DNA from: Verrucomicrobiales bacterium
GTDB lineage: Bacteria > Verrucomicrobiota > Verrucomicrobiia > Verrucomicrobiales > DEV007
NCBI GenBank assembly: GCA_002698785.1
Contig: PAAG01000019.1
Span: 186,001-250,000, forward strand
Length of the DNA: 64,000 nt
Direction: 5' to 3'
The notes under the pieces were generated by a model that was not told the DNA's origin, did no database searches, and saw only the letters and a list, made by a program, of their open reading frames with translations. The position numbers were made by a program, and so were the translations under genes. Below, piece after piece: positions 1-64,000 of this stretch; position 1 is the stretch's first letter, and every line of letters starts with the position of its first letter.

Positions 1-1825
1 TTTCGACATGATACTTTTCCTGGTCGGAATACACCGAGTTCACCCACTTGCCCACTAACGGAGCGGCATCCTTTCCGCCTGACAATGATTCACCGGGCTT
101 GCCTTCCACCATGCAGGCAAAAGCGATCCGTGGAGAATTCGAGCCAACATATCCAACAAACCAGGCAACGTTGCTTTCTCGCTTCCACTGAGCTGTCCCG
201 GTTTTTCCATACACCTGCGGGAGTGGATGGGCGGCCGCTTTTCCAGTCCCTCGATCATGGTTTACGACTCCCCACATTCCTGAGCGAACAGAAGTACGAT
301 CGCCTGTCCGTGTATTGAGACGTTGGAATTTCCTCGGTTCGTTTGAATCGATAATCGCGTTCGTCAAAGGATCCTGTGTCTGGATGACCAGCCGGGGCTC
401 AGGAACAGCAGTGCCAGAGGAAAGCCCCGCCATGGCCAAAGCCATTTGCAGAGGCGTTGCGTCTATCTCTCCCTGACCGATCGCAAAGTTTGCCACGGCT
501 TGGTTTGCCAGAACGTTTTTCTCCTCAGGAAGATTCCCTGCAGAGGTGGGCAACTCTATCCCCGGCGCATGCCCCAGGCCGAAATGCTTTGCAGCGGAAA
601 GCAAAAACGGACCTCCAGTCCTCATTCCTGCCTGATAAAACCACGTATTTGAAGAGCGCAGCAGCGCATACCTCACGTCGAGCATTCCTTCGTCATCACT
701 GTTCCAGTTACGGAAAGTTCTTCCGTCAATATCAAGTGATGACGGGCTCGGCAGCCGGGTCCATCTACTGACCGCTCCCCGATCCAGCGCGGCAAGAGCC
801 ACGATCGGTTTAAAAGTCGACCCCGGCGGATAGGCTGACATAGTTGCTCGAGGAATCAGAGGGTTTGCAGGATCATCCTGCAGCTCTTGGTAGCGTTTTG
901 CAGAGATCCCACGCGTAAACAGCCCCGGATTGAAAGAAGGATAGCTGGCAAGCGCCAAAATATCTCCAGAGATGGAATCGACTGCCACAAAAGCGCCAGG
1001 CCTCCCATTTTCTTTGAGAGTATCGTATGCTAATCGCTGCATTGGCTCGACCAACGACGTTACAATAGTTTGTCCTGGGACAGCTGGTTGGATCAGCTCC
1101 AAGTCAGTCAATTCACCATTCTTCGTGTAAATGTAACTGACGACTCCGTTCTTTCCCGCCAACTTATTTTCCAAAGCCTTCTCAAGTCCCTGGACAGGCT
1201 CGTAAGGGGGCCAAAGCATCTCGGGATCGGATAGGGGCCCGTGCTGAAATGGTTTAGAAGGGCGGAGATAACCCACAACATGAGCGAACGATTCTCCTGC
1301 CGGATACTCTCGTGTGAAAACAGCCTCCAGTTGGAGATATCTCGAATTGCCAGCCAACTTTTCCAGTTCGCTGGCGTCTTCATCACTCAGGGATTCTGTT
1401 AGTGGGAATGGAACGAGTGGACGGTGCTCCCAATGTTGAGCAAATTTTTCCGAATCGATTGTGATCCGGGCAAGCTTTGGAAACTCACCGAGGGCTTTCA
1501 TAACCGCAGTCTGAGCTGCAGCAGGTCCATCATGCTCCCTCAGTTGCTGTAATCGAATGGCTAAGTAGGAGGACGCCTTTGTTACCGCGAGAGGTTCACC
1601 GTAACGATCCGTAATGATTCCTCTGGGGGCCGGAACCTCGAAAAGAACCGGCTGCAACTCCTCTTCCGACTCAACCGGAGCTCCCCTTGAATCATCGGAG
1701 TCGACGAGTGTTTCGACGAGTTGCGCAGCTTGTAATACCTCCGCACAGACTGGAGCAGGTAACACTGCTGTCCAGACAACTGCCAGTGTCAGCAAGAATA
1801 AAACGGAGAACTGAGAGAGATTCAT
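1..1825 (-). CDS. Penicillin-binding protein 2-type transpeptidase (3' end outside window)
   Basis: Peptidoglycan D,D-transpeptidase of the PBP2/MrdA class, acting in the periplasm on cell-wall crosslinking. I translated it from the ATG at 1825; the frame stays open to the window edge (608 codons). Seen: a hydrophobic N-terminus (residues 1-28) ending in VCA, which looks cleavable; the PBP2-type motif RGIITDRYGEPLA; the catalytic SxxK as STFK at Ser336; the SSN triad at residue 391; and KTGTA at Lys541. Order and spacing fit an intact class B PBP. An apparently cleavable signal instead of a plain membrane anchor is slightly unusual, but I cannot tell the two apart by eye. The gene stands alone here; any mre/rod partners would lie beyond position 1. 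Confidence 0.9.
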   Translation of the reverse strand, partial: MNLSQFSVLFLLTLAVVWTAVLPAPVCAEVLQAAQLVETLVDSDDSRGAPVESEEELQPVLFEVPAPRGIITDRYGEPLAVTKASSYLAIRLQQLREHDGPAAAQTAVMKALGEFPKLARITIDSEKFAQHWEHRPLVPFPLTESLSDEDASELEKLAGNSRYLQLEAVFTREYPAGESFAHVVGYLRPSKPFQHGPLSDPEMLWPPYEPVQGLEKALENKLAGKNGVVSYIYTKNGELTDLELIQPAVPGQTIVTSLVEPMQRLAYDTLKENGRPGAFVAVDSISGDILALASYPSFNPGLFTRGISAKRYQELQDDPANPLIPRATMSAYPPGSTFKPIVALAALDRGAVSRWTRLPSPSSLDIDGRTFRNWNSDDEGMLDVRYALLRSSNTWFYQAGMRTGGPFLLSAAKHFGLGHAPGIELPTSAGNLPEEKNVLANQAVANFAIGQGEIDATPLQMALAMAGLSSGTAVPEPRLVIQTQDPLTNAIIDSNEPRKFQRLNTRTGDRTSVRSGMWGVVNHDRGTGKAAAHPLPQVYGKTGTAQWKRESNVAWFVGYVGSNSPRIAFACMVEGKPGESLSGGKDAAPLVGKWVNSVYSDQEKYHVE

Positions 1826-2206
1826 TTCCCGTTCCGAATTGCACAACACGTACCATCGCCCCCTTGCTTATCCCACAAGGCCTCACGGTCCGCGCTTTGG
1901 AAAGTTCAGTGCAAGATGCACGAAGCCCACACTACATTATGCAACAAAGACCGCAGCCGATTGGAATATCATCAGGACCGCCCAATCAAGGGGGATTTTC
2001 ACTATCAAAACATCAAACCTCAAGAGCTCACTGCTCTCACTAAGAGAAAGCCAGACAGAGGCAACGGAGATTGCAGAACATCATGCACACTGCAAGAAAC
2101 CTGGGGAACTGGTAACCTCTTAGAAGTTTACCCGAACCTTTTACATAACTTTTTAACACACTAATTTCCAACCACTTATAAAATAGAAAAACTACCCCCT
2201 GAGGCC

Positions 2207-2223
2207 TTGGGAACACATCCTGC
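2207..2223 (+). promoter_or_regulatory. Putative sigma54 promoter of the 2240 gene
   Basis: GG at 2210-2211 and GC at 2222-2223 are separated by exactly 10 bases within TTGGGAACACATCCTGC, fitting the -24/-12 pattern. The predicted start is near 2235, five bases before the ATG at 2240, the same short leader as at other promoters of this set. Upstream there is only a half-site, ACCACTTATA (2171-2180), resembling the right half of the TGTAA-N5-TTACA repeat. Weaker than the members at 10226, 13112, 13971, 16008 and 56866. Confidence 0.45.
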
Positions 2224-2239
2224 GCATAACTGCCATGTT

Positions 2240-3022
2240 ATGAAAACGAAGGCAAAATTAACGCGCAGCGCTGCCGCAGCTCTTTCTCTGCCCGCAGCAA
2301 TCTTTGGGCTCACGCTCACTTCACTTCCCGCAAACGGACAAGTAAAAATTGAGGGCGGCCCCGGCGAGGTCCAGATAGCCGATGGAGACGGACAGCCAGA
2401 ACCGGCCAATCCAGCCCCTGTAAGTGAGGTTACGGTCGAGGTTCCAACCACACCGATTCTCGACCGAGATGATGAAGCAGTAACGGTGCAGCCCAATCCG
2501 CTGACATCGACTACCGTGCTCGTTCCTGTGGAAGAGCCGGAAGAGGCTACCGCAAATGATGAAATCTCTGCAACGGTAACAGAAACAGTAGTGGTGGAGA
2601 ACGACGACTACACACCAGCCGAAAGAAAACGCCTGGAGTGGCTTGAGGAACAACTTGAAATGTTCGACGGACATACAGTGGCTCGGCTGTCTATTCCTGC
2701 CGAAGATCTATTCGAAGAGAAAAGCGCTGCTTTAACGCCAGAGTCCGGAACAACTCTTTCGCAGTTCACAGAGTATTTAGCTCTGCGTGATCCGGAAGAG
2801 ATCGCAGTGTCATATCACTATGCTCCTGATACGGATACACCAATGAACGGGCGAAAGCGCCAGCTTCAGTTGGTAGAAACATTGCAGCTGGAGACAGTTT
2901 TCGGCGAATCCAACCTGACGGTCAACGATCCGACCGCAGACCCTGCAACCGTTTATGAAGACGGCAAACTGGGCGCGACGATGCCCTCGCGCGTTTCAAT
3001 TGTCGAATTCACGATCCGATAA
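2240..3022 (+). CDS. Secreted protein with a divergent OmpA-like C-terminal domain
   Basis: Probably exported, 260 residues from the ATG at 2240. An upstream TTG at 2207 is in frame, but it lies inside the putative promoter and precedes the signal peptide, so I reject it. Residues 1-34 form a signal peptide ending near ANGQ. An acidic Pro/Glu/Val-rich linker follows to about residue 130, then a compact domain with LFEEKSAALTPESGTTLSQFTEYL, an NGRKRQLQLVETL helix and a final SIVEFTIR strand. That order recalls OmpA/MotB-type peptidoglycan-binding domains, but the usual Asp and Arg ligands are not obvious, so the assignment is tentative. It precedes dps and is followed by a hairpin. Confidence 0.65.
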   Translation: MKTKAKLTRSAAAALSLPAAIFGLTLTSLPANGQVKIEGGPGEVQIADGDGQPEPANPAPVSEVTVEVPTTPILDRDDEAVTVQPNPLTSTTVLVPVEEPEEATANDEISATVTETVVVENDDYTPAERKRLEWLEEQLEMFDGHTVARLSIPAEDLFEEKSAALTPESGTTLSQFTEYLALRDPEEIAVSYHYAPDTDTPMNGRKRQLQLVETLQLETVFGESNLTVNDPTADPATVYEDGKLGATMPSRVSIVEFTIR

Positions 3023-3048
3023 ATTACTAACCAAACAATCAAACAATC

Positions 3049-3073
3049 AGCTGCGCTCGCACTGAGCGCAGCT
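3049..3073 (+). terminator. Hairpin between the 2240 gene and dps
   Basis: Perfect 9-bp inverted repeat AGCTGCGCT / AGCGCAGCT with a 7-base loop. No T-run follows, so it may be a weak terminator, an mRNA-stabilising 3' hairpin, or part of the dps leader, whose ATG lies 16 bases downstream. Confidence 0.5.
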
Positions 3074-3088
3074 CCAATTTAAAATCCT

Positions 3089-3589
3089 ATGAAAACAGAA
3101 GTAAAAATAGCAGAAGAAATCTCAGATGGTCTTTCGAAAGAAAACCGGACCGGAGTCATTGAATCCCTGATCTCTGTTCTTTCAGATCAGCATGTTCTCT
3201 ACATGAAACTGCGGAACTTCCATTGGAACCTGAAAGGACCACGCTTCCACTCGCTGCACGAGTTCTTCGAGCAGCAATACAAGACTCTCGAAGGAGCAAT
3301 TGATGAAACAGCCGAAAGAATTCGCATGCTTGGTGGAGTCTCGCCAGGCTCAATGAGCGAATTCCTTGCTGCAACTTCATTGAAAGAAGCAGCAGGAGAA
3401 ATCATCTCTGGAGAAGATGCCATTTCAGCACTCGTCACCGACCATGAAACGGTGATCCGCTCTCTCCGCGAGGTCGCAGAGACGGTAGAAGAAAAGTATG
3501 AAGATCAGGCAACCGCTGACTTCTTGGTGGAACTCCTCCAACAGCACACACAGGACGCATGGATGTTGCGTAGCTTTGCCTCATCCTAA
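3089..3589 (+). CDS. dps: Dps-type ferritin, DNA protection during starvation
   Basis: Cytoplasmic dodecameric mini-ferritin that oxidises Fe(II) with peroxide and can shield DNA. The 166-residue length is typical. Seen: LYMKLRNFHWNLKGPRFHSLHEFFEQQY, the Dps ferroxidase signature with His, His and Glu positions, followed by TLEGAIDETAERIRMLGG and a C-terminal helix ending with the conserved Trp in QHTQDAWMLRS. No sigma54-like element is visible upstream, unlike neighbouring stress genes. A GC-rich hairpin follows. Confidence 0.93.
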   Translation: MKTEVKIAEEISDGLSKENRTGVIESLISVLSDQHVLYMKLRNFHWNLKGPRFHSLHEFFEQQYKTLEGAIDETAERIRMLGGVSPGSMSEFLAATSLKEAAGEIISGEDAISALVTDHETVIRSLREVAETVEEKYEDQATADFLVELLQQHTQDAWMLRSFASS

Positions 3590-3612
3590 ATCCTGAAACC
3601 TCTCTCGCTTTA

Positions 3613-3639
3613 GCCGGTCCCGCTGATCGCGGGGTCGGC
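3613..3639 (+). terminator. Hairpin after dps
   Basis: GCCGGTCCCGC / GCGGGGTCGGC with a 5-base loop. The two non-Watson-Crick positions can pair as G-U in RNA. No T-run follows; tentative. Confidence 0.4.
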
Positions 3640-3725
3640 AAGCACACTAGAACACCAGAATTTCACACTGCCATCCAGTGCCCGCTTTCTGAAAATAAAA
3701 TTACTTCCTGCTGGGAGACACTACT

Positions 3726-4424
3726 ATGGACACAACAAATCATTCCACTACGCAGGCGGAAGCCACAGACGAAACCAAAGATCCTTGCAATAAAAAGGAC
3801 GTCCAGAACGCGATCCGAGAGGCACTGCTCCGAATTCACTTTCTGATCTACGCTCTCGAAAGAAGCAGCACTCGCCCGTCCTCCGTAGCAGCGAAAGACC
3901 GGGCTCCGCTAATATCTGATCTCGTAGAAGAGAGCGAAGCGCTGGAACAGCTTCTGGATCATCCCTACTCACCAACTCTAGCCACGCTGACCAGCCCTGC
4001 ATCCGTCTCGTGGCAAAGAGACCTCACCAAATCGCTTTCTCTCGATGCGGACCGGTGGGAATCAACGCTTCACATTATTTATGAAATAGCGGAGATTCAG
4101 AACCTCATCACGCTCCCAGGTAATTGTCTCACCGAGAAGAAAGAGGAATTCGATCAACTTCAACGAAAGTTGGCGGCTCACAAACTCTTCCATGAGAACA
4201 TCCTTGGACAATGGGTTAACACAGAGCTCAGCCACGGGCGCCCTGTCGACAAGGTCATTGAAGCCGACTCGAAACGTCACAAGAAACAATGGCACGACGT
4301 AGTTGAAGAAGTGCTCGGAGATCGACCTGCTGCAAACATTTTTGCCAACTCCGTTCAGGCAATCTGGGAACGACTCGCAGGTCCCTTTCTTCACCCTGAT
4401 CCTCCTGCGAAAAAAGCTGCCTAA
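3726..4424 (+). CDS. Conserved-looking cytoplasmic protein of unknown function
   Basis: 232 residues, no signal peptide or membrane segment; I do not recognise the family. It appears largely helical. The N-terminus is a charged, Thr-rich tail (1-25). An alpha-helical body follows with KKDVQNAIREALLRIHFLIYALERS and a His-containing stretch LAAHKLFHENILGQWVNTELSHGR. The C-terminus is PPAKKAA. It sits between dps and the phytochrome cluster and is followed by a strong terminator, so it is probably a single transcription unit. Length, clean boundaries and terminator argue for a real gene. No GG-N10-GC promoter is present, so it is not an obvious member of the local regulon. Confidence 0.75.
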   Translation: MDTTNHSTTQAEATDETKDPCNKKDVQNAIREALLRIHFLIYALERSSTRPSSVAAKDRAPLISDLVEESEALEQLLDHPYSPTLATLTSPASVSWQRDLTKSLSLDADRWESTLHIIYEIAEIQNLITLPGNCLTEKKEEFDQLQRKLAAHKLFHENILGQWVNTELSHGRPVDKVIEADSKRHKKQWHDVVEEVLGDRPAANIFANSVQAIWERLAGPFLHPDPPAKKAA

Positions 4425-4455
4425 GCTTTCGCACAGACACTCACAAGAACAAGCC

Positions 4456-4490
4456 AAAAGCTGGAACGAGGCTTCGTTCCAGCTTTTTTT
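4456..4490 (+). terminator. Rho-independent terminator of the 3726 gene
   Basis: AAAGCTGGAACGA / TCGTTCCAGCTTT with a short loop, followed by a run of T. Strong stem plus U-tract. Confidence 0.9.
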
Positions 4491-4784
4491 GTTTATTGTT
4501 CTCCCACCTATCGCAATTAAAAAGAATGTGCCCTCACCCTCTGCCCTCGGGATAATGGCTTACCAGATCCAGTCGAGCCAGGGTGAGGACTTTCCAACAG
4601 TCGGTTCGTGTTTATTTCAGGAATGGCCACTCACTTCTAGAAAGCGAACAACGCTGTTCCTTCTTTCCAGATCAGTTTCCGTTCTCTGGAATAACTCACC
4701 GCCGATGAAATTGTTTCTGTTTCGCTGAACTGTGTCACCCTGCGCACCGATGCCTGAAACAGTGAAAGCCTTCACACTTACCTT

Positions 4785-5291
4785 TCAGGCAGCTTTTTTC
4801 AGCAGGCCGCCGGTGGATGGCTGACTTACAACCATCGAGAGGGCGTGCACACTTACAAGGTCGAGAAACTCGAGAAGGTAATCCATTCCGTTTTCTTCTA
4901 CGCGAGATTCAAATAGTTCCTTTGCCAGCCTGCACCCCTCTGCAAAGAGACGGACGAGCGTGTCGATGTCTTCGTTCGACTCATTTACCGAACACTCTTC
5001 GCAGGCCTGCTCCAATTCGAATGCCCAGACTTCGAGAGTCTCGAATGTCTCTCTTCGATGGCTTACTCTCGGGCTTCCAGAAACTTGAAAAAACAATTCT
5101 TCGCTGATCTCGTCCAACACAGCGAGCAAATGCGCCTCGGGGTGGATCAGGGTCTCCCCTGCTTCACGGTAGCACCAAGCCCGGCAAGCATACCGTGTGG
5201 CGTTAGAACATGTATGGAGCCGATTCCAAAGTATCTCCGGTTCGGAGAGGGACGTGAAAGGGCGAGAGTGGCAATGGGGAGAGTGGCTCAT
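4785..5291 (-). CDS. Unknown protein, likely sigma54-controlled
   Basis: 168 residues from the ATG at 5291; family not recognised. The N-terminus is His/Cys-rich (MSHSPHCHSRPF, later TCSNATRYACRAWCY). The rest is acidic and helical (EACEECSVNESNEDIDTLVRLFAEGCRLAKELFESR). The C-terminus is LLKKAA. The spaced Cys/His at the N-terminus could bind metal, but no known finger pattern is clear. Upstream lies a good -24/-12 element at 5303-5322. The predicted RNA start at 5293 would leave almost no leader, while an AGGAAGGG sequence just before the ATG looks like a ribosome site, so either the true start codon or the promoter assignment is off. Confidence 0.7.
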   Translation of the reverse strand: MSHSPHCHSRPFTSLSEPEILWNRLHTCSNATRYACRAWCYREAGETLIHPEAHLLAVLDEISEELFFQVSGSPRVSHRRETFETLEVWAFELEQACEECSVNESNEDIDTLVRLFAEGCRLAKELFESRVEENGMDYLLEFLDLVSVHALSMVVSQPSTGGLLKKAA

Positions 5292-5302
5292 TCGCCCTTC
5301 CT

Positions 5303-5322
5303 ACGCACAGGTCCTGCCATGC
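5303..5322 (-). promoter_or_regulatory. Putative sigma54 promoter of the 5291 gene
   Basis: On the minus strand TGGCAGGACCTGTGCG matches the -24/-12 consensus TGGCACG-N4-TTGCW well. GG is at 5318-5317 and GC at 5306-5305, with 10 bases between. A half-site CGTAA (5362-5358, minus) lies upstream, two bases closer than in the best members. Confidence 0.5.
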
Positions 5323-5439
5323 ATACCTAGACCCGCAACACACTGCCGGTCAGCCCTTTACGATCACTTCTCGGATAAGCGCCCCAGGCTCACGCGTTTC
5401 AAATCGCAAGAGCACTCGTCAGATTGCATGGTCCCGTCA

Positions 5440-6528
5440 TCATTGATGAAACAAGACATAGAAGGTCGATCCTTCTCCCAGCTTTGACTCGACCCAGATT
5501 TTTCCACCGTGCCTTTCCACAATCTGCCGCGTAAAACTCAATCCTATGCCAGTACCTCCCACGTCGTCATTGCTTTTCACACGGTACAGGAGTTGGAATA
5601 TCTTTTTCTGGTACTTCTCGGCAATTCCTCTCCCATTGTCCTCCACACTGATCAACCAGCCGTCCTGACTCGACTTCGCTCGAACTCGAACAACTAACGT
5701 TTCTTTATTTCGATATTTGACCGCATTCTCGATCAAGTTGGAAAAGACACGGGCAATTTGCATCCGTGATCCCAGCACCACCGGCAGTGCTTCGCTGGTA
5801 TCAATGACCACATCATCGAAATCGTGTGAGGACTGGAGATCTCTCACTACTTCCTGAATGACCGACGAAAGCTCTACTGGCACATCCTTCGAGGCCTCAT
5901 GCTCGTACTTCGCGAATTCAAGGAGTTCGCCCACCAGCGAAGTGAGGTATTCGGTCGATTCGATTCCGAGACGCATCAGTTTTCTCAACTTTTCGTCCTT
6001 ATCAAGATCGACAATCTCATTCAGTAAATGGAGAGCAATCGTCACACTCTGTAGAGGCGATTTAATCTCGTGCGCCACTGTATGCGAAAAGGTACGTAGC
6101 GCCTCATTCTGTTGCGCAAGATGATTAAGAGTCTGTTTTCTCTGAATCGAATACCGAATTGACCGAGCCACAATTTCGGCATTCAACTGACCTTTATCCA
6201 GAAAATCCTGCGCTCCCCAATCGATTGCATTCTCGATGAGCTTGGGATCAATAAGAGAAGTTAAGACAATGATAGGAAGATGCGGAAACTTCTCAGTAAA
6301 CTCCCGCAGAGTATCCTCGGGTCCGCTGTCTGGCAGGCTCAAATCCAGCAACAAGACATCGAACTCCTCCTGTTGGAGAAGTGCCAGACTCTCACTCGCG
6401 AATGCCGAGGTACGGGACTCCACGCTGTAATAGGCATTATCTCGCAAATGCCGTAAGATCAGGTCTTGGTGTTCTACCTGATCCTCAACAAGCAAGATTC
6501 TGCATGTAGGTTTTCTCACAATTGACAT
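5440..6528 (-). CDS. Receiver-histidine kinase hybrid (phytochrome operon)
   Basis: Cytoplasmic two-component protein, 362 residues. The receiver domain comes first (about 10-130: LLVEDQVEH acidic pair, phosphoacceptor in LLLDLSLPD, KGQ for the conserved Lys loop), then a HisKA domain (HTVAHEIKSPLQS, the phosphorylated His) and a HATPase domain (N box NLIENAVKYRN, G boxes VEDNGRGI and GGTGIGLSF). There is no membrane or sensory domain, so its input must come through the receiver, most simply from the phytochrome encoded upstream in the same operon. Only 9 bases separate it from the upstream response regulator. Role in light signalling is inferred from context. Confidence 0.88.
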   Translation of the reverse strand: MSIVRKPTCRILLVEDQVEHQDLILRHLRDNAYYSVESRTSAFASESLALLQQEEFDVLLLDLSLPDSGPEDTLREFTEKFPHLPIIVLTSLIDPKLIENAIDWGAQDFLDKGQLNAEIVARSIRYSIQRKQTLNHLAQQNEALRTFSHTVAHEIKSPLQSVTIALHLLNEIVDLDKDEKLRKLMRLGIESTEYLTSLVGELLEFAKYEHEASKDVPVELSSVIQEVVRDLQSSHDFDDVVIDTSEALPVVLGSRMQIARVFSNLIENAVKYRNKETLVVRVRAKSSQDGWLISVEDNGRGIAEKYQKKIFQLLYRVKSNDDVGGTGIGLSFTRQIVERHGGKIWVESKLGEGSTFYVLFHQ

Positions 6529-6537
6529 ATTCGGTGT

Positions 6538-7008
6538 TCACTCAGATTCAGCGGTCGAGTCACGTTGAATATCAGGAGCCCTGTTCCAGACTCCCCAATA
6601 AAGACATAGTTCGCCTACCATTCGGTGAAACTGCTCGAAATCGACAGGCTTCCGAAGATAGGAATTTACGTTAAGTTTATATGCTGCAGCGATGTCATTC
6701 TCATTCCCCGACGTAGTCAAAACCACGACGGGTAGCGGGGCCAGCTTGGGATCGTCACGGATCTCCTGCAGCACTTCGATACCGGATTTTTTCGGTAGCT
6801 TTAGATCCAACAACACAACAGTCGGCAGAATAGCGTCCTCAAACTCTCCCTCTTGCTTCAGGTAAGCGATTGCTTCTTCACCATCCCTGACCCGATCGAT
6901 CACGTTCACGATCCGCGCTTTCCGAATGGCGCGCTCCGCAAGGAGGGCGTGATCATCGTCGTCCTCTACCAACAAAAATCTTACTAGTGCTTCCTGTTTC
7001 ATACTCAC
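6538..7008 (-). CDS. Rcp1-type single-domain response regulator
   Basis: A stand-alone receiver of about 156 residues, the type that partners bacteriophytochromes (Rcp1 family). Seen: acidic cluster LLVEDDDDHALLAERAIRKA, phosphoacceptor in VVLLDLKLPKKSG, switch Thr in VVLTTSGNENDI, and Lys in SYLRKPVDFEQF. No output domain; it probably relays phosphate or acts by protein contact. Start: GTG at 7008 overlaps the bphP stop by four bases; an ATG at 7002 is the alternative. Overlap on one side and a 9-base gap on the other indicate translational coupling in the phytochrome operon. Confidence 0.92.
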   Translation of the reverse strand: MSMKQEALVRFLLVEDDDDHALLAERAIRKARIVNVIDRVRDGEEAIAYLKQEGEFEDAILPTVVLLDLKLPKKSGIEVLQEIRDDPKLAPLPVVVLTTSGNENDIAAAYKLNVNSYLRKPVDFEQFHRMVGELCLYWGVWNRAPDIQRDSTAESE

Positions 7009-9236
7009 TTGTCAGACCAGTTTCCAAAACGAATCCAGAACGTCGCACCCTCCCCGGGGACCGACTCTACACCACAGTCACCACGATGGAGCTGAGCTAC
7101 TTTCGCAACCGATGCCAATCCGACCCCGGTTCCTTCCGTTCTCGGATCCAATCGATTAAACAACTCGAAAATTCGCTCATGATGTTCTGGGGCTATTCCG
7201 TCTCCAGAATCCGTTACAGTCACCTTCCTGCCCCCCACCACTTTCAGGGAGTTCACCACGATCTTTGCATCCGGTCTCGTGCAGCCATGTCTGATCGCAT
7301 TACTGACCAGGTTCTCAATCGCTCGCTGAATTTCAATCGGGTAGCCATAGATTTGCCCCAGCGGTTCGTCGATAACCAACTCTGCACCGCAGTCGGACAA
7401 CTGAAAGGTATAATCCTGCTTCAACCGCTCCATTAAATCTGACAGGTCCACGTGTTCCCGCTTTCCAGTCACTCGACCGATGCGGGAAAAATCGAGCAGA
7501 TCCTCAATCAGGTTTCCCATCCGAGAAGCAGCGCCCTCAATCCGAGAAAGAGCAAAACGCACTTCATCCAGATCTCCAGACTCGAGATCTTCTTTGGTCG
7601 CATCAATCCAGCCAGTAATCGTAACAAGGGGACTCTTCAAATCGTGGGAAACGGTGTACGCGAATTGTTCGATCTCCTTACTTCGTGACTCCAGCTCGTG
7701 ATTGAGTCTTTCAAGGTGAGCCCGCTGCCGGAGGACATACCCGGCAAGGATCGTCTGCAATTCATCAGCTATCTCGTGATCCTGCTCACTCCAGGGCCGG
7801 CATTTTCCGGATACTGTTTCTTTCCATTCTCGGAAAGAATTCCTCGGTGTCAGCACCCCAGTAGCATCTTTCGTGCCCCGGGGATCACCGCCCCATCGAA
7901 CCTCGTAGACAAATTCTTTTCGGAAAAAGAGAAGTAACCAGTCTTCGCTACACCAGATACCCATCATTCCGCAGACAGGGCAATCCGTTAGATCGATGCC
8001 GGACAAAACAGAAGAAAGCGACTCGAAAGCAACAAGCGACTGGACCCTGCCTTGAAAGACCTTCCCACGAATAGCCTCACATATTTCGTCGCTGGGCGTC
8101 GCTCCTTCTCGATGCCAGTCTTCACCATTCCAGAAGACGAGACCATCAACACAGAACAAATCGAGAAACTCCTTCTGCTTCATCGAAATCGTTTCGCCCA
8201 CCTTTTCTCCCGTTGAAAAGGCACGAATCAGGTCACTCATTCTTGCTTTCCGGCGGGCGAGATTTGTCGCAGCGAAAGAACGTGCCGCAATCTTCAATTG
8301 CGCAGACACCACAAGGCCAAAATGAACGCAAGACACCCTCATAGTCGCAGACAGATGATGAGGACCATCGTAATGGTGACAGGCAATCAGCCCCCACAGC
8401 TTCCCATCCTCGATGAGGGAAATCGACATGGAGGCCGCCACTCCCATGTTTTGAAGATACCGGATATGGAAAGGCGACACAGCTCGAAGTGAGCAGTCGG
8501 ACATATCAAGGTTCGGATGCTCCGGCAGGAGCGAGACCGGTTGGGCATTCACGTCTGGAATCGAACGAATAAAATTCCTGACATACAACTCTCTTGCGTT
8601 TTTTGGGATGTCACTGGCCGGATATCGCAGTCCGAGGAAAGGCTCGAGATTTTGTTCACGAGCCTCCGCTACCACATGACCATGTCCCTCCTCACTGAAT
8701 TGATATAGCATGACGCGGTCGTACCCGGTGAAAGCTTTTAACTCTTGGCAAACGACCTCTGCCGCTTCCTCATTAGACTGGCTCCGAGAGATCAATCGGA
8801 GCGTTCTCGCGGTGAGATCAAAGTGATGTTTCACACTTCGATCGACTGCATTAGATCGCTTTTCAATTTCCCTGCCGTTTTCCAGCTCGAGAATAAGATC
8901 GTCTCCGGACAGATGGACACTTCCATCATAATCCTTCGGTCCATCCTTAGCTTTGACGGTCACCCGAAGAGGGACGGTATGAGAGGGTAATTTCCAGTCG
9001 ATCGCCTCGACCAGAGACTCTCGGTTTTCTTCCGCGAGGACATCAATCACAGAACTCCCGATCATCTCCTCCGGAGTCATCGCAAAAATGTCTCCTGCAT
9101 TCTCAGAAACATTTTTGATCAGAAATTCCTCACCCGATAGAACAAGCATTACCCCGTGTGGCTGGACCACACCGGGTCGTTGGATGGGCTCATCCTCACA
9201 TTTTTCCAAATCTGTCGGGAGGGAATCCTTAATCAT
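7005..9236 (-). CDS. bphP: Bacteriophytochrome histidine kinase
   Basis: Red/far-red photoreceptor kinase binding biliverdin. I place the start at the ATG at 9236 (743 residues), because it puts the chromophore Cys at residue 13 in LEKCEDEPIQRPGVVQPHG, as in known bacteriophytochromes. Order: PAS (to about 125), GAF with PASDIP at 206-211 and the chromophore His at 257, PHY with tongue motif PRNSF and the preceding WGG, HisKA (TVSHDLKSPL) and HATPase (NLVSNAIRHG, DSGDGI, GTGVGLAS). All key residues look intact, so a functional kinase is likely. The start overlaps the end of bphO by eight bases, so chromophore enzyme and apoprotein are translationally coupled. Confidence 0.95.
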   Translation of the reverse strand: MIKDSLPTDLEKCEDEPIQRPGVVQPHGVMLVLSGEEFLIKNVSENAGDIFAMTPEEMIGSSVIDVLAEENRESLVEAIDWKLPSHTVPLRVTVKAKDGPKDYDGSVHLSGDDLILELENGREIEKRSNAVDRSVKHHFDLTARTLRLISRSQSNEEAAEVVCQELKAFTGYDRVMLYQFSEEGHGHVVAEAREQNLEPFLGLRYPASDIPKNARELYVRNFIRSIPDVNAQPVSLLPEHPNLDMSDCSLRAVSPFHIRYLQNMGVAASMSISLIEDGKLWGLIACHHYDGPHHLSATMRVSCVHFGLVVSAQLKIAARSFAATNLARRKARMSDLIRAFSTGEKVGETISMKQKEFLDLFCVDGLVFWNGEDWHREGATPSDEICEAIRGKVFQGRVQSLVAFESLSSVLSGIDLTDCPVCGMMGIWCSEDWLLLFFRKEFVYEVRWGGDPRGTKDATGVLTPRNSFREWKETVSGKCRPWSEQDHEIADELQTILAGYVLRQRAHLERLNHELESRSKEIEQFAYTVSHDLKSPLVTITGWIDATKEDLESGDLDEVRFALSRIEGAASRMGNLIEDLLDFSRIGRVTGKREHVDLSDLMERLKQDYTFQLSDCGAELVIDEPLGQIYGYPIEIQRAIENLVSNAIRHGCTRPDAKIVVNSLKVVGGRKVTVTDSGDGIAPEHHERIFELFNRLDPRTEGTGVGLASVAKVAQLHRGDCGVESVPGEGATFWIRFGNWSDK

Positions 9237-9825
9237 AATTTGGCTCAAGCCAGGCGCTCGTGAATGCTTCAAAAACGTCCACCGCCGCATCTGCAGATTG
9301 ATCAAAATCTGCTTCAGGAACATGCTGTTCAACCCATTCTAAAAAGCTGGACCACATGGATCCGGTCTCGTTTCCATAACCTTGGAAAAACGAACCACCT
9401 TTTTCCGGGGTAACCCCAAGGGGGGCCAGTTTTTGCAGAATGGCCCTACCCCCGAATCGTGCACCTTCCAGTACGTAAAGGACACCAGCCGCACGAGGCA
9501 GGTTCAATCTCTCTGTAGATTTCGGCTCAAAGTCAGTCAGCGAATCGCCCACCATCCCTCGAAGACGCGAACGTAAATTCAGTAGGTCGTCACAGAGCAG
9601 CTTTCCTCGAAACCGATCCATCAACCGTAACTCGCCGAAATGAACCAGAGGAGTATTTGCAAGTGCATATTCCCACTCCAGCCACGGTGATTGCAACCGC
9701 TGGAGAAAGGAGTAATACCCGAGAAGGGAAGAAGAAATTTCCTCCATCGGTGCGCTTCTCTCCATCTCTTCGTGCGCCTCCGCGGTGGCGGAACGCAGCC
9801 GCTCACGAAATCTCGATTCGCTCAT
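9229..9825 (-). CDS. bphO: Biliverdin-producing heme oxygenase
   Basis: Cleaves heme to biliverdin, the phytochrome chromophore, releasing CO and iron. 198 residues from the ATG at 9825, chosen because AAAGGAGGT lies just upstream, one of the few clear Shine-Dalgarno sequences here. Upstream in-frame ATGs lack this and add a non-homologous leader. Seen: the proximal His region ATAEAHEEMERS near the N-terminus, the FLQRLQSPWLEWEYAL helix and the glycine-containing distal helix GVLYVLEGARFGGRAI. Family length is normal. First gene of the bphO-bphP-receiver-receiver/kinase operon. Confidence 0.92.
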   Translation of the reverse strand: MSESRFRERLRSATAEAHEEMERSAPMEEISSSLLGYYSFLQRLQSPWLEWEYALANTPLVHFGELRLMDRFRGKLLCDDLLNLRSRLRGMVGDSLTDFEPKSTERLNLPRAAGVLYVLEGARFGGRAILQKLAPLGVTPEKGGSFFQGYGNETGSMWSSFLEWVEQHVPEADFDQSADAAVDVFEAFTSAWLEPNYD

Positions 9826-9867
9826 CCGACCTCCTTTCTCCGAACAAGGAATGCGGTGCCGTGAGGA

Positions 9868-9887
9868 CTGAAGGGATTTCCCTTCAG
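9868..9887. promoter_or_regulatory. Perfect inverted repeat upstream of bphO
   Basis: CTGAAGGGA-TT-TCCCTTCAG, a perfect 9-bp inverted repeat 43 bases before the bphO start. No T-run follows on the minus strand. It could be an operator or a hairpin in the bphO leader. Nothing else here carries the same sequence as far as I can see. Confidence 0.5.
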
Positions 9888-10179
9888 CCTTTTGCAGAAG
9901 AATGTTGGTAAGTTGCCATGAATCATAGGATAGACTAGGGAAGCAAAACACCATCTACGATGGGGATTCACTGTTCCTAGCTCCAGGCAACTTTGACCGA
10001 AGCGTAAAAAGGTTAAACCTCCTCTCCGTCTCCAGCGTATCATTCAGGAATTCGACTTCAAGTGGTATTTGTTCCCATTGTCGGTCAATGCATTGCAAAA
10101 TCGCAGCATCCCTTGCAACTCGCATGGATTCTCGGCCTCAACTTCCCAAAAATTCGAGCAACCCAATTGACACGAAATT

Positions 10180-10239
10180 CGTAACTCACGGATTATCAAT
10201 GAACAGGGTTCCTTCGCATCCCGTTGGCAGGCGAACTGC
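10180..10239 (+). promoter_or_regulatory. Sigma54 promoter and upstream activator site of the 10254 gene
   Basis: The -24/-12 element TTGGCAGGCGAACTGCA has GG at 10226-10227 and GC at 10238-10239. Upstream, CGTAACTCACGGATT (10180-10194) matches the left half of the TGTAA-N5-TTACA site and shares CTCAC/ATCAC with the 15962 site. The gap between site and GG is 31 bases, identical to three other members. The predicted RNA start at 10251 lies beyond the GAGGAAAGG that looks like a ribosome site, an unresolved conflict. Confidence 0.65.
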
Positions 10240-10253
10240 AAACGAGGAAAGGT

Positions 10254-10907
10254 ATGATAGACTTTTCCACTACCAAATTGCCGAAGGGAGAATTCCACCT
10301 TGCCTGTTACCTCATCCGCCTTCACACGATTCAACAGGCTCTCGCTCACGTCCCGAAGAGCTCCAGCTATCACGGAAGAAAGACCTCCATCGCGACCGCA
10401 TTGGATGATTTGGAGTCTTTTCTCCTCCTCACGACGGGAAAACCTCTTCGCCCGGTGATCCTTTCAGTCGTTTCAGAGCCTCTCAATCGGTGGATCAAGA
10501 CCACGATCGACGAAACCAAAGCAACCGCCGATTCCGAATACCATCCTGAGTATGTCCAAAGGCACCTCTCGGCGCTGGTCAAATACGGCAAAAGATCCGC
10601 GAAGCTCCTTCCACAGTCCGACCGCTACCGCCTCCTCAAACTCCTCGCGAGAATTTGCCCTCAAACGGACTGTCGCGTACTCAGATACGGGGACCTTGAG
10701 GATGACTTCGAGAGAGAGTTTCTCGTGGCCGTGGAAGATGCGATCCAGAAATCGTGGAGCCAGTTCGCGCCAATCCCCCGTGATTCCTGGCGCTCCCTGC
10801 CATCAATGGTCGAAGCCTTCGCTCGCGGAAGAAACTACGTTCCATTGAGCAACGGCGGTAGTAACTCAGAAGAAGTTCACCGCAGAAGTATTTCCACAGC
10901 AGCATAA
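10254..10907 (+). CDS. Unknown cytoplasmic protein, predicted sigma54 regulon member
   Basis: 217 residues from the ATG at 10254, preceded by GAGGAAAGGT; an in-frame upstream start at 10224 would overlap the promoter. No signal peptide, membrane helix or known motif. The protein is basic and helical, with Arg/Lys-rich patches (KYGKRSAKLLPQSDRYRLLKLLARI) and an acidic centre (YGDLEDDFEREFLVAVEDAIQ). It lies divergent from the bphO operon and 14 bases before the ANTAR gene, so the two are probably co-transcribed. The function is unknown; context suggests a stress or signalling role. Confidence 0.75.
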   Translation: MIDFSTTKLPKGEFHLACYLIRLHTIQQALAHVPKSSSYHGRKTSIATALDDLESFLLLTTGKPLRPVILSVVSEPLNRWIKTTIDETKATADSEYHPEYVQRHLSALVKYGKRSAKLLPQSDRYRLLKLLARICPQTDCRVLRYGDLEDDFEREFLVAVEDAIQKSWSQFAPIPRDSWRSLPSMVEAFARGRNYVPLSNGGSNSEEVHRRSISTAA

Positions 10908-10921
10908 GCCCTGTTCGGGCA

Positions 10922-11584
10922 ATGAAATCAGCAAATCAGCTTGCGAGCACAGGGGAATTGCATATCGATTCCCCTATGAGTTCCTCATCGGTGGACATCC
11001 TTCTGGCACACGGAATGGAGATTACCCGCAAGAACGTCCAGGATGAAATCGAGAAACTGGGCCACAACATCACAAAAACCTCCTCCACTACGGCTGAGAC
11101 CATCAATCATTGTAGGGACACTCCCCCACAACTGATTGTATCAGGGTTACATTTCCCCGATGGTGACGGAATTGATGCTCTCATCACAATCTCGGAATTT
11201 GAGTGCATCCCCTCGATCGTAGTTACGACAGTCGCTGATCTTGACCGCGTCGAAAAAGCCATGGATGACCATGTTATGGCTTACCTCATCGATCCAGTGA
11301 CCAGTGACGATCTAAAAGCCTCCATTCACCTTGTTCTGCGTCGATTCGAGCAATTTCAGGAATTAAACGACCAGGTAGATGACCTTAAAGGAGCTCTGGA
11401 GACAAGGAAGAAGCTCGAACGCGCCAAGGGCATACTGATGGCCAACGAAGGAATCACCGAAGAAGAGGCCTACCTTCAAATACGCAGCGCCGCTACAAGC
11501 AACCGCGTGAAGATCGCAGATATCGCAGATCAAATCATCGAGAAACAACAGATTCCCGGCAAGGATTTCGACAAAGCGAGCTGA
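10922..11584 (+). CDS. ANTAR-domain regulator with a degenerate receiver
   Basis: Likely RNA-binding antiterminator. Residues about 20-135 have a receiver fold, followed by a coiled coil (RRFEQFQELNDQVDDLKGALETRKKLERAKGIL) and the ANTAR signature (AKGILMANEGITEEEAYLQIRSAA) to the C-terminus. The receiver lacks its key residues: the acidic pair is replaced in DILLAHGMEIT, and the phosphoacceptor Asp is Gly in VSGLHFPDGDG. It should therefore not be phosphorylated and may respond by protein contact. Start: ATG at 10922; an alternative ATG at 10976 is immediately preceded by the inverted repeat AGGGGAAT / ATTCCCCT (10951-10975), which could form a hairpin over that start. Follows the 10254 gene closely. 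Confidence 0.85.
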   Translation: MKSANQLASTGELHIDSPMSSSSVDILLAHGMEITRKNVQDEIEKLGHNITKTSSTTAETINHCRDTPPQLIVSGLHFPDGDGIDALITISEFECIPSIVVTTVADLDRVEKAMDDHVMAYLIDPVTSDDLKASIHLVLRRFEQFQELNDQVDDLKGALETRKKLERAKGILMANEGITEEEAYLQIRSAATSNRVKIADIADQIIEKQQIPGKDFDKAS

Positions 11585-11604
11585 AACGCGGCCAATCGAC
11601 GAAA

Positions 11605-12693
11605 TCAGTCCCCGCCTCTGGGGAAACTCAGGCGAATTTCGCTGCCCTCTCCCCCTTCCGACACAATCTCGATCTCGATATCGAGAAGATCGCAGAGCTG
11701 TTTCACAATCGATAAACCAAGCCCGGTAGACGGCTCCCCCGCAGTCGGTTTCGCGCTCAAACGAGTGTATGCTTCGAAAACTTTCTTCAGGTCTTCTTCT
11801 GAAAAGCCCGGACCCTGGTCCACAATGACAAACTGAGGCGCTTCCGATGAGCAAGTCACCCGAATCTTAGCATCTCTCGGAGAAAACTTGATGGCATTGC
11901 TAATCAAGTTATCAAGGATACGCCGGAGCGCGGTTCGGTCGGAATACACGAGAACATCACCGTCCGACTCAAACTCAACAATGATGCCTTTGCGCGCAGA
12001 ATTGCTCAGATACCTTTCCGTCAATTCGGTGCAGAGGCCGGGAAGTGAGACGTCTTCCTTCACCACCTCGATCTCGGTCTTCGCCTCCCTCGCATTTGCA
12101 AGAGTCTTCTTAATGAAATCGAGAGACTGCTCTAGCGAATTGTTCACGTTTTTCACCAAAGGAACCGCTTTCTCCGGCATCTCTTTCACTTCATTCATCA
12201 ACTGAGCACTGAGAGACGCGCTACCTATCCAATTCTTCAGATCATGCGCCATGCTCTCCAGAAAGCGCTCCGTGCGTGCCAGTAACTCACCACGCTCGTC
12301 TCTGTTAAACTTCAATTCCAGATGAGTTCGCACTCTTGCCAGCAACTCCGCTTTGTTGAAAGGCTTGGAAACATAATCGACTCCACCCGTCTCCAGGGCT
12401 TTTACAATCGTGTTCTTATCATTATCCGCTGAAAGGAAAATGATGGGCACGTCGCTCGACGAAGGGTTTTCTCGAATACGTTTGCACGTTTCAAACCCAT
12501 CCATATCCTCCATCCGGATATCGAGAAGAACCAGATCTGGCACACGCGCCTCGATCCTCTCCAGCGCCTGTGCACCACTGGTGGCCATCATCATATCATA
12601 GCCGAATGGCCCGAGCGATTCGCCCAGCACGCGAATATTGTTCGGTTCGTCATCGACAATCAGGATTGTCGGATTTTTCCAAGATGAGTTCAC
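11605..12693 (-). CDS. Receiver-histidine kinase hybrid, soluble
   Basis: 362 residues from a GTG at 12693. Order: receiver (ILIVDDEPNN, phosphoacceptor in LVLLDIRMEDMDG, Lys in YVSKPFNKAEL), short coiled coil, HisKA-like dimerisation helix with the phosphorylatable His in ESMAHDLKNWIGS, and HATPase (NLISNAIKFS, DQGPGFSEED, STGLGLSIV). No membrane segment. It matches the domain order of the kinase at 5440 but is not a close copy. Convergent with the ANTAR gene (20-base gap). With the sigma54 activator 1.7 kb away and no dedicated kinase beside it, this is one candidate to phosphorylate that activator; that is inference only. Confidence 0.88.
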   Translation of the reverse strand: MNSSWKNPTILIVDDEPNNIRVLGESLGPFGYDMMMATSGAQALERIEARVPDLVLLDIRMEDMDGFETCKRIRENPSSSDVPIIFLSADNDKNTIVKALETGGVDYVSKPFNKAELLARVRTHLELKFNRDERGELLARTERFLESMAHDLKNWIGSASLSAQLMNEVKEMPEKAVPLVKNVNNSLEQSLDFIKKTLANAREAKTEIEVVKEDVSLPGLCTELTERYLSNSARKGIIVEFESDGDVLVYSDRTALRRILDNLISNAIKFSPRDAKIRVTCSSEAPQFVIVDQGPGFSEEDLKKVFEAYTRLSAKPTAGEPSTGLGLSIVKQLCDLLDIEIEIVSEGGEGSEIRLSFPRGGD

Positions 12694-12810
12694 AGCATAT
12701 GGGAGCCCTAGTCTTTATTTTGCTCAACAAATTTCTTTTGTCACATCGAACAAAGCTATGACACAAAAAAATATTCCAGAAACTTTGAGCCGGCCAGCAA
12801 CTGTGAAAAG

Positions 12811-12843
12811 AAAAAACCGGGACCCTCGTGAGAGGGATCCCGG
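12811..12843 (-). terminator. Terminator of the DUF1328 gene
   Basis: Read on the minus strand: an 11-12 bp stem CCGGGATCCCTC / GAGGGTCCCGG with one bulged base, tetraloop, then a T-run. It ends the 12875 micro-gene transcript 32 bases after its stop codon. Confidence 0.9.
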
Positions 12844-12874
12844 CTCTTAGTCAACCGTAAAAGGTTCTTCGAAC

Positions 12875-13036
12875 TTATACCGTTCGACGTCCTGTGATCG
12901 CATTGATAAGAAGGAGGACGAGTCCAACACCGAGGAGGATCCATCCGATGTTCATTGCAAGTCCACCGACACCACCGAAGCCAAGAGCCACGGCGATCAG
13001 TCCGACGATAAGTAGTAATACTGCCCAGGTAATCAT
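12875..13036 (-). CDS. DUF1328 (YtjA-type) membrane micro-protein
   Basis: 53 residues with two hydrophobic helices: ITWAVLLLIVGLIAVALGFGG and MNIGWILLGVGLVLLLINAI, ending GRRTV. The W-A-L-hydrophobic start and LGFGGVGG turn are typical of DUF1328, small inner-membrane proteins often linked to osmotic or envelope stress in genome context; the molecular role is unknown. Start at the ATG at 13036. The gene has its own terminator and a strong sigma54-type promoter with a perfect TGTAA-N5-TTACA site, giving a predicted 50-base leader, longer than at the other members. Confidence 0.9.
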   Translation of the reverse strand: MITWAVLLLIVGLIAVALGFGGVGGLAMNIGWILLGVGLVLLLINAITGRRTV

Positions 13037-13096
13037 AATATATTGTTGTTTTAATTATTCGATCCGCAGCGATTCCGCAGATTCTGCCCCTTTTTT

Positions 13097-13158
13097 AAGC
13101 AGGGCGGATTCCAACCGCATAAAAAAACCCATTACAACCTTACTGTAAACCACTTACA
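13097..13158 (-). promoter_or_regulatory. Sigma54 promoter and activator site of the DUF1328 gene
   Basis: Minus strand: TTGGAATCCGCCCTGCT with GG at 13112-13111 and GC at 13100-13099. The perfect inverted repeat TGTAA-GTGGT-TTACA occupies 13158-13144. Exactly 31 bases separate the repeat from the GG, the same as at 14003, 15976 and 10194. Confidence 0.75.
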
Positions 13159-13288
13159 AAATATACAGAAGCATACGAACAACACCTTTCCCATGCAGTT
13201 TGCAGACTTGGGATTGCGATCTCCATGCAGTCCTCACGAGCACATTCCCGCCAGGGGAACACCGCCGATACACCAATCAAACCCAGAC

Positions 13289-13320
13289 AAAAAAAGCGGC
13301 ACGCTTGCACGTGCCGCTTT
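13289..13320 (-). terminator. Terminator of the Pmp3-lipoprotein operon
   Basis: Minus strand: AAAGCGGCACG / CGTGCCGCTTT with a short loop and a T-run. It lies 44 bases after the lipoprotein stop codon. Confidence 0.9.
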
Positions 13321-13363
13321 GAGTGAGTTAGTAAATTCTCTCTCGAGAAATAAATCCTAACAA

Positions 13364-13714
13364 TTACTGAGGAGTGTCGCCTTCCGGTTCAGCCGGTGGG
13401 ACTTCTTCTTCCCCAGGAGTGTCGTTGTCTTCATCTGCAGGAGTGATGTCCACGTCAGGAACGCTGATCTTTTTCTCCTCCATTTTCACATCGACGTCAG
13501 GAACAGCGATCTCTTTCTCTTCCATTTTGACGTCAACCTCAGGAGCATCGACGTCATATTCCGGGAGTTCTCCCCCTTCGACATCAACATCGACCTCAGG
13601 CATTTTACCGTCTTGGGTTTTTTCCACCTCGCAGGAGGTAAGCGCGAAGGCACCAAGGGCTACGGCGGCGGTCGTTGCGAGTGTTGCTTTAATGGTTTCG
13701 TTCAGTTTCTTCAT
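13364..13714 (-). CDS. Small acidic lipoprotein with internal repeats
   Basis: 116 residues. A type II signal peptide (1-27) ends in the lipobox LTSC, so the mature protein is lipid-anchored. The mature part is a low-complexity, highly acidic repeat built on PEVDVKMEEKEIAVPDVDV, with about four copies of a P-x-V/Y-D-V unit and two of the KMEEK block, then a Glu/Pro-rich tail. No enzyme motif; the design suggests an extended, possibly cation-binding surface. The family is not recognised. It lies 34 bases after the Pmp3 gene, shares its transcript and ends at a strong terminator, so it is predicted to be under the same sigma54 promoter. Confidence 0.85.
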   Translation of the reverse strand: MKKLNETIKATLATTAAVALGAFALTSCEVEKTQDGKMPEVDVDVEGGELPEYDVDAPEVDVKMEEKEIAVPDVDVKMEEKKISVPDVDITPADEDNDTPGEEEVPPAEPEGDTPQ

Positions 13715-13748
13715 AATATTGTATCGGTTCAGTTCTAGTTAAAATTGT

Positions 13749-13940
13749 TTAGACGGTGGCAGTTTTGCCGCGGGAAACGATGATGTACACCGCGTGGATT
13801 ATTCCGGGCACATACCCAAGGATCGTAAGAAGGATGTTCAGCCAGAAGTGAAGTCCAAGCCCAACCTGGAGGAAAACCCCAACAGGAGGGAGCACGATCG
13901 CGAGTAGGATGCGTAAGATGTCTTTGCTTGATTCTTTCAT
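13749..13940 (-). CDS. Pmp3/YqaE-family membrane micro-protein
   Basis: 63 residues, two membrane helices: DILRILLAIVLPPVGVFLQVGLG and FWLNILLTILGYVPGIIHAVYII. The LPPVGVFLQVG and GYVPGIIHA motifs are diagnostic of the Pmp3/UPF0057 family, hydrophobic stress peptides affecting membrane potential and salt tolerance in other organisms. I start at the ATG at 13940, since the upstream extension does not match the family. The predicted transcript starts only about six bases before this ATG. First gene of the pair with the repeat lipoprotein. Confidence 0.93.
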   Translation of the reverse strand: MKESSKDILRILLAIVLPPVGVFLQVGLGLHFWLNILLTILGYVPGIIHAVYIIVSRGKTATV

Positions 13941-13955
13941 GGTGGGTCTAAGAGA

Positions 13956-14017
13956 ACGCCGGATTCGTTCCAGCCCACCATAAATCATCACAACACACTG
14001 TATGTAAACACTTTACA
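13956..14017 (-). promoter_or_regulatory. Sigma54 promoter and activator site of the Pmp3 operon
   Basis: Minus strand: CTGGAACGAATCCGGCG with GG at 13971-13970 and GC at 13959-13958. Perfect repeat TGTAA-AGTGT-TTACA at 14017-14003, with a 31-base gap to the GG. Predicted start 13946, six bases before the ATG. Confidence 0.75.
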
Positions 14018-14300
14018 CATACACGATCAGTAATTGCAAAGCGCAATGAGCTGGAAAATCCGTGCAATTTGCAAATGAATAATCGCACGGTGCATGCTCC
14101 TTAGTCGTGATCAGCCTTTTCTGGTCCAATCTCTTCCAAACAGACTGAGAATCAGCCTTCCTCGCTCTTAACCTGAAACTCCATATCGGAAAATTTCCTT
14201 AAACCTTGCAGACCACCACCCTTCATTCCCCCATATACCGCGAGGACAATCCCCAGAATTCAGTCAATCCGAATGTGCATTTCGATCACGACATTGCATA

Positions 14301-14319
14301 TTGCAAATGCAATTTGCAA
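14301..14319. repeat. TTGCAAA inverted repeat upstream of the sigma54 activator
   Basis: TTGCAAA-TGCAA-TTTGCAA, a perfect 7-bp inverted repeat about 110 bases before the activator start. Related TTTGCAAAT-like words recur nearby at 14063-14076 and 14331-14337. A candidate operator for a regulator of the activator gene; no protein can be assigned. Confidence 0.5.
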
Positions 14320-14394
14320 TAATTCAGAACGTTGCAAAAAATCAGATTATCGATAACCCTCTCATAACAAGCAGAATACAGAAGAGAATCACCT

Positions 14395-14411
14395 TTGGCT
14401 CTTCGCTTGCG
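14395..14411 (+). promoter_or_regulatory. Putative sigma54 promoter of the activator gene
   Basis: TTTGGCTCTTCGCTTGCG has GG at 14397-14398 and GC at 14409-14410, with TTGC at the -12 side. Predicted start 14422, six bases before the ATG at 14428. Only a weak activator-site resemblance (GATAA at 14352) is present, so autoregulation is possible but unproved. Confidence 0.55.
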
Positions 14412-14427
14412 ATTTATAGATCCCCAT

Positions 14428-15783
14428 ATGGATATTCTAATCATCGACGACGAAGAAGCTGTGCGAGAATCAACACGGCTCGCCCTCGAGGTAGAAGATC
14501 ACTACGTGGAAGCAATTGATAACGGAAAAACCTCGCTCATTCGTCTGAAAGAAGACCCCTTCGATCTAGTACTACTGGATCTCAACTTAGGTGATGAAAA
14601 TGGATTGGATGTTCTCGCCGAGCTCCAAAAGCGGTTTCCCCGGATTCCGGTAGTGATGTTCACGGCAGAAGCAACCATCGACTCCGCCGTAAAGGCGATT
14701 CAGATCGGGGCGATGGACTACCTTGAAAAACCTTTCACACCAGACCAGTTGCGCAGTATCGTAGCGCGGGCTCGCAACTGGGGAAAATTGAGAGAGCGAA
14801 TCGAGGAGCTTGAGGTGGAAGTATCCACACAGTCTCCCCCCGCAGTTTTCGAATCGAACGATTCCGTGATGTCCGATTCATTAGAGCTCCTTTTTCGCGC
14901 AGCCCCCACTGCAGCTTCCCTTCTTGTTTTGGGAGAAAGTGGCACGGGTAAGAGCATCGTAGCTCGAGAGATCCACCAGCGCAGTCACCTGAAGAGCAAA
15001 CCGTTTGTAACGATCTCTTGCCCATCCCTGTCAAAAGAACTCCTCGAAAGTGAGCTTTTCGGTCACGTCAAAGGCTCCTTCACTGGAGCAGTCCGCGACA
15101 AATGGGGCAAGGTTCACGAGGCGAATGGGGGCACACTTTTCCTCGATGAAATCGGAGAGCTGCCAATGGACATCCAGCCCAAGCTTTTACGCCTTTTGCA
15201 GGAACGAGAGTACGAGAGACTCGGCGAAACCAAAACACGTCAGGCAGAAGTCCGCGTGATAGCAGCAACGAACAGAGACCTGAAGAAATGCGTCGAAGAA
15301 GGCACCTTCCGGGAGGACCTCTACTATCGCCTCAACGTGATTGCTGTGGAGATGCCCCCACTTCGAGCTCGGCCCAAAGACCTCAGGAATTTCTCGGAGA
15401 ACTTCGTGAACTTTTTCGCCAAACAGACATCCCGAAACCTCGACGGTTTCAGTGATGATGGTCTAGCAGCACTCTTAAGTCACAACTGGCCAGGCAACCT
15501 GCGTGAGCTTCGGAACGCAATCGAACGTGCCGTCATTCTCTGCAGAGGTACGCAGATCACCGCTGCTGACCTCCCTAAACCAGAGGACGCCCCCATAAAG
15601 ACCGAAAATGGCTCAAGCGCCAGCACGGTCGCACCCGGAGGAGATGTCACCATCGAAGAACTAGAAGAGGAGCACATCAGGAGAGTCCTGACACGAGCAT
15701 CAACCCTTCAGGATGCAGCCTCTATTCTTGGGATTGACCAAGCAACTCTCTACCGCAAGCGAAAGAAACTCGGTATCGATTGA
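14428..15783 (+). CDS. NtrC-type sigma54-dependent response regulator
   Basis: Transcription activator, 451 residues from the ATG at 14428; an upstream TTG at 14395 lies within the putative promoter. Order: receiver (ILIIDDEEA, phosphoacceptor LVLLDLNLGDENG, Lys in YLEKPFTPDQL), AAA+ domain (Walker A GESGTGKS, sigma54-contact loop GSFTGA in place of GAFTGA, a tolerated variant, Walker B TLFLDEIGEL, NWPGNLRELRN) and a Fis-type helix-turn-helix (LQDAASILGIDQATLYRKRKKLGI). All parts look functional. It lies between the Pmp3/DUF1328 genes and the YqjD-like operon, whose promoters share a -24/-12 element and a fixed upstream site, making it the obvious activator of this set. Confidence 0.95.
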   Translation: MDILIIDDEEAVRESTRLALEVEDHYVEAIDNGKTSLIRLKEDPFDLVLLDLNLGDENGLDVLAELQKRFPRIPVVMFTAEATIDSAVKAIQIGAMDYLEKPFTPDQLRSIVARARNWGKLRERIEELEVEVSTQSPPAVFESNDSVMSDSLELLFRAAPTAASLLVLGESGTGKSIVAREIHQRSHLKSKPFVTISCPSLSKELLESELFGHVKGSFTGAVRDKWGKVHEANGGTLFLDEIGELPMDIQPKLLRLLQEREYERLGETKTRQAEVRVIAATNRDLKKCVEEGTFREDLYYRLNVIAVEMPPLRARPKDLRNFSENFVNFFAKQTSRNLDGFSDDGLAALLSHNWPGNLRELRNAIERAVILCRGTQITAADLPKPEDAPIKTENGSSASTVAPGGDVTIEELEEEHIRRVLTRASTLQDAASILGIDQATLYRKRKKLGID

Positions 15784-15829
15784 ATAGCGACAACCTCCCT
15801 CAGAAAAATAGCTGCATTCAGCAAGTCGG

Positions 15830-15856
15830 ACGCCCTCCCATCGGAGGGCGTTTTTG
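15830..15856 (+). terminator. Terminator of the sigma54 activator gene
   Basis: CGCCCTCC / GGAGGGCG stem with a short loop, then TTTTT. Confidence 0.88.
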
Positions 15857-15961
15857 CTTATCTCTTCGGCCCTTCCAACCTCTTGCAGACTGCAAACCAC
15901 CTTTGTGCATCACACTCAGCCAGCTACAACATTGAGCGAGACTAACAGGACTCTAAATTAT

Positions 15962-16021
15962 TGTAAATCACTGTTCTTGAATTACTTACGAATGAACCAC
16001 CCCGTTTGGCATCGTCACTGC
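15962..16021 (+). promoter_or_regulatory. Sigma54 promoter and activator site of the 16038 operon
   Basis: TTGGCATCGTCACTGCA: GG 16008-16009, GC 16020-16021. The upstream site TGTAAATCACTGTTC (15962-15976) keeps the distal half TGTAA; the proximal half is degenerate. The gap to the GG is 31 bases. Predicted start 16033, five bases before the ATG. Confidence 0.75.
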
Positions 16022-16037
16022 AACTAATTGCGGTGTC

Positions 16038-16541
16038 ATGAATACTCACCAAACGATTGAAGAATCAACTCATACAGAAAATTGGGACGAAAACGCCCCT
16101 ACTACTGAGCAAAGCCAGTTCGAAATGACTGAGCCAGCCGACGAAAAGTCAGAAGCAGCACAGGCTTTCAAAGAAGCGGGTCAGCATGCGAAACAAAAAG
16201 GCCAACAGCTCATGTCGAAAGCCAAAGCGAACGCGTCGAAACATGCAGATAGTTATGTAGACCAGACCGGCTCGAAAATTCGGACCATCGAGCGAGCAAC
16301 TCGCGAAGCCGCAGACAAAGTCCGCGACGAAGAACCAGAGTTTGTAACGCAAGCCTTCGAATTCGTAGCAAACGCTGGGGACAGCGCCGCAAAATATTTC
16401 GAAGAAAACTCCTCAAAGAAAATTCTGAACGACGCACGCGAGTTCGCTCGCGAGAGACCGGCAGTCGTTCTGGGTGGCCTTGCCGCAGCGGGATTCCTCG
16501 CGGGGCGCTTCCTCAAAGCGGAAGAACCTGAAGAAGCGTAA
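16038..16541 (+). CDS. ElaB/YqjD (DUF883)-like tail-anchored protein
   Basis: 167 residues. A soluble Ala/Lys/Glu-rich, probably coiled-coil part (30-140) is followed by a C-terminal hydrophobic helix, ARERPAVVLGGLAAAGFLAGRFLKA, like the membrane tail of ElaB/YqjD proteins. In E. coli such proteins are stress-induced and tether ribosomes to the membrane; the same role here is only inferred. First gene of a three-gene operon with a YqjE-like and a DUF3618-like protein, an order recalling E. coli yqjD-yqjE-yqjK. Driven by the -24/-12 promoter at 16008, with a leader of about five bases. Confidence 0.85.
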   Translation: MNTHQTIEESTHTENWDENAPTTEQSQFEMTEPADEKSEAAQAFKEAGQHAKQKGQQLMSKAKANASKHADSYVDQTGSKIRTIERATREAADKVRDEEPEFVTQAFEFVANAGDSAAKYFEENSSKKILNDAREFARERPAVVLGGLAAAGFLAGRFLKAEEPEEA

Positions 16542-16561
16542 TCTGGAAAGGAATTGCTGTT

Positions 16562-17035
16562 ATGAGATCGACATCCCCGACAGACGTTCGACAGGAATCT
16601 TCGAACGGTCGAGCCTTCGAATCTCAACTCGATGACAAGGAGCTTTCCACCCTCCTTAAGCAATTGAACGAAGACGCGGCTGAAGTGGTTAAAAAAGAAT
16701 ACAAGCTCGCCGCAACAGAGATCAAAGAGTCCGTCCAAGAGGCAAAGCAGGGAATTTTCGGCCTCTTGGTCGCGCTCACCTGCAGCCTCGTTGGCCTCTG
16801 CTTTCTCCTGATATCAATTGGTTTGGGAGCGTCCGCAGGACTGCAGGCGCTAGGCGTAACACCCTTGTTCGCCAACACGCTGGGATTTGCAGCCGTAGGG
16901 GTATTGCTTCTCACGACAGCGCTCATCCTCCTGAAGCACAATAGCAAAAAATTATCTCCAAGTGCCTTTAAGCCCACCCGCACTCTGGAATCAATTCAGA
17001 ACACATACCGGTGGGCCAAATCGAAAATTCAATAA
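16562..17035 (+). CDS. YqjE-like phage-holin-superfamily (DUF1469) membrane protein
   Basis: 157 residues: disordered N-terminus, an amphipathic helix (LSTLLKQLNEDAAEVVKKEYKLAATEIKESVQEAKQG), then two hydrophobic helices (FGLLVALTCSLVGLCFLLISIGLGASAGL and ANTLGFAAVGVLLLTTALILLK). The layout matches the DUF1469/Holin III family, putative inner-membrane proteins despite the name. 20 bases after the upstream gene and 12 before the next, so co-transcribed and predicted to be in the sigma54 regulon. Confidence 0.85.
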   Translation: MRSTSPTDVRQESSNGRAFESQLDDKELSTLLKQLNEDAAEVVKKEYKLAATEIKESVQEAKQGIFGLLVALTCSLVGLCFLLISIGLGASAGLQALGVTPLFANTLGFAAVGVLLLTTALILLKHNSKKLSPSAFKPTRTLESIQNTYRWAKSKIQ

Positions 17036-17047
17036 CTATACGACATT

Positions 17048-18046
17048 ATGAAAACTGACAATCACACCAACCAGGCCGACACACTACAGGCCGACATCAT
17101 CGAAACACGAACGCGAATGGACGGCAAACTCGACGCCGTCTCTAAAAAGCTCTCTCCCTCCAAACTGGCTTCAGAGGCAGGAGATTGGACAAGAGAGAAA
17201 ATCGACAACATCGATCTTGAGAGCGCCAAAGAAAAGGCCAAGGACAATACCCTTCCACTCGCTTTCCTCGGAATGGCAGTCGGGTCATTCTTTCTCGGCA
17301 AATGGTACAAGAACCGTCAATCGGGAACTGATTCTGTCAAAGCTGACAACTACTCAGGGCCAACTTCCGCCCCAGCATCCCACTCGATGGCTCCCGTCGA
17401 CCAATGGGCTAGCCGCCACGAGATGAGTGTAGAAGAATCGAATTCCAGTGGCTCCAATGGCCACAACATCACCAACCGAGTGAAGGAGCATACTTCCGCC
17501 ATCGGTGAGAGCATCGGGGAAAAAGCCCGTAGCGGTCAGGAGAAGATTTCAAACTTCTCGTCAAAGGCTGCTAAAGCTACCTCGGAGAAAGCCCAGACAG
17601 TGAGAGACTCAGTGAGAAACACTGCTTCTTCCTCCGCTCAGGCAGTCAAGGAAACGACCAGCAACGTGAGCGCAAAGGTTAACGATTTCACATCCAACGC
17701 CTGGGAGGGCTCACGCGAAGCATCTATGAAAACGCAGCAGAAAATCAAAGAGCAACACACAGAGACTCCACTGCTGTTTGGGGCAGGTGCCCTGGCAGTC
17801 GGATTTCTCACCGCACTTCTCTTACCTCGTACCAAGACAGAGGATGAGTATTGCGGAGCATCTTCAGAGGAATACAAAAATAAGTTCCGACAGAAGAAAG
17901 AAGAGATGGTTTCCGACGCAAAGCAGAAACTGCATGAGGCCCGTCTCGATACAGAAGGTTTGGAAGAAAGAGCCGAAGAAGGCATCGACGAGGCATACGA
18001 AACAGCCTCAAGCAAGATCGACAAAGGCTCCGAGCAGTCGTCCTGA
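17048..18046 (+). CDS. DUF3618-like membrane protein with long coiled-coil repeats
   Basis: 332 residues. The N-terminal QADIIETRTRMDGKLDAVSKKLSPSKL matches the DUF3618 pattern. Membrane helix one is LPLAFLGMAVGSFFLGKWY (about 75-93). A long Ser/Ala/Lys/Glu segment follows with 11-residue periodicity (EKAQTVRDSVRNTASSSAQAVKETTSNV), like LEA or apolipoprotein helices. Helix two is TPLLFGAGALAVGFLTALLLP (about 240-260), then a charged tail. LEA-like amphipathic repeats suggest membrane or desiccation protection, but that is inference. Last gene of the operon, closed by the terminator at 18081. Confidence 0.85.
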   Translation: MKTDNHTNQADTLQADIIETRTRMDGKLDAVSKKLSPSKLASEAGDWTREKIDNIDLESAKEKAKDNTLPLAFLGMAVGSFFLGKWYKNRQSGTDSVKADNYSGPTSAPASHSMAPVDQWASRHEMSVEESNSSGSNGHNITNRVKEHTSAIGESIGEKARSGQEKISNFSSKAAKATSEKAQTVRDSVRNTASSSAQAVKETTSNVSAKVNDFTSNAWEGSREASMKTQQKIKEQHTETPLLFGAGALAVGFLTALLLPRTKTEDEYCGASSEEYKNKFRQKKEEMVSDAKQKLHEARLDTEGLEERAEEGIDEAYETASSKIDKGSEQSS

Positions 18047-18080
18047 TCAACTGTTTACAAAATAACAATCGGCGAAAGCC

Positions 18081-18116
18081 AAAAAGACGCACCGCTAGTC
18101 GGTGCGTCTTTTTTTG
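18081..18116 (+). terminator. Terminator of the 16038-18046 operon
   Basis: AAAAGACGCACCG / CGGTGCGTCTTTT with a 5-base loop and T-run. Confidence 0.92.
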
Positions 18117-18401
18117 TGCCCTCAGCCAGCCGCTCTCGACAGCTTACAATCTCTGACGAGAATACCGTTGATCTGTGGGAAGGACTCTCGAATAACGGAG
18201 CATTTAAATGCAAGATGCTGTGACGAAAGCGCTCTTCGAACGAAAGTCCAAATCCCGATCACGAACACCTTCTCAGTAAACTATCACGATACGGAGTAGG
18301 AAGCCCATGGCGACCCAAGCCAACGAATCAATACGCAAGTGGCCGAGATGACACGTGACAATAAGCAGTTATTCAGCAGCTAACAGCCAACGACACACAA
18401 A
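18117..18401. other. Intergenic stretch without a supported gene
   Basis: About 285 bases between a plus-strand terminator and a minus-strand gene end. I see no credible ORF, repeat or promoter signature. Confidence 0.6.
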
Positions 18402-19877
18402 CTATCGACCACTCAGATTCGCACGGATGTTGATCCCACCTATCCCGATACCGATCTGATTCGGGAGGATATTTGTCGCCGGAAGGTTTAGACGATCGGC
18501 GTTCACGTTAACATTCACACCATTTCCACCGCCAACAGAAGCATCAATTATCCCGGTCGGAACAGTAGCAGTAATTCCCCCGCCATTTCCGCCGCCTGCG
18601 TTGATGATAGGAACCGTCCTCGCCACTTGCTGAACAGCGGCATTGGAAGTGACAGTGTTAATAGCAGCATTTGTGGTCTGATTGACACTCGTCACGATAG
18701 TGCTAGGAGCAGTGACTGAGACGTCTGCGTCCACCCCCGGCACTGACAGCTCCGGGTTCGCCCCCCGATATTGCACTCTCTCGGATGAAGTAGGCGCTCC
18801 CATTCCACCAATCAGGCCGCTGACACTTCCTGCTAGCGCGTTGGAATAGAGATTGTTTTGGCCGATTACTACGCGCCCATCATTGGTTTGCCGCTGCACG
18901 ACGCTGGGCTGCTGGCTTGTTGTAACCTCCTGCAGGGTCTGACTCGAAGCAGCCTCTTGTGCTGCCGTAGCTTCGTCACCGTCCCCAATCGAAACACTGA
19001 GCAGTTCCTGCGATTCGTTCGAATTACCATCTTCAGTCTCACCTCCGGAAATCAAATCGAGAGAAACGTCGGCCTGAACCCCCTCTTCGGTCAGGCCCGC
19101 GCCAACCGCTACTCTGGGTCCACTCTCGCCCACGCTGATGTCGACATCGGCAATAGTATTCCCGGAACCTCCCGGCGCAGGGATATCCACCGGAGGCGTT
19201 GGTGGCTCGGGCGTTTCCGCAGGAGGAGGCGAAGGAATTTCAGTTGGTGGAGTATTGTTGCTTACTGCGCTTATCGTGTCCTGACTTGCGGAGGAATTGG
19301 AATCGCCGTCACCCGATGAATCATCGGTCGCGAAAAAGTCTGATGTCTGGGTGAGAAACCGTTCGTCGGACAAGGCATCTTCCCGTGCGTCCGAAGGTGA
19401 GTTATCAAGTCCCGGTGGGATATCCCCAGCCGATATCCGTCTTTCGATTGCGATCTCCTCCCCGTTCTCCTCAGCAACCGTTTCCTCTTCCACTTCAGGC
19501 TCTTCTGCGGGAACGATTTCTTCTTCAACCTTCTCCGGCTCCGCGGCGACAACTTCCACCATCTTCTCCGGGATTTCTTCGGCCTCCTCAGCTACTTCAT
19601 CCTTAGGGTCGTTCAGAATCAGAAGCCCCAAATCTTCGTTGTTGCCGTATTTCAGTCCCGAACCTCTCTCGAATAAATAGGAATGTAGCGCAATTCCCCC
19701 AAAAAAGGCTCCCACAAAAATGCCGATACAAACGAACGACATCACGAGTGTAAAACGAACTGATTGATTCATGAGATTTTCCCGTAAGTAAAGTTGGTTA
19801 CGATTCTCAAATTCTGGCGGAAGAGAATTTGCGAGAGATTTCAGTAATTTTTGCCGCAGCCACGCCGAGCGTGACAT
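18402..19877 (-). CDS. Large single-pass membrane protein, mostly disordered, unknown
   Basis: 491 residues. A basic cytoplasmic N-terminus (1-37) is followed by one membrane helix (VRFTLVMSFVCIGIFVGAFFGGIALHSYLF), a very acidic Glu/Val/Pro segment (80-145), a Ser/Asp-rich part, a Pro-rich patch (PPTEIPSPPPAETPEPPTPPV) and a C-terminal Gly/Asn/Val-rich region with repeated V-N-V, I-G-I-G and TVTSNAAV runs that looks like beta-helical or fibrous material. No enzyme motif. It follows the Ser/Thr kinase by 39 bases on the same strand; the cytoplasmic tail could be a substrate. An alternative start is the Met at residue 36, just before the helix. Confidence 0.75.
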   Translation of the reverse strand: MSRSAWLRQKLLKSLANSLPPEFENRNQLYLRENLMNQSVRFTLVMSFVCIGIFVGAFFGGIALHSYLFERGSGLKYGNNEDLGLLILNDPKDEVAEEAEEIPEKMVEVVAAEPEKVEEEIVPAEEPEVEEETVAEENGEEIAIERRISAGDIPPGLDNSPSDAREDALSDERFLTQTSDFFATDDSSGDGDSNSSASQDTISAVSNNTPPTEIPSPPPAETPEPPTPPVDIPAPGGSGNTIADVDISVGESGPRVAVGAGLTEEGVQADVSLDLISGGETEDGNSNESQELLSVSIGDGDEATAAQEAASSQTLQEVTTSQQPSVVQRQTNDGRVVIGQNNLYSNALAGSVSGLIGGMGAPTSSERVQYRGANPELSVPGVDADVSVTAPSTIVTSVNQTTNAAINTVTSNAAVQQVARTVPIINAGGGNGGGITATVPTGIIDASVGGGNGVNVNVNADRLNLPATNILPNQIGIGIGGINIRANLSGR

Positions 19878-19916
19878 CTCTATTCTCTTCGATGAATCCA
19901 GAATTCACGATGAATT

Positions 19917-20993
19917 TTACTCCTCTCCGATGATTTGGTAAGGCTGCGCTTCCTTAGTCGGAGTGGTCTCGAAATCCTCATTCGACTGCTTTTGAAACGC
20001 CCCCCAGAGAACGCCCGCAAGGACGCCAGTCACCAAAAATACCAGAATTATGAGAATCGAGCGAGCAAAATTGCGTCGATCTTTTTTGCTTTCTTTCTCC
20101 GCTGCCGGGATAGGGACAGTGCTGTATTTGCCTGATTTGCGCTGGTAGTAGTCATCGGCCCCCAATAAATCAGCAAGCTCTCGCATGTTGGCAGGGCGAT
20201 CAGCAGGATCTTCAGCCAGACACTTTGCCACCGCATAATCCCACGATTGCGGAACCGGTTCTTCGCCCCAGCCCCGTTTCTGCCGGCGTTTCGACATCGA
20301 CAACAGATTGTCCGGATCCCATTTCCAGCGGTTATTCTTCGGGTCGTCGAATGGGTAGGATCCGGCCACCAGAACGAAGATCGTCACTCCAAGAGCGAAA
20401 ATATCATTCAGGTAATGGCTTTCGTAGGGATTCCAAATCAACTGCGGCGAGGCAAAATGCATCGTCATTCTACGGCCGATCACCTTCTCCGATTCGTCAT
20501 CAAGACTCGCAGCAAGGGGAGCCGACAAACCAAAATCTGCAACCTTCAGGGAATTGGTAGCATCGAGCATCAGATTTCCGGGTTTGATGTCCCTATGAAC
20601 GATCCCAGATTCATCATGGGCATAGGCAAATCCCTCGCAAGCCTGCATGATCCAGTCGGAGAGTTCCGACACCTCAAATACCCGCTTCTCCCGACTCGCT
20701 AAGTCAGCCAGCGAACCGCCCGGAGCATACTCCATACTGATTGCTGCCGGATGATCTTTTTGAGAATGGAAATCATAGACAGGGAGAATGTGGCGATGGC
20801 TCAACAATCGAGCGTTCTTCGTCTCCCTGCGAAGCATGTCCGTATCCTTCTCGCTGAAAGACTTGCTCAGGAACTTAAGGGCCACATCCCCTTTCAACTC
20901 CAGATCATGAGCCAGCCAGACTTCCCCTGTCCCACCTTTACCCAAGTGCTTCAGAAGTTGGTATCGATCTAAATACAGGGAAGGTCCAGACAT
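19917..20993 (-). CDS. Membrane-anchored Ser/Thr protein kinase
   Basis: Hanks-type kinase, 358 residues. Seen: glycine loop LGKGGTGEVW, catalytic Lys in VALKFLSK, HRDIKPGN catalytic loop, DFG in VADFGLSAP, and an activation segment ending FASPQ where APE is usual. The kinase domain ends near 280. A linker leads to one membrane helix (SILIILVFLVTGVLAGVLWGAF, about 312-333) and a short external tail. No PASTA or other sensor domain. Likely operon with the downstream disordered membrane protein. The changed APE motif is common in bacterial kinases and need not abolish activity. Confidence 0.92.
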   Translation of the reverse strand: MSGPSLYLDRYQLLKHLGKGGTGEVWLAHDLELKGDVALKFLSKSFSEKDTDMLRRETKNARLLSHRHILPVYDFHSQKDHPAAISMEYAPGGSLADLASREKRVFEVSELSDWIMQACEGFAYAHDESGIVHRDIKPGNLMLDATNSLKVADFGLSAPLAASLDDESEKVIGRRMTMHFASPQLIWNPYESHYLNDIFALGVTIFVLVAGSYPFDDPKNNRWKWDPDNLLSMSKRRQKRGWGEEPVPQSWDYAVAKCLAEDPADRPANMRELADLLGADDYYQRKSGKYSTVPIPAAEKESKKDRRNFARSILIILVFLVTGVLAGVLWGAFQKQSNEDFETTPTKEAQPYQIIGEE

Positions 20994-21353
20994 GAACGGT
21001 CGCTTACTCGGCCTCCCATTGAAATTGAAATTTCACCCCTCGTGAAAAAGTGGTCATAATCGAACAAAGATACAACCACAATGAGAATTGAAAACGAGTT
21101 TCCCGAATACGAGTAAGCGTAGAAAACGCTATTTAAAATGGGCCCAATAGCTACATTCCCTGGCGGGTGGGCTCCCCGTGTTTGAAATGCCCCACTCCTC
21201 GGTTTTAACCTCTAATTTTACAGGTAATCACTTATTCTCTTCGATAGATTAACGCTTCCGCCTGATTCCACGCGCCAGAACGGATCTCGTAAAAGAGCCC
21301 CTCTCAGGATAGCTCCTATCTCGAGCAATCCAGGAGGGGTCCAAAAATTCGCC
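20994..21353. other. Intergenic region with a possible terminator hairpin
   Basis: 360 bases. At 21298-21343 an interrupted stem (GAGCCCCTC / GAGGGGTC arms plus an inner GGATAG / CTATC hairpin) lies just after the stop of the minus-strand gene at 21354, with TTTT following on the minus strand; possibly its terminator. I see nothing else. Confidence 0.4.
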
Positions 21354-21848
21354 TCAGCGCTGTTTACCGTTGATCTTCGTATTCACTTCCATGGGTGCCA
21401 CATCGGCGTATACGCCGGACATCAATGCTCTTGAACGAACGATCCATTTGTTGCGGCCTTTCCTCTTGGCAGTAATACGAATAATACCATCGGCGTTGAT
21501 TCCGGCATCTGCGTTCACAAGACTGCCTACTCCCCAGTAGCGAACCTTCTTCTTGTTCCGTGAGACCTTAACCCGATTGATCTTGAACTTATAGTTGAAG
21601 AGCACATCCGCGATCGTGAATTGTGTTTTGCCTTTTCCTTTGCCACGTGGCAAGCGCATTAGCGCCGCAGTTCCATCCAGGAAATACTCGGAAATCGTTC
21701 CAGTATTAACGGTGTAACTACCATCAAGTGTGCAATCGTACTTCCCTGCAGCCGCATTGAAGACTTTCTTGTTTCCCGCGACAGAAACAGACATTGCCCC
21801 CAGTAGGAGGAGGCATACCAGTTGCTTTCTAATGAGATTGATATTCAT
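21354..21848 (-). CDS. Small secreted basic protein, unknown
   Basis: 164 residues from the ATG at 21848; a TTG two codons earlier is the alternative. Signal peptide 1-25 (LIRKQLVCLLLLGAMSVSVAG). The mature protein is beta-rich and strongly basic, with Lys/Arg clusters (GKGKGKTQF, KVSRNKKKVRYWG, TAKRKGRNKW) and alternating hydrophobic strands. Its family is not recognised. Standalone gene in a poorly coding stretch; secreted proteins of this size and charge are common in PVC genomes. Export prediction is solid, function open. Confidence 0.7.
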   Translation of the reverse strand: MNINLIRKQLVCLLLLGAMSVSVAGNKKVFNAAAGKYDCTLDGSYTVNTGTISEYFLDGTAALMRLPRGKGKGKTQFTIADVLFNYKFKINRVKVSRNKKKVRYWGVGSLVNADAGINADGIIRITAKRKGRNKWIVRSRALMSGVYADVAPMEVNTKINGKQR

Positions 21849-22169
21849 TATCAATAACTACACCCTGCTCGTAATCCTTTTCAACGAGATGCCTCGCCCC
21901 GACCTAGCAATTGAACGCTAAGTTAGAATCGTCCTCTCAAGAAGCCTTCTTCAATGCCGAGATCATGAGAAATCTCGTTGAACAACAAGGCGGTGGCTAA
22001 CCTGTGGCAATTCGGTTTTGGACGGGTCTAGTCCAAATGGCCATTAGCATGGTGTCAATACAGGCTCATTTGTCGCGCTCCTTTGCTGTAATCCCTTTCA
22101 ATTCACCTTCGTGCGGACGGTTGAAGTCGATGGGTTCACGTTTACGATCCTTTCATTTCCCACTTAGTG
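21849..22169. other. Divergent intergenic region
   Basis: About 320 bases between the divergent 21848 and 22170 starts. It should hold both promoters, but I find no convincing -35/-10 or -24/-12 pair and no ORF. Confidence 0.5.
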
Positions 22170-23417
22170 ATGAATAGAATTCTCCTGATAGCGTGTTTTG
22201 CTCTCGTGGCAGCGACGAATGCAGTAGCCAGCGAAGATGCGCAACTCCACTGGCACCACTCTTACGACGAGGCCCTCGCTGAGGCGAAGGAAACCGGAAA
22301 GCCACTGTTTGTGGAGTTCCGGTGCGCCCCTTGAATGAGCGGGCGCGTCTTCGATGTGCAGGTCGTGCACACACCACCAGAATCATCCCGAGGCCAACTG
22401 CTTCAGCAGTATGTGCTCGCTCGTGTCATGAGCATGCAGGATATCAATCTCGATCTCTACGATTATGATCGACATAATGCGTTGTATTTCTTCGCCGTTA
22501 ACGCAGAGGAGCAGATCTATTTTCGATACGGAGGACGTGACTCCGAGGCACCCGATACCTATCTCAATCTCGACAGCCTTGAGCTCGCACTCAAGGCCGG
22601 ACTGCAACAGCACGATCTCTATCGAGAAGGAAAACGTGTAGGCACAGCTCCCCCGGCACCACGATACCCACGCGACATTCCGGGCATTCAGAAGTTTGTC
22701 CTCGATCGTGGTCGCTGCGTGGAGTGCCACCACCTGGCCCACTTCGAATCCATGGAACTGGAACGCTCCGGGGAACTCGACAAGCTCCGGCACATGTATC
22801 GCAGCCCGGACATCAAAAAACTCGGGATCCATTTAGATATCCCTCAGGGCCTACGCATTGCCGAGGCCAAGGGAGCAGCACTGAAAGCCGGACTCGCTAC
22901 GGGAGATGTCATTCTTGAAATCGAATCGGAACCAGTCATTACCTTCGGCGATTTCCAGTATCGTCTCGACAAGGTGGACCGCAGGGCCACAACGCTATCG
23001 ATCGCAGTCGAACGGAAGGGAGAAAAGAAAGAAATCGAGATCCAGTTGCCCGACCTCTGGTTTGTTACCGACTTGGAACACCGGTTCTGGACCATTGAAC
23101 CCCGTCTCTATTTTGAAGCGGATCCTCTGAGCGTCGACGAAAAGAAATCCCTGGGATTTCCTGATGACGGATTTGCCTCGCGAGTTACGGAAGTTCCTTT
23201 CGAAGCCATGCTCGAGCAGGCAAATGAACTGGAAAAGGGAGACATCATTTATTCTGTAGACGGAGTCGAGAGAGATGACGTGGCCAAGGACGCCGCTCTA
23301 TATGTGAAGCTGACATGCCGCTCGGGCGATACCGTAACGCTCGGAGTCCTCCGCGGAGATGAGCGCATCGAGTTACCCCTGAATACAAAACGGAAGTCTT
23401 TCCGCCGCCTCGATTGA
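22170..23417 (+). CDS. Predicted selenoprotein: thioredoxin-like CxxU / CxxCH / PDZ secreted protein
   Basis: 415 residues if the in-frame TGA at 22332-22334 is read as selenocysteine (residue 55). Before it: an export signal (NRILLIACFALVAATNAVAS) and a thioredoxin-7-type opening, HWHHSYDEALAEAKETGKPLFVEFRCAP. The TGA stands where related proteins carry the second Cys of CxxC, giving C-A-P-U, and the reading frame continues without interruption. After it: more thioredoxin fold (RYGGRD), a CVECHH motif that could bind heme c, a PDZ domain (AAGLATGDVILEIE region, about 225-290) and a second PDZ-like part. A hairpin with a GGUC loop lies 20 bases after the TGA. A new start at the ATG directly after TGA (22335) would lose signal and active site. 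Overlaps or abuts the EF-hand gene downstream. A simple nonsense mutation remains the alternative. Confidence 0.75.
22355..22371 (+). promoter_or_regulatory. Candidate bacterial SECIS hairpin
   Basis: TGTGCA-GGTCG-TGCACA: perfect 6-bp stem with loop GGUCG. The loop GG-U is about 31 bases from the U of the UGA, within the 16-37 base range described for bacterial SECIS elements. The apical GCAGGUC closely resembles the loop of the E. coli fdhF element, as I recall it. Confidence 0.65.
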
Positions 23418-23425
23418 ACCCTGAT

Positions 23426-24283
23426 ATGACTTCCCCCACATCTCCCCTGACAATTCTCCTATTGTTCCTTCTCACCACTCTGGCGGGGCATGCGACTGCG
23501 GAAGATCCCTCTGAGTCCCCCCTCCCCACCGATGTCCTTCAAGCGGTGAAAGAGATGTGCGACGGATATGCCGAACGAATCATGCCCGGCATCCTTGAAT
23601 ACGACGAAGATGGCGACGGCAAAGTGCAACTGCGCCCGCTCGTAAGCGATCTGATGAAACGCGGGTTCGCCAGAACCAGTCCCTTCCCGCCAGGCATGGA
23701 CGACGAGCTGGAACGCTCGAAATTTGCTCGAAATCAAGAGTGGCAGGCCAATGCAGACCGTGAAATTGCAAAAGAGTTTGGCACCGATGATGAAGGAAAC
23801 ATCCTGAAGATAGGAGTCTCATCCGCCATTCAAAGCATGATGCTGGGCTACTTGAACCGAATGGGACCTCTCGACGTCGACAAAGACGGAAAACTCAATT
23901 TCAAAGAATACGCCATGGGGTTTCCCGTCACCGACAAACAGGAGGTCGACGAAGACGGACACACCGAAGAGCAGTACGATTACTTCAAAAAGAACGACAA
24001 AGATCGAGACGGTTTTATAAAAGGAAAAGAGTATATCGGAGAGCAAGACTACTGGCTCAATCTACTGGTGGGGAAATTTGTTGGTATTCTGATGATCCCA
24101 AAGGCAGACACCAACGGTGACGAAACTCTATCCCGCGAAGAACTCGCCGCGATCCTACCCGACGCCGAAGAACTCCCCGAGTCCGTTCCCTTGGCCGAAT
24201 CAGTCTATTGGATCCGCGAACTGGAAGAAGAAGAGATCGCAGCACTCGAGAAGAACCTATCAAAGCTACCATCCGAAACTTGA
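23426..24283 (+). CDS. Secreted EF-hand calcium-binding protein
   Basis: 285 residues from the ATG at 23426, eight bases after the previous stop; an in-frame TTG at 23414 would overlap that gene. Signal peptide 1-26. Four EF-hand loops are visible: YDEDGDGKVQL (residue about 60), DVDKDGKLNFKEY, KNDKDRDGFIKGKEY and ADTNGDETLSREEL, each with D-x-D-x-D/N-G-x-hydrophobic ordering. Likely a periplasmic or extracellular calcium-binding or structural protein. Close coupling to the putative selenoprotein suggests a common transcript. Partner and process unknown. Confidence 0.85.
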   Translation: MTSPTSPLTILLLFLLTTLAGHATAEDPSESPLPTDVLQAVKEMCDGYAERIMPGILEYDEDGDGKVQLRPLVSDLMKRGFARTSPFPPGMDDELERSKFARNQEWQANADREIAKEFGTDDEGNILKIGVSSAIQSMMLGYLNRMGPLDVDKDGKLNFKEYAMGFPVTDKQEVDEDGHTEEQYDYFKKNDKDRDGFIKGKEYIGEQDYWLNLLVGKFVGILMIPKADTNGDETLSREELAAILPDAEELPESVPLAESVYWIRELEEEEIAALEKNLSKLPSET

Positions 24284-24377
24284 TAGACCGTCTGCTGACT
24301 GACTAGCGTTTCCTTGTCTAGATCAATTCTTGATTCACGAATCGCGTCAGGCCATTTCTTATCAAGCTGCCCAACGC

Positions 24378-25262
24378 ATGCTTGAAGTAGAAAACCTTTC
24401 CAAAACCTATCCCGGAGGCATCGAAGCTCTTCGAGAAATCAATCTACAGGTTTCTCCCGGAATTTTTGGACTTCTCGGGCCGAACGGAGCGGGAAAATCC
24501 ACCCTCATGCGGACGCTGGCGACATTGCAACTGCCGGACACTGGCTCCGCCACACTCGATGGTATTGATCTTCTCAAAGAACCTCGAAGAGCACGGCAGA
24601 CCATAGGGTATCTCCCACAGGACGTAGGAGTGTATCCTCGTGTCTCCGCAAAAGAGATGCTCGACTATCTCGCTGGATTGAAAGGGATCACCAATTCGAA
24701 GACTCGCAGGCAGGAAGTCATGTTCCAATTGGAAAGAGTCAACCTTCTCAGTGTATCGGACCGGAGGCTCGACACCTACTCCGGAGGAATGCGGCAGCGT
24801 TTCGGCATCGCCGCTGCGCTGATTGGAAAGCCTCGCCTTCTTATTGTTGACGAACCGACAGCCGGACTGGACCCCTCGGAACGCAGGCGGTTTCAGTTGA
24901 TGCTGACAGAAGCAGCAAATGACTGCATTCTCATTCTCTCCTCCCACATTGTCGAAGATATTTCAGGCCTCTGCTCAGAGATGGCACTTGTCGACAAAGG
25001 TAGACTCCTGAGAAAAGGGAACCCTGCCGAAGTGATTCAGGAACTTGCCGACAAAGTCTGGGAGTTTGTTGTTCCGATAGAGCAATTCGCCGAGTGCCGA
25101 AAAACGCAGCACATTCTGTCGTGGAAGCCGAGGCAGGGGAAAATTCTCGTCCATGCCTGGTCGGAGTCGGGATCGGATATCACATTCCCCAAAGCTGAAC
25201 CAACCGAGCCTACACTGGAAGATCTCTACGCCTTTCATACGTCGGAGACCGAGTCTTGTTGA
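24378..25262 (+). CDS. ABC transporter ATP-binding protein
   Basis: 294 residues from the ATG at 24378, which begins with the family-typical MLEVENLSKTYPGG; the in-frame upstream stretch is atypical. Seen: Walker A GPNGAGKS, Q-loop LPQDVG, signature YSGGMRQRFGIA, Walker B RLLIVDEPTAGLDP, switch His in LSSHIVEDI. ABC-2 (drug/antibiotic exporter) subtype. Three bases separate it from the permease/peptidase fusion at 25266, its evident partner. Substrate unknown. Confidence 0.93.
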   Translation: MLEVENLSKTYPGGIEALREINLQVSPGIFGLLGPNGAGKSTLMRTLATLQLPDTGSATLDGIDLLKEPRRARQTIGYLPQDVGVYPRVSAKEMLDYLAGLKGITNSKTRRQEVMFQLERVNLLSVSDRRLDTYSGGMRQRFGIAAALIGKPRLLIVDEPTAGLDPSERRRFQLMLTEAANDCILILSSHIVEDISGLCSEMALVDKGRLLRKGNPAEVIQELADKVWEFVVPIEQFAECRKTQHILSWKPRQGKILVHAWSESGSDITFPKAEPTEPTLEDLYAFHTSETESC

Positions 25263-25265
25263 CCC

Positions 25266-28200
25266 ATGTCGATTCCCGCCCAGTTTCTGATGGAGTGGAG
25301 ACAGCAGACCCGCAGACCTTTTGTGTGGTTCTGTTTTGTCGCTTTCTTCGGATTGTCCTTCCTCGAAACCATGCAGACAGGAATCCAGGGGGTGGGCAAT
25401 ACGTGGATCAATGGCGCGGGTATGATCGCCAATCGAGGCATTATCTACACTTTGCTCGGGGTCGTTGCCATCGCAGGCATCATGCTGGAGCCATTTGTTC
25501 GTGACCGCGTTTCGAATTCCCAGGGAGTCATCCTGACTACACCTATTGACCGCCTGGGGCGCGGCCCGATCCGGTTCCTCGTGGCATTCGCAATCGTTAC
25601 CATCGCCACGTTTCTCCTGATCCCGGGAATGGTGCTCGGCGCGATGGCACCGGGCATTCCAGACGAATTGGTCGGCCCATTCGTCTTCAGCCATTATGTA
25701 AAGTCCGTGCTGTGGTTCCTCCTGCCGAACTATTTCCTGGTCGCCGTCCTGGTTTACTGCGTAGGTAATTTTTTCGAAAACCGATCGATCTGCTTCGCCA
25801 GTGCCATTCTTCTTTTCGCCGGATGGCGAATCTGCCGCATGATGCTCGGGCGAGACATTTTCCACGAAGAGGTTTTCGGACTCTACGCACTTCTCGATCC
25901 CTTCGGCAGCATCGCTTCCTTTGAAAACACGCGAGGCCTGACCGTTGCTCAACTCAACGTTACCTTCCTCCCGTTATCCGGACTCCTGCTCTACAATCGC
26001 ATCCTCTGGATCGGCATCGGTCTATTGTTTCTCGCTATTGGAACTTGGGCGATTCCAACTCGCCCTCGCCTGGCCCGCGAAAAGAAACGACGGAACAAAA
26101 AGGCAAGCGCAACAACATTTCCTGACAAGCCTCTCACAAGAGATTCTTTACAGATAAATACCATCTATCAATTCTGGCGAACGATTTGCTGGGACTTTCG
26201 CCTGACCTGGAGGCAACCAGCAGCGAGACTTACGCTGTTCGTGGCCGCGATAACCCTGTGGTGGTCGGCATCCAGTGTCACGACATACCAGTTCTCTCTT
26301 CCGAGCACAGATATTCTTGTCCATGCCACAAACTTCTATTTCGACAAGATCCTGATGCTTGCGCTCGTGTGGATCGCAGGATCGCTTTTCTGGAGGGAAA
26401 GAAGCTGGAGAGTGAACGAGCTGATAGAATCCCAACCCACGAGCGATTTTTTCATCTACCTCGCCAAGACCGTCACTCTACTGGTCGTCATACTGCTTTT
26501 CTGGCTTCTCTCGATAGGCGTCAATCTAGTCTATCAAATCACCCACGGATATTTCCGCCCTGAGCTTTCTCTTTTCTTCACAGACAGCTTTGTGTTCAAA
26601 GCCCCCTACTACCTGTGGTTCGGTATGCTAGCCATCGCCCTACAGGCTATCGTGAGAAACCGCTACATCGCGATCGCGACCGTCCTGATCGTGGCCATCG
26701 CAAGCGTGCTGCTCTACGCGCTAGACGTTCACCACCCGATGTATCATTATGGGCGTGTCAGTCACGTCTGGTATTCACTCATGGACGGCTACGGACACTT
26801 CTGGGAGGCTCACCTGTGGCTGGTCGGGTACTGGACTCTTGGTTCCGTGCTGATTTGGTTGGTTGGGTTTGGTGTCTTCCGCAGGGGAGAGCATCCCAGC
26901 AGCAGAGTTACGAGCTTCCAGCAACACTTCCGAGGCCGATTTGCAATCTCGGCAACAGGAGTGCTGGCAGCCTTCGTAACTACTGCGTTTCTTGTGCATT
27001 ATTTTTCCACCACCAAAGGTATCTGGCCACCAACAGACGGAGACAAAATCAAAGCACAGGTCGAGAAAGCCTACGGAGCAGGTTGGAGACAGCGTCTTCA
27101 GCCGAGAATCATCCGCATCGACGCCGAGATGGATCTTTACCCATCAGAAAGGCGATATCGGCTCGAAGGAAACTTCACCCTGAAAAATCCCAGCGACGAG
27201 TCGATCGAAGAAGTATTCCTCATGGGGACACCGCTGCTGAATATCGAAACGATCGATTTCGAAGGCGGCGCAGAGCTTCTCGAAATGAACAAAGACCTGA
27301 ACGTTCAAATCTGGAAGCTGAACCGACCTCTTCCAGCAGATGGTGAAATGCAGTTTCACTTTGTCACATCCCGGAATCCCCCATCCGGATTTCAGGTCCA
27401 TTCTTCTGGAGACAATGTCCCTGATGTTGCACAGAACGAACTGATCGAAAATGGCTCGGCCTTGCTCAACGTCAGACTCATGCCCGTAATCGGCTACACC
27501 GATCGAGTCGAACACAAGCCGGCATGGATGAGGCGAAAGTACGGACTCCCAGAAAAATGGGAGCCTCCCTCCGGGATAGACTCAGAATCTCAAGCCCATG
27601 CGACACTCCACCTCTCGTGGATCGAATCCGTGACCATGACGATCCGCACGGCTCCGGACCAGACGGCTCTGTATGCTGGAACGCTGGAAAAGGAATGGAA
27701 GACACCTGACGGCAGAAACGCGTTCCGATACCGGAGCGATTACAAATCACGAGGCTGGAGCGCGATTGTGTCGGGACGTTTTCAGAAACGAGCCTTCGAG
27801 CGACCAGACCTTCCAAACGTAGAGATCTATTTCGATCCACAGCATGAAACCAACGTTGATATCTTTGGGGAAGCTCTCCACGATGCCATCGCATATTTTA
27901 CCGAGAGCTACGGTCCGGCTCCGTTCGATACGTTCCGCCTCGCGGAAAATGCCCTGCACTATGACGGCTTCGGTAGTCGCGGCGGGTTGGCTCATGCCAG
28001 TGCTGTGCTGGGATGGAAATCGGACCTCGAGGCAAGCGGCGGAGAAGACATCCGCCGGCACGCCGCCGTGATGGTCGCTCTCGCATGGTGGGGCGATCAA
28101 ATCATTCCTGCCAATATCGCAGGAGCAAAAGTGATTCATTCCGGCCTTCCCTATTGGACCGCAGCCCTGTACCTGCACCAGGCGAGAGACACGGCAACGG

Positions 28201-28841
28201 ACCGCAGCCTTCGACTGCAGGAACTGATGGAGATGTATCGCGGTCGTGGAGAAATGATCGACATGGAAGCCCCCTTCATTCACGAGTTCAAAGACTCAAC
28301 CATGATTCGGAAAAAAGGTTCTTCTCTGTTTCTGTATCTCGCAGAACTCGTTGGTCCGGAGAAAATGGAAGCAATTCTGTCCGACTGGCTCGAAGAATGG
28401 CGCTATAGAGAAGCCCCCTATCCCAACGCAAAAGATCTCTACGCCCACTTCAAAGACCACCTGCCCACAGAGCACCATTCATTTCTCCGCGACTACTTCG
28501 AAAATGTTGCGATCTGGCGCACCGAAGTCATCGAAACCGAGTCCGAAGAGTTAACTGGTGGAAAATGGAAAATACGAGCGAACATCAGCGCCGAGAAAAC
28601 CTACATTTCAGGCTGGGGCGAAGAGACAAAGGCACAATTCGACATTCCCGTTCCGGTAATTGCCTTTCGGGACTCCGCATACTCAGACGCCTCACAACTG
28701 CGGTCCGAATGGATCAATCTGAAGTCTGGTGAACAATGGATTGAATGGATTCTTGAGGAGAAACCGGTTCGTATTGGTGTCGATCCGTATCTTCTTCTCC
28801 CCGACCCCAATCCTCACGACAATATCCGAAGCGTTCCATAA
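25266..28841 (+). CDS. ABC-2 permease fused to an M1-peptidase-like domain lacking HExxH
   Basis: 1191 residues. The N-terminal half (to about 570) has roughly 12 membrane helices in two ABC-2-like blocks. The C-terminal half starts near residue 600 with an M1-aminopeptidase-type beta domain (RIDAEMDLYPSERRYRLEGNFTLKNPS) and continues through a thermolysin-like part. The zinc site is lost: where M1 enzymes read HELAHQWWG this protein has AVMVALAWWG, and the following Glu ligand region is replaced in IHSGLPYWTAAL. The fusion type (permease/M1 aminopeptidase) is known in Bacteroidetes and PVC bacteria, often with an intact site. Here the domain is probably a periplasmic binding or scaffold module of the transporter. 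Confidence 0.88.
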   Translation: MSIPAQFLMEWRQQTRRPFVWFCFVAFFGLSFLETMQTGIQGVGNTWINGAGMIANRGIIYTLLGVVAIAGIMLEPFVRDRVSNSQGVILTTPIDRLGRGPIRFLVAFAIVTIATFLLIPGMVLGAMAPGIPDELVGPFVFSHYVKSVLWFLLPNYFLVAVLVYCVGNFFENRSICFASAILLFAGWRICRMMLGRDIFHEEVFGLYALLDPFGSIASFENTRGLTVAQLNVTFLPLSGLLLYNRILWIGIGLLFLAIGTWAIPTRPRLAREKKRRNKKASATTFPDKPLTRDSLQINTIYQFWRTICWDFRLTWRQPAARLTLFVAAITLWWSASSVTTYQFSLPSTDILVHATNFYFDKILMLALVWIAGSLFWRERSWRVNELIESQPTSDFFIYLAKTVTLLVVILLFWLLSIGVNLVYQITHGYFRPELSLFFTDSFVFKAPYYLWFGMLAIALQAIVRNRYIAIATVLIVAIASVLLYALDVHHPMYHYGRVSHVWYSLMDGYGHFWEAHLWLVGYWTLGSVLIWLVGFGVFRRGEHPSSRVTSFQQHFRGRFAISATGVLAAFVTTAFLVHYFSTTKGIWPPTDGDKIKAQVEKAYGAGWRQRLQPRIIRIDAEMDLYPSERRYRLEGNFTLKNPSDESIEEVFLMGTPLLNIETIDFEGGAELLEMNKDLNVQIWKLNRPLPADGEMQFHFVTSRNPPSGFQVHSSGDNVPDVAQNELIENGSALLNVRLMPVIGYTDRVEHKPAWMRRKYGLPEKWEPPSGIDSESQAHATLHLSWIESVTMTIRTAPDQTALYAGTLEKEWKTPDGRNAFRYRSDYKSRGWSAIVSGRFQKRAFERPDLPNVEIYFDPQHETNVDIFGEALHDAIAYFTESYGPAPFDTFRLAENALHYDGFGSRGGLAHASAVLGWKSDLEASGGEDIRRHAAVMVALAWWGDQIIPANIAGAKVIHSGLPYWTAALYLHQARDTATDRSLRLQELMEMYRGRGEMIDMEAPFIHEFKDSTMIRKKGSSLFLYLAELVGPEKMEAILSDWLEEWRYREAPYPNAKDLYAHFKDHLPTEHHSFLRDYFENVAIWRTEVIETESEELTGGKWKIRANISAEKTYISGWGEETKAQFDIPVPVIAFRDSAYSDASQLRSEWINLKSGEQWIEWILEEKPVRIGVDPYLLLPDPNPHDNIRSVP

Positions 28842-29034
28842 CCAGTTCAAATAGAGCAGGATAAGACAACCCATACAACCTTCGGCGATTTAGCGATGGT
28901 TTGCGATTAGCGGCAGAAACCACAGGCACCTTCGGATTCACCCATTGCCAGTATTGAGAATAAGTCTCAAGATCATCAATGACGGTTACCTCGATAGAGG
29001 GAGCCCTTGTTTTACACACAGATCTATTGCCAAC
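28842..29034. other. Short intergenic region before the TonB receptor
   Basis: An in-frame upstream extension of the receptor to 28945 lacks the signal-peptide layout, so I leave it untranslated. No Fur-box-like inverted repeat is obvious. Confidence 0.4.
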
Positions 29035-31416
29035 ATGATCCTATTCAAAACCAAATCGAAACCATCTTCCGAAAGGAAACGGCTAAATACTGCATTCATA
29101 GCGCTCCTGAGCATCTTCCTCTGCGGCACAACCTTCGCTCAAGAGGAGACTACCGAAGATCCTGCCGAAGCTGAAGCTTCTACCCCAGAGTCCACCGAAG
29201 AGTCTTCGCCGAACATGCAGAAACTCGACGAAATTGCCGTCGAAAGCACTCAGCCAGCTCCTGCACCCCGCCCCGCACCAGCTCCACGCCCTGCCGTAGT
29301 CGCCCCCGCACCGGCTCCAGTGATCGAGCCGGAACCGGTTGTGATCGACGACGACTCGCCAGTAGCATATGGCCAGATCGAATCCTCTTCGGCCCTGTTT
29401 GGATCTCTGCCACTCATCGAAACCCCGTTTAGCGTCGGTGTCATCGGGCAGGAGATCATAAAGGAACGCAGAGCGTTTACAGCAGCAGATGCACTTCTTT
29501 ACGAACCTAGCGTTACCCGCCCATACGGCAGCGGCTTTTACAATCGCTCCGATTTTGCAGTTCGCGGTTTCGCTCCGGATACATTCCAAAGCTACCGCGT
29601 TGACGGCCTCCCCTATGTGAATCTCATAGAACCCGCCATCGACGACAAAGAAAGGATCGAGGTACTGAAGGGGCCTGCCGGTCTGCGTTTCGGATTCGTT
29701 CCTCCTGGCGGTGCCATCAACTACATCCGCAAGCGCCCGACCGAAGACCTCTACCGGAGCATCTCCGTAGACTACGACACATTTGGCGGCTTCTACTCCC
29801 AGATCGATGTCAGCGACACGCTATCGCTTGGTGGTCCCGCGACAGTCCCTTCCGGGAAGAATTCCTACGGAAAAAATGTCATCACGGACGGAGGTCCCAC
29901 CTTCGGATATAGAGCCGTAATCGCAGGAGACAAATTCGACGATTTCTATGATTTTGCCGAGGGAGACAGACTCTTCGGCTCTCTTTTCCTCGAATGGAAG
30001 CCAAGCGAAGATGTGAGTATCTGGACATCTATCTCCGGGCAAAACCGGGAACGTCAGGGCTATGGTGGCGTTGTGGTCTCCAACAGTGGAACTCTCTTCG
30101 ACACCGGAGTCTTCACCAACACACAACAGCCTTGGGGTCACAACCGCCAGGAATCCCTTGATTTCGCCGTCGGGGCCGATATCCAACTCAACGACAATTG
30201 GAAACTACAAACGTCCACCAACTATGGCGAAATTGATCGAAGTGGCTACCAGAGTTGGGCTGGTTACGTCTTCGACAACGGAGACTATCAGGCCTTCGAA
30301 TGGCTCATTGGAACACAGTCTTGGGACTACTGGTCGCACCACTCACACATCGAAGGCGAATTCGAAACCGGCGGCATCAAACACGAACTTGTCTTGGGTG
30401 GAGAATATCGCTTCGTAGAGTCCTCACGTTCGCCCGATCCACGTGGAAGTGCCCAGATCGGCATCAACAACGCCTACAATTTCCAATACTTTCCCTGGTT
30501 GGGTGTGAACCCCCAAGGCAGCATTCCGTTTTACGAATATTCGGAGACCTCCTTTTTCCTCACCGATATTATCGAACTCAGCGACTGGTTTTCCATTCTC
30601 GCTGGCGTCCGATATTCTGAGCTCCAGGGAGATTTTCTTGATCAAACGACCGGCGCAATCACCAGCTCTTACAGCGATTCGGTGTATTCTCCCACAGCAG
30701 CAGTCATGATCGAGCCAGTCGAGAATTTCCACACGTACGTGTCCTACACACAAGGAATGACTCAAGGCGGCACCGCACCGACTACAGCGATCAATGCTCT
30801 CGCACAAATGCCGCCACTTGAATCTCGCCAGATGGAAGCCGGCATCAAAGCAGAACTCGTCGAAGACCGATTATATGGGGAGTTTGCTTACTTCAAGATC
30901 GAGCAGGATCTAGAATACCTCAACAGCGCTCGCTACTACGTGCAAGATGGTCTGCGCGAGCACGAAGGATTCGAATTCCTGCTTCGGGGTCAAGTAAGCG
31001 AAAATCTGGAAGTAGGTGCTTCCGCTATGTTCCTTGAGGCAGTTCAACGGGACACCGGCGATCCGCTCCTCGATGGCCGCACCCCTGACAACGTCCCGGA
31101 TTACAAAGCGACCGCTTGGGTAAACTACAACGTTCCACAGATCCCCGGCCTCTCGCTGTCACTCAACACAGTGTTCGAAGGAGACCGCTTCGCTGACAGC
31201 TACGAGCAATACACCATGGACAAATATGCCATTCTCAATGCTGGAGCAGCTTACCGCTTCCAGGCCGGTCAGAAAGACTGGACTCTGCGGGCCTACGTGG
31301 AGAACATCACCGACGAGCGTTATTTCTACACTGGCTACTACTCAGACGGCTATGGAGGTCAGCTCGATTACGGAGCACCGGTCAATGCAACCTTCTCCGT
31401 CGAGGTTGAATTCTGA
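29035..31416 (+). CDS. TonB-dependent outer-membrane receptor (siderophore type)
   Basis: 793 residues from the ATG at 29035; signal peptide to about residue 34 (AFIALLSIFLCGTTFAQ). An acidic Ser/Thr segment and a Pro/Ala repeat (PAPAPRPAPAPRPA) follow, unusual for a receptor and possibly a periplasmic spacer. The plug domain starts near 120 (SLPLIETPFSVGVIGQEIIKERRAFTAADALLYEPSV, with VRGFAPDTFQSYRVDGLPY). The 22-strand barrel ends with the conserved C-terminal aromatic, NATFSVEVEF. The GPAGLRFGFVPPGGAINYIRKRP region matches ferrisiderophore receptors of the FhuA/FpvA class. Substrate unproved. A terminator follows. Confidence 0.9.
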   Translation: MILFKTKSKPSSERKRLNTAFIALLSIFLCGTTFAQEETTEDPAEAEASTPESTEESSPNMQKLDEIAVESTQPAPAPRPAPAPRPAVVAPAPAPVIEPEPVVIDDDSPVAYGQIESSSALFGSLPLIETPFSVGVIGQEIIKERRAFTAADALLYEPSVTRPYGSGFYNRSDFAVRGFAPDTFQSYRVDGLPYVNLIEPAIDDKERIEVLKGPAGLRFGFVPPGGAINYIRKRPTEDLYRSISVDYDTFGGFYSQIDVSDTLSLGGPATVPSGKNSYGKNVITDGGPTFGYRAVIAGDKFDDFYDFAEGDRLFGSLFLEWKPSEDVSIWTSISGQNRERQGYGGVVVSNSGTLFDTGVFTNTQQPWGHNRQESLDFAVGADIQLNDNWKLQTSTNYGEIDRSGYQSWAGYVFDNGDYQAFEWLIGTQSWDYWSHHSHIEGEFETGGIKHELVLGGEYRFVESSRSPDPRGSAQIGINNAYNFQYFPWLGVNPQGSIPFYEYSETSFFLTDIIELSDWFSILAGVRYSELQGDFLDQTTGAITSSYSDSVYSPTAAVMIEPVENFHTYVSYTQGMTQGGTAPTTAINALAQMPPLESRQMEAGIKAELVEDRLYGEFAYFKIEQDLEYLNSARYYVQDGLREHEGFEFLLRGQVSENLEVGASAMFLEAVQRDTGDPLLDGRTPDNVPDYKATAWVNYNVPQIPGLSLSLNTVFEGDRFADSYEQYTMDKYAILNAGAAYRFQAGQKDWTLRAYVENITDERYFYTGYYSDGYGGQLDYGAPVNATFSVEVEF

Positions 31417-31429
31417 TCGAGTTAGTATC

Positions 31430-31461
31430 GCGTGGAGCGAGGGTTCCTCCTCGTTCCACGC
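31430..31461 (+). terminator. Hairpin after the TonB receptor gene
   Basis: GCGTGGAGCGAGG / CCTCGTTCCACGC stem (one G-U pair) with a short loop. Only a weak T-run follows (CTCACTTTATT). Confidence 0.65.
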
Positions 31462-31841
31462 CTCACTTTATTGTGTCTTTGCACATAACGATCACCTACG
31501 GATTCTCGCGCTTCTCGGATCCGTGTGGAGAGAAGGTCTTCCCCTCTTAGGACAAGTCTTGGCTCGTACATTAGTCAAAGACGTCTACGACTTGAGCATT
31601 CAGTATAGGATCACCAAAGATCAGGTGCTCCCCCCTTGCATTTGCTTAGCAAGCGAATCGAATCAGTTTAATCAGGCTCTCATTGAGATAACAAATCTCA
31701 CCCAGCGTTGAGGCCAGGTCTTCCCAGATTGCAAAAATACCGCGTGAGAGTCATCACTCATTGCGGTTAGGATTACGACAATCCTCGATTTCTGAAATAG
31801 TCCCAACCTCTTGGGCTTTAGGCCGTTGCAGATGAAAAAAG
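31462..31841. other. Intergenic region of 380 bases, no gene supported
   Basis: The region lies between a plus-strand terminator and the 3' end of a minus-strand tRNA. Open frames are short and unremarkable. A non-coding RNA cannot be excluded, but I see no named motif. Confidence 0.4.
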
Positions 31842-31918
<77 letters not shown>

Positions 31919-32069
31919 ACGGTAGAGGGATTTTCACATGATCCGGTGGATCTTGGAAACCCCTTCGGCTGGGGAGCGGACCCTAGGCGAGAATCTGAAA
32001 AGGCGCAACAAAAAATATTCATGAAATCCGTTGCTTTCTTAAACAATCTGCGCAACAGTTCCCGCCCTT

Positions 32070-32098
32070 CGCGAAGGCCACTTCGCGACACTATTTTT
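32070..32098 (+). promoter_or_regulatory. Hairpin plus T-run in the rplS leader
   Basis: CGCGAAG-GCCA-CTTCGCG followed by ACACTATTTTT, ending 16 bases before the rplS start. It could be an attenuator or an L19-type autoregulatory leader hairpin. I do not identify a named leader family. Confidence 0.45.
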
Positions 32099-32113
32099 AC
32101 CCACGCGAATACC

Positions 32114-32464
32114 ATGAATGTGATTGATAAAATCGAGCGCGAACAGATGAAAGATGATGTCCCCGAGTTTGCTCAGGGAGACACCGTCAACGTGCACAGT
32201 CGCGTGGTCGAAGGCGGCAAAGAGCGTATCCAGGTTTTCAAAGGAATCGTGATTGGTCGTCAGGGCGGAGGAGTCAACGCAGCCTTCACCGTTCGTAAGA
32301 TCTCTAATGGAGAAGGTGTAGAGCGTGTCTTCCAGGTTCACTCTCCGAAGCTCGCTAAGATCGAAGTTGTTCGTCGCGGCAAAGTTCGTCGTGCCAAGCT
32401 CAACTACCTTCGCGACCGTGTTGGTAAGGCAGCTACAAACTTGAAGACGCGCGCTGACAAGTAA
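32114..32464 (+). CDS. rplS: 50S ribosomal protein L19
   Basis: 116 residues from the ATG at 32114 ([31 protein letters not shown]). The longer in-frame opening runs through the tRNA and is not coding. L19 motifs are clear: [44 protein letters not shown] and the C-terminal [21 protein letters not shown]. It sits at the 30S-50S interface. The usual rpsP-rimM-trmD neighbours are absent, so rplS is detached from its common operon here and probably has its own leader control. Confidence 0.96.
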
Positions 32465-32520
32465 GCGTCCCCTTCAGGTTTTCCGCTCCCACTCCCTATC
32501 GCGAACCTTCGTGGTTCCTC

Positions 32521-33792
32521 TTACTCGACAGTTGCCTGTCGCAGGCTTCGAATATTTCCGAGCCATGTGCACAGGAAAGTCGAAAGTAACACGACTCCTC
32601 CGAAGCCTACCGTAATCTCGGAGAGTTCCTCTTCCGAGTGACGGACCGCTTCGAGTATCCCCAAAGACAACGTTGCTACGTAGGCAAGTCCGGTAATGCT
32701 ACCAAATACCCAGCGCCCGGCTCTTGAGTCGTTGTCAAAAGTCAGTGATGCAGGAATTGTGGAGGCCATTGCACCAATGCCGACCAGCATCGCCGGGGCA
32801 TAACCTGTCGCAATACCGGTCCCTATTCCGAGGATTCCAAGCAGTAGACCTCCCCCCACTGCAATTCCCTGCCTTTTCTCGGACGGCCGCAAGGCAAGCC
32901 TGGCAGAACGATCCAAAAGGATCAGAAAGTTTCCGATCCCAGGAGCCAGCCATACCCAGAGCACAAGCCCCAGCCAGAGCAATCCTACCCCAAGAGCGAG
33001 CAGCGGATTGATCTTTTCCAGCACTCCTCGCAGGAACCGATAGGCCACATATCCACCGATGATGAAGAGGAACTGCCTCCCACCAGTGAATTTCTGCATA
33101 AAAAAGCAGTACGAGAGATACACTCGGTAAAACCACGAACGAGCCCGAAACGACTCAAGCAATCCTTCCCGCGCCGCATCTGACTCGGGATCCAGCCGAA
33201 GTGCCTCCCGAAAGTGGGACTCGGCTTTCCGGAAATCTCTTTTCTGAAGTGCACTCCACCCGGCATTGATGTGCGAATAGCTGTCCTCCGGGTTCGCCGC
33301 GAGCAGTTTCTCGACTGCAATATCGTTTTCGGCAGATTTCCCCTGCAATCGAAGAACGTTCGTCAGGATATTCGCCGCCATCGAATTGTCCGGATCTACT
33401 GCAAGCGCTTCCCGACACCATTTCTCCGCCTCGGCCCAACGGTCGACAGAACAATACGCCGCCGCCTTCGAAGTCAGCGTAAAGGCATCTTCAGGATCGA
33501 GAGACACGGCCTTTTCTGCCGCGGCCAGACTATCCTTCCCCCGATTCAAATCAGAAAGGATGAAAGAGCGTATCGCATGGTAATACCCATTGTCCGCTTT
33601 CAACTGAATCGCCGTATCGATCGACTGCAGGGCCAGTTTCTTCTTCCCTTCCTGGCTCAACCGGCAGAGTGCGATCCTGCTGTGAACATAATCGTTCTCC
33701 GGCTCGCGAGCGAGCACACCCATGAAGCATGCTTCAGCCTCTTCCAGCCGCCCCTGATCTTGCAGGAGAATTCCGTGCGCCAGTTCGCTCAT
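32521..33792 (-). CDS. TPR-repeat protein with C-terminal membrane domain
   Basis: 423 residues. The first 215 contain about six tetratricopeptide repeats (ILLQDQGRLEEAEACFMGVLAREPEND; SAALQKRDFRKAESHFREALRLDPES). After a basic linker (RARSWFYRVYLSYCFFMQKF), about five or six hydrophobic helices follow to the C-terminus. No catalytic motif. Likely a membrane-attached scaffold. It is 24 bases downstream of the TPR/AAA ATPase and on the same strand, so the two TPR proteins probably act together. Confidence 0.82.
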   Translation of the reverse strand: MSELAHGILLQDQGRLEEAEACFMGVLAREPENDYVHSRIALCRLSQEGKKKLALQSIDTAIQLKADNGYYHAIRSFILSDLNRGKDSLAAAEKAVSLDPEDAFTLTSKAAAYCSVDRWAEAEKWCREALAVDPDNSMAANILTNVLRLQGKSAENDIAVEKLLAANPEDSYSHINAGWSALQKRDFRKAESHFREALRLDPESDAAREGLLESFRARSWFYRVYLSYCFFMQKFTGGRQFLFIIGGYVAYRFLRGVLEKINPLLALGVGLLWLGLVLWVWLAPGIGNFLILLDRSARLALRPSEKRQGIAVGGGLLLGILGIGTGIATGYAPAMLVGIGAMASTIPASLTFDNDSRAGRWVFGSITGLAYVATLSLGILEAVRHSEEELSEITVGFGGVVLLSTFLCTWLGNIRSLRQATVE

Positions 33793-33816
33793 ATTATTCC
33801 GCAGCGTAGCCGCGGC

Positions 33817-35226
33817 TCATTTTTGAATCCCGAGATACTCCAGGATTTCATCATAGAATCCGCTCTGATTGGCGTAGAGCGCATAGTTCCGCGCACTCTC
33901 GAACCACTTTTTCGTACTTGGCTTCACTTTCTTTGAGGACTGAACGAGATCCTTTTGAGTCACCGGAACGATCTTGCCTGACTTCATTGCCTGGGCAAGA
34001 GCAGCTTCCACCGACTGGTCGAACATCGCCTTGATATCCGCACCGGAAAAATCCTTCGTCTTCCTTGATAGGGCTTTCGGATCGAGACCCGACACCGGCT
34101 TTCCATCAGCCATGATTCGAACGATCTCAGCCCGAGCCGGCTCATCCGGCGGCGGAACAAAAATCATCCGGTCAAACCGCCCCGGACGCAGAAAAGCAGA
34201 ATCCAGATGCCACGGAGCATTCGTTGCACCCAGCACCAGCACACCATCATTTTTCGAAGCCTCACTATCCAGCTCTGCAAGAAACTGATTGATCAGCGTC
34301 CGTCCCGCAGACGTCCGCATATCTTTTCGATCGGCGGCGAGGGCATCGACTTCGTCGAAAAAGAGAACAGTCGGAGCATGCTTGCGGGCCAATTCGAAAA
34401 TTTCGTGCAGCTTTTCCTCCGACTTGCCGATCCACATATCGAGAATCTGGTGCAGGCCGACACTTAGGAACTTCGCCTTGATCTCCCCTGCCGTGGCCCG
34501 GCTGATCAGCGTCTTCCCGCAACCGGGAGGGCCGTAGAGCAACACGCCTCCGCCCGCCTTTTTTCCATACGCTTCGAAGAGATCCTTGTTCTCGAGAGGA
34601 TAGAGAATCTTCATCCGGATATCCTCCTTCACAGACTCCATTCCACCCACTTTCTCGAAATTCACATCCGAGCCCTGCTCAAACTCAATCTCGACATCCG
34701 AGTCCTCATCAAAAGGGTCATCATCATCGAAGTCCTCTTCGTCAAATTCCGGATCGTAAAAAGCACCCGCTGAATTGTCCGAATTCGCCTGCGGGGTCGC
34801 CCCGCGCGAACCGTCCGGCGCACGTCTTCCACCGGCTTGGCGGATGCGTTTCAGCAACTCATCATTCGCCGTAGACGGATCGATTCCGACGGCCCTCTCG
34901 TAATACTCACGCGCTTCTTTGCCGGAGTTCTCCGTCAGGGCAAGCTTCGCTCTCAACAACCATGCCGGGGCAAAATTGGGAAACTCGCCACAAACCTGTT
35001 CCAGCCGAAGAATTGCCTCGGACGATCTACCCTCCAACTCCAGAAGTTGAGCGATTTGAGTCTTCGCTGCCGGGTTTCTCGGCTCGACGGAGAGCGCCTG
35101 TTGATAGGCCTCTCGCGCCTCGTCGAGATGGAAATTCTCCATATAAGCATCTCCGAGAAGCAACAGCAGCGGAACGTTGTCCGGTGATACCGCCAGAGCT
35201 TGTTTCAGGGATTCTATGTCTGCCAT
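33817..35226 (-). CDS. TPR-AAA+ ATPase (CDC48-like ATPase domain)
   Basis: 469 residues. Residues 1-130: TPR repeats (LLLLGDAYMENFHLDEAREAYQQALSVEPRN; AWLLRAKLALTENSGKEAREYYERAVGID). An Asp/Glu-rich linker follows (FDEEDFDDDDPFDEDSDVEIE). The AAA+ domain spans about 200-440: Walker A LLYGPPGCGKT, Walker B TVLFFDEVDAL, sensor VLGATNAPW, arginine finger in LRPGRFDR. The ATPase core resembles CDC48/spastin-type chaperone ATPases. The TPR part presumably recruits clients. Operon with the membrane TPR protein downstream. Confidence 0.88.
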   Translation of the reverse strand: MADIESLKQALAVSPDNVPLLLLLGDAYMENFHLDEAREAYQQALSVEPRNPAAKTQIAQLLELEGRSSEAILRLEQVCGEFPNFAPAWLLRAKLALTENSGKEAREYYERAVGIDPSTANDELLKRIRQAGGRRAPDGSRGATPQANSDNSAGAFYDPEFDEEDFDDDDPFDEDSDVEIEFEQGSDVNFEKVGGMESVKEDIRMKILYPLENKDLFEAYGKKAGGGVLLYGPPGCGKTLISRATAGEIKAKFLSVGLHQILDMWIGKSEEKLHEIFELARKHAPTVLFFDEVDALAADRKDMRTSAGRTLINQFLAELDSEASKNDGVLVLGATNAPWHLDSAFLRPGRFDRMIFVPPPDEPARAEIVRIMADGKPVSGLDPKALSRKTKDFSGADIKAMFDQSVEAALAQAMKSGKIVPVTQKDLVQSSKKVKPSTKKWFESARNYALYANQSGFYDEILEYLGIQK

Positions 35227-35457
35227 CTTAAAAAGGTGTCAAAGAGAAACAAAACCGATTCGGAACCTCAAGGCAAGTCGCGATACGAGTATGTCGTAAG
35301 GAAAAATCAACTCCATTTTTGCACCGGAATCTCAATCAAATGCATTACCCTCTCTCCCTCAATACCATGATACGATTCATGCGATCCCTTCCGCCCATGA
35401 TTCAGGCGGAATAGAAAAATGCAGAAAGTTTGACTCTTCCCCCCTTTCGCGGATGTA

Positions 35458-36627
35458 ATGGAACAGACCTTTCCTCCTGAAAGAATGGGAGCTCGAAGCA
35501 AAAAATCATTCCGCATCGCAGTCGCGCTGTTCCTCTGCAACGGGCTCTTGATAGCCTCCGCAGATCAGGAACGGCCACGCCTCTCTGTGATCTTCGGCCT
35601 CGAAGGCATTCAGATGTCAGGCACCCTCGATTCGGAAGAGACTGCCCAGGAGCTAGCTCGCATCGCACACTCCGTCCGGCCAGACCTCCCCGTCATCAAT
35701 GAAGGCTTAAAAATCGACTCCACCGTCACCCTCGATCACCTCTCTGAAATCAAAAGTATCCTCACAGAAATTGGCCTTTCCACCTACGAGGGCCGCCTCC
35801 AGATCTGGCCCGACCGCGTCCTGCTCGGCGGCCTCACCGACAGCCTCGTCACCGAAACAGCCCTTCACCTGCGTCTCGAGCCCATCGCAGATGGTCGCAG
35901 AGTCATCGACCACATTTGCATCGTCCAACCAGGGGACATTCCGGATGTAAGCGCCAATTTTTCTTCTTCAAAGAACTCGGAGGAATTGCTCGACCTCGAA
36001 TACAACCCCACCGCAGCAGACGCGTACGAGGCGCCCGGCATTCCTGTGGAAAAACTCTTCTCCACCGTCATCATGCTGAGTGATTTCGCCCGACTTACCG
36101 GAGAAAAACCCGCATCAGCCCAGCCGCTTCGGGCCACCCCCGTCGCCGCGATGAATTCCGAATCCCCCTCACCCGCCGCACAACTCCTCGCTCCCGACGG
36201 CATCGTCGCCGCCCCTGTGAAACAATTCGTCGACCTCGGCATGATTCAATTTTCCCGAAACACCGTCACCCTTCAGGCAAACCAGGACGCCCTCTTGGCA
36301 GAAATGGTGAAGCAGCTTCAGTCGCCGACCTTGGCAAATCTCCCCATCCTCATCGACCCCGTCAAACCATCCACCGGATCCGGCACCTACAACGATTACG
36401 TCTGCAACCGACGAGGCGAAGCCCTGAAGGAAATGCTGGCATCGCAGGGAGTGAACGTATCGAGTTCGCAGATCACCGTGACCGAATCATCCAACCCCGT
36501 CGATACTGGCGCCGTTCGGGTCCGGGTCGAACTCCCTCCCCCACCTCCCGAAGAACCGGCGGAAGAAGAAAAACCGGATCTCGCTCAGGGCGAAACTCCG
36601 GCACCAGACTCTCAGGCTGAAGAATAA
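35458..36627 (+). CDS. Secreted BON / OmpA-like domain protein
   Basis: 389 residues. Signal peptide 1-36 (basic start, AVALFLCNGLLIASA). Two BON-like repeats seem present: GLEGIQMSGTLDSEETAQELARIAHSV with IDSTVTLDHLSEIKSILTEI, and a second half with RLQIWPDRVLLGGLTDSLVTETALHLRLEPIA. The OmpA-like domain follows (IQFSRNTVTLQANQDALLAEMVKQLQ; NDYVCNRRGEALKEMLASQGV). The tail is Pro/Glu-rich. The arrangement resembles the mycobacterial OmpATb type. Likely envelope-located and peptidoglycan-associated. Followed by a strong terminator shared with the convergent LysM gene. Confidence 0.72.
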   Translation: MEQTFPPERMGARSKKSFRIAVALFLCNGLLIASADQERPRLSVIFGLEGIQMSGTLDSEETAQELARIAHSVRPDLPVINEGLKIDSTVTLDHLSEIKSILTEIGLSTYEGRLQIWPDRVLLGGLTDSLVTETALHLRLEPIADGRRVIDHICIVQPGDIPDVSANFSSSKNSEELLDLEYNPTAADAYEAPGIPVEKLFSTVIMLSDFARLTGEKPASAQPLRATPVAAMNSESPSPAAQLLAPDGIVAAPVKQFVDLGMIQFSRNTVTLQANQDALLAEMVKQLQSPTLANLPILIDPVKPSTGSGTYNDYVCNRRGEALKEMLASQGVNVSSSQITVTESSNPVDTGAVRVRVELPPPPPEEPAEEEKPDLAQGETPAPDSQAEE

Positions 36628-36660
36628 AAAACCCGGCCCCTTTCGGGACCGGGTTTTTTG
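36625..36660. terminator. Bidirectional terminator between convergent genes
   Basis: AAAAAACCCGGCCCC / GGGACCGGGTTTTTT: strong stem with A-run and T-run on both sides, serving the 35458 gene directly and possibly the LysM gene at 36725. Confidence 0.92.
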
Positions 36661-36724
36661 ACCACTCAACTATGTCTCACAACAACCTCGGGATTTACGT
36701 CGGAGACAAATTTTCTTCCAGCCA

Positions 36725-37690
36725 TCAGTTGTGCGCCATCTCACCCGAGTTGTGGTAGGCGTTGTATTTGCTGGTTGGGACGATCAACTCGTCGCCAGGA
36801 TAAATTAGTGTGCTGGTGCCAAGGCGGTTCAGGCGCTGCAGCTCAGACATGCTGGAGAAGAAGTCACGAGCCAGGGCATAGAGATTGTCGCCTTTGCGAA
36901 CCGTGTAGTAGCCGTAAGTCTCGCTCGTCTTGAGCAGCGGATTGTCATACTCGAACTCACTCTTCTGCTCAGGCTTCTTCGTATCGTTCGAAGCGACCTT
37001 CTGCTTCGAAGGGATCACCACCTTCTGTCCGATGTTGAGAATGTCAGTCTTCAGACCGTTTGCAGCTTTGATGTCAGTTACACTCGCACCATACTTGCGG
37101 GAGAGACCAGTCAGCGTGTCACCCTTCACCACTACGTGAACATCAGAAGAGCTCTTCTCTGGCGCCGTTGTGACAACCTCAGGCTCTGGCTTCGTTTCGC
37201 CAACAATCTTGGTTTCCGTCTTTGCAGGAACAGGAGGCGCAGAAATCTTCGAGTTCTCATCCTTCGGCGCAGTCACCACAGATGGCTCAGGCTCAGTTCC
37301 GGGAATCAAAAGCGTTTCACCGATATAAATGGGCTGACCTTCACTGAGACGGTTGGCGGTGAGCAGATCGCCACGCTCCACATTGTGATCACGAGCGATA
37401 CTTCCGAGAGAGTCACCCTCTTTAATAACGTAGGTCGAACTTGCACGCGGCGCTTCCGTCTCCTTCTTCACTCCGTTGTTCGTCGCTTCGAGAGTCGCAG
37501 CATCCGTGTAGCTGTGTGGAGGAGTCGGAACATTGTCTCCATTCAGTTCGCTCTCGAGGTGAGAAACCCTGGTTTCCAGTTCAGCGATTCGAGCGTTGAG
37601 AGACTCAACGGTAGGATCGGCAGCAAGTGCTACTCCTGTGAGCAGCAGAGAAGCGGTGATAGTTGATACGGTGGTCGCAATCCGGTTCAT
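36725..37690 (-). CDS. Secreted protein with three LysM domains
   Basis: 321 residues. Signal peptide 1-23, a short coiled coil (ESLNARIAELETRVSHLESEL), then three LysM peptidoglycan-binding modules: YVIKEGDSLGSIARDHNVERGDLLTANRL (about 88-132), HVVVKGDTLTGLSRKYGASVTDIKAANGL (about 185-228) and YTVRKGDNLYALARDFFSSMSELQRLNRL (about 258-303), joined by Pro/Lys/Glu linkers. No hydrolase domain. Likely a cell-wall-binding structural or division-associated protein. Transcribed alone from an AT-rich upstream region (37691-37790). Confidence 0.9.
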   Translation of the reverse strand: MNRIATTVSTITASLLLTGVALAADPTVESLNARIAELETRVSHLESELNGDNVPTPPHSYTDAATLEATNNGVKKETEAPRASSTYVIKEGDSLGSIARDHNVERGDLLTANRLSEGQPIYIGETLLIPGTEPEPSVVTAPKDENSKISAPPVPAKTETKIVGETKPEPEVVTTAPEKSSSDVHVVVKGDTLTGLSRKYGASVTDIKAANGLKTDILNIGQKVVIPSKQKVASNDTKKPEQKSEFEYDNPLLKTSETYGYYTVRKGDNLYALARDFFSSMSELQRLNRLGTSTLIYPGDELIVPTSKYNAYHNSGEMAHN

Positions 37691-37876
37691 GCTGAGAGAT
37701 TATGACATCTTTATATTTTCGGCAACATAAATTTTAATATTTCTTAAATAAATTTTAAACCCAGCTTGTTTTATTTATGGAAATTGCGATTCCGCAGCAA
37801 AATTTCGTGAAAACACCCGCAAAATGTCTCCCTCTTGATACTTGCTCCCCATTCGCCAAACCGCTAGTACTGGCAC

Positions 37877-39268
37877 ATGAAGATCACTTTCTGTGGCGCA
37901 GCAGGCACCACAACCGGCTCGCAGCACCTCATAGAAGTAAACGGCTCACGAATCCTCCTCGACTGTGGCCTCTACCAGGGACGTCGCGACGAATCCAACG
38001 ACCGCAACCGCCACTTCCTCTACGAACCGGAAAATCTCGACGCCGTCGTGCTCTCACACGCCCACATCGATCACAGCGGCAACCTCCCCAACCTCACCCG
38101 CAACGGCTACTCTGGAAACATCTACTCCACCTTCGCCACTCGCGACCTCTGCCAGATCATGCTTCTCGATTCAGCGAGAATTCAGAATCAGGACATCAAG
38201 TGGATCAACAAACGCCGCGCAAAGAAAAACCTCCCTGCCCTCGATCCCATTTACTCAGAGATTGATGCCGACGAGTGCATCCGTCAGTTCGTGAATATCG
38301 GCTACGAAAGATCCATTCCCATCGCCGACGGAGTCACCCTGACATTCATCGACGCAGGCCACATTCTCGGCTCCGCCCAGATCATCCTCGACGTCGTCGA
38401 GCGCGGGCATCGCAAGCGCATCCTCTTCTCCGGTGACGTCGGTCGGGGAAACAACTCCCTGCTCCGTGACCCCGTCGCCGCCGACGAAGTCGACGTCCTC
38501 CTTATGGAGAGCACCTACGGAAACCGCGAACACGAGCTCCCCACCCAGGCCGATCACCTGCTCAAAGACATCCTCGTCAAAGCCCTCGAGAAAAAAGGCA
38601 AAGTCATCATCCCCGCCTTCGCCGTCGAGAGAACCCAGCAGCTCATCTACGCCCTCCACGACCTCACCGAGAAAAAACTCATCCCCGAAGTCCCCATCTA
38701 CGTCGACAGCCCACTCGCCGTCAACGCTACCGAGATCTTCCGCATCCACCCCGAATGCTTCAACGAAGAAGTCTACGACTTCCTCTTCGCCAAGCGGAAC
38801 CCCTTCGGCTTCGAAAACCTCACCATGGTTCGCAAAGTCTCCGAGTCCAAAAAGCTCAACGAAAACGACGAACCCGCCATCATCATCTCCGCCTCCGGCA
38901 TGTGCGAAGCCGGTCGTATCCTCCACCACCTCCGCAACTCCATCGAAGACGAGAGAAACACCATCCTCTTTGTAGGCTACTGCGCCGAACACACCCTCGG
39001 TTGGAAAATCCGGAACAAATGGGACGAAGTAAACATCTTCGGCGATCCCTTCAAGCTCCGGGCCGAAGTCGAAATCCTCGACTCCTTCAGCGGACACGCC
39101 GACCAGAGCGAACTCCTCGATTACTTCGACGCCATGGGTGGTCGCAAACAAAACATCCACCTCGTCCACGGCGAACCCGAACAGTCCGAAGCCCTCCGCG
39201 AACGCCTCGCCGAAAGACACACCGGACAAATCGAAGTCGCCAAATGGCGTTCCACCGTGGAAATCTGA
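37877..39268 (+). CDS. Beta-CASP metallo-beta-lactamase nuclease (CPSF/KH-less RNase type)
   Basis: 463 residues. Likely an RNA-processing exo/endonuclease with two zinc ions. Seen: motif II HAHIDHSG, DAGHILGSAQ, ESTYGNREH, the beta-CASP motif A/B region (VIIPAFAVERTQQLIYAL; SASGMCEAGRILHHL) and motif C SFSGHADQSELLDYF, then the C-terminal HGEPEQSEAL. Closest to bacterial YbcI/CPSF73-like beta-CASP proteins rather than RNase J. The gene uses almost only C-ending codons, so long spurious frames exist opposite and alongside. Followed after 64 bases by the glycosyltransferase on the same strand. Confidence 0.92.
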   Translation: MKITFCGAAGTTTGSQHLIEVNGSRILLDCGLYQGRRDESNDRNRHFLYEPENLDAVVLSHAHIDHSGNLPNLTRNGYSGNIYSTFATRDLCQIMLLDSARIQNQDIKWINKRRAKKNLPALDPIYSEIDADECIRQFVNIGYERSIPIADGVTLTFIDAGHILGSAQIILDVVERGHRKRILFSGDVGRGNNSLLRDPVAADEVDVLLMESTYGNREHELPTQADHLLKDILVKALEKKGKVIIPAFAVERTQQLIYALHDLTEKKLIPEVPIYVDSPLAVNATEIFRIHPECFNEEVYDFLFAKRNPFGFENLTMVRKVSESKKLNENDEPAIIISASGMCEAGRILHHLRNSIEDERNTILFVGYCAEHTLGWKIRNKWDEVNIFGDPFKLRAEVEILDSFSGHADQSELLDYFDAMGGRKQNIHLVHGEPEQSEALRERLAERHTGQIEVAKWRSTVEI

Positions 39269-39332
39269 CCGGAGACCTTTTCCGGCAAAGATTTGTGGCA
39301 AAGGGTCGAAACTACCGCTCTGTTGCGGGCAG

Positions 39333-40538
39333 ATGAAACCGCTTCTCCTCACCAACGAGTATCCACCAAACATCTACGGTGGAGCAGGGATCCACGTCCA
39401 ATACCTCGCGAGAGAACTCGCCCACCTATGCGACGTCGAAGTGCGATGCTTTGGCGATCAGGACATTCCCGCAGAAAACCCCACCGTCTGGGGAACCACC
39501 ACAGACAAATCTGGATACACCGCACCGAAGCCCCTCCAGTCCGTTTTCAGCGCCCTGCAAAACTGCCTCGACTTCAATTCCCGCAACATCGACGCCGACG
39601 TCGTCCACCTCCACACCTGGTATTCCCACTTCGGCGGCATCCTCGCCCACCTCAACTACGGGCTTCCCATGGTCCTCACCGTTCACTCCCTCGAGCCGCT
39701 CCGCCCGTGGAAACGCGAGCAACTCGGCGGAGGCTACGACTTCACCCTCTGGCTCGAAAAGACCGCCATCGAGATGTCCAACGCCGTCATCGCCGTCTCC
39801 AACGAGACCAAGGCCGACATCCTTCGCCTCTTCGACGTCCCCGAAGAGCGAGTTCCCGTCATCCACAACGGCATCGACCCCGACGAATACTGCCCCACCT
39901 ACTGCCCCCACACCCTCGAGAAACACCACATCGATCCCGACATCCCATTCGTCCTCTTCGTCGGTCGCATCACCCGGCAGAAAGGCATCGTCCACCTCGT
40001 CAACGCCATCCAGCACCTCACCCCCGGCACCCAGGTCGTGCTCTGTGCCGGAGCACCCGACACACCCGAGATCGCAGCCGAGATGGAAGAAGCCGTCGAC
40101 GCCGCCCGTCAGAACTTCGACGGCAAGATCATCTGGATTCAGGAAATGCTTCCCACCCAGGAAAAAATCCACCTCTACACCCACGCCCGCGTATTCTGCT
40201 GTCCCTCCATCTACGAGCCCTTCGGCATCATCAACCTCGAAGCCCTCGCCTGCGAGACACCCGTCGTCGCCTCCAAAGTTGGCGGCATGAAAGAGATCAT
40301 CGTCCCCGGCGAGCACGGACTACTAGTTCCCCTCGAGCAACAGACCGAGTCCCCCTTCGAAGCCACCCAGCCCGAGACCTTCGCCAAAGACCTCGCCTCC
40401 GCCCTCAACGAGTTCCTAACCGACGAGTCAAAATCCCAGACCATGGGCAAACTCGGTCGCGACAGAGTCCTCGCCCACTTCAGCTGGACCGAGATCGCCA
40501 AAGAGACCCTGGCATTGTACGAAAAAGTCTGCAGGTAG
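39333..40538 (+). CDS. GT4 glycosyltransferase, glycogen synthase/GlgM-like
   Basis: 401 residues from the ATG at 39333 (MKPLLLTNEYPPNIYGGAGIHVQYLARELAHLCDVEVRCFG). This opening, HSLEPLRPWKREQLGGGYDF, the nucleotide-binding GRITRQKGIVHLVNAI and the E-x7-E motif YEPFGIINLEALACETPVVASKVGG match the GT4 alpha-glucan synthases typified by mycobacterial GlgM (maltose-1-phosphate forming) and actinobacterial GlgA. Nucleotide sugar and acceptor are not determined. Same strong C-ending codon use as the preceding nuclease; both may share a transcript. Confidence 0.85.
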   Translation: MKPLLLTNEYPPNIYGGAGIHVQYLARELAHLCDVEVRCFGDQDIPAENPTVWGTTTDKSGYTAPKPLQSVFSALQNCLDFNSRNIDADVVHLHTWYSHFGGILAHLNYGLPMVLTVHSLEPLRPWKREQLGGGYDFTLWLEKTAIEMSNAVIAVSNETKADILRLFDVPEERVPVIHNGIDPDEYCPTYCPHTLEKHHIDPDIPFVLFVGRITRQKGIVHLVNAIQHLTPGTQVVLCAGAPDTPEIAAEMEEAVDAARQNFDGKIIWIQEMLPTQEKIHLYTHARVFCCPSIYEPFGIINLEALACETPVVASKVGGMKEIIVPGEHGLLVPLEQQTESPFEATQPETFAKDLASALNEFLTDESKSQTMGKLGRDRVLAHFSWTEIAKETLALYEKVCR

Positions 40539-41290
40539 GGCAGACACCCCTTATCTCAGCGACACAACGTAGCGAGGAACCTAAGTCCTTCGATCAAAGA
40601 CCATCAGAGGTAGGGACATTCGGCCCGGCAACCCGTAACTTCGACTTCAGTCGAAGCCTGCAACCCAACGGCAAGAACCACAAAGGGAGTCACCAAACCT
40701 CTCCCCGGTCGTGGCCATGCCCTCCTCGATCCAGTAGTCACTACCGCAGTGAGGGAGAATTCGCCAAGCTATCAAGTGTTTCCCATTCAAGATTTCCACC
40801 ACATCCCATCCGCCAAAATCCCCTACCCGTAGAACGGACTTCCCAGTCCGTTCCGCACAGCCAATCCGCTAAACAAAGCCCCACCACAAATGATCTCGCG
40901 TATGAGAGATACTCGCCCCGTGAGCGACATCCACGTAGTTCAACCATTATATCGCACCCACCATAAATCCGACCAGCAAGATAAAGAAAACACTGGTGGT
41001 GACAACAGTTGTCATCCCCTTCTCTGCAGCCCATCCATGCAAATAGAGGCTCGTTGATATGATTCAGGTTTGTGAGTCCTATTCGGAATTTTAATCGAAC
41101 GTGTGAGGTGTGGCAGTCCAATCCGGGAGAACCCTCCGATTCTAGTTGAGGTTTACAGTCATCCTCCGATTCCGACTCGGAACTGGTAGCAGGTTGGACA
41201 CCGCGGCCTTGTTTTGCGCTGCTCGATTCCGATGCGTCGTGTCTGCTCATTAATTTAACTAACTCGCCTTGCCGCACGGTTCGTGTGTTC
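40539..41290. other. Gene-poor accessory stretch
   Basis: About 750 bases. The longest frame (40741-41292, minus) gives a Ser/Cys/Gly-rich protein with no recognisable domain and no ribosome site, which I do not accept as a gene. The sequence has lower coding character than both flanks and looks like decayed or recombined DNA. No insertion-sequence ends identified. Confidence 0.5.
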
Positions 41291-41308
41291 AATACTGAAT
41301 TCAGTATT
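41291..41308. repeat. Perfect 18-bp palindrome
   Basis: AATACTGAATTCAGTATT, a perfect palindrome without spacer, 33 bases beyond the end of the decayed gene. Typical in form for a dimeric repressor operator; no partner regulator is encoded nearby. Confidence 0.6.
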
Positions 41309-41340
41309 TCTGCAACTAATTTCGGAATGCGTTGAGAATG

Positions 41341-41633
41341 TTACTCAAGCATTTCGAAGAATTGCGGTCAAAAGCTCGCTCTTCAGAGTCAGTGGTCTCA
41401 ACAATCATGTTGCACCAACCAGAGGTCGATTCGCGGAAGTGATTCGGTACATAACTCAATCGTGGAAGTCGGCAAGAATCTCCAGCCCGAGACGAGCATC
41501 CTCGATCTGTTGAATTCCACAGGCAATCTGATATCCGCCAAGGAAATGGTAGAATGCGGCTAGAGACTTGGTCCCAAAGTACATGTCCGGGCGCATCTGA
41601 ATGGCGTCGATAATGACCCAAGCTCGCTCATCT
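41341..41633 (-). pseudogene. Decayed gene of an uncharacterised family
   Basis: Reading the minus strand across frames recovers a continuous protein-like sequence. Frame one gives AWVIIDAIQMRPDMYFGTK, SLAAFYHFLGGYQIAC and EILADFHD, then a stop. A shifted frame gives FRESTSGWCNMIVETTDSEERAFDR, and a second shift gives QFFEMLE and a stop at 41341. The pattern (R-P-x-M-Y-x-G start, YHFLxGY, STSGWxNMI, EERAFDxFFEML end) recalls a small conserved family often seen beside accessory genes, but I cannot name it. At least one nonsense codon and two frameshifts; no usable start. Confidence 0.7.
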
Positions 41634-41827
41634 CATTGCCTCGCAGAGCGTCAATCATGATGCGGGGCTGACCAGGAGCGCGCGCTCGATGCAGGACTAG
41701 GGTTGTTAGTTGTGGTTCAGCTTGCGACTTGGGGCAGGTCAGCCGTTGCTCTCCATGCGCTTGCTCGCCAGGTATTTGAATCTCCGTGCAGTCCCTGCCG
41801 AATAAAACAGGTTCGGTCCCAAATACA
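41634..41827. other. Non-coding gap downstream of the pentapeptide gene
   Basis: Short frames only; part of the same low-coding accessory segment. Confidence 0.4.
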
Positions 41828-43642
41828 TCACTCCTTTGATCTTGCCAATTCCTTCTGAAGTTCTGTAGCTGGATCCAATACCTTGTCTTTCAAACAATCG
41901 AGCAATTGTTCAACCGTCTCATATTCCACGAGAGAAGTAACCCTATGCCTGAACCGTCTGGTAATGTCGTCGAACATTGAGAATGGCTCTTCTCTTCTTT
42001 GGATTAACGGGACGATCGGTATTTCGAAGACATCGAGGATTTCACGATATTCATGAGGGGCTGCTGAAGGATCACTCAAATCACAAACAACGAACATCCC
42101 AATACCTGCAATCGCCACAACGGTTTCCAAAAGCCCTCTGTTGCTAGGACGCTCGAAGTCAAAGATGACGGGCACGTATCCCAATTCTCGAAACTTATCT
42201 CTTAGGGCATCCAACACCGGCTTCCTTTCCGCAGAAAATCGGCCTAGGATCAACACAACTTTGGAGGTAGTTGCTTCCAGAATGTCCCTAACATTGCGAT
42301 TTTCGATCATGAGGTAGAGCATTTGGGCAACCGCCAACTGATCCACCGTAATCTCGACCTCCACTTCGTCAGGAGTGATGACCAGTTCCCGCTGACTCTT
42401 CGGCTCGCCCTTAATTCCCCATACTGATGCGCCGTATACTTGACAGCGATCCAAGATAGCTCCGTCCAGATTGCATTCCAACAAAAGAGCCTCTTTCAAA
42501 TTCGAACCTGTCAAGTCCGCCCCCCTCAGGGAAGCATTACGGAAATCAGCTCGCGAGAAATCAGCACCGTGTCCCCTCACCTCTTCCAGACACGCCCCTC
42601 TCAGGATTGTTCTCCAGAAACTGCAATCGGTTGTATTCGCGTACATATAGTTAGCGAAGCTTGCATCTGCTTCACTGAAATTCCCTTTCACCAACCGGGA
42701 ATTGGCAAGATTTGCGTTATTTAAATCTGCCTTCCAAAGCCGAGCCCTGCTCAGGTTCGCTGACTCAAAATCTGCACCATTGAGTTTTGCTTCCGATAGA
42801 TCGGTTCCGTCCATGCTGGCATCTTTCAAATTTACTCCTTCCGAAAGATCGTCCGTCATCGTCATCCCTATTACGACTCCCTCACCGACCGCCAACATCT
42901 CCTGTCCCTCTATCTGTTCATAGCCTTCACCGCCAAAATTGGGGTTTAGCGAATCCAATTCGATCTGCCTGAGATCTTCTTCGTCCAGAACTACCGACGT
43001 TTCTGGGTGTTCCTTTCTCCATTTATTCCAAGTTCGAACCCCCTGCCTGAGAATTGTCCCCTGCTTGCTTTCTTCTTTTTCCTTTGGCGGCTTGTAAACT
43101 ATCATCTCAAGACCAAGAGCTGACCTGATCAGAGTAGCCGCCCACATGGCTTCCTTGGCTTCGTCAAATATCAGCCCCATATTGACGGTGTGACCCGTGT
43201 TGGTGGAAAGCCTGACATCAAACGGACCGCTGGCGCCTGAAACGTTAATGGGCGATTCGGTAGATTGTCCACTCATTACCCGGTATGCTTGGATGTGAAG
43301 GTCATCGATCCTCTTCCGATTGCCGTCATAAACAGAAGCGTCGACAATCACCTTGCTTGGAATGACATTATTTCCGCATTTCCACCCGGCCTTTCCTACT
43401 TCGACTGGAATAAGCAGGCTTAGCAACTGCCCCGACGCTGACCAGACAAAAAACCCAAGAAGTAGTCCAAATAACACGGCAACTGGCCATTTGCCCATAA
43501 TCAACGCCACTACAACAATAGTAAGGAATAGCAGAATCCATGACAGTATGCGTGAGAGTGACTTGAGTGAGTGCCTGTAGAATAATCCCTCATTCGACTT
43601 TATGAAAAGGTACCTTCCAATTATTGAGTTCTCCTCTGCCAT
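41828..43642 (-). CDS. Membrane pentapeptide-repeat protein with a TIR-/NDT-like C-terminal domain
   Basis: 604 residues. Two N-terminal membrane helices (ILSWILLFLTIVVVALIMG; WPVAVLFGLLLGFFVWSAS), then a soluble region with a beta-rich domain. About 20 pentapeptide repeats A(D/N)LxX follow (GVNLKDASMDGTDLSEAKLNGADFESANLSRARL onward, 270-410). The C-terminal domain (about 455-560: KVVLILGRFSAERKPVLDAL, FVVCDLSDPSAAPHEYREIL) has an alpha/beta layout reminiscent of TIR or nucleoside deoxyribosyltransferase folds. The combination suggests a membrane-located sensor or effector; a defence role is possible but unproved. A tiny upstream membrane ORF may be co-transcribed. Confidence 0.8.
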   Translation of the reverse strand: MAEENSIIGRYLFIKSNEGLFYRHSLKSLSRILSWILLFLTIVVVALIMGKWPVAVLFGLLLGFFVWSASGQLLSLLIPVEVGKAGWKCGNNVIPSKVIVDASVYDGNRKRIDDLHIQAYRVMSGQSTESPINVSGASGPFDVRLSTNTGHTVNMGLIFDEAKEAMWAATLIRSALGLEMIVYKPPKEKEESKQGTILRQGVRTWNKWRKEHPETSVVLDEEDLRQIELDSLNPNFGGEGYEQIEGQEMLAVGEGVVIGMTMTDDLSEGVNLKDASMDGTDLSEAKLNGADFESANLSRARLWKADLNNANLANSRLVKGNFSEADASFANYMYANTTDCSFWRTILRGACLEEVRGHGADFSRADFRNASLRGADLTGSNLKEALLLECNLDGAILDRCQVYGASVWGIKGEPKSQRELVITPDEVEVEITVDQLAVAQMLYLMIENRNVRDILEATTSKVVLILGRFSAERKPVLDALRDKFRELGYVPVIFDFERPSNRGLLETVVAIAGIGMFVVCDLSDPSAAPHEYREILDVFEIPIVPLIQRREEPFSMFDDITRRFRHRVTSLVEYETVEQLLDCLKDKVLDPATELQKELARSKE

Positions 43643-43652
43643 CTCGTAGACT

Positions 43653-43832
43653 TTCTAGATGGGGAATAGTATCACTCCTTGTGTTGGTTTTACAAATATC
43701 ACGTCCAGCAGAAGCGCAATCGTAACCGCAGTGAGGGTTGAAGCGAATGGAACAATTTCACGATCTTTTCCAATGTGCGTATAGGAACTCATCACGCACG
43801 CCACTATATCCGAGAATAGAGCAATAGCGTTC
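43653..43832 (-). CDS. Possible membrane micro-protein upstream of the pentapeptide gene
   Basis: 59 codons if started at the GTG at 43832 (the frame is open from a stop at 43873, with no ATG near the front). The sequence VNAIALFSDIVACVMSSYTHIG / KDREIVPFASTLTAVTIALLLDVIFVK has two plausible membrane segments. It ends 10 bases before the start of the pentapeptide gene. Could also be the remnant of a longer membrane gene. Weak start evidence. Confidence 0.4.
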
Positions 43833-44390
43833 ACGCCTATTTTGGCGAACAGTAATATTTTAGGAACCTAGATCACCACGTGATAAACAGGTTCACGGCA
43901 CATGGTATCGACCTGCTCAAGATAGGGTAAAGAGGAAAGCCTATTGAGCAATGCAAACAGCTCGGTCTATCTGCGAAAAACTCAAAAGCTCATTCGAAAA
44001 AATGCGCATCAAACATCCTGCATTGCCTTCGGGCATCAAGCATCCACCGTCACCGCCCCCCCTCGGAACAACCTCGACATTTTTAGGTATTTTTGTTAGT
44101 ATAACCCACCAACAAACTCGTCCGCCACCACCTCCCCCCAAAAACCCGAAAATGATGGCCAAAAACGCAAAATGATAGCCTATCCAACATCGCAACTCAC
44201 TCAAAACCAAACCAGAACGCACAAAATGATGAAAAACGCGAATCCCCATCATTTCCCATCATCGGCCTTCGAAGCATCGGCGTAGAATGGCTCATTTTCC
44301 CCAACGCCCTCTTTCTCATACTCCTAATCCTCACCTTCCTCTCTTAGTAGCGTCCACCGGCCCGAAGCCTCTCCACCAGAAGCCAAGCCA
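43833..44390. other. Non-coding stretch, 560 bases
   Basis: Between the pentapeptide unit and the minisatellite. Frames here are short, Pro/Lys-rich and unconvincing. A Leu-rich run near 44310-44345 has no start codon. No repeat ends or tRNA seen. Confidence 0.4.
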
Positions 44391-44480
44391 CTTCTGCCTT
44401 CTGCCTGTAACCTTCTGCCTGTAACCTTCTGCCTGTAACCTTCTGCCTGTAACCTTCTGCCTGTAACCTTCTGCCTCACC
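44391..44480. repeat. 14-bp minisatellite
   Basis: Five perfect head-to-tail copies of TTCTGCCTGTAACC (about 44399-44468) with partial copies at both ends. It sits about 100 bases before the 44574 gene. Short frames through it encode repeated VTGRRLQAEGYRQK and are artefacts of the repeat. Confidence 0.9.
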
Positions 44481-44573
44481 GGGCCGCCGAAGGCTGCCCG
44501 CCCCCTCCCGCACACAAGCGACTTGCCACCTCTCCCCTCAAAACCGTATCCTCCCCGCAAACTACGCCAGACA

Positions 44574-45752
44574 ATGAGACGCCTCATCCCCTTCGCCCTT
44601 CTCGTCACCACACTCCTCCTTCCCGGCCTCGCCAGCGCCGAAGCCTGGACCGAGCCACTCAACCAGTTGAAAAAAGTCGGCCCCGAGGGCGCCGGCAACG
44701 AAGCTGCTGCCGAGGCGTGGCAAACCCTCACCGACCAGGGTTCCGCCATCATCATCCCCACACTCGATGCCATGGAGGGTTCCTCCCCCCTCGCGAAAAA
44801 CTGGATGCGCACCGCCGTTGAAACCGTCTTCGCCAACGAACTCCAGAAAGAAGGCGAACTCCCCGCCGCAGAAATCCGAGCCTTCGTCGCCGATCGGGAG
44901 AACGAACCGAACGCCCGCTTCCTTGCCTTCGATCTGTATTCCCAAATATCTCCTGACGAAGCCGCCAAAATGGTTCCCGACATGCTCGACGATCCCAGCA
45001 CCGGACTTCGCCGCAACGCCGTCGCCCAACTCATCACCGAAGGCAAAAAGGCCCTCGACGCAGGCAACAAGGAAGAGGCTACCACAATTCTCGGAAAAGC
45101 ACTCGATGGCGCACGCGACGTCGATCAGATCGACGAGATCGCCAAACTCCTCCGCGAAAAGCTTGAGCAGAAAGTCGACCTGCCCAAGCACTTCGGCTTC
45201 CTCATGCGCTGGCAAGTAATCGCCCCCTTTGACAACACCGACCGCGAAGGATTCGAAGAAGTGTTCCCACCCGAAAACGAGATCGACCTCGACGCCACTT
45301 ACAAAGGCAAAGAAGAAAAAGAAGTCAGCTGGCAGGCCTACACCACCTCCGACGACTACGGCATGGTCGACTTCAACCAGCCATACTCACCTCTCAAGCA
45401 GGTCGTCGGCTACGCCTACACCGAATTCGATTCCGCCGAAGAAAGGGCCGCTCAGATTCGCCTCGGCTGCAAGAACGCCTGGAAAATCTGGCTCAACGGC
45501 GAACTTCTCTTCGGTCGCGACGAATACCACCGAGGCATGAGGATCGACCAATACACCCTGCCCATCATCCTCAAGAAAGGGAAAAACACCATTCTCGTAA
45601 AAGCCTGCCAGAACGAGCAGGAGCAGGACTGGACCGTGCAATGGCAATTCCAACTCCGCGTGTGCGACAGCACAGGCACTGCGATCCACAGCACCGACCG
45701 CCAACCCACTCCCGAACCAGAAGCAGCCACCCGCCGCCGCCCCAACCAGTAA
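44574..45752 (+). CDS. Secreted protein with HEAT-like and carbohydrate-binding-like parts, unknown
   Basis: 392 residues from the ATG at 44574; signal peptide 1-23 (RRLIPFALLVTTLLLPGLASA). The middle (30-210) is helical, with HEAT-like units (LTDQGSAIIIPTLDAMEGSSPLAKNWMRTAVETVFA; AAKMVPDMLDDPSTGLRRNAVAQLI). The C-terminal half has a beta-sandwich flavour (GFLMRWQVIAPFDNTDREGFEEVFPPE; KNAWKIWLNGELLFGRDEYHRGMRIDQ), a pattern often seen in PVC secreted proteins. Pro/Arg-rich end. Strong C-ending codon use. Probably co-transcribed with the PQQ-propeller gene 63 bases downstream. Confidence 0.75.
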   Translation: MRRLIPFALLVTTLLLPGLASAEAWTEPLNQLKKVGPEGAGNEAAAEAWQTLTDQGSAIIIPTLDAMEGSSPLAKNWMRTAVETVFANELQKEGELPAAEIRAFVADRENEPNARFLAFDLYSQISPDEAAKMVPDMLDDPSTGLRRNAVAQLITEGKKALDAGNKEEATTILGKALDGARDVDQIDEIAKLLREKLEQKVDLPKHFGFLMRWQVIAPFDNTDREGFEEVFPPENEIDLDATYKGKEEKEVSWQAYTTSDDYGMVDFNQPYSPLKQVVGYAYTEFDSAEERAAQIRLGCKNAWKIWLNGELLFGRDEYHRGMRIDQYTLPIILKKGKNTILVKACQNEQEQDWTVQWQFQLRVCDSTGTAIHSTDRQPTPEPEAATRRRPNQ

Positions 45753-45778
45753 CCGGCCATCCCGAAGCCTCGTACCAA

Positions 45779-45808
45779 ACTGATTACCGATTACAGATCA
45801 CCGATTAC
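45779..45808. repeat. Short GATTAC-type tandem repeat
   Basis: CTGATTACCGATTACAGATC followed by ACCGATTAC: three imperfect copies of a roughly 9-10 base unit ending seven bases before the 45816 start. With the minisatellite at 44391 it shows repeat insertion on both sides of one gene. Confidence 0.6.
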
Positions 45809-45815
45809 TTTCCCC

Positions 45816-47015
45816 ATGAAAGACTTTTTCATCACCACCGCCCTCCTAACCCTCACCCTCTCCGCACACGCAGACTGGCTGAACTTCCGCGGACCTCAAG
45901 GCTCCGGATACGCCCCCGAGATCTCCGACCTACCGGAGACACTCGCAGAATCAACCACCGCATGGAAAGTCGCCCTTCCCGGTCGTGGACTTGGCAGCCC
46001 CCTCCTCATCGGCGACCGCGTCTACCTCACCGCAGCGAGCGGACCAGAGCAGAAACAACTCCACATACTCTGCTTCAACGCAGCCGATGGCTCTCCCGTC
46101 TGGGAACGAAAATTCTGGGCCACAGGCCGCACGATGTCTCACAACAAGACCAACGTTGCCGCTCCCACTCCAGCAAGTGATGGCGAAAGAATCTACGCAC
46201 TCTTCTCCTCGAACGACCTCATCTGTGTTGACCTCGATGGAAACGTAAAGTGGATGCGCGGCCTCACCCTTGACTACCCGAACGCCTCCAACAGCCTGGG
46301 CATGGCCTCATCCCCCATCGTCGCCGGAGACACTCTCGTCGCTCAGATCGAAAACGACTCCGAGTCATTCGCAGCTGGCTTCGATCTCCTCACCGGAGTG
46401 AACAAGTGGAAAATCGATCGCCCCAAAGCCGCGAACTGGACCTCCCCCACCGTCCTCGAAATCGGCGAAGAAAAAGTCGTCTGCCTCCAATCCAGCAAAG
46501 GAATCCTCGGAGTCGTCCCCTCGACCGGATCCTCCGTATTCACCTTCGGGGGCGGAGCGTCCACCATCCCCTCCAGCGCTGCAGTCGGGGACCGCCTCTA
46601 CATCCCTTCCAACGGCCTCACCGCCATCACAGCGACCACAGACGGAGCCGATCCCAAGAAAATGTGGAACGAATCCGCCCAGCGCCCCGGCACCGCCAGC
46701 CCCCTTGTCATTGGGGAGAAAGTCTACACGATCAACAACGCCGGAGTCCTTTCCTGCGCCGACCGCAGCTCAGGCGAACGAATCTGGAGAACACGCCTCA
46801 AGGGTCCCATGAGCGGCAGCCCCGTAGCAGGCGAAAACGGCCTCCTTTACATCTTCAACGAAGCCGGAGTCGGCCAGGTGGTAGACCTGTCAGGAGAAGA
46901 AGGCAAAATCATCAGCGAGATCGAGCTCGAAGAAACCATCCTCAGCACCCCATCCCTTTCCACCGGCGCCCTCTACATCCGCAGCGACAAACACCTCTGG
47001 AAATTCGCCAACTAG
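45816..47015 (+). CDS. Secreted PQQ-repeat beta-propeller protein (BamB-like)
   Basis: 399 residues; signal peptide 1-19 (TTALLTLTLSAHA). The WLNFRGPQGSGYAPE opening is typical of PVC propeller proteins. Repeats have the PQQ/BamB form (VYLTAASGPEQKQLHILCFNAADGSPVWERKFWATG; IYALFSSNDLICVDLDGNVKWMRG; LSCADRSSGERIWRTRLKG), about seven blades. No catalytic site expected; such proteins act in binding or assembly. Probably co-transcribed with the 44574 gene. C-ending codon bias as in its neighbours. Confidence 0.88.
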   Translation: MKDFFITTALLTLTLSAHADWLNFRGPQGSGYAPEISDLPETLAESTTAWKVALPGRGLGSPLLIGDRVYLTAASGPEQKQLHILCFNAADGSPVWERKFWATGRTMSHNKTNVAAPTPASDGERIYALFSSNDLICVDLDGNVKWMRGLTLDYPNASNSLGMASSPIVAGDTLVAQIENDSESFAAGFDLLTGVNKWKIDRPKAANWTSPTVLEIGEEKVVCLQSSKGILGVVPSTGSSVFTFGGGASTIPSSAAVGDRLYIPSNGLTAITATTDGADPKKMWNESAQRPGTASPLVIGEKVYTINNAGVLSCADRSSGERIWRTRLKGPMSGSPVAGENGLLYIFNEAGVGQVVDLSGEEGKIISEIELEETILSTPSLSTGALYIRSDKHLWKFAN

Positions 47016-47038
47016 TCAAAGCTTCACGCCCCAAGGAG

Positions 47039-47058
47039 GGAGGGCTTTCCAGCCCTCC
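47039..47058 (+). terminator. Hairpin after the propeller gene
   Basis: GGAGGGCT-TTCC-AGCCCTCC, then a second small hairpin GCAAAA / TTTTGC. Lies between convergent genes; plausible terminator without a classic T-run. Confidence 0.6.
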
Positions 47059-47105
47059 GCAAAAGCCATTTTGCGACTATTGCGCCTCTTTGCGGCCAAA
47101 ATTCC

Positions 47106-47348
47106 CTACCGCGACAACTCGATCAGATTCTGAATCTCCGCCAGCGTAGCAAAAGAGTTCTCTGTCAGATTGTCATCATCGATCGTAACCCCAAATCGCT
47201 CTTCGAGGTCGAGAAGAAGATCGATGGAAGCCATAGAGTCGAGTCCGGCCTCGCCAAGACTTTGCTCGGGGGTCAATGTATCCTCAGGAGAAAGCAACTT
47301 CAAGTGAGGACGAACGACGGCTTCCACTTCAGATAGCGATTGTGTCAT
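47106..47348 (-). CDS. Acyl-carrier-protein-like protein
   Basis: 80 residues. The phosphopantetheine site is clear: LGEAGLDSMASIDLLLDLEERFGVTI with Ser in DSM. Length and helix pattern are normal for a stand-alone ACP. It follows the PLP decarboxylase by 33 bases on the same strand and is probably expressed with it. No fatty-acid or polyketide genes are adjacent, so it is likely a dedicated carrier for a small pathway. Confidence 0.88.
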   Translation of the reverse strand: MTQSLSEVEAVVRPHLKLLSPEDTLTPEQSLGEAGLDSMASIDLLLDLEERFGVTIDDDNLTENSFATLAEIQNLIELSR

Positions 47349-47381
47349 GGTGATAATAGTAGTATGTTAGAGTAAATATTT

Positions 47382-48686
47382 TCAGACGATGGATTCGTGG
47401 CCGGTCCGCAGACGGTGTGCGGCAATGACTCGATCCGCACGATGCGCCACTTCGGCAGGAGCAGGACGACTCAGAAAGCTACAGACACTGGCGGTCATAC
47501 CATAGGCTCCCACGTTGGGAATCACGAGAAGATCACCCACCTCCGGCTTCGGAATTTTAATCTTCTTACCGATACAATCCAATGGCGTACAAAGCTGCCC
47601 GACCACATCCACCGTGATCTCTTCGGCATCCTTTCGCTCTTCCGGTACAAGAAGCTCAATTGAAAATCGCGGAATCCGACCAAGTCCTGACATTCCACCA
47701 AGATGATGAATCCCTGTATCCACGATCAGATACTGCTTGTCGTCCTTCGACGTCTTGAGATCCATCACACGGGTGATCAGACTTCCCGACGAACCCACGA
47801 GATAACGACCCGATTCAAACCACCAACTTGCCTTGGCCGCAGCCGAGCTATCATCAAACAATTGCTGCAACTCTTCACGCAGACTGGAAAGATCCGGTCC
47901 CTCACCTTCGTGCGCATAGGGCCAGGGAAACCCGCCACCAAAATTGATCACAGCGAGGTGAAATCCCATCGATTCGCTCAACTCTTCCGCGATCGAAATC
48001 GTCTTCGAAAAACAAGCCAGCAACGCCTCAGGGTCACCAATCTGTGTCCCCCAGTAAATGTGAACACCCTCAACCGTAACCAGATCACTCTTGAGCTGCA
48101 GAACCGATTTTCCATTCTCGCGCAGATACGATTCTTCAAATCCGAACTGGCTCGCAACACCCGACATGGCCAGCTTTGCCTTCGGCGGTTCCGCAGGATT
48201 AATCCGGATCAAAGCCCTCACCAGCTGCCCTGCTCTTTCCGCTGCAAGCGACAGAGCGCGAAGGTCGACCTCCGACTCAACAGAAAATTGTCGAATTCCC
48301 GCCCCAATCGCCTGGAGGAACTCTACTTCGTTCTTGCCAGGCCCACCATAAAGCGCCTTCGAAAGGTCAAATCCAGCTTCCATCGCAGCTCGGATCTCAC
48401 CCGGCGATGTCAGGTCCGCACAGGCACCACAGTGCTCCAGCTCCCCAGCGACAGACGGAAGCGGGTTGGCTTTGAAAGAATACATCAACTGTGGATTCGC
48501 CTTCTCAGGGAACAGAGATCGAAGCGAATCATAACGCTCCTTCACACGATCCAGGTCATACGCATAAATCGGCGTTCCGTATCGAAGCGCCAAATCTTCC
48601 CGAAATTGCCACGTACTAACCTCATCCAGTTTCTCAGTATCAGGATGAGCGCTTGTCAAAGTCGGGCTGCTTGTTTGAAGGGACAT
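47382..48686 (-). CDS. PLP-dependent amino-acid decarboxylase (fold type III, LysA/BtrK class)
   Basis: 434 residues from the ATG at 48686; a TTG six codons upstream is the alternative. Seen: PLP Lys in MYSFKANPLPSV, the GACADLTSPGEI strand, INFGGGFPWP, the phosphate-binding ESGRYLVGSSG and the dimer-contributed Cys region GQLCTPLDCIG. The family covers DAP, ornithine and arginine decarboxylases and also BtrK, which decarboxylates a glutamyl group on an ACP. The adjacent ACP favours an ACP-tethered substrate, as in BtrI/BtrK or exosortase-associated clusters, but those other genes are absent here. Confidence 0.85.
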   Translation of the reverse strand: MSLQTSSPTLTSAHPDTEKLDEVSTWQFREDLALRYGTPIYAYDLDRVKERYDSLRSLFPEKANPQLMYSFKANPLPSVAGELEHCGACADLTSPGEIRAAMEAGFDLSKALYGGPGKNEVEFLQAIGAGIRQFSVESEVDLRALSLAAERAGQLVRALIRINPAEPPKAKLAMSGVASQFGFEESYLRENGKSVLQLKSDLVTVEGVHIYWGTQIGDPEALLACFSKTISIAEELSESMGFHLAVINFGGGFPWPYAHEGEGPDLSSLREELQQLFDDSSAAAKASWWFESGRYLVGSSGSLITRVMDLKTSKDDKQYLIVDTGIHHLGGMSGLGRIPRFSIELLVPEERKDAEEITVDVVGQLCTPLDCIGKKIKIPKPEVGDLLVIPNVGAYGMTASVCSFLSRPAPAEVAHRADRVIAAHRLRTGHESIV

Positions 48687-48883
48687 AGGACCAAGTTGAT
48701 TCAAATAACAATAAATTTCATAAACTTGATATTATCAACCAAAAAGCCCGATAAATCGACTTACCTTCTCCCCTTGGCTAATAGAGGATGGGCGCCCACT
48801 ACCCCGAACTTTTATTATTATAATTACAAATTTTATGATTTTTGATTTTTCAAATCGCCAGATATCGCCTAAATTCCGGGTAA

Positions 48884-49279
48884 ATGAATCAAACCCCACC
48901 AAGCGAATCCGCTCGAAAGGGATTCACCCTTATCGAAATTACACTCGTCGTCGCAGTGCTTCTCGGTTTGATCTCCGTGCTCTATCTCGGAGTAAACGAA
49001 TTTAAGAAAGGTTCGAACCGAGCCCTCTGCATCCAGAACGTCGCGAATATTCAGCAGGCGACTCGTTCCTACTGCAACATGAACAATCTGGACCCCGGTG
49101 ACTTCACCACCGAACTGGAAGACAAGGTCATCAACAATCCCGGATTCTTTCCCAAAACACCTTTCTGCCCAGCGGGTGGAGAATACACCTATGTCTCGGA
49201 AAAAGTGCCAGACGTAGGAACGCCTTTCGCCAAGTGCTCCATCGAAGAGCATGTGCCTCGAAAAACCGACAGTTGGTGA
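48884..49279 (+). CDS. Type II secretion/type IV pilus pseudopilin-like protein
   Basis: 131 residues. Class III leader ending at the prepilin cleavage motif RKGFTLIE (Gly-Phe cleavage, Glu at +5), then the hydrophobic ITLVVAVLLGLISVLYLGV helix. The globular part has four Cys (CIQNVANIQQATRSYCNMNN; FCPAGGEY; KCSIEE) that may form disulfides. Such single pilins with conserved Cys are abundant in Verrucomicrobia and Planctomycetes. No assembly genes nearby. Confidence 0.87.
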   Translation: MNQTPPSESARKGFTLIEITLVVAVLLGLISVLYLGVNEFKKGSNRALCIQNVANIQQATRSYCNMNNLDPGDFTTELEDKVINNPGFFPKTPFCPAGGEYTYVSEKVPDVGTPFAKCSIEEHVPRKTDSW

Positions 49280-49315
49280 TCGCATAGAACGACCACCATC
49301 TCCTCTCTCTTCTGA

Positions 49316-51277
49316 TTAGGAGTGAGGGGGATCGGTCTTCTCAGGAGCTGGCGCCGGAGTTGAAGTAGCAGACGTACTCGTTGCCTTCTCGGCTGCCTTG
49401 TCCTTTTCCTTCGGAGGCTCAGGCTTCTCGTCGGTGCAACCGGTAGAACCAATCGCAGGAGCAGCCATCACGGTGATACCCGCAGCAGCGGCAGCTTTCT
49501 GAAGAATCGTCTGCTTACGCTTTTTCTCCGTGTCGCCAAAGCGAGCGCGGCGAATCTTGAGCGAGTTCTGCTCGTGAATGCGGTAAACCACATTCCGAAC
49601 TTCGTCGTCACGGTAGAACTTGCCACCCACCTGGTGAACACGATACCAGAGGTGGTAATCGTCAGCACCAAGGCCAATGGCACGCTCCTGGTAGTTACCA
49701 GCCTTACGAGCCACTTCCGCACGAATGAGAACGGAAGAGTGTGGCAGCATGTTGTCGTCGGAATTACCCGTAAACATCGTGTCGACCGACTTGTTGGGCC
49801 AGTGGAGGCGAGGAGTGATCTCACCATTCTCATGGGTCAGGAGGAGACAGCCGTAAACGTCAACTTTCTCCCGCTCCATCACGTGCACCGCACGCTCAAG
49901 GTAAGTCGGCATCAACTGATCATCGTAATCGAGAGGCTTGTAGAACTCCGTGTCGCACTCAGCTACGGCCTGGCGGTGGAGCCAACTGCAATGCTCAATG
50001 TCCGGCTCAAGACCAGTACAAATGAGCGGAAGTCCGTAACGCTTGGCGAGCGGCTCTGCGAATGCCCAAGGGCCATCGACAAGAAGCTTCACCTTAAATT
50101 TCTTGTAGGTCTGCGAAGCCAGGCTGCAAACCGCATCATCCAGCTTAGCAAGGTCAGTTCCCTTGTGAATTCGGAGACCAACAGTTACGCGAGCTTCTGG
50201 ATGCTCCAGCGCCGTTCCCAGCATCTGACCGAGAATCTGGCGATGAGCATTCGCGTAGTTCGCTCCGAGAGAAAGATTCGCCGCAGAGGCCAAACAATCG
50301 ACGCTGGATAGATTCGCAGCCTTCAAAAGTGCTTTGTGAGCAGCCTTCGCCAAACGCTTCGGATTCGAGTTCCAGTCGATGACATAACCGTTCGAACCGT
50401 TCTTGATCAGATCAGCAACACCGCATGTCTTCGTCACGACAACGGGGATACCGCAACTGAGAGCCTCGGCAGCAGTCAGGAGGTAGCCCTCTTTCTCGCT
50501 GTTTCCGAGAAGAACGTGGCAACCTTCGAGGCGGTGCTTGTAGTTGAAAGGATTGAAATCAAGCGGGCGAATGTCGAGACGATCCGCAACACCGAGATTC
50601 TCTGCGAGTTCCTTCACTTTCGCGAGAGCTTCAGCCTGCACGCGCTGGGTGTATTCCAAGCCAGCAGTATCAGCACCAGTCCAAGCACGGATCACCATGC
50701 GAGGTTCCTGCGTGAGGAGGTAAGGAAGGGTCATGAGCCCCTTGGACTCGAGCGGGCGGCCCATCCAGCCAACAACAAGTCGGCCCTTAGGGTCGTATTG
50801 CCCCTTGGCAGAGGTAAATTCGGAAACGGGAGGAGTCATTACTCCCACCACTTTGTGATTCTTTTCCTTCGCCCAGCCAGCATAGCGATCGAGAACCTTT
50901 TGAGAAACACCAGCGACCGTCATTCCGTAGAGGTCGTCGTAAGCGCGATTGATGAAACGCCAGCCCGCATCGTCCCAGGAATGAAGAACGAGCGATGTCG
51001 GACGCTGAGGCAGCCCGGAAAGATTACCGTAGCTGAGAAACCAGGAAGAAGGATCGGCCGGAGCTTCCCGAGTCACGTCACCGCAAGAGAACCCAGTCTT
51101 CTCCGCTGCATCGAGGAGAGGCATATCATCGGACTGAGAATACAGCGTTGTCCGCTCACGAACCCATTCAGGGAGTGCACTGATGTAGCGCAACACCGCG
51201 GTTTGAGCCCCGCCCAGAGCGAGGTTATGAGTGACAAAGCAAGGATTGACGCGTGGAAGCTGGTAGGAAGAGGCCAT
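49316..51277 (-). CDS. Fused GT4-GT2-type glycosyltransferase with an odd C-terminal tail
   Basis: 653 residues. The N-terminal half (to about 350) is a GT4-like glycosyltransferase (NLALGGAQTAVLRYI; GWMGRPLESKGLMTLPYLL; SEKEGYLLTAAEALSCGIPVVVTKTCGVADLI). The second half (about 360-580) resembles a GT2 transferase (VTVGLRIHKGTDLAKLDDAVCSLASQTYKKFKVKLLVDG; YDDQLMPTYLERAVHVM). The last 70 residues are a hydrophobic stretch AAAAAGITVMAAPAIGSTGC followed by a Lys/Glu/Pro/Thr tail, looking like a lipoprotein signal peptide placed at the C-terminus. Acceptor unknown; surface polysaccharide or glycoprotein synthesis is likely. Confidence 0.82.
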   Translation of the reverse strand: MASSYQLPRVNPCFVTHNLALGGAQTAVLRYISALPEWVRERTTLYSQSDDMPLLDAAEKTGFSCGDVTREAPADPSSWFLSYGNLSGLPQRPTSLVLHSWDDAGWRFINRAYDDLYGMTVAGVSQKVLDRYAGWAKEKNHKVVGVMTPPVSEFTSAKGQYDPKGRLVVGWMGRPLESKGLMTLPYLLTQEPRMVIRAWTGADTAGLEYTQRVQAEALAKVKELAENLGVADRLDIRPLDFNPFNYKHRLEGCHVLLGNSEKEGYLLTAAEALSCGIPVVVTKTCGVADLIKNGSNGYVIDWNSNPKRLAKAAHKALLKAANLSSVDCLASAANLSLGANYANAHRQILGQMLGTALEHPEARVTVGLRIHKGTDLAKLDDAVCSLASQTYKKFKVKLLVDGPWAFAEPLAKRYGLPLICTGLEPDIEHCSWLHRQAVAECDTEFYKPLDYDDQLMPTYLERAVHVMEREKVDVYGCLLLTHENGEITPRLHWPNKSVDTMFTGNSDDNMLPHSSVLIRAEVARKAGNYQERAIGLGADDYHLWYRVHQVGGKFYRDDEVRNVVYRIHEQNSLKIRRARFGDTEKKRKQTILQKAAAAAGITVMAAPAIGSTGCTDEKPEPPKEKDKAAEKATSTSATSTPAPAPEKTDPPHS

Positions 51278-51358
51278 TTGGCTTGTTTTTTCTTTAACTG
51301 GCTATGAAACGGCTGAAACCCTTTCAATCGTAGGAGAATGAACCATTTTTACTAATAT

Positions 51359-53953
51359 TTGTCTAACGAGACGTCGGTTCGTTCGAAATCCATCAATGGG
51401 TGCGATCCCTCCCCTTTTCAAGTGACCTCTTTAGGCCAAATCCCTGTTTTTAAGGCATTTTCTAACGCGATTCCGTTAGCCGGCATCGTGCTGGGACTGC
51501 TCTGCAATGGGGTAAAAGCAGAAGAATCCCCGGTTCACTGGTCCCTTCGTCCGATCTCGAAATCGACCGTCCCTGAGGGCGAAAATCCGGTGGATTGGTT
51601 CATCGAAAAGCAGCTAAAGGATGCGGAAATTACCCAGAACCCGAGAGCTGACCGCTACACCCTCCTTCGCCGGGCGACGCTCGATTTGACCGGACTTCCG
51701 CCCACTCGGGAGGAAATCGCCGATTTCACCAAGAACAGTGCCCCCGGTGCCTTTGAGAAACTCGTCGATCGTCTACTCGACTCCCCCCACTACGGCGAGC
51801 GCTGGGGGAGACACTGGCTCGACGTCGCCCGATATGTCCAGGGAACCATCAAAGTTCCCGGCATCGACAAGATCGACCTGGCAGAGCCCTACCGAGATTA
51901 CGTGGTCAGCTCGTTCAACGAGGACAAACCCTACGATCAATTCATTACCGAGCAGTTGGCAGGAGACCTCATCGCCGAGTCGGCAGAATCAGAGGACGAA
52001 TATTTCGACCGGATTACGGCCCCGGCCTTTCTCTCCATCGGGCAGTGGTATGACGAATGCACCGATCCCAATAAACTGAAGCTTGATATCGTGGACGAGC
52101 AGATTTCGACCCTCACGCGAGCTTTCCTAGCGATGGACTTCGCGTGCTCGCGGTGCCACGACCACAAGTTCGATCCCATTCCCACCAGTGACTACTACGC
52201 GATGGCCGGGATTCTTCGCAGCACGAAAATCACCGAACACTTTGCCGAAGAATGGAAAGACGGTCGCCCGAGAGCAGTGCGAGCGCTGGTGATGCCAGAG
52301 GAGGAAGAGAAGATCGCTGAAACCGAAACAAAGATCGACGCGCTCTCGAAGAAGCGATTTTCCGTTCTGGAGAACGCGAAGAAGCGAATTCTGACAGAGC
52401 AGCCAGATCGTAAATCCATCCCTCTCGACACAACGATCGAAGAAGTCGAAGCCGAGGATTTTGCTGGCCATAAGAATTTGAAGATCACCTCGTCTGAAGA
52501 TAGAGAATTCATCGAGTCCCGCCGCCTACTGGATCAATGGGTGAAATACAAGTTCACCACACCAACTGAGGGTAGCTATGTGCTGCTACTTCGCTATGCC
52601 TCGGAAACGGATGCCCCGGTGGAACTGGAAATTAATGCAAAGACTCTCGAAGGCGAAGTCCCCTTTCCCGCCACCTACGGAGAGACAGCTGAACACTTTC
52701 GCTGGACTTCAATCTGGCTTCCCGACTTGAAGAAAGGCTCGAACTACGTCCGCTTCAAAGTCGACAAGAACATGCCGTTCCCTTCCCTTGATCGGTTGAT
52801 CCTTACTACCTCCCCTTCGCCGCTCACTCCAGATCGGCTGCTCGACAAATTCTGGCCACCTACTACCGCTGAAGTGGAACCTCTACTCACGGAAAAGGAG
52901 AAGCAGGAACTTGAGCAAGTAGATGCCCAGATGGTGGCGCTGCGGAAGGAGTTACCTGAAGCCGAAGTCACGCTGGCCATTCGTGACCGAGGCAAAATGA
53001 TCGACCTACCCGTGCATGTGGGAGGAAACACTTACCAGACGAAGGGCGATCCGATTCCCAGAGGAGTGCCCAGCCTTGCTGAAGCCGTCATGGCGTTTGA
53101 TGCCCCCGTGCCGGACAACGAAAGCGGACGCTTGCAGCTTGCTGAGTGGCTCACTGATCCAAAGCATCCTCTAACGGCACGAGTGATGGTCAACCGCATC
53201 TGGCACTGGCATTTCGGGACTGGGTTGGTTCGAACGACAGACGATTTTGGTAAACAGGGCGCACCGCCAACACATCCTGAGTTACTCGACTGGCTTGCGT
53301 TCGAATTGATCGAGAACGACTGGTCTATCAAACACCTCCACCGGGTGATCATGAACTCCGCGACCTATCAGGCTTCTTCATTGGAAACCGATGAGAACCT
53401 GGAACGCGACGGGGACGGTGCCTTGCTGTCGCGATTTCCCTCCCGCCGCCTCGAAGTCGAAGCAATCTACGACAGCATGCTTGCTTCAACCGGGAAAGTC
53501 GCTCGACAGGAATCTGGGAAACCACTCGACACGAGTCTCTCGAAAGACCGAGCCCTTTATATCCTGACATCCTCTCGATCTCCCATGGGTCTAGGCATGG
53601 AGATTCGAAAGATGTTCCCTCTTTTCGGTTACGATCCGTCCGGTCGCCCCATTCATGATCGCGATGAGAGCATCACCCCGAACCAAGGGCTCTGGTGGCT
53701 GAACAATCCCCTGCCCCAGTACTATGCGGACAAATTGGCCGAACAGCTTTGCAATAATTTCGAAAACGATCAGGAACGAGTGCAGGCCGTTCATGAGATT
53801 ATCCTAGGACGGCCCGCCAATGCCCAGGCAGAAGCGGCCATGCTGGCCTATCTTTCCCATAATCAAGACAACAAAAAACTGACCGAGCAGGAGGCCTGGA
53901 GCCGTATCTGCCTTGGCCTGTATTCTTCCCGAACTTTCTCTCACATTGAATAA
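51359..53953 (+). CDS. DUF1549/DUF1553 protein (PSD1 family), secreted
   Basis: 864 residues from a TTG at 51359. An internal hydrophobic stretch near 36-50 (NAIPLAGIVLGLLCNGVKA) is the export signal, so the real start may lie later. DUF1549 is clear (PVDWFIEKQLKDAEITQNPRADRYTLLRRATLDLTGLPPTREEI; HYGERWGRHWLDVARY; the CSRCHDHKFDPIP motif). DUF1553 follows (DPKHPLTARVMVNRIWHWHFGTGLVRTTDDFGKQG; RRLEVEAIYDSML). The N-terminal cytochrome PSCyt1 domain of many homologues is missing. It partners the DUF1501 gene that overlaps its stop codon, the usual PVC pairing, linked to sulfated polysaccharide use in marine species. Confidence 0.9.
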   Translation: MSNETSVRSKSINGCDPSPFQVTSLGQIPVFKAFSNAIPLAGIVLGLLCNGVKAEESPVHWSLRPISKSTVPEGENPVDWFIEKQLKDAEITQNPRADRYTLLRRATLDLTGLPPTREEIADFTKNSAPGAFEKLVDRLLDSPHYGERWGRHWLDVARYVQGTIKVPGIDKIDLAEPYRDYVVSSFNEDKPYDQFITEQLAGDLIAESAESEDEYFDRITAPAFLSIGQWYDECTDPNKLKLDIVDEQISTLTRAFLAMDFACSRCHDHKFDPIPTSDYYAMAGILRSTKITEHFAEEWKDGRPRAVRALVMPEEEEKIAETETKIDALSKKRFSVLENAKKRILTEQPDRKSIPLDTTIEEVEAEDFAGHKNLKITSSEDREFIESRRLLDQWVKYKFTTPTEGSYVLLLRYASETDAPVELEINAKTLEGEVPFPATYGETAEHFRWTSIWLPDLKKGSNYVRFKVDKNMPFPSLDRLILTTSPSPLTPDRLLDKFWPPTTAEVEPLLTEKEKQELEQVDAQMVALRKELPEAEVTLAIRDRGKMIDLPVHVGGNTYQTKGDPIPRGVPSLAEAVMAFDAPVPDNESGRLQLAEWLTDPKHPLTARVMVNRIWHWHFGTGLVRTTDDFGKQGAPPTHPELLDWLAFELIENDWSIKHLHRVIMNSATYQASSLETDENLERDGDGALLSRFPSRRLEVEAIYDSMLASTGKVARQESGKPLDTSLSKDRALYILTSSRSPMGLGMEIRKMFPLFGYDPSGRPIHDRDESITPNQGLWWLNNPLPQYYADKLAEQLCNNFENDQERVQAVHEIILGRPANAQAEAAMLAYLSHNQDNKKLTEQEAWSRICLGLYSSRTFSHIE

Positions 53954-55337
53954 ATCCTGTCATTGCCCTATTTCTCGACGCGAGTGGCTGCAACGCAGCT
54001 TCCTCGGGCTCGGTTCTGTTGCCGCCGCCGATCTCCTTTCGAGCAACGCATCGGCTTTCGCAGCGATGAAGCAGCATCATCGGCCGCTCGCAAAACGGAT
54101 CATTTACGTTTTCCTTGAGGGAGGTCTCTCCCAACTTGACTCCTACGATTACAAGCCGGCTCTCGCTCAGTATGCAGGCAAGCCACTGCCCGACTCCATT
54201 AATCGACCAGAGTTCACGTTTGCTAAGCAGGGCACGGTAATCCCCTCTCCCTTCGAATGGAAGCACTGGGGTGAGAGCGGAACGTATGCGAGCGATCTAT
54301 TCCCCGAAGTGAACAGTCGCTTCATCGACGATCTTTGTTTCATTCACTCTCTCAACCACAAGAGCAACGATCACATCACAGCCAAGCGAGTGTTGCATAC
54401 CGGCGTTCCCATTGAGGTGCGACCGACACTGGGAAGTTGGCTCGTCTACGGTTTGGGATCGATGAACGACAATCTCCCAGCCTATCTGGATATCACGCCC
54501 ACCGATCCCAATCGACCTACCGGATTTCTTCCTTCCAAATACGGAGGCACGACAATCGACGAGATCGATAGGAACAAGCGAAAACTGGAATGGGAAAACC
54601 TCGAACAAGCTTTCCCCGGGCAGGAAGAACACATCGACTTCATCAAGGCAATTGATGCCGCCCATGCTCCTGATCCCGAACTGGATGAGATGGAACTCGC
54701 CTTTCGCATGCAGACGGAAGCCCCGGATCTGCTCGACATCGAAAATGAATCTGAGGCGACGAAAAAACTCTACGGTATAGGAGAAGATCACACTGACGAG
54801 TTTGGTCGAGCCCTGCTGCTAGCGCGCCGATTTTCCGAGGCAGGCGTTCGCTACATTACCGTGAATCATGCCACTCCCCGATATGGCAACCTGTGGGACC
54901 AACATTCCGAACTGGAGAAAGGTCACCGGGGTAACGCACATGCTGTCGACCGACCGATCGCGGGCCTCCTGCACGACTTAAAAGTGAGAGGCATGTTAGA
55001 TGACACGCTCGTGATCTGCGGGAGCGAATTTGGCCGCACGCCAACCTTTGAGTTCTTCGATGGAATCACTGGCAAACATCAAAATGGCAGGGACCACAAT
55101 CCGCATGGATTTACCACCTGGTTTGCAGGCGGAGGCGTGAAGCGGGGGTATCATCACGGAGCTACGGATGACTTCGGCTACTACGCTGTACGCGACAAGG
55201 TCGATATCCATGATTTCCATGCAACCTTGTTGCATATCATGGGCATCGACCATGAGGCTTTGACCTATTTCCACGGTGGCCGGGATTTCCGACTCACCGA
55301 TGTGTATGGAAACGTGGTCGAGGACATCCTCTCCTGA
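53946..55337 (+). CDS. DUF1501 family protein, Tat-exported
   Basis: 463 residues from a TTG at 53946 that overlaps the stop of the upstream gene; the frame could open earlier at 53913. The start is set by the twin-arginine signal SRREWLQRSFLGLGSVAAADLL. Seen: IIYVFLEGGLSQLDSYDYKPAL, LPAYLDITPTDPNR, RRFSEAGVRYITVNH and the conserved LVICGSEFGRTPTFE...GRDHNPHGFT block of DUF1501, a sulfatase/alkaline-phosphatase-superfamily fold. Function undefined; always paired with DUF1549/1553. Ends in a hairpin. Confidence 0.9.
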   Translation: MNKSCHCPISRREWLQRSFLGLGSVAAADLLSSNASAFAAMKQHHRPLAKRIIYVFLEGGLSQLDSYDYKPALAQYAGKPLPDSINRPEFTFAKQGTVIPSPFEWKHWGESGTYASDLFPEVNSRFIDDLCFIHSLNHKSNDHITAKRVLHTGVPIEVRPTLGSWLVYGLGSMNDNLPAYLDITPTDPNRPTGFLPSKYGGTTIDEIDRNKRKLEWENLEQAFPGQEEHIDFIKAIDAAHAPDPELDEMELAFRMQTEAPDLLDIENESEATKKLYGIGEDHTDEFGRALLLARRFSEAGVRYITVNHATPRYGNLWDQHSELEKGHRGNAHAVDRPIAGLLHDLKVRGMLDDTLVICGSEFGRTPTFEFFDGITGKHQNGRDHNPHGFTTWFAGGGVKRGYHHGATDDFGYYAVRDKVDIHDFHATLLHIMGIDHEALTYFHGGRDFRLTDVYGNVVEDILS

Positions 55338-55347
55338 AGAGAGGATG
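55325..55347. terminator. Terminator between DUF1501 and SOD genes
   Basis: CATCCTCTC / GAGAGGATG perfect stem with a 5-base loop; the DUF1501 stop codon lies in the loop. No T-run on the plus strand. Convergent with the SOD gene. Confidence 0.65.
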
Positions 55348-55366
55348 CTCGGTTAGAAATTCTTAA

Positions 55367-56314
55367 TCAGTCGGTGAGTTCGCGTCCAATCTGTTGGGTG
55401 GCATTTTTCAATGCTTTCCCAGTTTTACGAACAACGCTCTCTGTTGTTTCCACAGTCGCTTCAGTACCGTTCTTCAATACTCGGCCTGTGGTGCGGGCGG
55501 CACTCTCTGCTTTTTCGGCAGCTTTCTCCACCTCACCTTCACGTTGGTAAGATACTGATGAAGTCGTGCTTGGTTCTGCTTCTGAAGACTCCACTGTAGA
55601 TTCGGTTGTTTCGACAGTTGACTCAGCACTTTCCGCTTGAGGAGAGTCTTCGCCATTGTCGGAGGCCGCTACGAGCTCGGACTGCTCTGTATCAGCTTTT
55701 TCCTCAGCTGGCATATCTTCGCCTTTTTCCGATGCAGCAACGAGAGGCGCATCTTCTTCCTTCATTTCAGAGCTCGCAGATGAACTCAGCTGAAACGGGT
55801 CTGTCTCAGGATTTTGATATACAATGACACCTGCTGCAATTCGAGGCCCGGCATTACCGGTAGGTTGTCCACCGTCATCAGCTTTTGCGTGAATGATGAC
55901 AGCGCGGCCGACGATGGATTTCAGTCCCTCTGGAAACTGGCTTGAAGGCACAGTCATTGTCGCATCGGCAACGCCGTTTTCATCTGCCTCAAGGTTTCCC
56001 AGATCTCCGGCGTGCCCTTGCTCGTCACCTGGAAGGGCGTGGTCGACGTCTTCGGGGTTGTAGTGTCCACCAGCGCTTGTTCCATCATCTGCGGAAAGGT
56101 CGCCAAATTCGTGAATGTGAAAACCGTGTTTCGAGTCCGCTTTCAATCCAGTCACGTTGGCTTTGATAGTGATCTCGTCACCCGATTCGGAGAAGGTGAC
56201 AGCACCTTCAGTTTCGTTTCCTGCGGTTGGATTCACGAGCGCAACGAGCTGGTCGCCGCCATATGAGATCACGACCGTCAAGGAGGTTATAATTGCTGTG
56301 AGTAGATATTTCAT
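55367..56314 (-). CDS. Cu/Zn superoxide dismutase with disordered C-terminal extension
   Basis: 315 residues. Signal peptide 1-18. The SOD domain (to about 165) keeps the metal ligands: GFHIHEFGD, GGHYNPED, DHALPGDEQGHAGDLGN and HAKADDGGQPTGNAGPRIA. The two Cys of the conserved disulfide are both missing: GCTSAG is replaced by DGTSAGG and ACGVI by AAGVI. The extension (165-315) is acidic, with repeats (APLVAASEKGEDMPAEEK; SELVAASDNGEDSP) ending in helical KAAEKAESAARTTGRVLKN, unlike normal SODs. 26 bases after the PA2169-like gene on the same strand; probably sigma54-controlled through it. Confidence 0.88.
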   Translation of the reverse strand: MKYLLTAIITSLTVVISYGGDQLVALVNPTAGNETEGAVTFSESGDEITIKANVTGLKADSKHGFHIHEFGDLSADDGTSAGGHYNPEDVDHALPGDEQGHAGDLGNLEADENGVADATMTVPSSQFPEGLKSIVGRAVIIHAKADDGGQPTGNAGPRIAAGVIVYQNPETDPFQLSSSASSEMKEEDAPLVAASEKGEDMPAEEKADTEQSELVAASDNGEDSPQAESAESTVETTESTVESSEAEPSTTSSVSYQREGEVEKAAEKAESAARTTGRVLKNGTEATVETTESVVRKTGKALKNATQQIGRELTD

Positions 56315-56340
56315 AATGTTCTGTTAGGGGGTTCTGGTTA

Positions 56341-56835
56341 TTATTTGTTGTTGAGCGCTTCAGAGATTGTTTCCAGTTTCGAGATATGCTGATTCACTGC
56401 AGGGAGAAGCCGGTCCCGCATGAGTCGCTTGCAATCGGGCATCACATTTTCATCCGCCAAGGCGTCTTCGTAGGCACTGCGCCCCAACTCTTCGCCCTGC
56501 TGGAGAGAACGAAGTGCAGACTCTTCGCCAAAGAAATTTGCCGTCGTCTGAATCGCGGATGTAAAACTTCCCCATGAGCCCGAATTGGTTTCAGGAAGCC
56601 CATGCATCTCAAGCACGTTTTCCTTCAGGAAGCGCACGGAGATTTTGTGCTCCTCACGAATCTGGCGGAGAATTTCTGTTTCCTCTTCATCAGGAAATTT
56701 CTCAATCGCCTTGTCGTAGGCTTCTATCGCAGAGATCTCTCCGCGAAGGATGGAATTACACACGTCGATGCAATGTTCGAGATTAGCCCGATATTCGGGA
56801 TCTTTCGTGTTGGGGTCTAGAGTTGAAGTTGTCAT
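56341..56835 (-). CDS. PA2169/DUF2383-type ferritin-fold protein
   Basis: 164 residues from the ATG at 56835. The four-helix layout (LEHCIDVCNSILRGEISAIEAYDKAIEKFPDEEETEILRQIREEHKISVRFLKENVLEMHG...) with E-x-x-H and E-x-A-Y pairs matches the PA2169/DUF2383 family, ferritin-like proteins often found with stress genes. Metal binding likely, catalysis unknown. Preceded by a sigma54-type promoter with the conserved TGTAA site, 39 kb from the activator gene, and followed by the SOD gene. Confidence 0.85.
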   Translation of the reverse strand: MTTSTLDPNTKDPEYRANLEHCIDVCNSILRGEISAIEAYDKAIEKFPDEEETEILRQIREEHKISVRFLKENVLEMHGLPETNSGSWGSFTSAIQTTANFFGEESALRSLQQGEELGRSAYEDALADENVMPDCKRLMRDRLLPAVNQHISKLETISEALNNK

Positions 56836-56852
56836 AGCACTAACCTTATGGT

Positions 56853-56913
56853 GCACAGGACGTACCAAAGCCCTCACGACAAACCTCAACTAACTCACTA
56901 TAAAAGCGTTACA
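56853..56913 (-). promoter_or_regulatory. Sigma54 promoter and activator site of the PA2169-SOD operon
   Basis: Minus strand TTGGTACGTCCTGTGCA: GG 56866-56865, GC 56854-56853. Upstream TGTAA-CGCTT-TTATA at 56913-56899, gap to GG 32 bases (31 in the others). Predicted start 56841, six bases before the ATG. Confidence 0.7.
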
Positions 56914-57103
56914 AAACGCAGAGACGATTCCCAACCTGCCTTAAAGATCAGCAAAGTTTGCAGCTTCACCTCCCTTTTCATGCAGCCTGCAAACAGCAAA
57001 ACTTTCCCAGTCACCACCAAAATTGGGTCGGCAATCGTTATTGCTTCGATCTGATCGGCTACTTTAGCGACGGTAACAGCGGCAAGCGGGAAGAACCGTA
57101 TGA

Positions 57104-57862
57104 TCAGGACTCCAGGTCCATCAGTGCAGGAAACTCAGCACGCCAGTTTAGGATCTTGTCCCGATCCAGAGCAGCGGTCGCGACTCCTTCTTCGCCCCCT
57201 GCGTCAGCAATGATTTCTCCCCACGGATCTACCACAATACTGCGACCGGGATATTCGGAAGTCGGATCGCAACCGACACGATTGACACCGACCACGTACG
57301 CAAGATTTTCAATCGCGCGGGCTCGCAGCAAGGTCACCCAATGTTCGACCCGCACGGTCGGCCAACTAGCAATCACAATGATCAGCTCCGCGCCCCTCCC
57401 CGTGGCACGCCGAAAGAGTTCAGGAAAACGAAGGTCGTAACAGATGAAAGGCGCGACTTTCCATCCCAAGTAATCGAAGACGGATACTTCGGTTCCATTC
57501 CGATAGTGATCTGACTCCCTGGTGTAACGAAAGGTGCGGTTCTTTCGATAGCGGGTCAATTCTACACCTGAAGAATCGTAAGCGATCAGTTCGTTTCCGC
57601 CCCAACCGTCAGCGTCTTTCCTAACAAGACCGCCTAATACGGCAGCCGAGCAATCTTGGGCAAGGTTCCTGAGAAAGGTTTCCGTTTGTGACGGATCCGC
57701 TTCTGCGATGCTGTCGACATTCATGCTGAATCCCGAACCGAACATTTCCGGGAGAATGATCAGGTCGCTTTCCCCTGCTGCAGCGGCGAGCCGACGCACA
57801 TGAGTAAAGTTTGCTTCCCGGTCTTCCCAGACAAGGTTCCATTGGCAGGCAGATACGTTCAC
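57104..57862 (-). CDS. Carbon-nitrogen hydrolase, omega-amidase-like
   Basis: 252 residues, nitrilase superfamily. Catalytic triad visible: Glu in LIILPEMFGSGFSM, Lys in RYRKNRTFRYT and Cys in APFICYDLRFPE. The length and the GSGFS motif point to the omega-amidase (YafV/Nit2) branch, which hydrolyses 2-oxoglutaramate and 2-oxosuccinamate in methionine salvage and transamination repair. No linked salvage genes. A methionine synthase gene lies 6 kb away, probably coincidence. Confidence 0.88.
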   Translation of the reverse strand: MNVSACQWNLVWEDREANFTHVRRLAAAAGESDLIILPEMFGSGFSMNVDSIAEADPSQTETFLRNLAQDCSAAVLGGLVRKDADGWGGNELIAYDSSGVELTRYRKNRTFRYTRESDHYRNGTEVSVFDYLGWKVAPFICYDLRFPELFRRATGRGAELIIVIASWPTVRVEHWVTLLRARAIENLAYVVGVNRVGCDPTSEYPGRSIVVDPWGEIIADAGGEEGVATAALDRDKILNWRAEFPALMDLES

Positions 57863-57877
57863 AATCTTGTGCCCCTA

Positions 57878-58888
57878 CTATCGCTCCATGATCCGAATAT
57901 TCGAGAACTCAGTTTCCCCCGGACTCCAGCCATCACCGCCTTGGAACTGAATCGAATCAATTGGCTCCGCTATCCCCTCCTGGGCTCTCGACACTTTTGT
58001 ATCGTCCACCCACAATTCGGTGAACTTACGCTCCACAATCAGTTTCACAGAAATCTTTTGTCCTCGTTCGTAGTAGTATGGCTGATGACCATTCTGCCTC
58101 GGTCGGAGAGTGATGGCAAATTCGTACCCGTCGTGCCCAATTGTGTATTTTCCGAGATGAACTCGAGGACGCTGCCCTTCTTTTACTTTCAAATCGAATA
58201 ACAGCTCAAACGGTGCCCGGAGCTTCTCGTTGTAGAAAATGCTGCTATCACCTTTCCCGGTGAGCGCATTGCTTCGAAAATTCCACGAACCTTTTTCCTC
58301 TTTCCAATTCCCCTGGTTTTCTTCGGAAAGGAGCAAGACAGGGGCAGGCCCTTCATCCAATAATCCAATGGGAGGATGATTCCCTGCCTTCGATGTCACT
58401 TCCTGCTTCAACTTATCGATAGCTGCCTGAGCTTCGTTGGCAGCATCCAAGTCAGAGTTTGCCATCTTCAATTTCTGCAAAGCTTCCAGCCTTCCAATGT
58501 AGATCTTGTTCAATTGAGAAACGGCATGAGCCAGGGTTTCGGAGTGTCTTCGACCGAGATCGCTAAGGGGACGCAAAACATTCTCTTCTGCCATGGCCTC
58601 GGGCACAGGGATGACTTTCCCTTCGTCTGATTCGGAAAGAGCGGTTTTCGCCTGGTCGAGCACTTCCTTGACTTGATTTGCCCCGCTGAGATCATTTGCC
58701 TTCATCCTCGTAGAAAGAAGCTCTTCGAGGCTCTCAGTGTACTGACGATAGACCTTAGCAAATCCAGACGAGCGAGTTTCCTCATATTCGTTTAGAATTT
58801 CATGCACTGACTCGTCGGCACGAGAAACAGATATCGTGAAGAGGCCAAGAATAGCCCGGCACCCGAGGCAGAAGTGCAACTTTCTCAT
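57878..58888 (-). CDS. Secreted coiled-coil plus concanavalin-A-like domain protein
   Basis: 336 residues from the ATG at 58888, chosen because the signal peptide (RKLHFCLGCRAILGLFTISVSRA) begins there; an ATG eight codons upstream is possible. Helical, coiled-coil N-terminal half (ADESVHEILNEYEETRSSGFAKVYRQYTESLEELLS...AIDKLKQEV). The C-terminal half (about 190-336) looks like a LamG/DUF1080-type beta sandwich (NWKEEKGSWNFRSNALTGKGDSSIFYNEKLRAPFELLFDLKV; IERKFTELWVDDTKV). A common architecture in PVC secretomes. Function unknown. Confidence 0.78.
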   Translation of the reverse strand: MRKLHFCLGCRAILGLFTISVSRADESVHEILNEYEETRSSGFAKVYRQYTESLEELLSTRMKANDLSGANQVKEVLDQAKTALSESDEGKVIPVPEAMAEENVLRPLSDLGRRHSETLAHAVSQLNKIYIGRLEALQKLKMANSDLDAANEAQAAIDKLKQEVTSKAGNHPPIGLLDEGPAPVLLLSEENQGNWKEEKGSWNFRSNALTGKGDSSIFYNEKLRAPFELLFDLKVKEGQRPRVHLGKYTIGHDGYEFAITLRPRQNGHQPYYYERGQKISVKLIVERKFTELWVDDTKVSRAQEGIAEPIDSIQFQGGDGWSPGETEFSNIRIMER

Positions 58889-58986
58889 GGAGGGCAAACA
58901 GGAATGACTCACCGGGAGTATGGGTCAGAGATAGCCGGAATGTCAATGGTTGTGCTTTTCTCCCTTTCATGAATAGGCTGCAGTTA

Positions 58987-59397
58987 TTAGCAGTCCGGAC
59001 CAAAGGCTTGGCTATCCATGAACTGAGAGAGCGTTTCTGTTGGTGGATTTGCAGGTTGGTCGGATTCGTATGCCCCAATCATGCGCCCGATCTCTCGGCA
59101 GGCGGAGATCACGTCGATGTCGCGTGCGTCTTCGCTGTCGAGTATGTTTTCCAATCTTCTGATGAGGTGCTGACGGGAAAGACCACTTTTATCGCGATCC
59201 GCTCCCTGCAGGCCTTTCAGGTATTCCTGTGCGTCTTCTCTCTGCAGGAATCGCGATGCTGCACTACAAGCCACAGTGTAAGAACTTTTGTATCCCGCCT
59301 CAATCCACGACTGCCCTGCGTTCCCAGTTTCATGAAAATGATCGAGAAAGCGTTTCTGGCGACTATTCAAAGGACGGTGAGTGTGTTTTTGCTTCAT
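58987..59397 (-). CDS. Orphan phage terminase small subunit-like protein
   Basis: 136 residues. LNSRQKRFLDHFHETGNAGQSWIEAGYKSSYTVACSAASRFLQREDAQEYL matches the Terminase_2/small-subunit DNA-binding domain (Q-x-x-F-x-x-x-Y then A-x-x-AGY). The rest forms a coiled coil (HLIRRLENILDSEDARDIDVISACREIGRMIGAYES). No large terminase, portal, capsid or integrase lies nearby, so it is a prophage remnant or a domesticated DNA-binding protein. Intact frame and start. Confidence 0.8.
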   Translation of the reverse strand: MKQKHTHRPLNSRQKRFLDHFHETGNAGQSWIEAGYKSSYTVACSAASRFLQREDAQEYLKGLQGADRDKSGLSRQHLIRRLENILDSEDARDIDVISACREIGRMIGAYESDQPANPPTETLSQFMDSQAFGPDC

Positions 59398-59635
59398 GCA
59401 GAAAACACTAACACAACATTCATAAAGGGTCGAGCCTATTTGTTGTTTTGTTAGTTTTTTACAATGAATTTTTTATTCTCTTCTGCTGGCGAAACGTGAA
59501 TATTTTGCTGGGTGCGCCTCTCACTGCCCCCTAAAAGCCACAATGAACCGGTGGGGTGAAATGTTCACCGCCATCTCCTTCCCCAAAACGAGTTGATGGA
59601 CTCGCTAGTGAAGCCGTAGTGACAGGCCTGCCGGA
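59398..59635. other. AT-rich gap
   Basis: Beside the terminase-like gene the sequence is AT-rich (59440-59480), probably its promoter region. No gene or repeat seen. Confidence 0.4.
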
Positions 59636-60637
59636 TTATTCGATCGCCTTGAGATCCGAAATCCACGCACTCACGAGAGGGAGTTCTTTTTCTGGAAAGA
59701 AGTCGTGTTTCACGAGTTCTTCGTAACAGGCATACAAGTTTGTTGCGACAGCGTCGGAACCAGGTTCCAGCGCCAGGTTTTCGAGCGCTTCGGCGATCCT
59801 TGCGTTCTGCAAATACCCATCGACCTCCATCTCAAAATCGCGCTGAAGGTTGTGAACGTTTCGCTCTTGGTGAACTTCTGAGGCGTGAAATACAAGGCCG
59901 GTTCCGAGTTCCCAGAGGCACCGTTGAGCCACAAAGCTACGCCAGATATCTGTCATACGGAACGAGCAGTAGCTCGGAAGATACATAAGCGGATAGGCTA
60001 CCGGCCACCACCAGGTGCTCTGACTGTTGAATGGACACCATGCGCCGCGCGGCAGGACGATACTGTCGCGTTTTTCAAACTTTATGTCCTTATCGAGAAC
60101 AAGCCTCCAGATGGCATCGACATCGGGTGATCCATCGGCGAGCCCTTGCTGGATTGGGGCCTCAAATTCGGTGATGGGGCCTTCGAAGGAAACTTCCTGT
60201 TTGATTGTATCGAGGGGAAGCCCACGGGGCCAGATGAGTTCGTCAGAAAACCACCGGTAGACGTTGACCCAGCCATGGAGGTCAGGCTTTCTGGCCTCAC
60301 AGCTCAAGCTGCGAAGGTCCCAGTCAGTAGGGGCATTGTCATCGTCGGTTTCGTAGATGAAGGTAGCTCCTTCTAAAATTACCTTCAGGTAGCCGACATT
60401 TTTCCGAGTGTAGTGATTCTCAGGGAGCAACTTGACCAACTCGAACTCCATCTCGATCTGGTCATCGATCGTGAGGAGTTCACATGCTTCCAGAGGATAC
60501 TCGAACGGCCCTTTTCGATCGCCCACCACGGTGACTTTTGACCCGACTTTTTCGGCTGTTTGAGCCAGCGTCTTCATGCACGAAGTTGGGTCCTGGATTG
60601 TGGTGACTACTATGGACGGCGGTTGCTGATTGCTCAT
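59636..60637 (-). CDS. STELLO/DUF288-like glycosyltransferase
   Basis: 333 residues from the ATG at 60637 (MSNQQPPSIVVTTIQDPTSCMKTLAQ); the frame extends upstream without domain support. Seen: VVTTI start, KVTVVGDRKGP, then RKNVGYLKVILEGATFIYETDDDNAPTDWD, the DxDD-like motif block of the STELLO family (plant Golgi glucan-synthase regulators with bacterial relatives), and aromatic-rich WCPFNSQSTWWWPVAYPLMYLP. Soluble. Acceptor unknown. Confidence 0.75.
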   Translation of the reverse strand: MSNQQPPSIVVTTIQDPTSCMKTLAQTAEKVGSKVTVVGDRKGPFEYPLEACELLTIDDQIEMEFELVKLLPENHYTRKNVGYLKVILEGATFIYETDDDNAPTDWDLRSLSCEARKPDLHGWVNVYRWFSDELIWPRGLPLDTIKQEVSFEGPITEFEAPIQQGLADGSPDVDAIWRLVLDKDIKFEKRDSIVLPRGAWCPFNSQSTWWWPVAYPLMYLPSYCSFRMTDIWRSFVAQRCLWELGTGLVFHASEVHQERNVHNLQRDFEMEVDGYLQNARIAEALENLALEPGSDAVATNLYACYEELVKHDFFPEKELPLVSAWISDLKAIE

Positions 60638-60745
60638 GTGCAAGGTCGATGAATTTCTCTGTATGCGACAGTTTCCAAAGCATTGCAAGGGCTTCTCCGA
60701 ACAGAAGCGATCTGTAGGAGAGGAAGAGTAGTAACCTGCCTCCCA

Positions 60746-61138
60746 CTAGCCTTGCGATTCATCTCTCGGGAGCGTTTTGGCTATCGTTCCGGGCTCCCAT
60801 TCCAGTCCCCAATCACGAATTGACAGAAGAATGGGTTTCAGAGAGAGCCCCTTTTCTGTGAGCCGATAAGCCAGGCGTTTCGATCCGGATGATGCGGGGA
60901 CCCTCTCGACCAAGCCCCCTTCCAACAAACGGGCCAATCGGTCACTGAGAATATTTGTCGGAATCTTTTCCGGCGACGAAGCAAAATCTTTGAAGCGTGT
61001 GCTGCCAAGAAACAGATCGCGTATGACCAAGAGAGTCCAACGGTCGCCGAAGAGATCGAGAGCACATGCTACAGGGCACGGGGAACGCCGTTCGGATAAT
61101 TGATTTTGACCGGAACCATCTGTTTTACGGGAGGGCAT
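60746..61138 (-). CDS. HxlR-family transcriptional regulator
   Basis: 130 residues. CPVACALDLFGDRWTLLVIRDLFLGSTRFKDF is the classic HxlR winged-helix start, with the Cys often redox-active; NILSDRLARLLEGGLVERV and RLAYRLTEKG complete the wing. Divergent from the DinB-like gene at 61221; two tandem operator-like repeats lie between. Probably controls both genes. Confidence 0.92.
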   Translation of the reverse strand: MPSRKTDGSGQNQLSERRSPCPVACALDLFGDRWTLLVIRDLFLGSTRFKDFASSPEKIPTNILSDRLARLLEGGLVERVPASSGSKRLAYRLTEKGLSLKPILLSIRDWGLEWEPGTIAKTLPRDESQG

Positions 61139-61161
61139 GTATAAACTGTGCTGTTATTTCA

Positions 61162-61207
61162 CTTGCAAATCAAAAGTCTTTTTACTTGCATTTTAAAAGT
61201 AAAAAGA
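61162..61207. promoter_or_regulatory. Tandem HxlR operators
   Basis: Two 17-base sites, ACTTGCAAATCAAAAGT (61162-61178) and ACTTGCATTTTAAAAGT (61185-61201), 23 bases apart, each ACTT-N9-AAGT. The second is embedded in a longer repeat CTTTTTACTT / AAGTAAAAAG (61179-61207). HxlR regulators bind this type of palindrome. Confidence 0.7.
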
Positions 61208-61220
61208 TTTCATTCCGGCC

Positions 61221-61805
61221 ATGAGCACGACCACTACCCCTGATCTGGATGCGCCAGGAGCTGGACTTCCCGCACTGGAACTTTTCATTGCGAGATTGAT
61301 GTTCTCCCGAAAGAGGAAGGCGGGAAATCGTGAGAGCTTTACTCGTCTCTTTGAAAACGAACGCAAAGCGATCAGGCAGCTTGTTGAACGATGCCCGGAA
61401 GAGAAGCGCAGCGAGCGGGTGCTGATCAAACGAATCCGCGGGTTGGAGGATAGCAGTCGCTATTGGTCGGTTTGGATGACGCTGGATCATCTACGGATCA
61501 CGAACTCTGCAATGGGCGGAGCGATCGCACTACTCGGACAGGGAAAGGTTCCGGATCGGAAGGCAGATACGGCTGCGGTCAAACCTTCGCCCGAGGTGGG
61601 TCAGGAGATCGAAGCAGCCTATGAGAAAAGCTGCGATTTCGTGTTGTCTTCGGTTTCGGGAGTGGACGATCTAAAGACGGAGATGACCTATGCACACCCA
61701 TGGTTTGGGCAAATGGATGCTGCGGGATGGAACGCTTTGACGGGGTTTCACATGGGCATTCATCGTGCGCAGATTGAGAAGATACTGACTGAAATGGGGG
61801 TTTGA
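61221..61805 (+). CDS. DinB-like (DUF1569) four-helix protein
   Basis: 194 residues. Metal-site His pattern: WMTLDHLRITN and FHMGIHRAQIEKI, typical of the DinB/YfiT superfamily; a third His lies in YAHPWFGQ. Functions in this family include thiol transferases and metal-dependent hydrolases; none can be chosen. Divergent from the HxlR gene, with operators between, suggesting induction by a reactive or toxic compound. Confidence 0.8.
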   Translation: MSTTTTPDLDAPGAGLPALELFIARLMFSRKRKAGNRESFTRLFENERKAIRQLVERCPEEKRSERVLIKRIRGLEDSSRYWSVWMTLDHLRITNSAMGGAIALLGQGKVPDRKADTAAVKPSPEVGQEIEAAYEKSCDFVLSSVSGVDDLKTEMTYAHPWFGQMDAAGWNALTGFHMGIHRAQIEKILTEMGV

Positions 61806-61868
61806 GAGCAGTGCTTCCCCCTCTCTTTTTTTCTGGTGTTTTTTGTGCGTGCTGGAAATGTTCCGGCA

Positions 61869-62828
61869 ATGCCAAATATGGTAAAAAGACTACCCGCTGA
61901 ATGGGAGCCACAGGATGCTGTCCTGCTGGCGTGGCCCCATGAGAAAACGGATTGGGCTCCGGTATTGGAGAGTGCTCAGGAGACGTTTCGCACGATTGCT
62001 TCGGTCATACAAGGCTACGAAAAGGTGATCTTTGTTCACCCTGAATCTTACGATATCCCGACCAATGACACTTGGGCTCGTGATTTCGGACCAATCACGA
62101 TAGAGGAAGATGGACAGCCGGTCTTGCTTGACTTCATCTTCAATGGCTGGGGCGATAAGTTTCCAGCAGATCTCGACAATGAGATCACTCGAGAACTGCA
62201 TTCCAGGGGGGCTTTGGGAAATACTCCGCTCCGCAGTATCGATTACATCCTAGAGGGCGGAAGTATCGAGAGCGATGGCGCAGGGACAATTCTCACGACG
62301 ACCAAGTGCCTCTTAAATCCGAATCGGAATCCGCAGTTTTCCAAAAGTCAGATCGAGGATCGACTGAGAGAGGAATTCGGAGCCCACACAACTCTGTGGT
62401 TGGAGCATGGTGAACTGGCAGGCGACGATACAGACGCGCATATCGATACTCTTGCGCGGTTGTGTCCAGAAAAGACAATCGTCTACCAGGCTTGCACCGA
62501 TCCGGCGGATGAGCATTTTGAAGAGTTAAAAGCGATGGAGAACGAGTTGAAGGCGTTTGCTGACTTCCGACTACTCCGTCTCCCCTGGCCTTCGGCAAAG
62601 TCTGATGTGGAAGGGCACCGACTTCCCGCAACGTATGCGAACTACCTGGTCATCAATAGAGCAGTGCTCGTCCCGATTTACAACGATCCCGCGGATGAGG
62701 CTGCGATGGAGGTCATCCAAGAAGCGTATCCCGAACGGGATATTGTCGGGATCGATTGCAGCACCTTGCTTCTACAACACGGTTCTTTACACTGTGTCAC
62801 GATGCAGATACCAAAGGGAGTTTTATGA
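61869..62828 (+). CDS. aguA: Agmatine deiminase
   Basis: 319 residues from the ATG at 61869. Converts agmatine to N-carbamoylputrescine. Seen: DTWARDFGPI, ILEGGSIESDG, GDDTDAHIDTLAR (His/Asp site) and the catalytic Cys near the C-terminus in QHGSLHCVTMQIPKG. The stop overlaps the start of aguB by four bases (ATGA), so the putrescine pathway enzymes are coupled. The arginine decarboxylase is not in this window. Confidence 0.92.
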   Translation: MPNMVKRLPAEWEPQDAVLLAWPHEKTDWAPVLESAQETFRTIASVIQGYEKVIFVHPESYDIPTNDTWARDFGPITIEEDGQPVLLDFIFNGWGDKFPADLDNEITRELHSRGALGNTPLRSIDYILEGGSIESDGAGTILTTTKCLLNPNRNPQFSKSQIEDRLREEFGAHTTLWLEHGELAGDDTDAHIDTLARLCPEKTIVYQACTDPADEHFEELKAMENELKAFADFRLLRLPWPSAKSDVEGHRLPATYANYLVINRAVLVPIYNDPADEAAMEVIQEAYPERDIVGIDCSTLLLQHGSLHCVTMQIPKGVL

Positions 62829-63688
62829 GTTTACTTGCCGGTCTAGTTCAGCAGTCGTGCAGCAACGACAGAGAGGCTAACATTGCTAAAAGTATTGCCG
62901 GTGTTCGGCGGTGTGCGGAGCAAGGTGCCCGGCTCGTCGTTTTGCAGGAACTACACACGAGTCTTTATTTTTGCGATGAAGAAGATCCGGATCGATTTGA
63001 TCTCGCGGAATCGATTCCCGGCCCTTCGACGGATGCATTCGGCGAAGTCGCCAAGGAACTTGGTATCGTGGTGGTCATTTCTCTCTTCGAAAAGCGCGCT
63101 CCAGGGGTTTACCATAATACTGCGGTGGTGATGGAAAGAGACGGTTCTATCGCAGGGAAGTATCGAAAGATGCATATCCCTGACGATCCAGGCTACTATG
63201 AGAAGTTTTACTTCACTCCCGGAGATCTGGGCTTTGAGCCGATTCAGACGTCAGCCGGCAAACTCGGCGTGCTGGTTTGCTGGGACCAGTGGTATCCGGA
63301 AGCAGCCAGGCTTATGGCTTTGGCAGGATCAGATCTTTTGATTTATCCGACAGCGATTGGCTGGGATCCAAACGACGACAAGGAAGAGCAAGCTAGGCAA
63401 CGCGAGGCGTGGATCACCATCCAGCGTTCGCATGCGGTGGCGAATGGGATCCCCGTGTTGAGCGTGAATCGTGTCAGCACTGAGCCTGGAGGTGCCGTTT
63501 TCTGGGGATCGAGTTTTGTGGCAGGCTGTCAGGGTGAATTGCTGGCGCAGGCCGACACTACGAGTGAGACCGAATTGATCGTCGAGCTCGATTCGAAACG
63601 CAGCGAAACAGTTCGCCGTATCTGGCCCTACCTTCGCGATCGACGAATCGATGCATATGAGGGCCTGACACGGCGATTATTGGACTGA
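62825..63688 (+). CDS. aguB: N-carbamoylputrescine amidase
   Basis: 287 residues from the ATG at 62825; earlier in-frame ATGs lie inside aguA. Nitrilase superfamily: catalytic Glu in LVVLQELHTSLYF, Lys in YRKMHIPDDPGYYEKFYF and Cys in GVLVCWDQWYPEAAR. Both HIPDDPGYYEK and the length match AguB. Makes putrescine with release of CO2 and ammonia. Completes the aguAB pathway. Confidence 0.94.
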   Translation: MSLLAGLVQQSCSNDREANIAKSIAGVRRCAEQGARLVVLQELHTSLYFCDEEDPDRFDLAESIPGPSTDAFGEVAKELGIVVVISLFEKRAPGVYHNTAVVMERDGSIAGKYRKMHIPDDPGYYEKFYFTPGDLGFEPIQTSAGKLGVLVCWDQWYPEAARLMALAGSDLLIYPTAIGWDPNDDKEEQARQREAWITIQRSHAVANGIPVLSVNRVSTEPGGAVFWGSSFVAGCQGELLAQADTTSETELIVELDSKRSETVRRIWPYLRDRRIDAYEGLTRRLLD

Positions 63689-63696
63689 CTTTGTCT

Positions 63697-64000
63697 CTAA
63701 CTAAGAACAGCCTGTTTTTCCCGAAGTGCCTTTGCGGCTGCCACCATTCTTTCCAATGCAGGTTCGACATCTGCCCAGGAACGAGTCTTCAAGCCGCAAT
63801 CGGGATTGACCCAGAGGTTGGCTGCAGGAAGAACGGAAGACGCCTTTTCCAGCAGATATACCATCTCGCTCACCAGTGGGACTCGAGGGCTGTGAATGTC
63901 GTAGACCCCAGGTCCGATTTCGTTTGGATAATCAAACGCTGCAAAGGCCTGGAGCAGTTCGAGATTGGAGCGGGCGTTCTCGATTGTGATTACGTCGGCA
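63697..64000 (-). CDS. metE: Cobalamin-independent methionine synthase, C-terminal part (5' end outside window)
   Basis: About 100 C-terminal residues, open to the window edge. [31 protein letters not shown] and [14 protein letters not shown] are the MetE end, the last holding a zinc-binding Cys. Convergent with aguB; stop codons nine bases apart. Confidence 0.93.

Follow-up and report, generated by a model that had tools for sequence, protein, structure and literature searches.

Results

A frame with one internal TGA encodes a thioredoxin and PDZ protein

The window, that is the whole stretch of 64,000 nucleotides of Verrucomicrobiales DNA analysed here, carries on its forward strand a frame (22170-23417) that reads M...FRCAPU55MSGR...RRLD-stop when its internal TGA is translated as selenocysteine (Sec, U). 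The features of this gene and of its neighbour are the following.

22170..23417, + strand: gene for a Sec-containing Trx7/PDZ protein, 415 residues plus stop, single internal TGA (397.7 bits against NF041199)
22170..22229, + strand: probable signal peptide, residues 1-20 (judged by eye; N terminus of low pLDDT in the model)
22251..22625, + strand: thioredoxin-like domain, residues 28-152 (Pfam Thioredoxin_7; structural match 3f9u, Z 14.4 over model residues 24-152)
22323..22334, + strand: C-A-P-U redox motif, with the TGA of Sec55 at 22332-22334 (column Cys or TGA throughout the tallied loci)
22355..22371, + strand: candidate SECIS hairpin, 6 bp, loop GGUCG (conserved at the level of the family; register common to loci L023, L079 and L094)
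22716..22730, + strand: CxxCH motif (C183, C186, H187), a possible heme c or metal site (100/100 rows covering the motif, gene copies kept in)
22809..23075, + strand: first PDZ domain, about residues 214-302 (Pfam PDZ_2; MamP and Deg PDZ structures)
23094..23396, + strand: second PDZ domain, about residues 309-409 (Pfam PDZ; HtrA-type PDZ structures)
23426..24283, + strand: exported-looking EF-hand protein, next gene and probably in the same operon (Pfam EF-hand; homologue adjacent in other Verrucomicrobiota and Lentisphaerales loci)

ORF calling with TGA as a stop splits the Sec gene, and the ORF list contains only the part located after the TGA. The original prediction had placed an in-frame TGA at the second Cys of a CxxC motif (CAPU), between a thioredoxin and a PDZ part, and had pointed to a CVECHH in the same protein. 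We confirmed that the TGA at 22332-22334 is the sole internal one; with read-through, Pfam recognises Thioredoxin_7 (residues 28-88, E 1e-8) and two PDZ domains (PDZ_2 in two stretches, E 4.3e-16), and CVECHH is present at residues 183-188 (22716-22733), its first five residues (183-187) forming the CxxCH. The N terminus of the protein, MNRILLIACFALVAATNAVA, resembles by eye a signal peptide, and after the TGA the frame stays open for 360 codons that hold conserved domains.

An AlphaFold2 model of the Sec protein, built with 43 sequences, has a mean pLDDT of 90.6 and a pTM of 0.86. When the Foldseek matches were re-examined by structural alignment of 989 chains, residues 24-152 of the model resembled thioredoxin-fold domains, best of all 3f9u (Z 14.4), and in the same alignment the PDZ parts matched MamP and HtrA-type PDZ domains. 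Further along the window, an ABC ATPase (24330-25262) adjoins a 1191-residue protein (25266-28841) with weak similarity to ABC-2 permeases (E 0.002) and, by eye, the look of an M1-type peptidase at its C terminus.

The protein belongs to a catalogued family

The window protein reaches 397.7 bits against the NCBIfam model NF041199 (trx7_PDZ_seleno), whose cut-off is 300, over profile positions 2-389 of 390 and residues 27-405. It has the architecture of this family, Thioredoxin_7 followed by PDZ with Sec or Cys in CxxU/C. The 20 members of one alignment that were scanned all matched the model at E ≤ 0.001, member 1 being above the cut-off. The original prediction of a new selenoprotein does not hold in this respect, since the protein is a member of the catalogued "Trx7/PDZ domain-containing (seleno)protein" family.

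The family is listed in a table row of PMC9312934 as "PDZ domain-containing protein, Thioredoxin_7, CxxU" and in one of PMC13188914 as "Trx7/PDZ domain-containing protein, NF041199, CxxU, 1"; the word PDZ is absent from the main text of PMC2398784 as available to us. Titles and abstract openings on selenoproteins with DsbD, UxxU or PDZ, which cover the field in part, mention neither an nDsbD-like partner nor a UxxU motif for NF041199, and the sole mention of DsbD in the accessible part of PMC13188914 concerns another selenoprotein, TsoB. The accessible parts of the literature examined give no function for NF041199.

Relatives carry Cys or TGA at the same position

In the window's bacterial family, the genome search matched relatives in 38 of 74 genomes. 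A genome scan with the single window protein as query returned zero relatives; the GTDB scan, for which the query was a profile of the closer protein alignment, yielded 63 loci that are titled as Verrucomicrobiota, Lentisphaerales, Acidobacteriota, Planctomycetota, Hydrogenedentota, Poribacteria, KSB1 and one Acidimicrobiia. Alignment of the Cys homologues at the TGA had been proposed as a check, and every tallied locus has Cys or TGA in this column: 63/63 GTDB loci (56 CxxU, 3 UxxU, 4 CxxC) and 28/28 loci of the same bacterial family, the window gene included (L018-L045; 10 CxxU, 3 UxxU, 15 CxxC). This makes 91/91 overall, some genes standing in both sets. The tally keeps copies of one gene, whereas copies were removed for the hairpin pair counts and for the tree. 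Locus L100, whose frame is broken downstream, was counted in the tally and is absent from the tree and from one later alignment (A3); L046 and L047 were dropped, as they look like other thioredoxin-like proteins.

Two Sec residues (UxxU) are found in five relatives, L023 (the same as L110), L079, L094, L024 and L029. On a quick tree of 90 rows we counted 7 changes among CxxC, CxxU and UxxU, of which 3 for UxxU, gains or losses being counted alike. L024 stands on a long branch of this tree, which, as regards the descent of the hairpin register, leaves the window's branch unplaced relative to the UxxU clade. The window's genome itself holds two more homologues: a Cys paralogue on the same contig, about 98 kb away (L114 3645-5477, C22:109184), and a third homologue (L115 3079-4239, G000:C23) whose motif is CIPU and whose 7-bp hairpin lies in the family's main register.

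The genome has the selenocysteine machinery

The original prediction had proposed a search of the genome for selA, selB, selC and selD, and all four are present. In this assembly (7.0 Mb, 60 contigs, 95.89% complete, 4.97% contaminated), tRNA-Sec scores 59 bits against a gathering score of 47 and is also detected by ARAGORN with anticodon TCA, selA scores 503 bits, selB 290.2 bits together with a neighbouring piece (cut-off 242.25) and selD 386 bits, with an in-frame TGA of its own in a CAGU motif. The selA, selB and selD genes share one contig and tRNA-Sec is on another. On the strand of these three genes, a PhnDCE-like ABC transporter (binding protein, ATPase and two permease-like ORFs, by eye; L116 6427-11913, G000:C53) separates selD/selA from selB and might bring in a selenium compound. 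The tRNA-Sec gene, away from the other sel genes, adjoins a gene that by eye resembles cysteine desulfurase (L001 1498-2831, G000:C19).

We observed the same association across the bacterial family. In a table compiled by hand for 27 of the 38 matching genomes, selA or tRNA-Sec was found in 13 of the 14 genomes with a Sec version and in 4 of the 13 with Cys versions only (Fisher p 0.0013); one of the tRNA-Sec scans used stricter filters and may miss tRNA-Sec genes. The Sec genome in which neither was found, G048, is 53% complete. Left out of the table were G056, which has one partial Cys match and one unfetched match with TGA, and G003, G005, G010, G013, G016, G018, G025, G046, G054 and G055, which have weak short matches (E ≥ 6.9e-6); among the latter, G016, G018 and G025 cover the TGA column but resemble other thioredoxin-like proteins.

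Sec versions share a conserved hairpin downstream of the TGA

A 6-bp hairpin with loop GGUCG at SECIS distance had also been predicted. We found it at 22355-22371 (UGUGCA-GGUCG-UGCACA), with 26 nt between the UGA and the apical loop. A rule for bacterial SECIS elements given in PMC13188914 asks for a loop of 3-9 nt, a stem of 4-16 bp, a G in the first two loop positions and a distance of 16-37 nt from the UGA; the window hairpin, with its 6 bp, its loop GGUCG and its 26 nt, agrees with it in all points. Folded alone, 22349-22375 adopts the candidate hairpin as its minimum-energy structure (-7.4 kcal/mol, z -0.84). When the 51 nt that start with the UGA are folded, another hairpin, located earlier, has the lowest energy, and the stability of this segment does not exceed that of shuffles (z -0.01). 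The 5' arm of this earlier hairpin starts 8 nt past the UGA and would presumably be covered by the decoding ribosome, so that it probably need not compete. Among 20000 synonymous recodings of the window gene, 6.9% contain a bSECIS-like hairpin that is equally good (P 0.069), and elsewhere in the gene 13 of 393 codon positions do as well. The window hairpin is by itself not significant; the support for a SECIS comes from the relatives. A search of Rfam with 22250-22450 gave three matches (E 1.1 to 3.9), none of them over the hairpin, where nothing was found at E up to 5.

Downstream of the TGA, most Sec versions form a stem that encloses a loop like AGGUU; examples of the stem are GACCAGC/GUUGGUC, GACGAGC/GUUCGUC, GACGGGC/GUCCGUC and GACGCGC/GCGCGUC. 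In this main register, which was picked after viewing the sequences, the 74 distinct Sec versions have a mean of 4.47 stacked pairs against 2.04 in synonymous recodings (sd 0.13, maximum 2.45 of 500), and the 18 distinct Cys versions 1.28 against 1.02 (sd 0.19, maximum 1.61). At least four stacked pairs are present in 67/74 Sec and 2/18 Cys versions. A register-free rule (after PMC13188914, as far as available) served as a repeat test: the score is 5.73 against 4.08 in recodings for the Sec versions (sd 0.11, maximum 4.45 of 200) and 4.28 against 3.94 for the Cys versions (sd 0.25, maximum 4.56), and it is at least 5 in 64 of the 74 former and 6 of the 18 latter. For 25 Sec sequences picked by hand, covariation in the main register reaches 0.410; shuffling gives 0.198, with 0 of 500 shuffles as high, and sliding the register gives at most 0.153. 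As the sequences are related, none of these counts represents independent events.

The 3' arm of the window gene is shifted by two bases with respect to the main register, hence the loop GGUCG. The window register is shared by L023, L079 and L094, in which a U-A pair of the window is C-G; on the 25 aligned Sec sequences it is without covariation (0.057 against 0.080 shuffled). These three loci and L105-L108 are the 7 of 74 Sec versions in which the main-register stem is not formed, and at least three main-register pairs are stacked in 3 of the 18 Cys versions (L020, L034 and L052). In the 60 nt after the TGA, L105-L108 (Planctomycetota) apparently use another register (GGCC-AGUU-GGCC-like), with two-sided changes by eye. 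Taken together, the sequence comparisons indicate that a hairpin after the TGA is kept in the Sec versions beyond the demands of the protein sequence, and that in the Cys versions, as a group, it is not.

An nDsbD-like protein accompanies many relatives

Within 600 nt and on the same strand, 50 of the 59 GTDB loci scanned (48/55 CxxU, 2/2 CxxC, 0/2 UxxU) have a sequence resembling the N-terminal domain of DsbD (nDsbD-like), and all 48 CxxU loci concerned are titled as phyla other than Verrucomicrobiota. The neighbourhood table has 85 rows and includes both L022 and L091, which are the same gene. In 26 loci the nDsbD-like sequence is the following gene, 167-217 residues long, and in 21 of these it and the selenoprotein gene overlap by a single base. 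The protein looks exported and its CxxxxC is invariant. Its similarity to DsbD_N is weak: 24 of 25 members match at E up to 0.1, below the Pfam cut-off in the members tabled, and a profile of the partner compared with the PDB by sequence retrieved zero chains. The top 17 PDB matches of its model (mean pLDDT 90.1) are without exception N-terminal domains of DsbD or ScsB, with E 1.7e-5 to 1.4e-3 and moderate TM scores (0.43-0.51 by query length).

The nDsbD-like gene is absent from the window operon, where the neighbour is the EF-hand protein, as well as from the distant CIPU relatives and 5 of 7 Planctomycetota rows. In Verrucomicrobial Cys paralogues, including L114 of the window's genome, the nDsbD-like domain is fused at the C terminus. 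L114 also adjoins an EF-hand gene, the EF-hand neighbour in the window is homologous to those of other Verrucomicrobial and Lentisphaerales loci, and in L052 the EF-hand and nDsbD-like domains are fused.

Discussion

The TGA as a selenocysteine codon

The frame, the Cys/Sec column, the machinery and the family-wide hairpin are established at the level of sequence, and the last three bear out the original prediction of a selenoprotein. We estimate at about 0.93 the probability that the UGA at 22332-22334 is a site of Sec incorporation in a protein of the NF041199 family. Three other explanations of this codon were considered and rejected. A pseudogene or a sequencing error would need a single nonsense change, TGC and TGT being one base from TGA, and a Cys paralogue does exist in the same genome (C22:109184); it is nevertheless highly improbable, as the same codon is TGA in most relatives fetched, across Verrucomicrobiota, Acidobacteriota, Planctomycetota, Hydrogenedentota, Poribacteria and KSB1, 360 open codons with conserved domains follow, and the hairpin is under selection beyond the protein sequence. 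Termination at the TGA with a restart at the adjoining ATG (TGAATG) would yield a stand-alone PDZ protein from the 360-residue ORF that starts at 22335. This is very improbable, given that the thioredoxin domain would be cut at its redox motif and that only 3 of the 79 Sec rows, copies kept, have Met after Sec, the others having Ile, Arg, Thr, His, Val, Gly and more. A genome-wide reassignment of TGA to a standard amino acid has a chance close to negligible: tRNA-Sec, selA, selB and selD are present, and the window gene itself terminates at a TGA where its relatives end.

The role of the protein can be read in another manner, with the CxxCH and a nearly invariant His (H148) giving the Sec protein a mainly heme or metal role and the thioredoxin motif keeping this site reduced or loaded. 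The CxxCH is present in 100/100 rows that cover it and the His at column 148 in 97/99; the genome has a match to ResB, a protein of c-type heme attachment, at 44 bits (cut-off 24.6), although partial (profile 198-269 of 486); MamP is among the best PDZ matches of the first PDZ domain; and table rows of PMC13188914 list c-type heme motifs in other selenoprotein families. We consider it plausible, at somewhat less than even odds, that the CxxCH binds heme c. A mainly heme or metal role appears rather unlikely: each protein has a single CxxCH, Pfam finds no heme-domain family in the window protein, the likeness to MamP is limited to the PDZ domain, and the nDsbD-like partner speaks for thiol exchange.

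A possible thiol relay outside the cytoplasm

With Sec incorporation as the preferred reading of the codon, SelB and tRNA-Sec would decode the UGA at 22332-22334 as selenocysteine with the help of the hairpin just downstream. The product, an exported protein, would join a thioredoxin-like domain (C52-x-x-U55) to two PDZ domains through a short linker that contains the CxxCH. We suggest that the Sec thioredoxin acts as a thiol/selenol reductase or isomerase outside the cytoplasm and that the PDZ pair holds a partner or substrate protein. The usual redox partner in the family would be the nDsbD-like protein, a separate gene in Acidobacteria and other phyla and a fused domain in Verrucomicrobial Cys paralogues; the pair could thus act as DsbD minus its membrane part, and the CxxCH may bind heme c, feeding or draining electrons.

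A DsbD-like thiol relay outside the cytoplasm is proposed tentatively, its chances being just short of even. A more specific version, in which a membrane-free selenium DsbD relay uses a Sec or UxxU thioredoxin with its own c-type heme to swap electrons with the nDsbD-like partner while the PDZ domains position the substrate, is a speculative extension that is more probably wrong than right by a wide measure. If true, it would couple heme redox directly to thiol/selenol exchange outside the cytoplasm. The switches among CxxC, CxxU and UxxU, the nDsbD-like partner and the invariant CxxCH provide testable handles on the benefit of selenium to an extracytoplasmic thiol enzyme.

Comparison with known systems

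The apex of the candidate hairpin, GCA-GGUC-UGC-like (GCAGGUC in the original prediction), presumably resembles the bacterial SECIS of E. coli fdhF, compared with which we take the window loop to be one base longer and the window stem to lack the bulged U. As in fdhF, the loop begins with GG, and the distance from the UGA lies within the 16-37 nt given in PMC13188914.

Compared with NF041199, the window gene shows no essential difference; the UxxU found among its relatives is not among the motifs that the tables of both reviews (PMC9312934 and PMC13188914) give for the family. TsoB (NF045694), a rhodanese/DsbD fusion-like selenoprotein, is also catalogued with a DsbD-like part in a table of PMC13188914, and one of the 20 scanned members matches NF045694 weakly (best E 7.9e-4); the window protein does not reach this model, and TsoB differs by its UxxxxU motif and its rhodanese domain (PMC13188914).

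The PDZ of MamP is similar to that of the window protein (4jj0/4jj3, Z 11.6-11.7; 27.9 bits), a likeness confined to the PDZ domain. MamP carries CxxCH, its magnetochromes follow its PDZ, and it is not known to have a Trx domain, whereas in the window protein a single CxxCH precedes the PDZ pair.

The likeness to DsbD and ScsB concerns both parts of the proposed pair. The Trx domain is nearest, among the 989 chains aligned, to 3f9u (Z 14.4), the C-terminal domain of a putative exported cytochrome c biogenesis-related protein, and the neighbouring or fused domain of the Trx7/PDZ family folds in its model like nDsbD, with an invariant CxxxxC. As for the differences, there is no obvious transmembrane part in the genes of the pair, the sequence similarity of the partner to nDsbD is weak, and the window protein has a Sec in place of Cys and an added CxxCH and PDZ domains.
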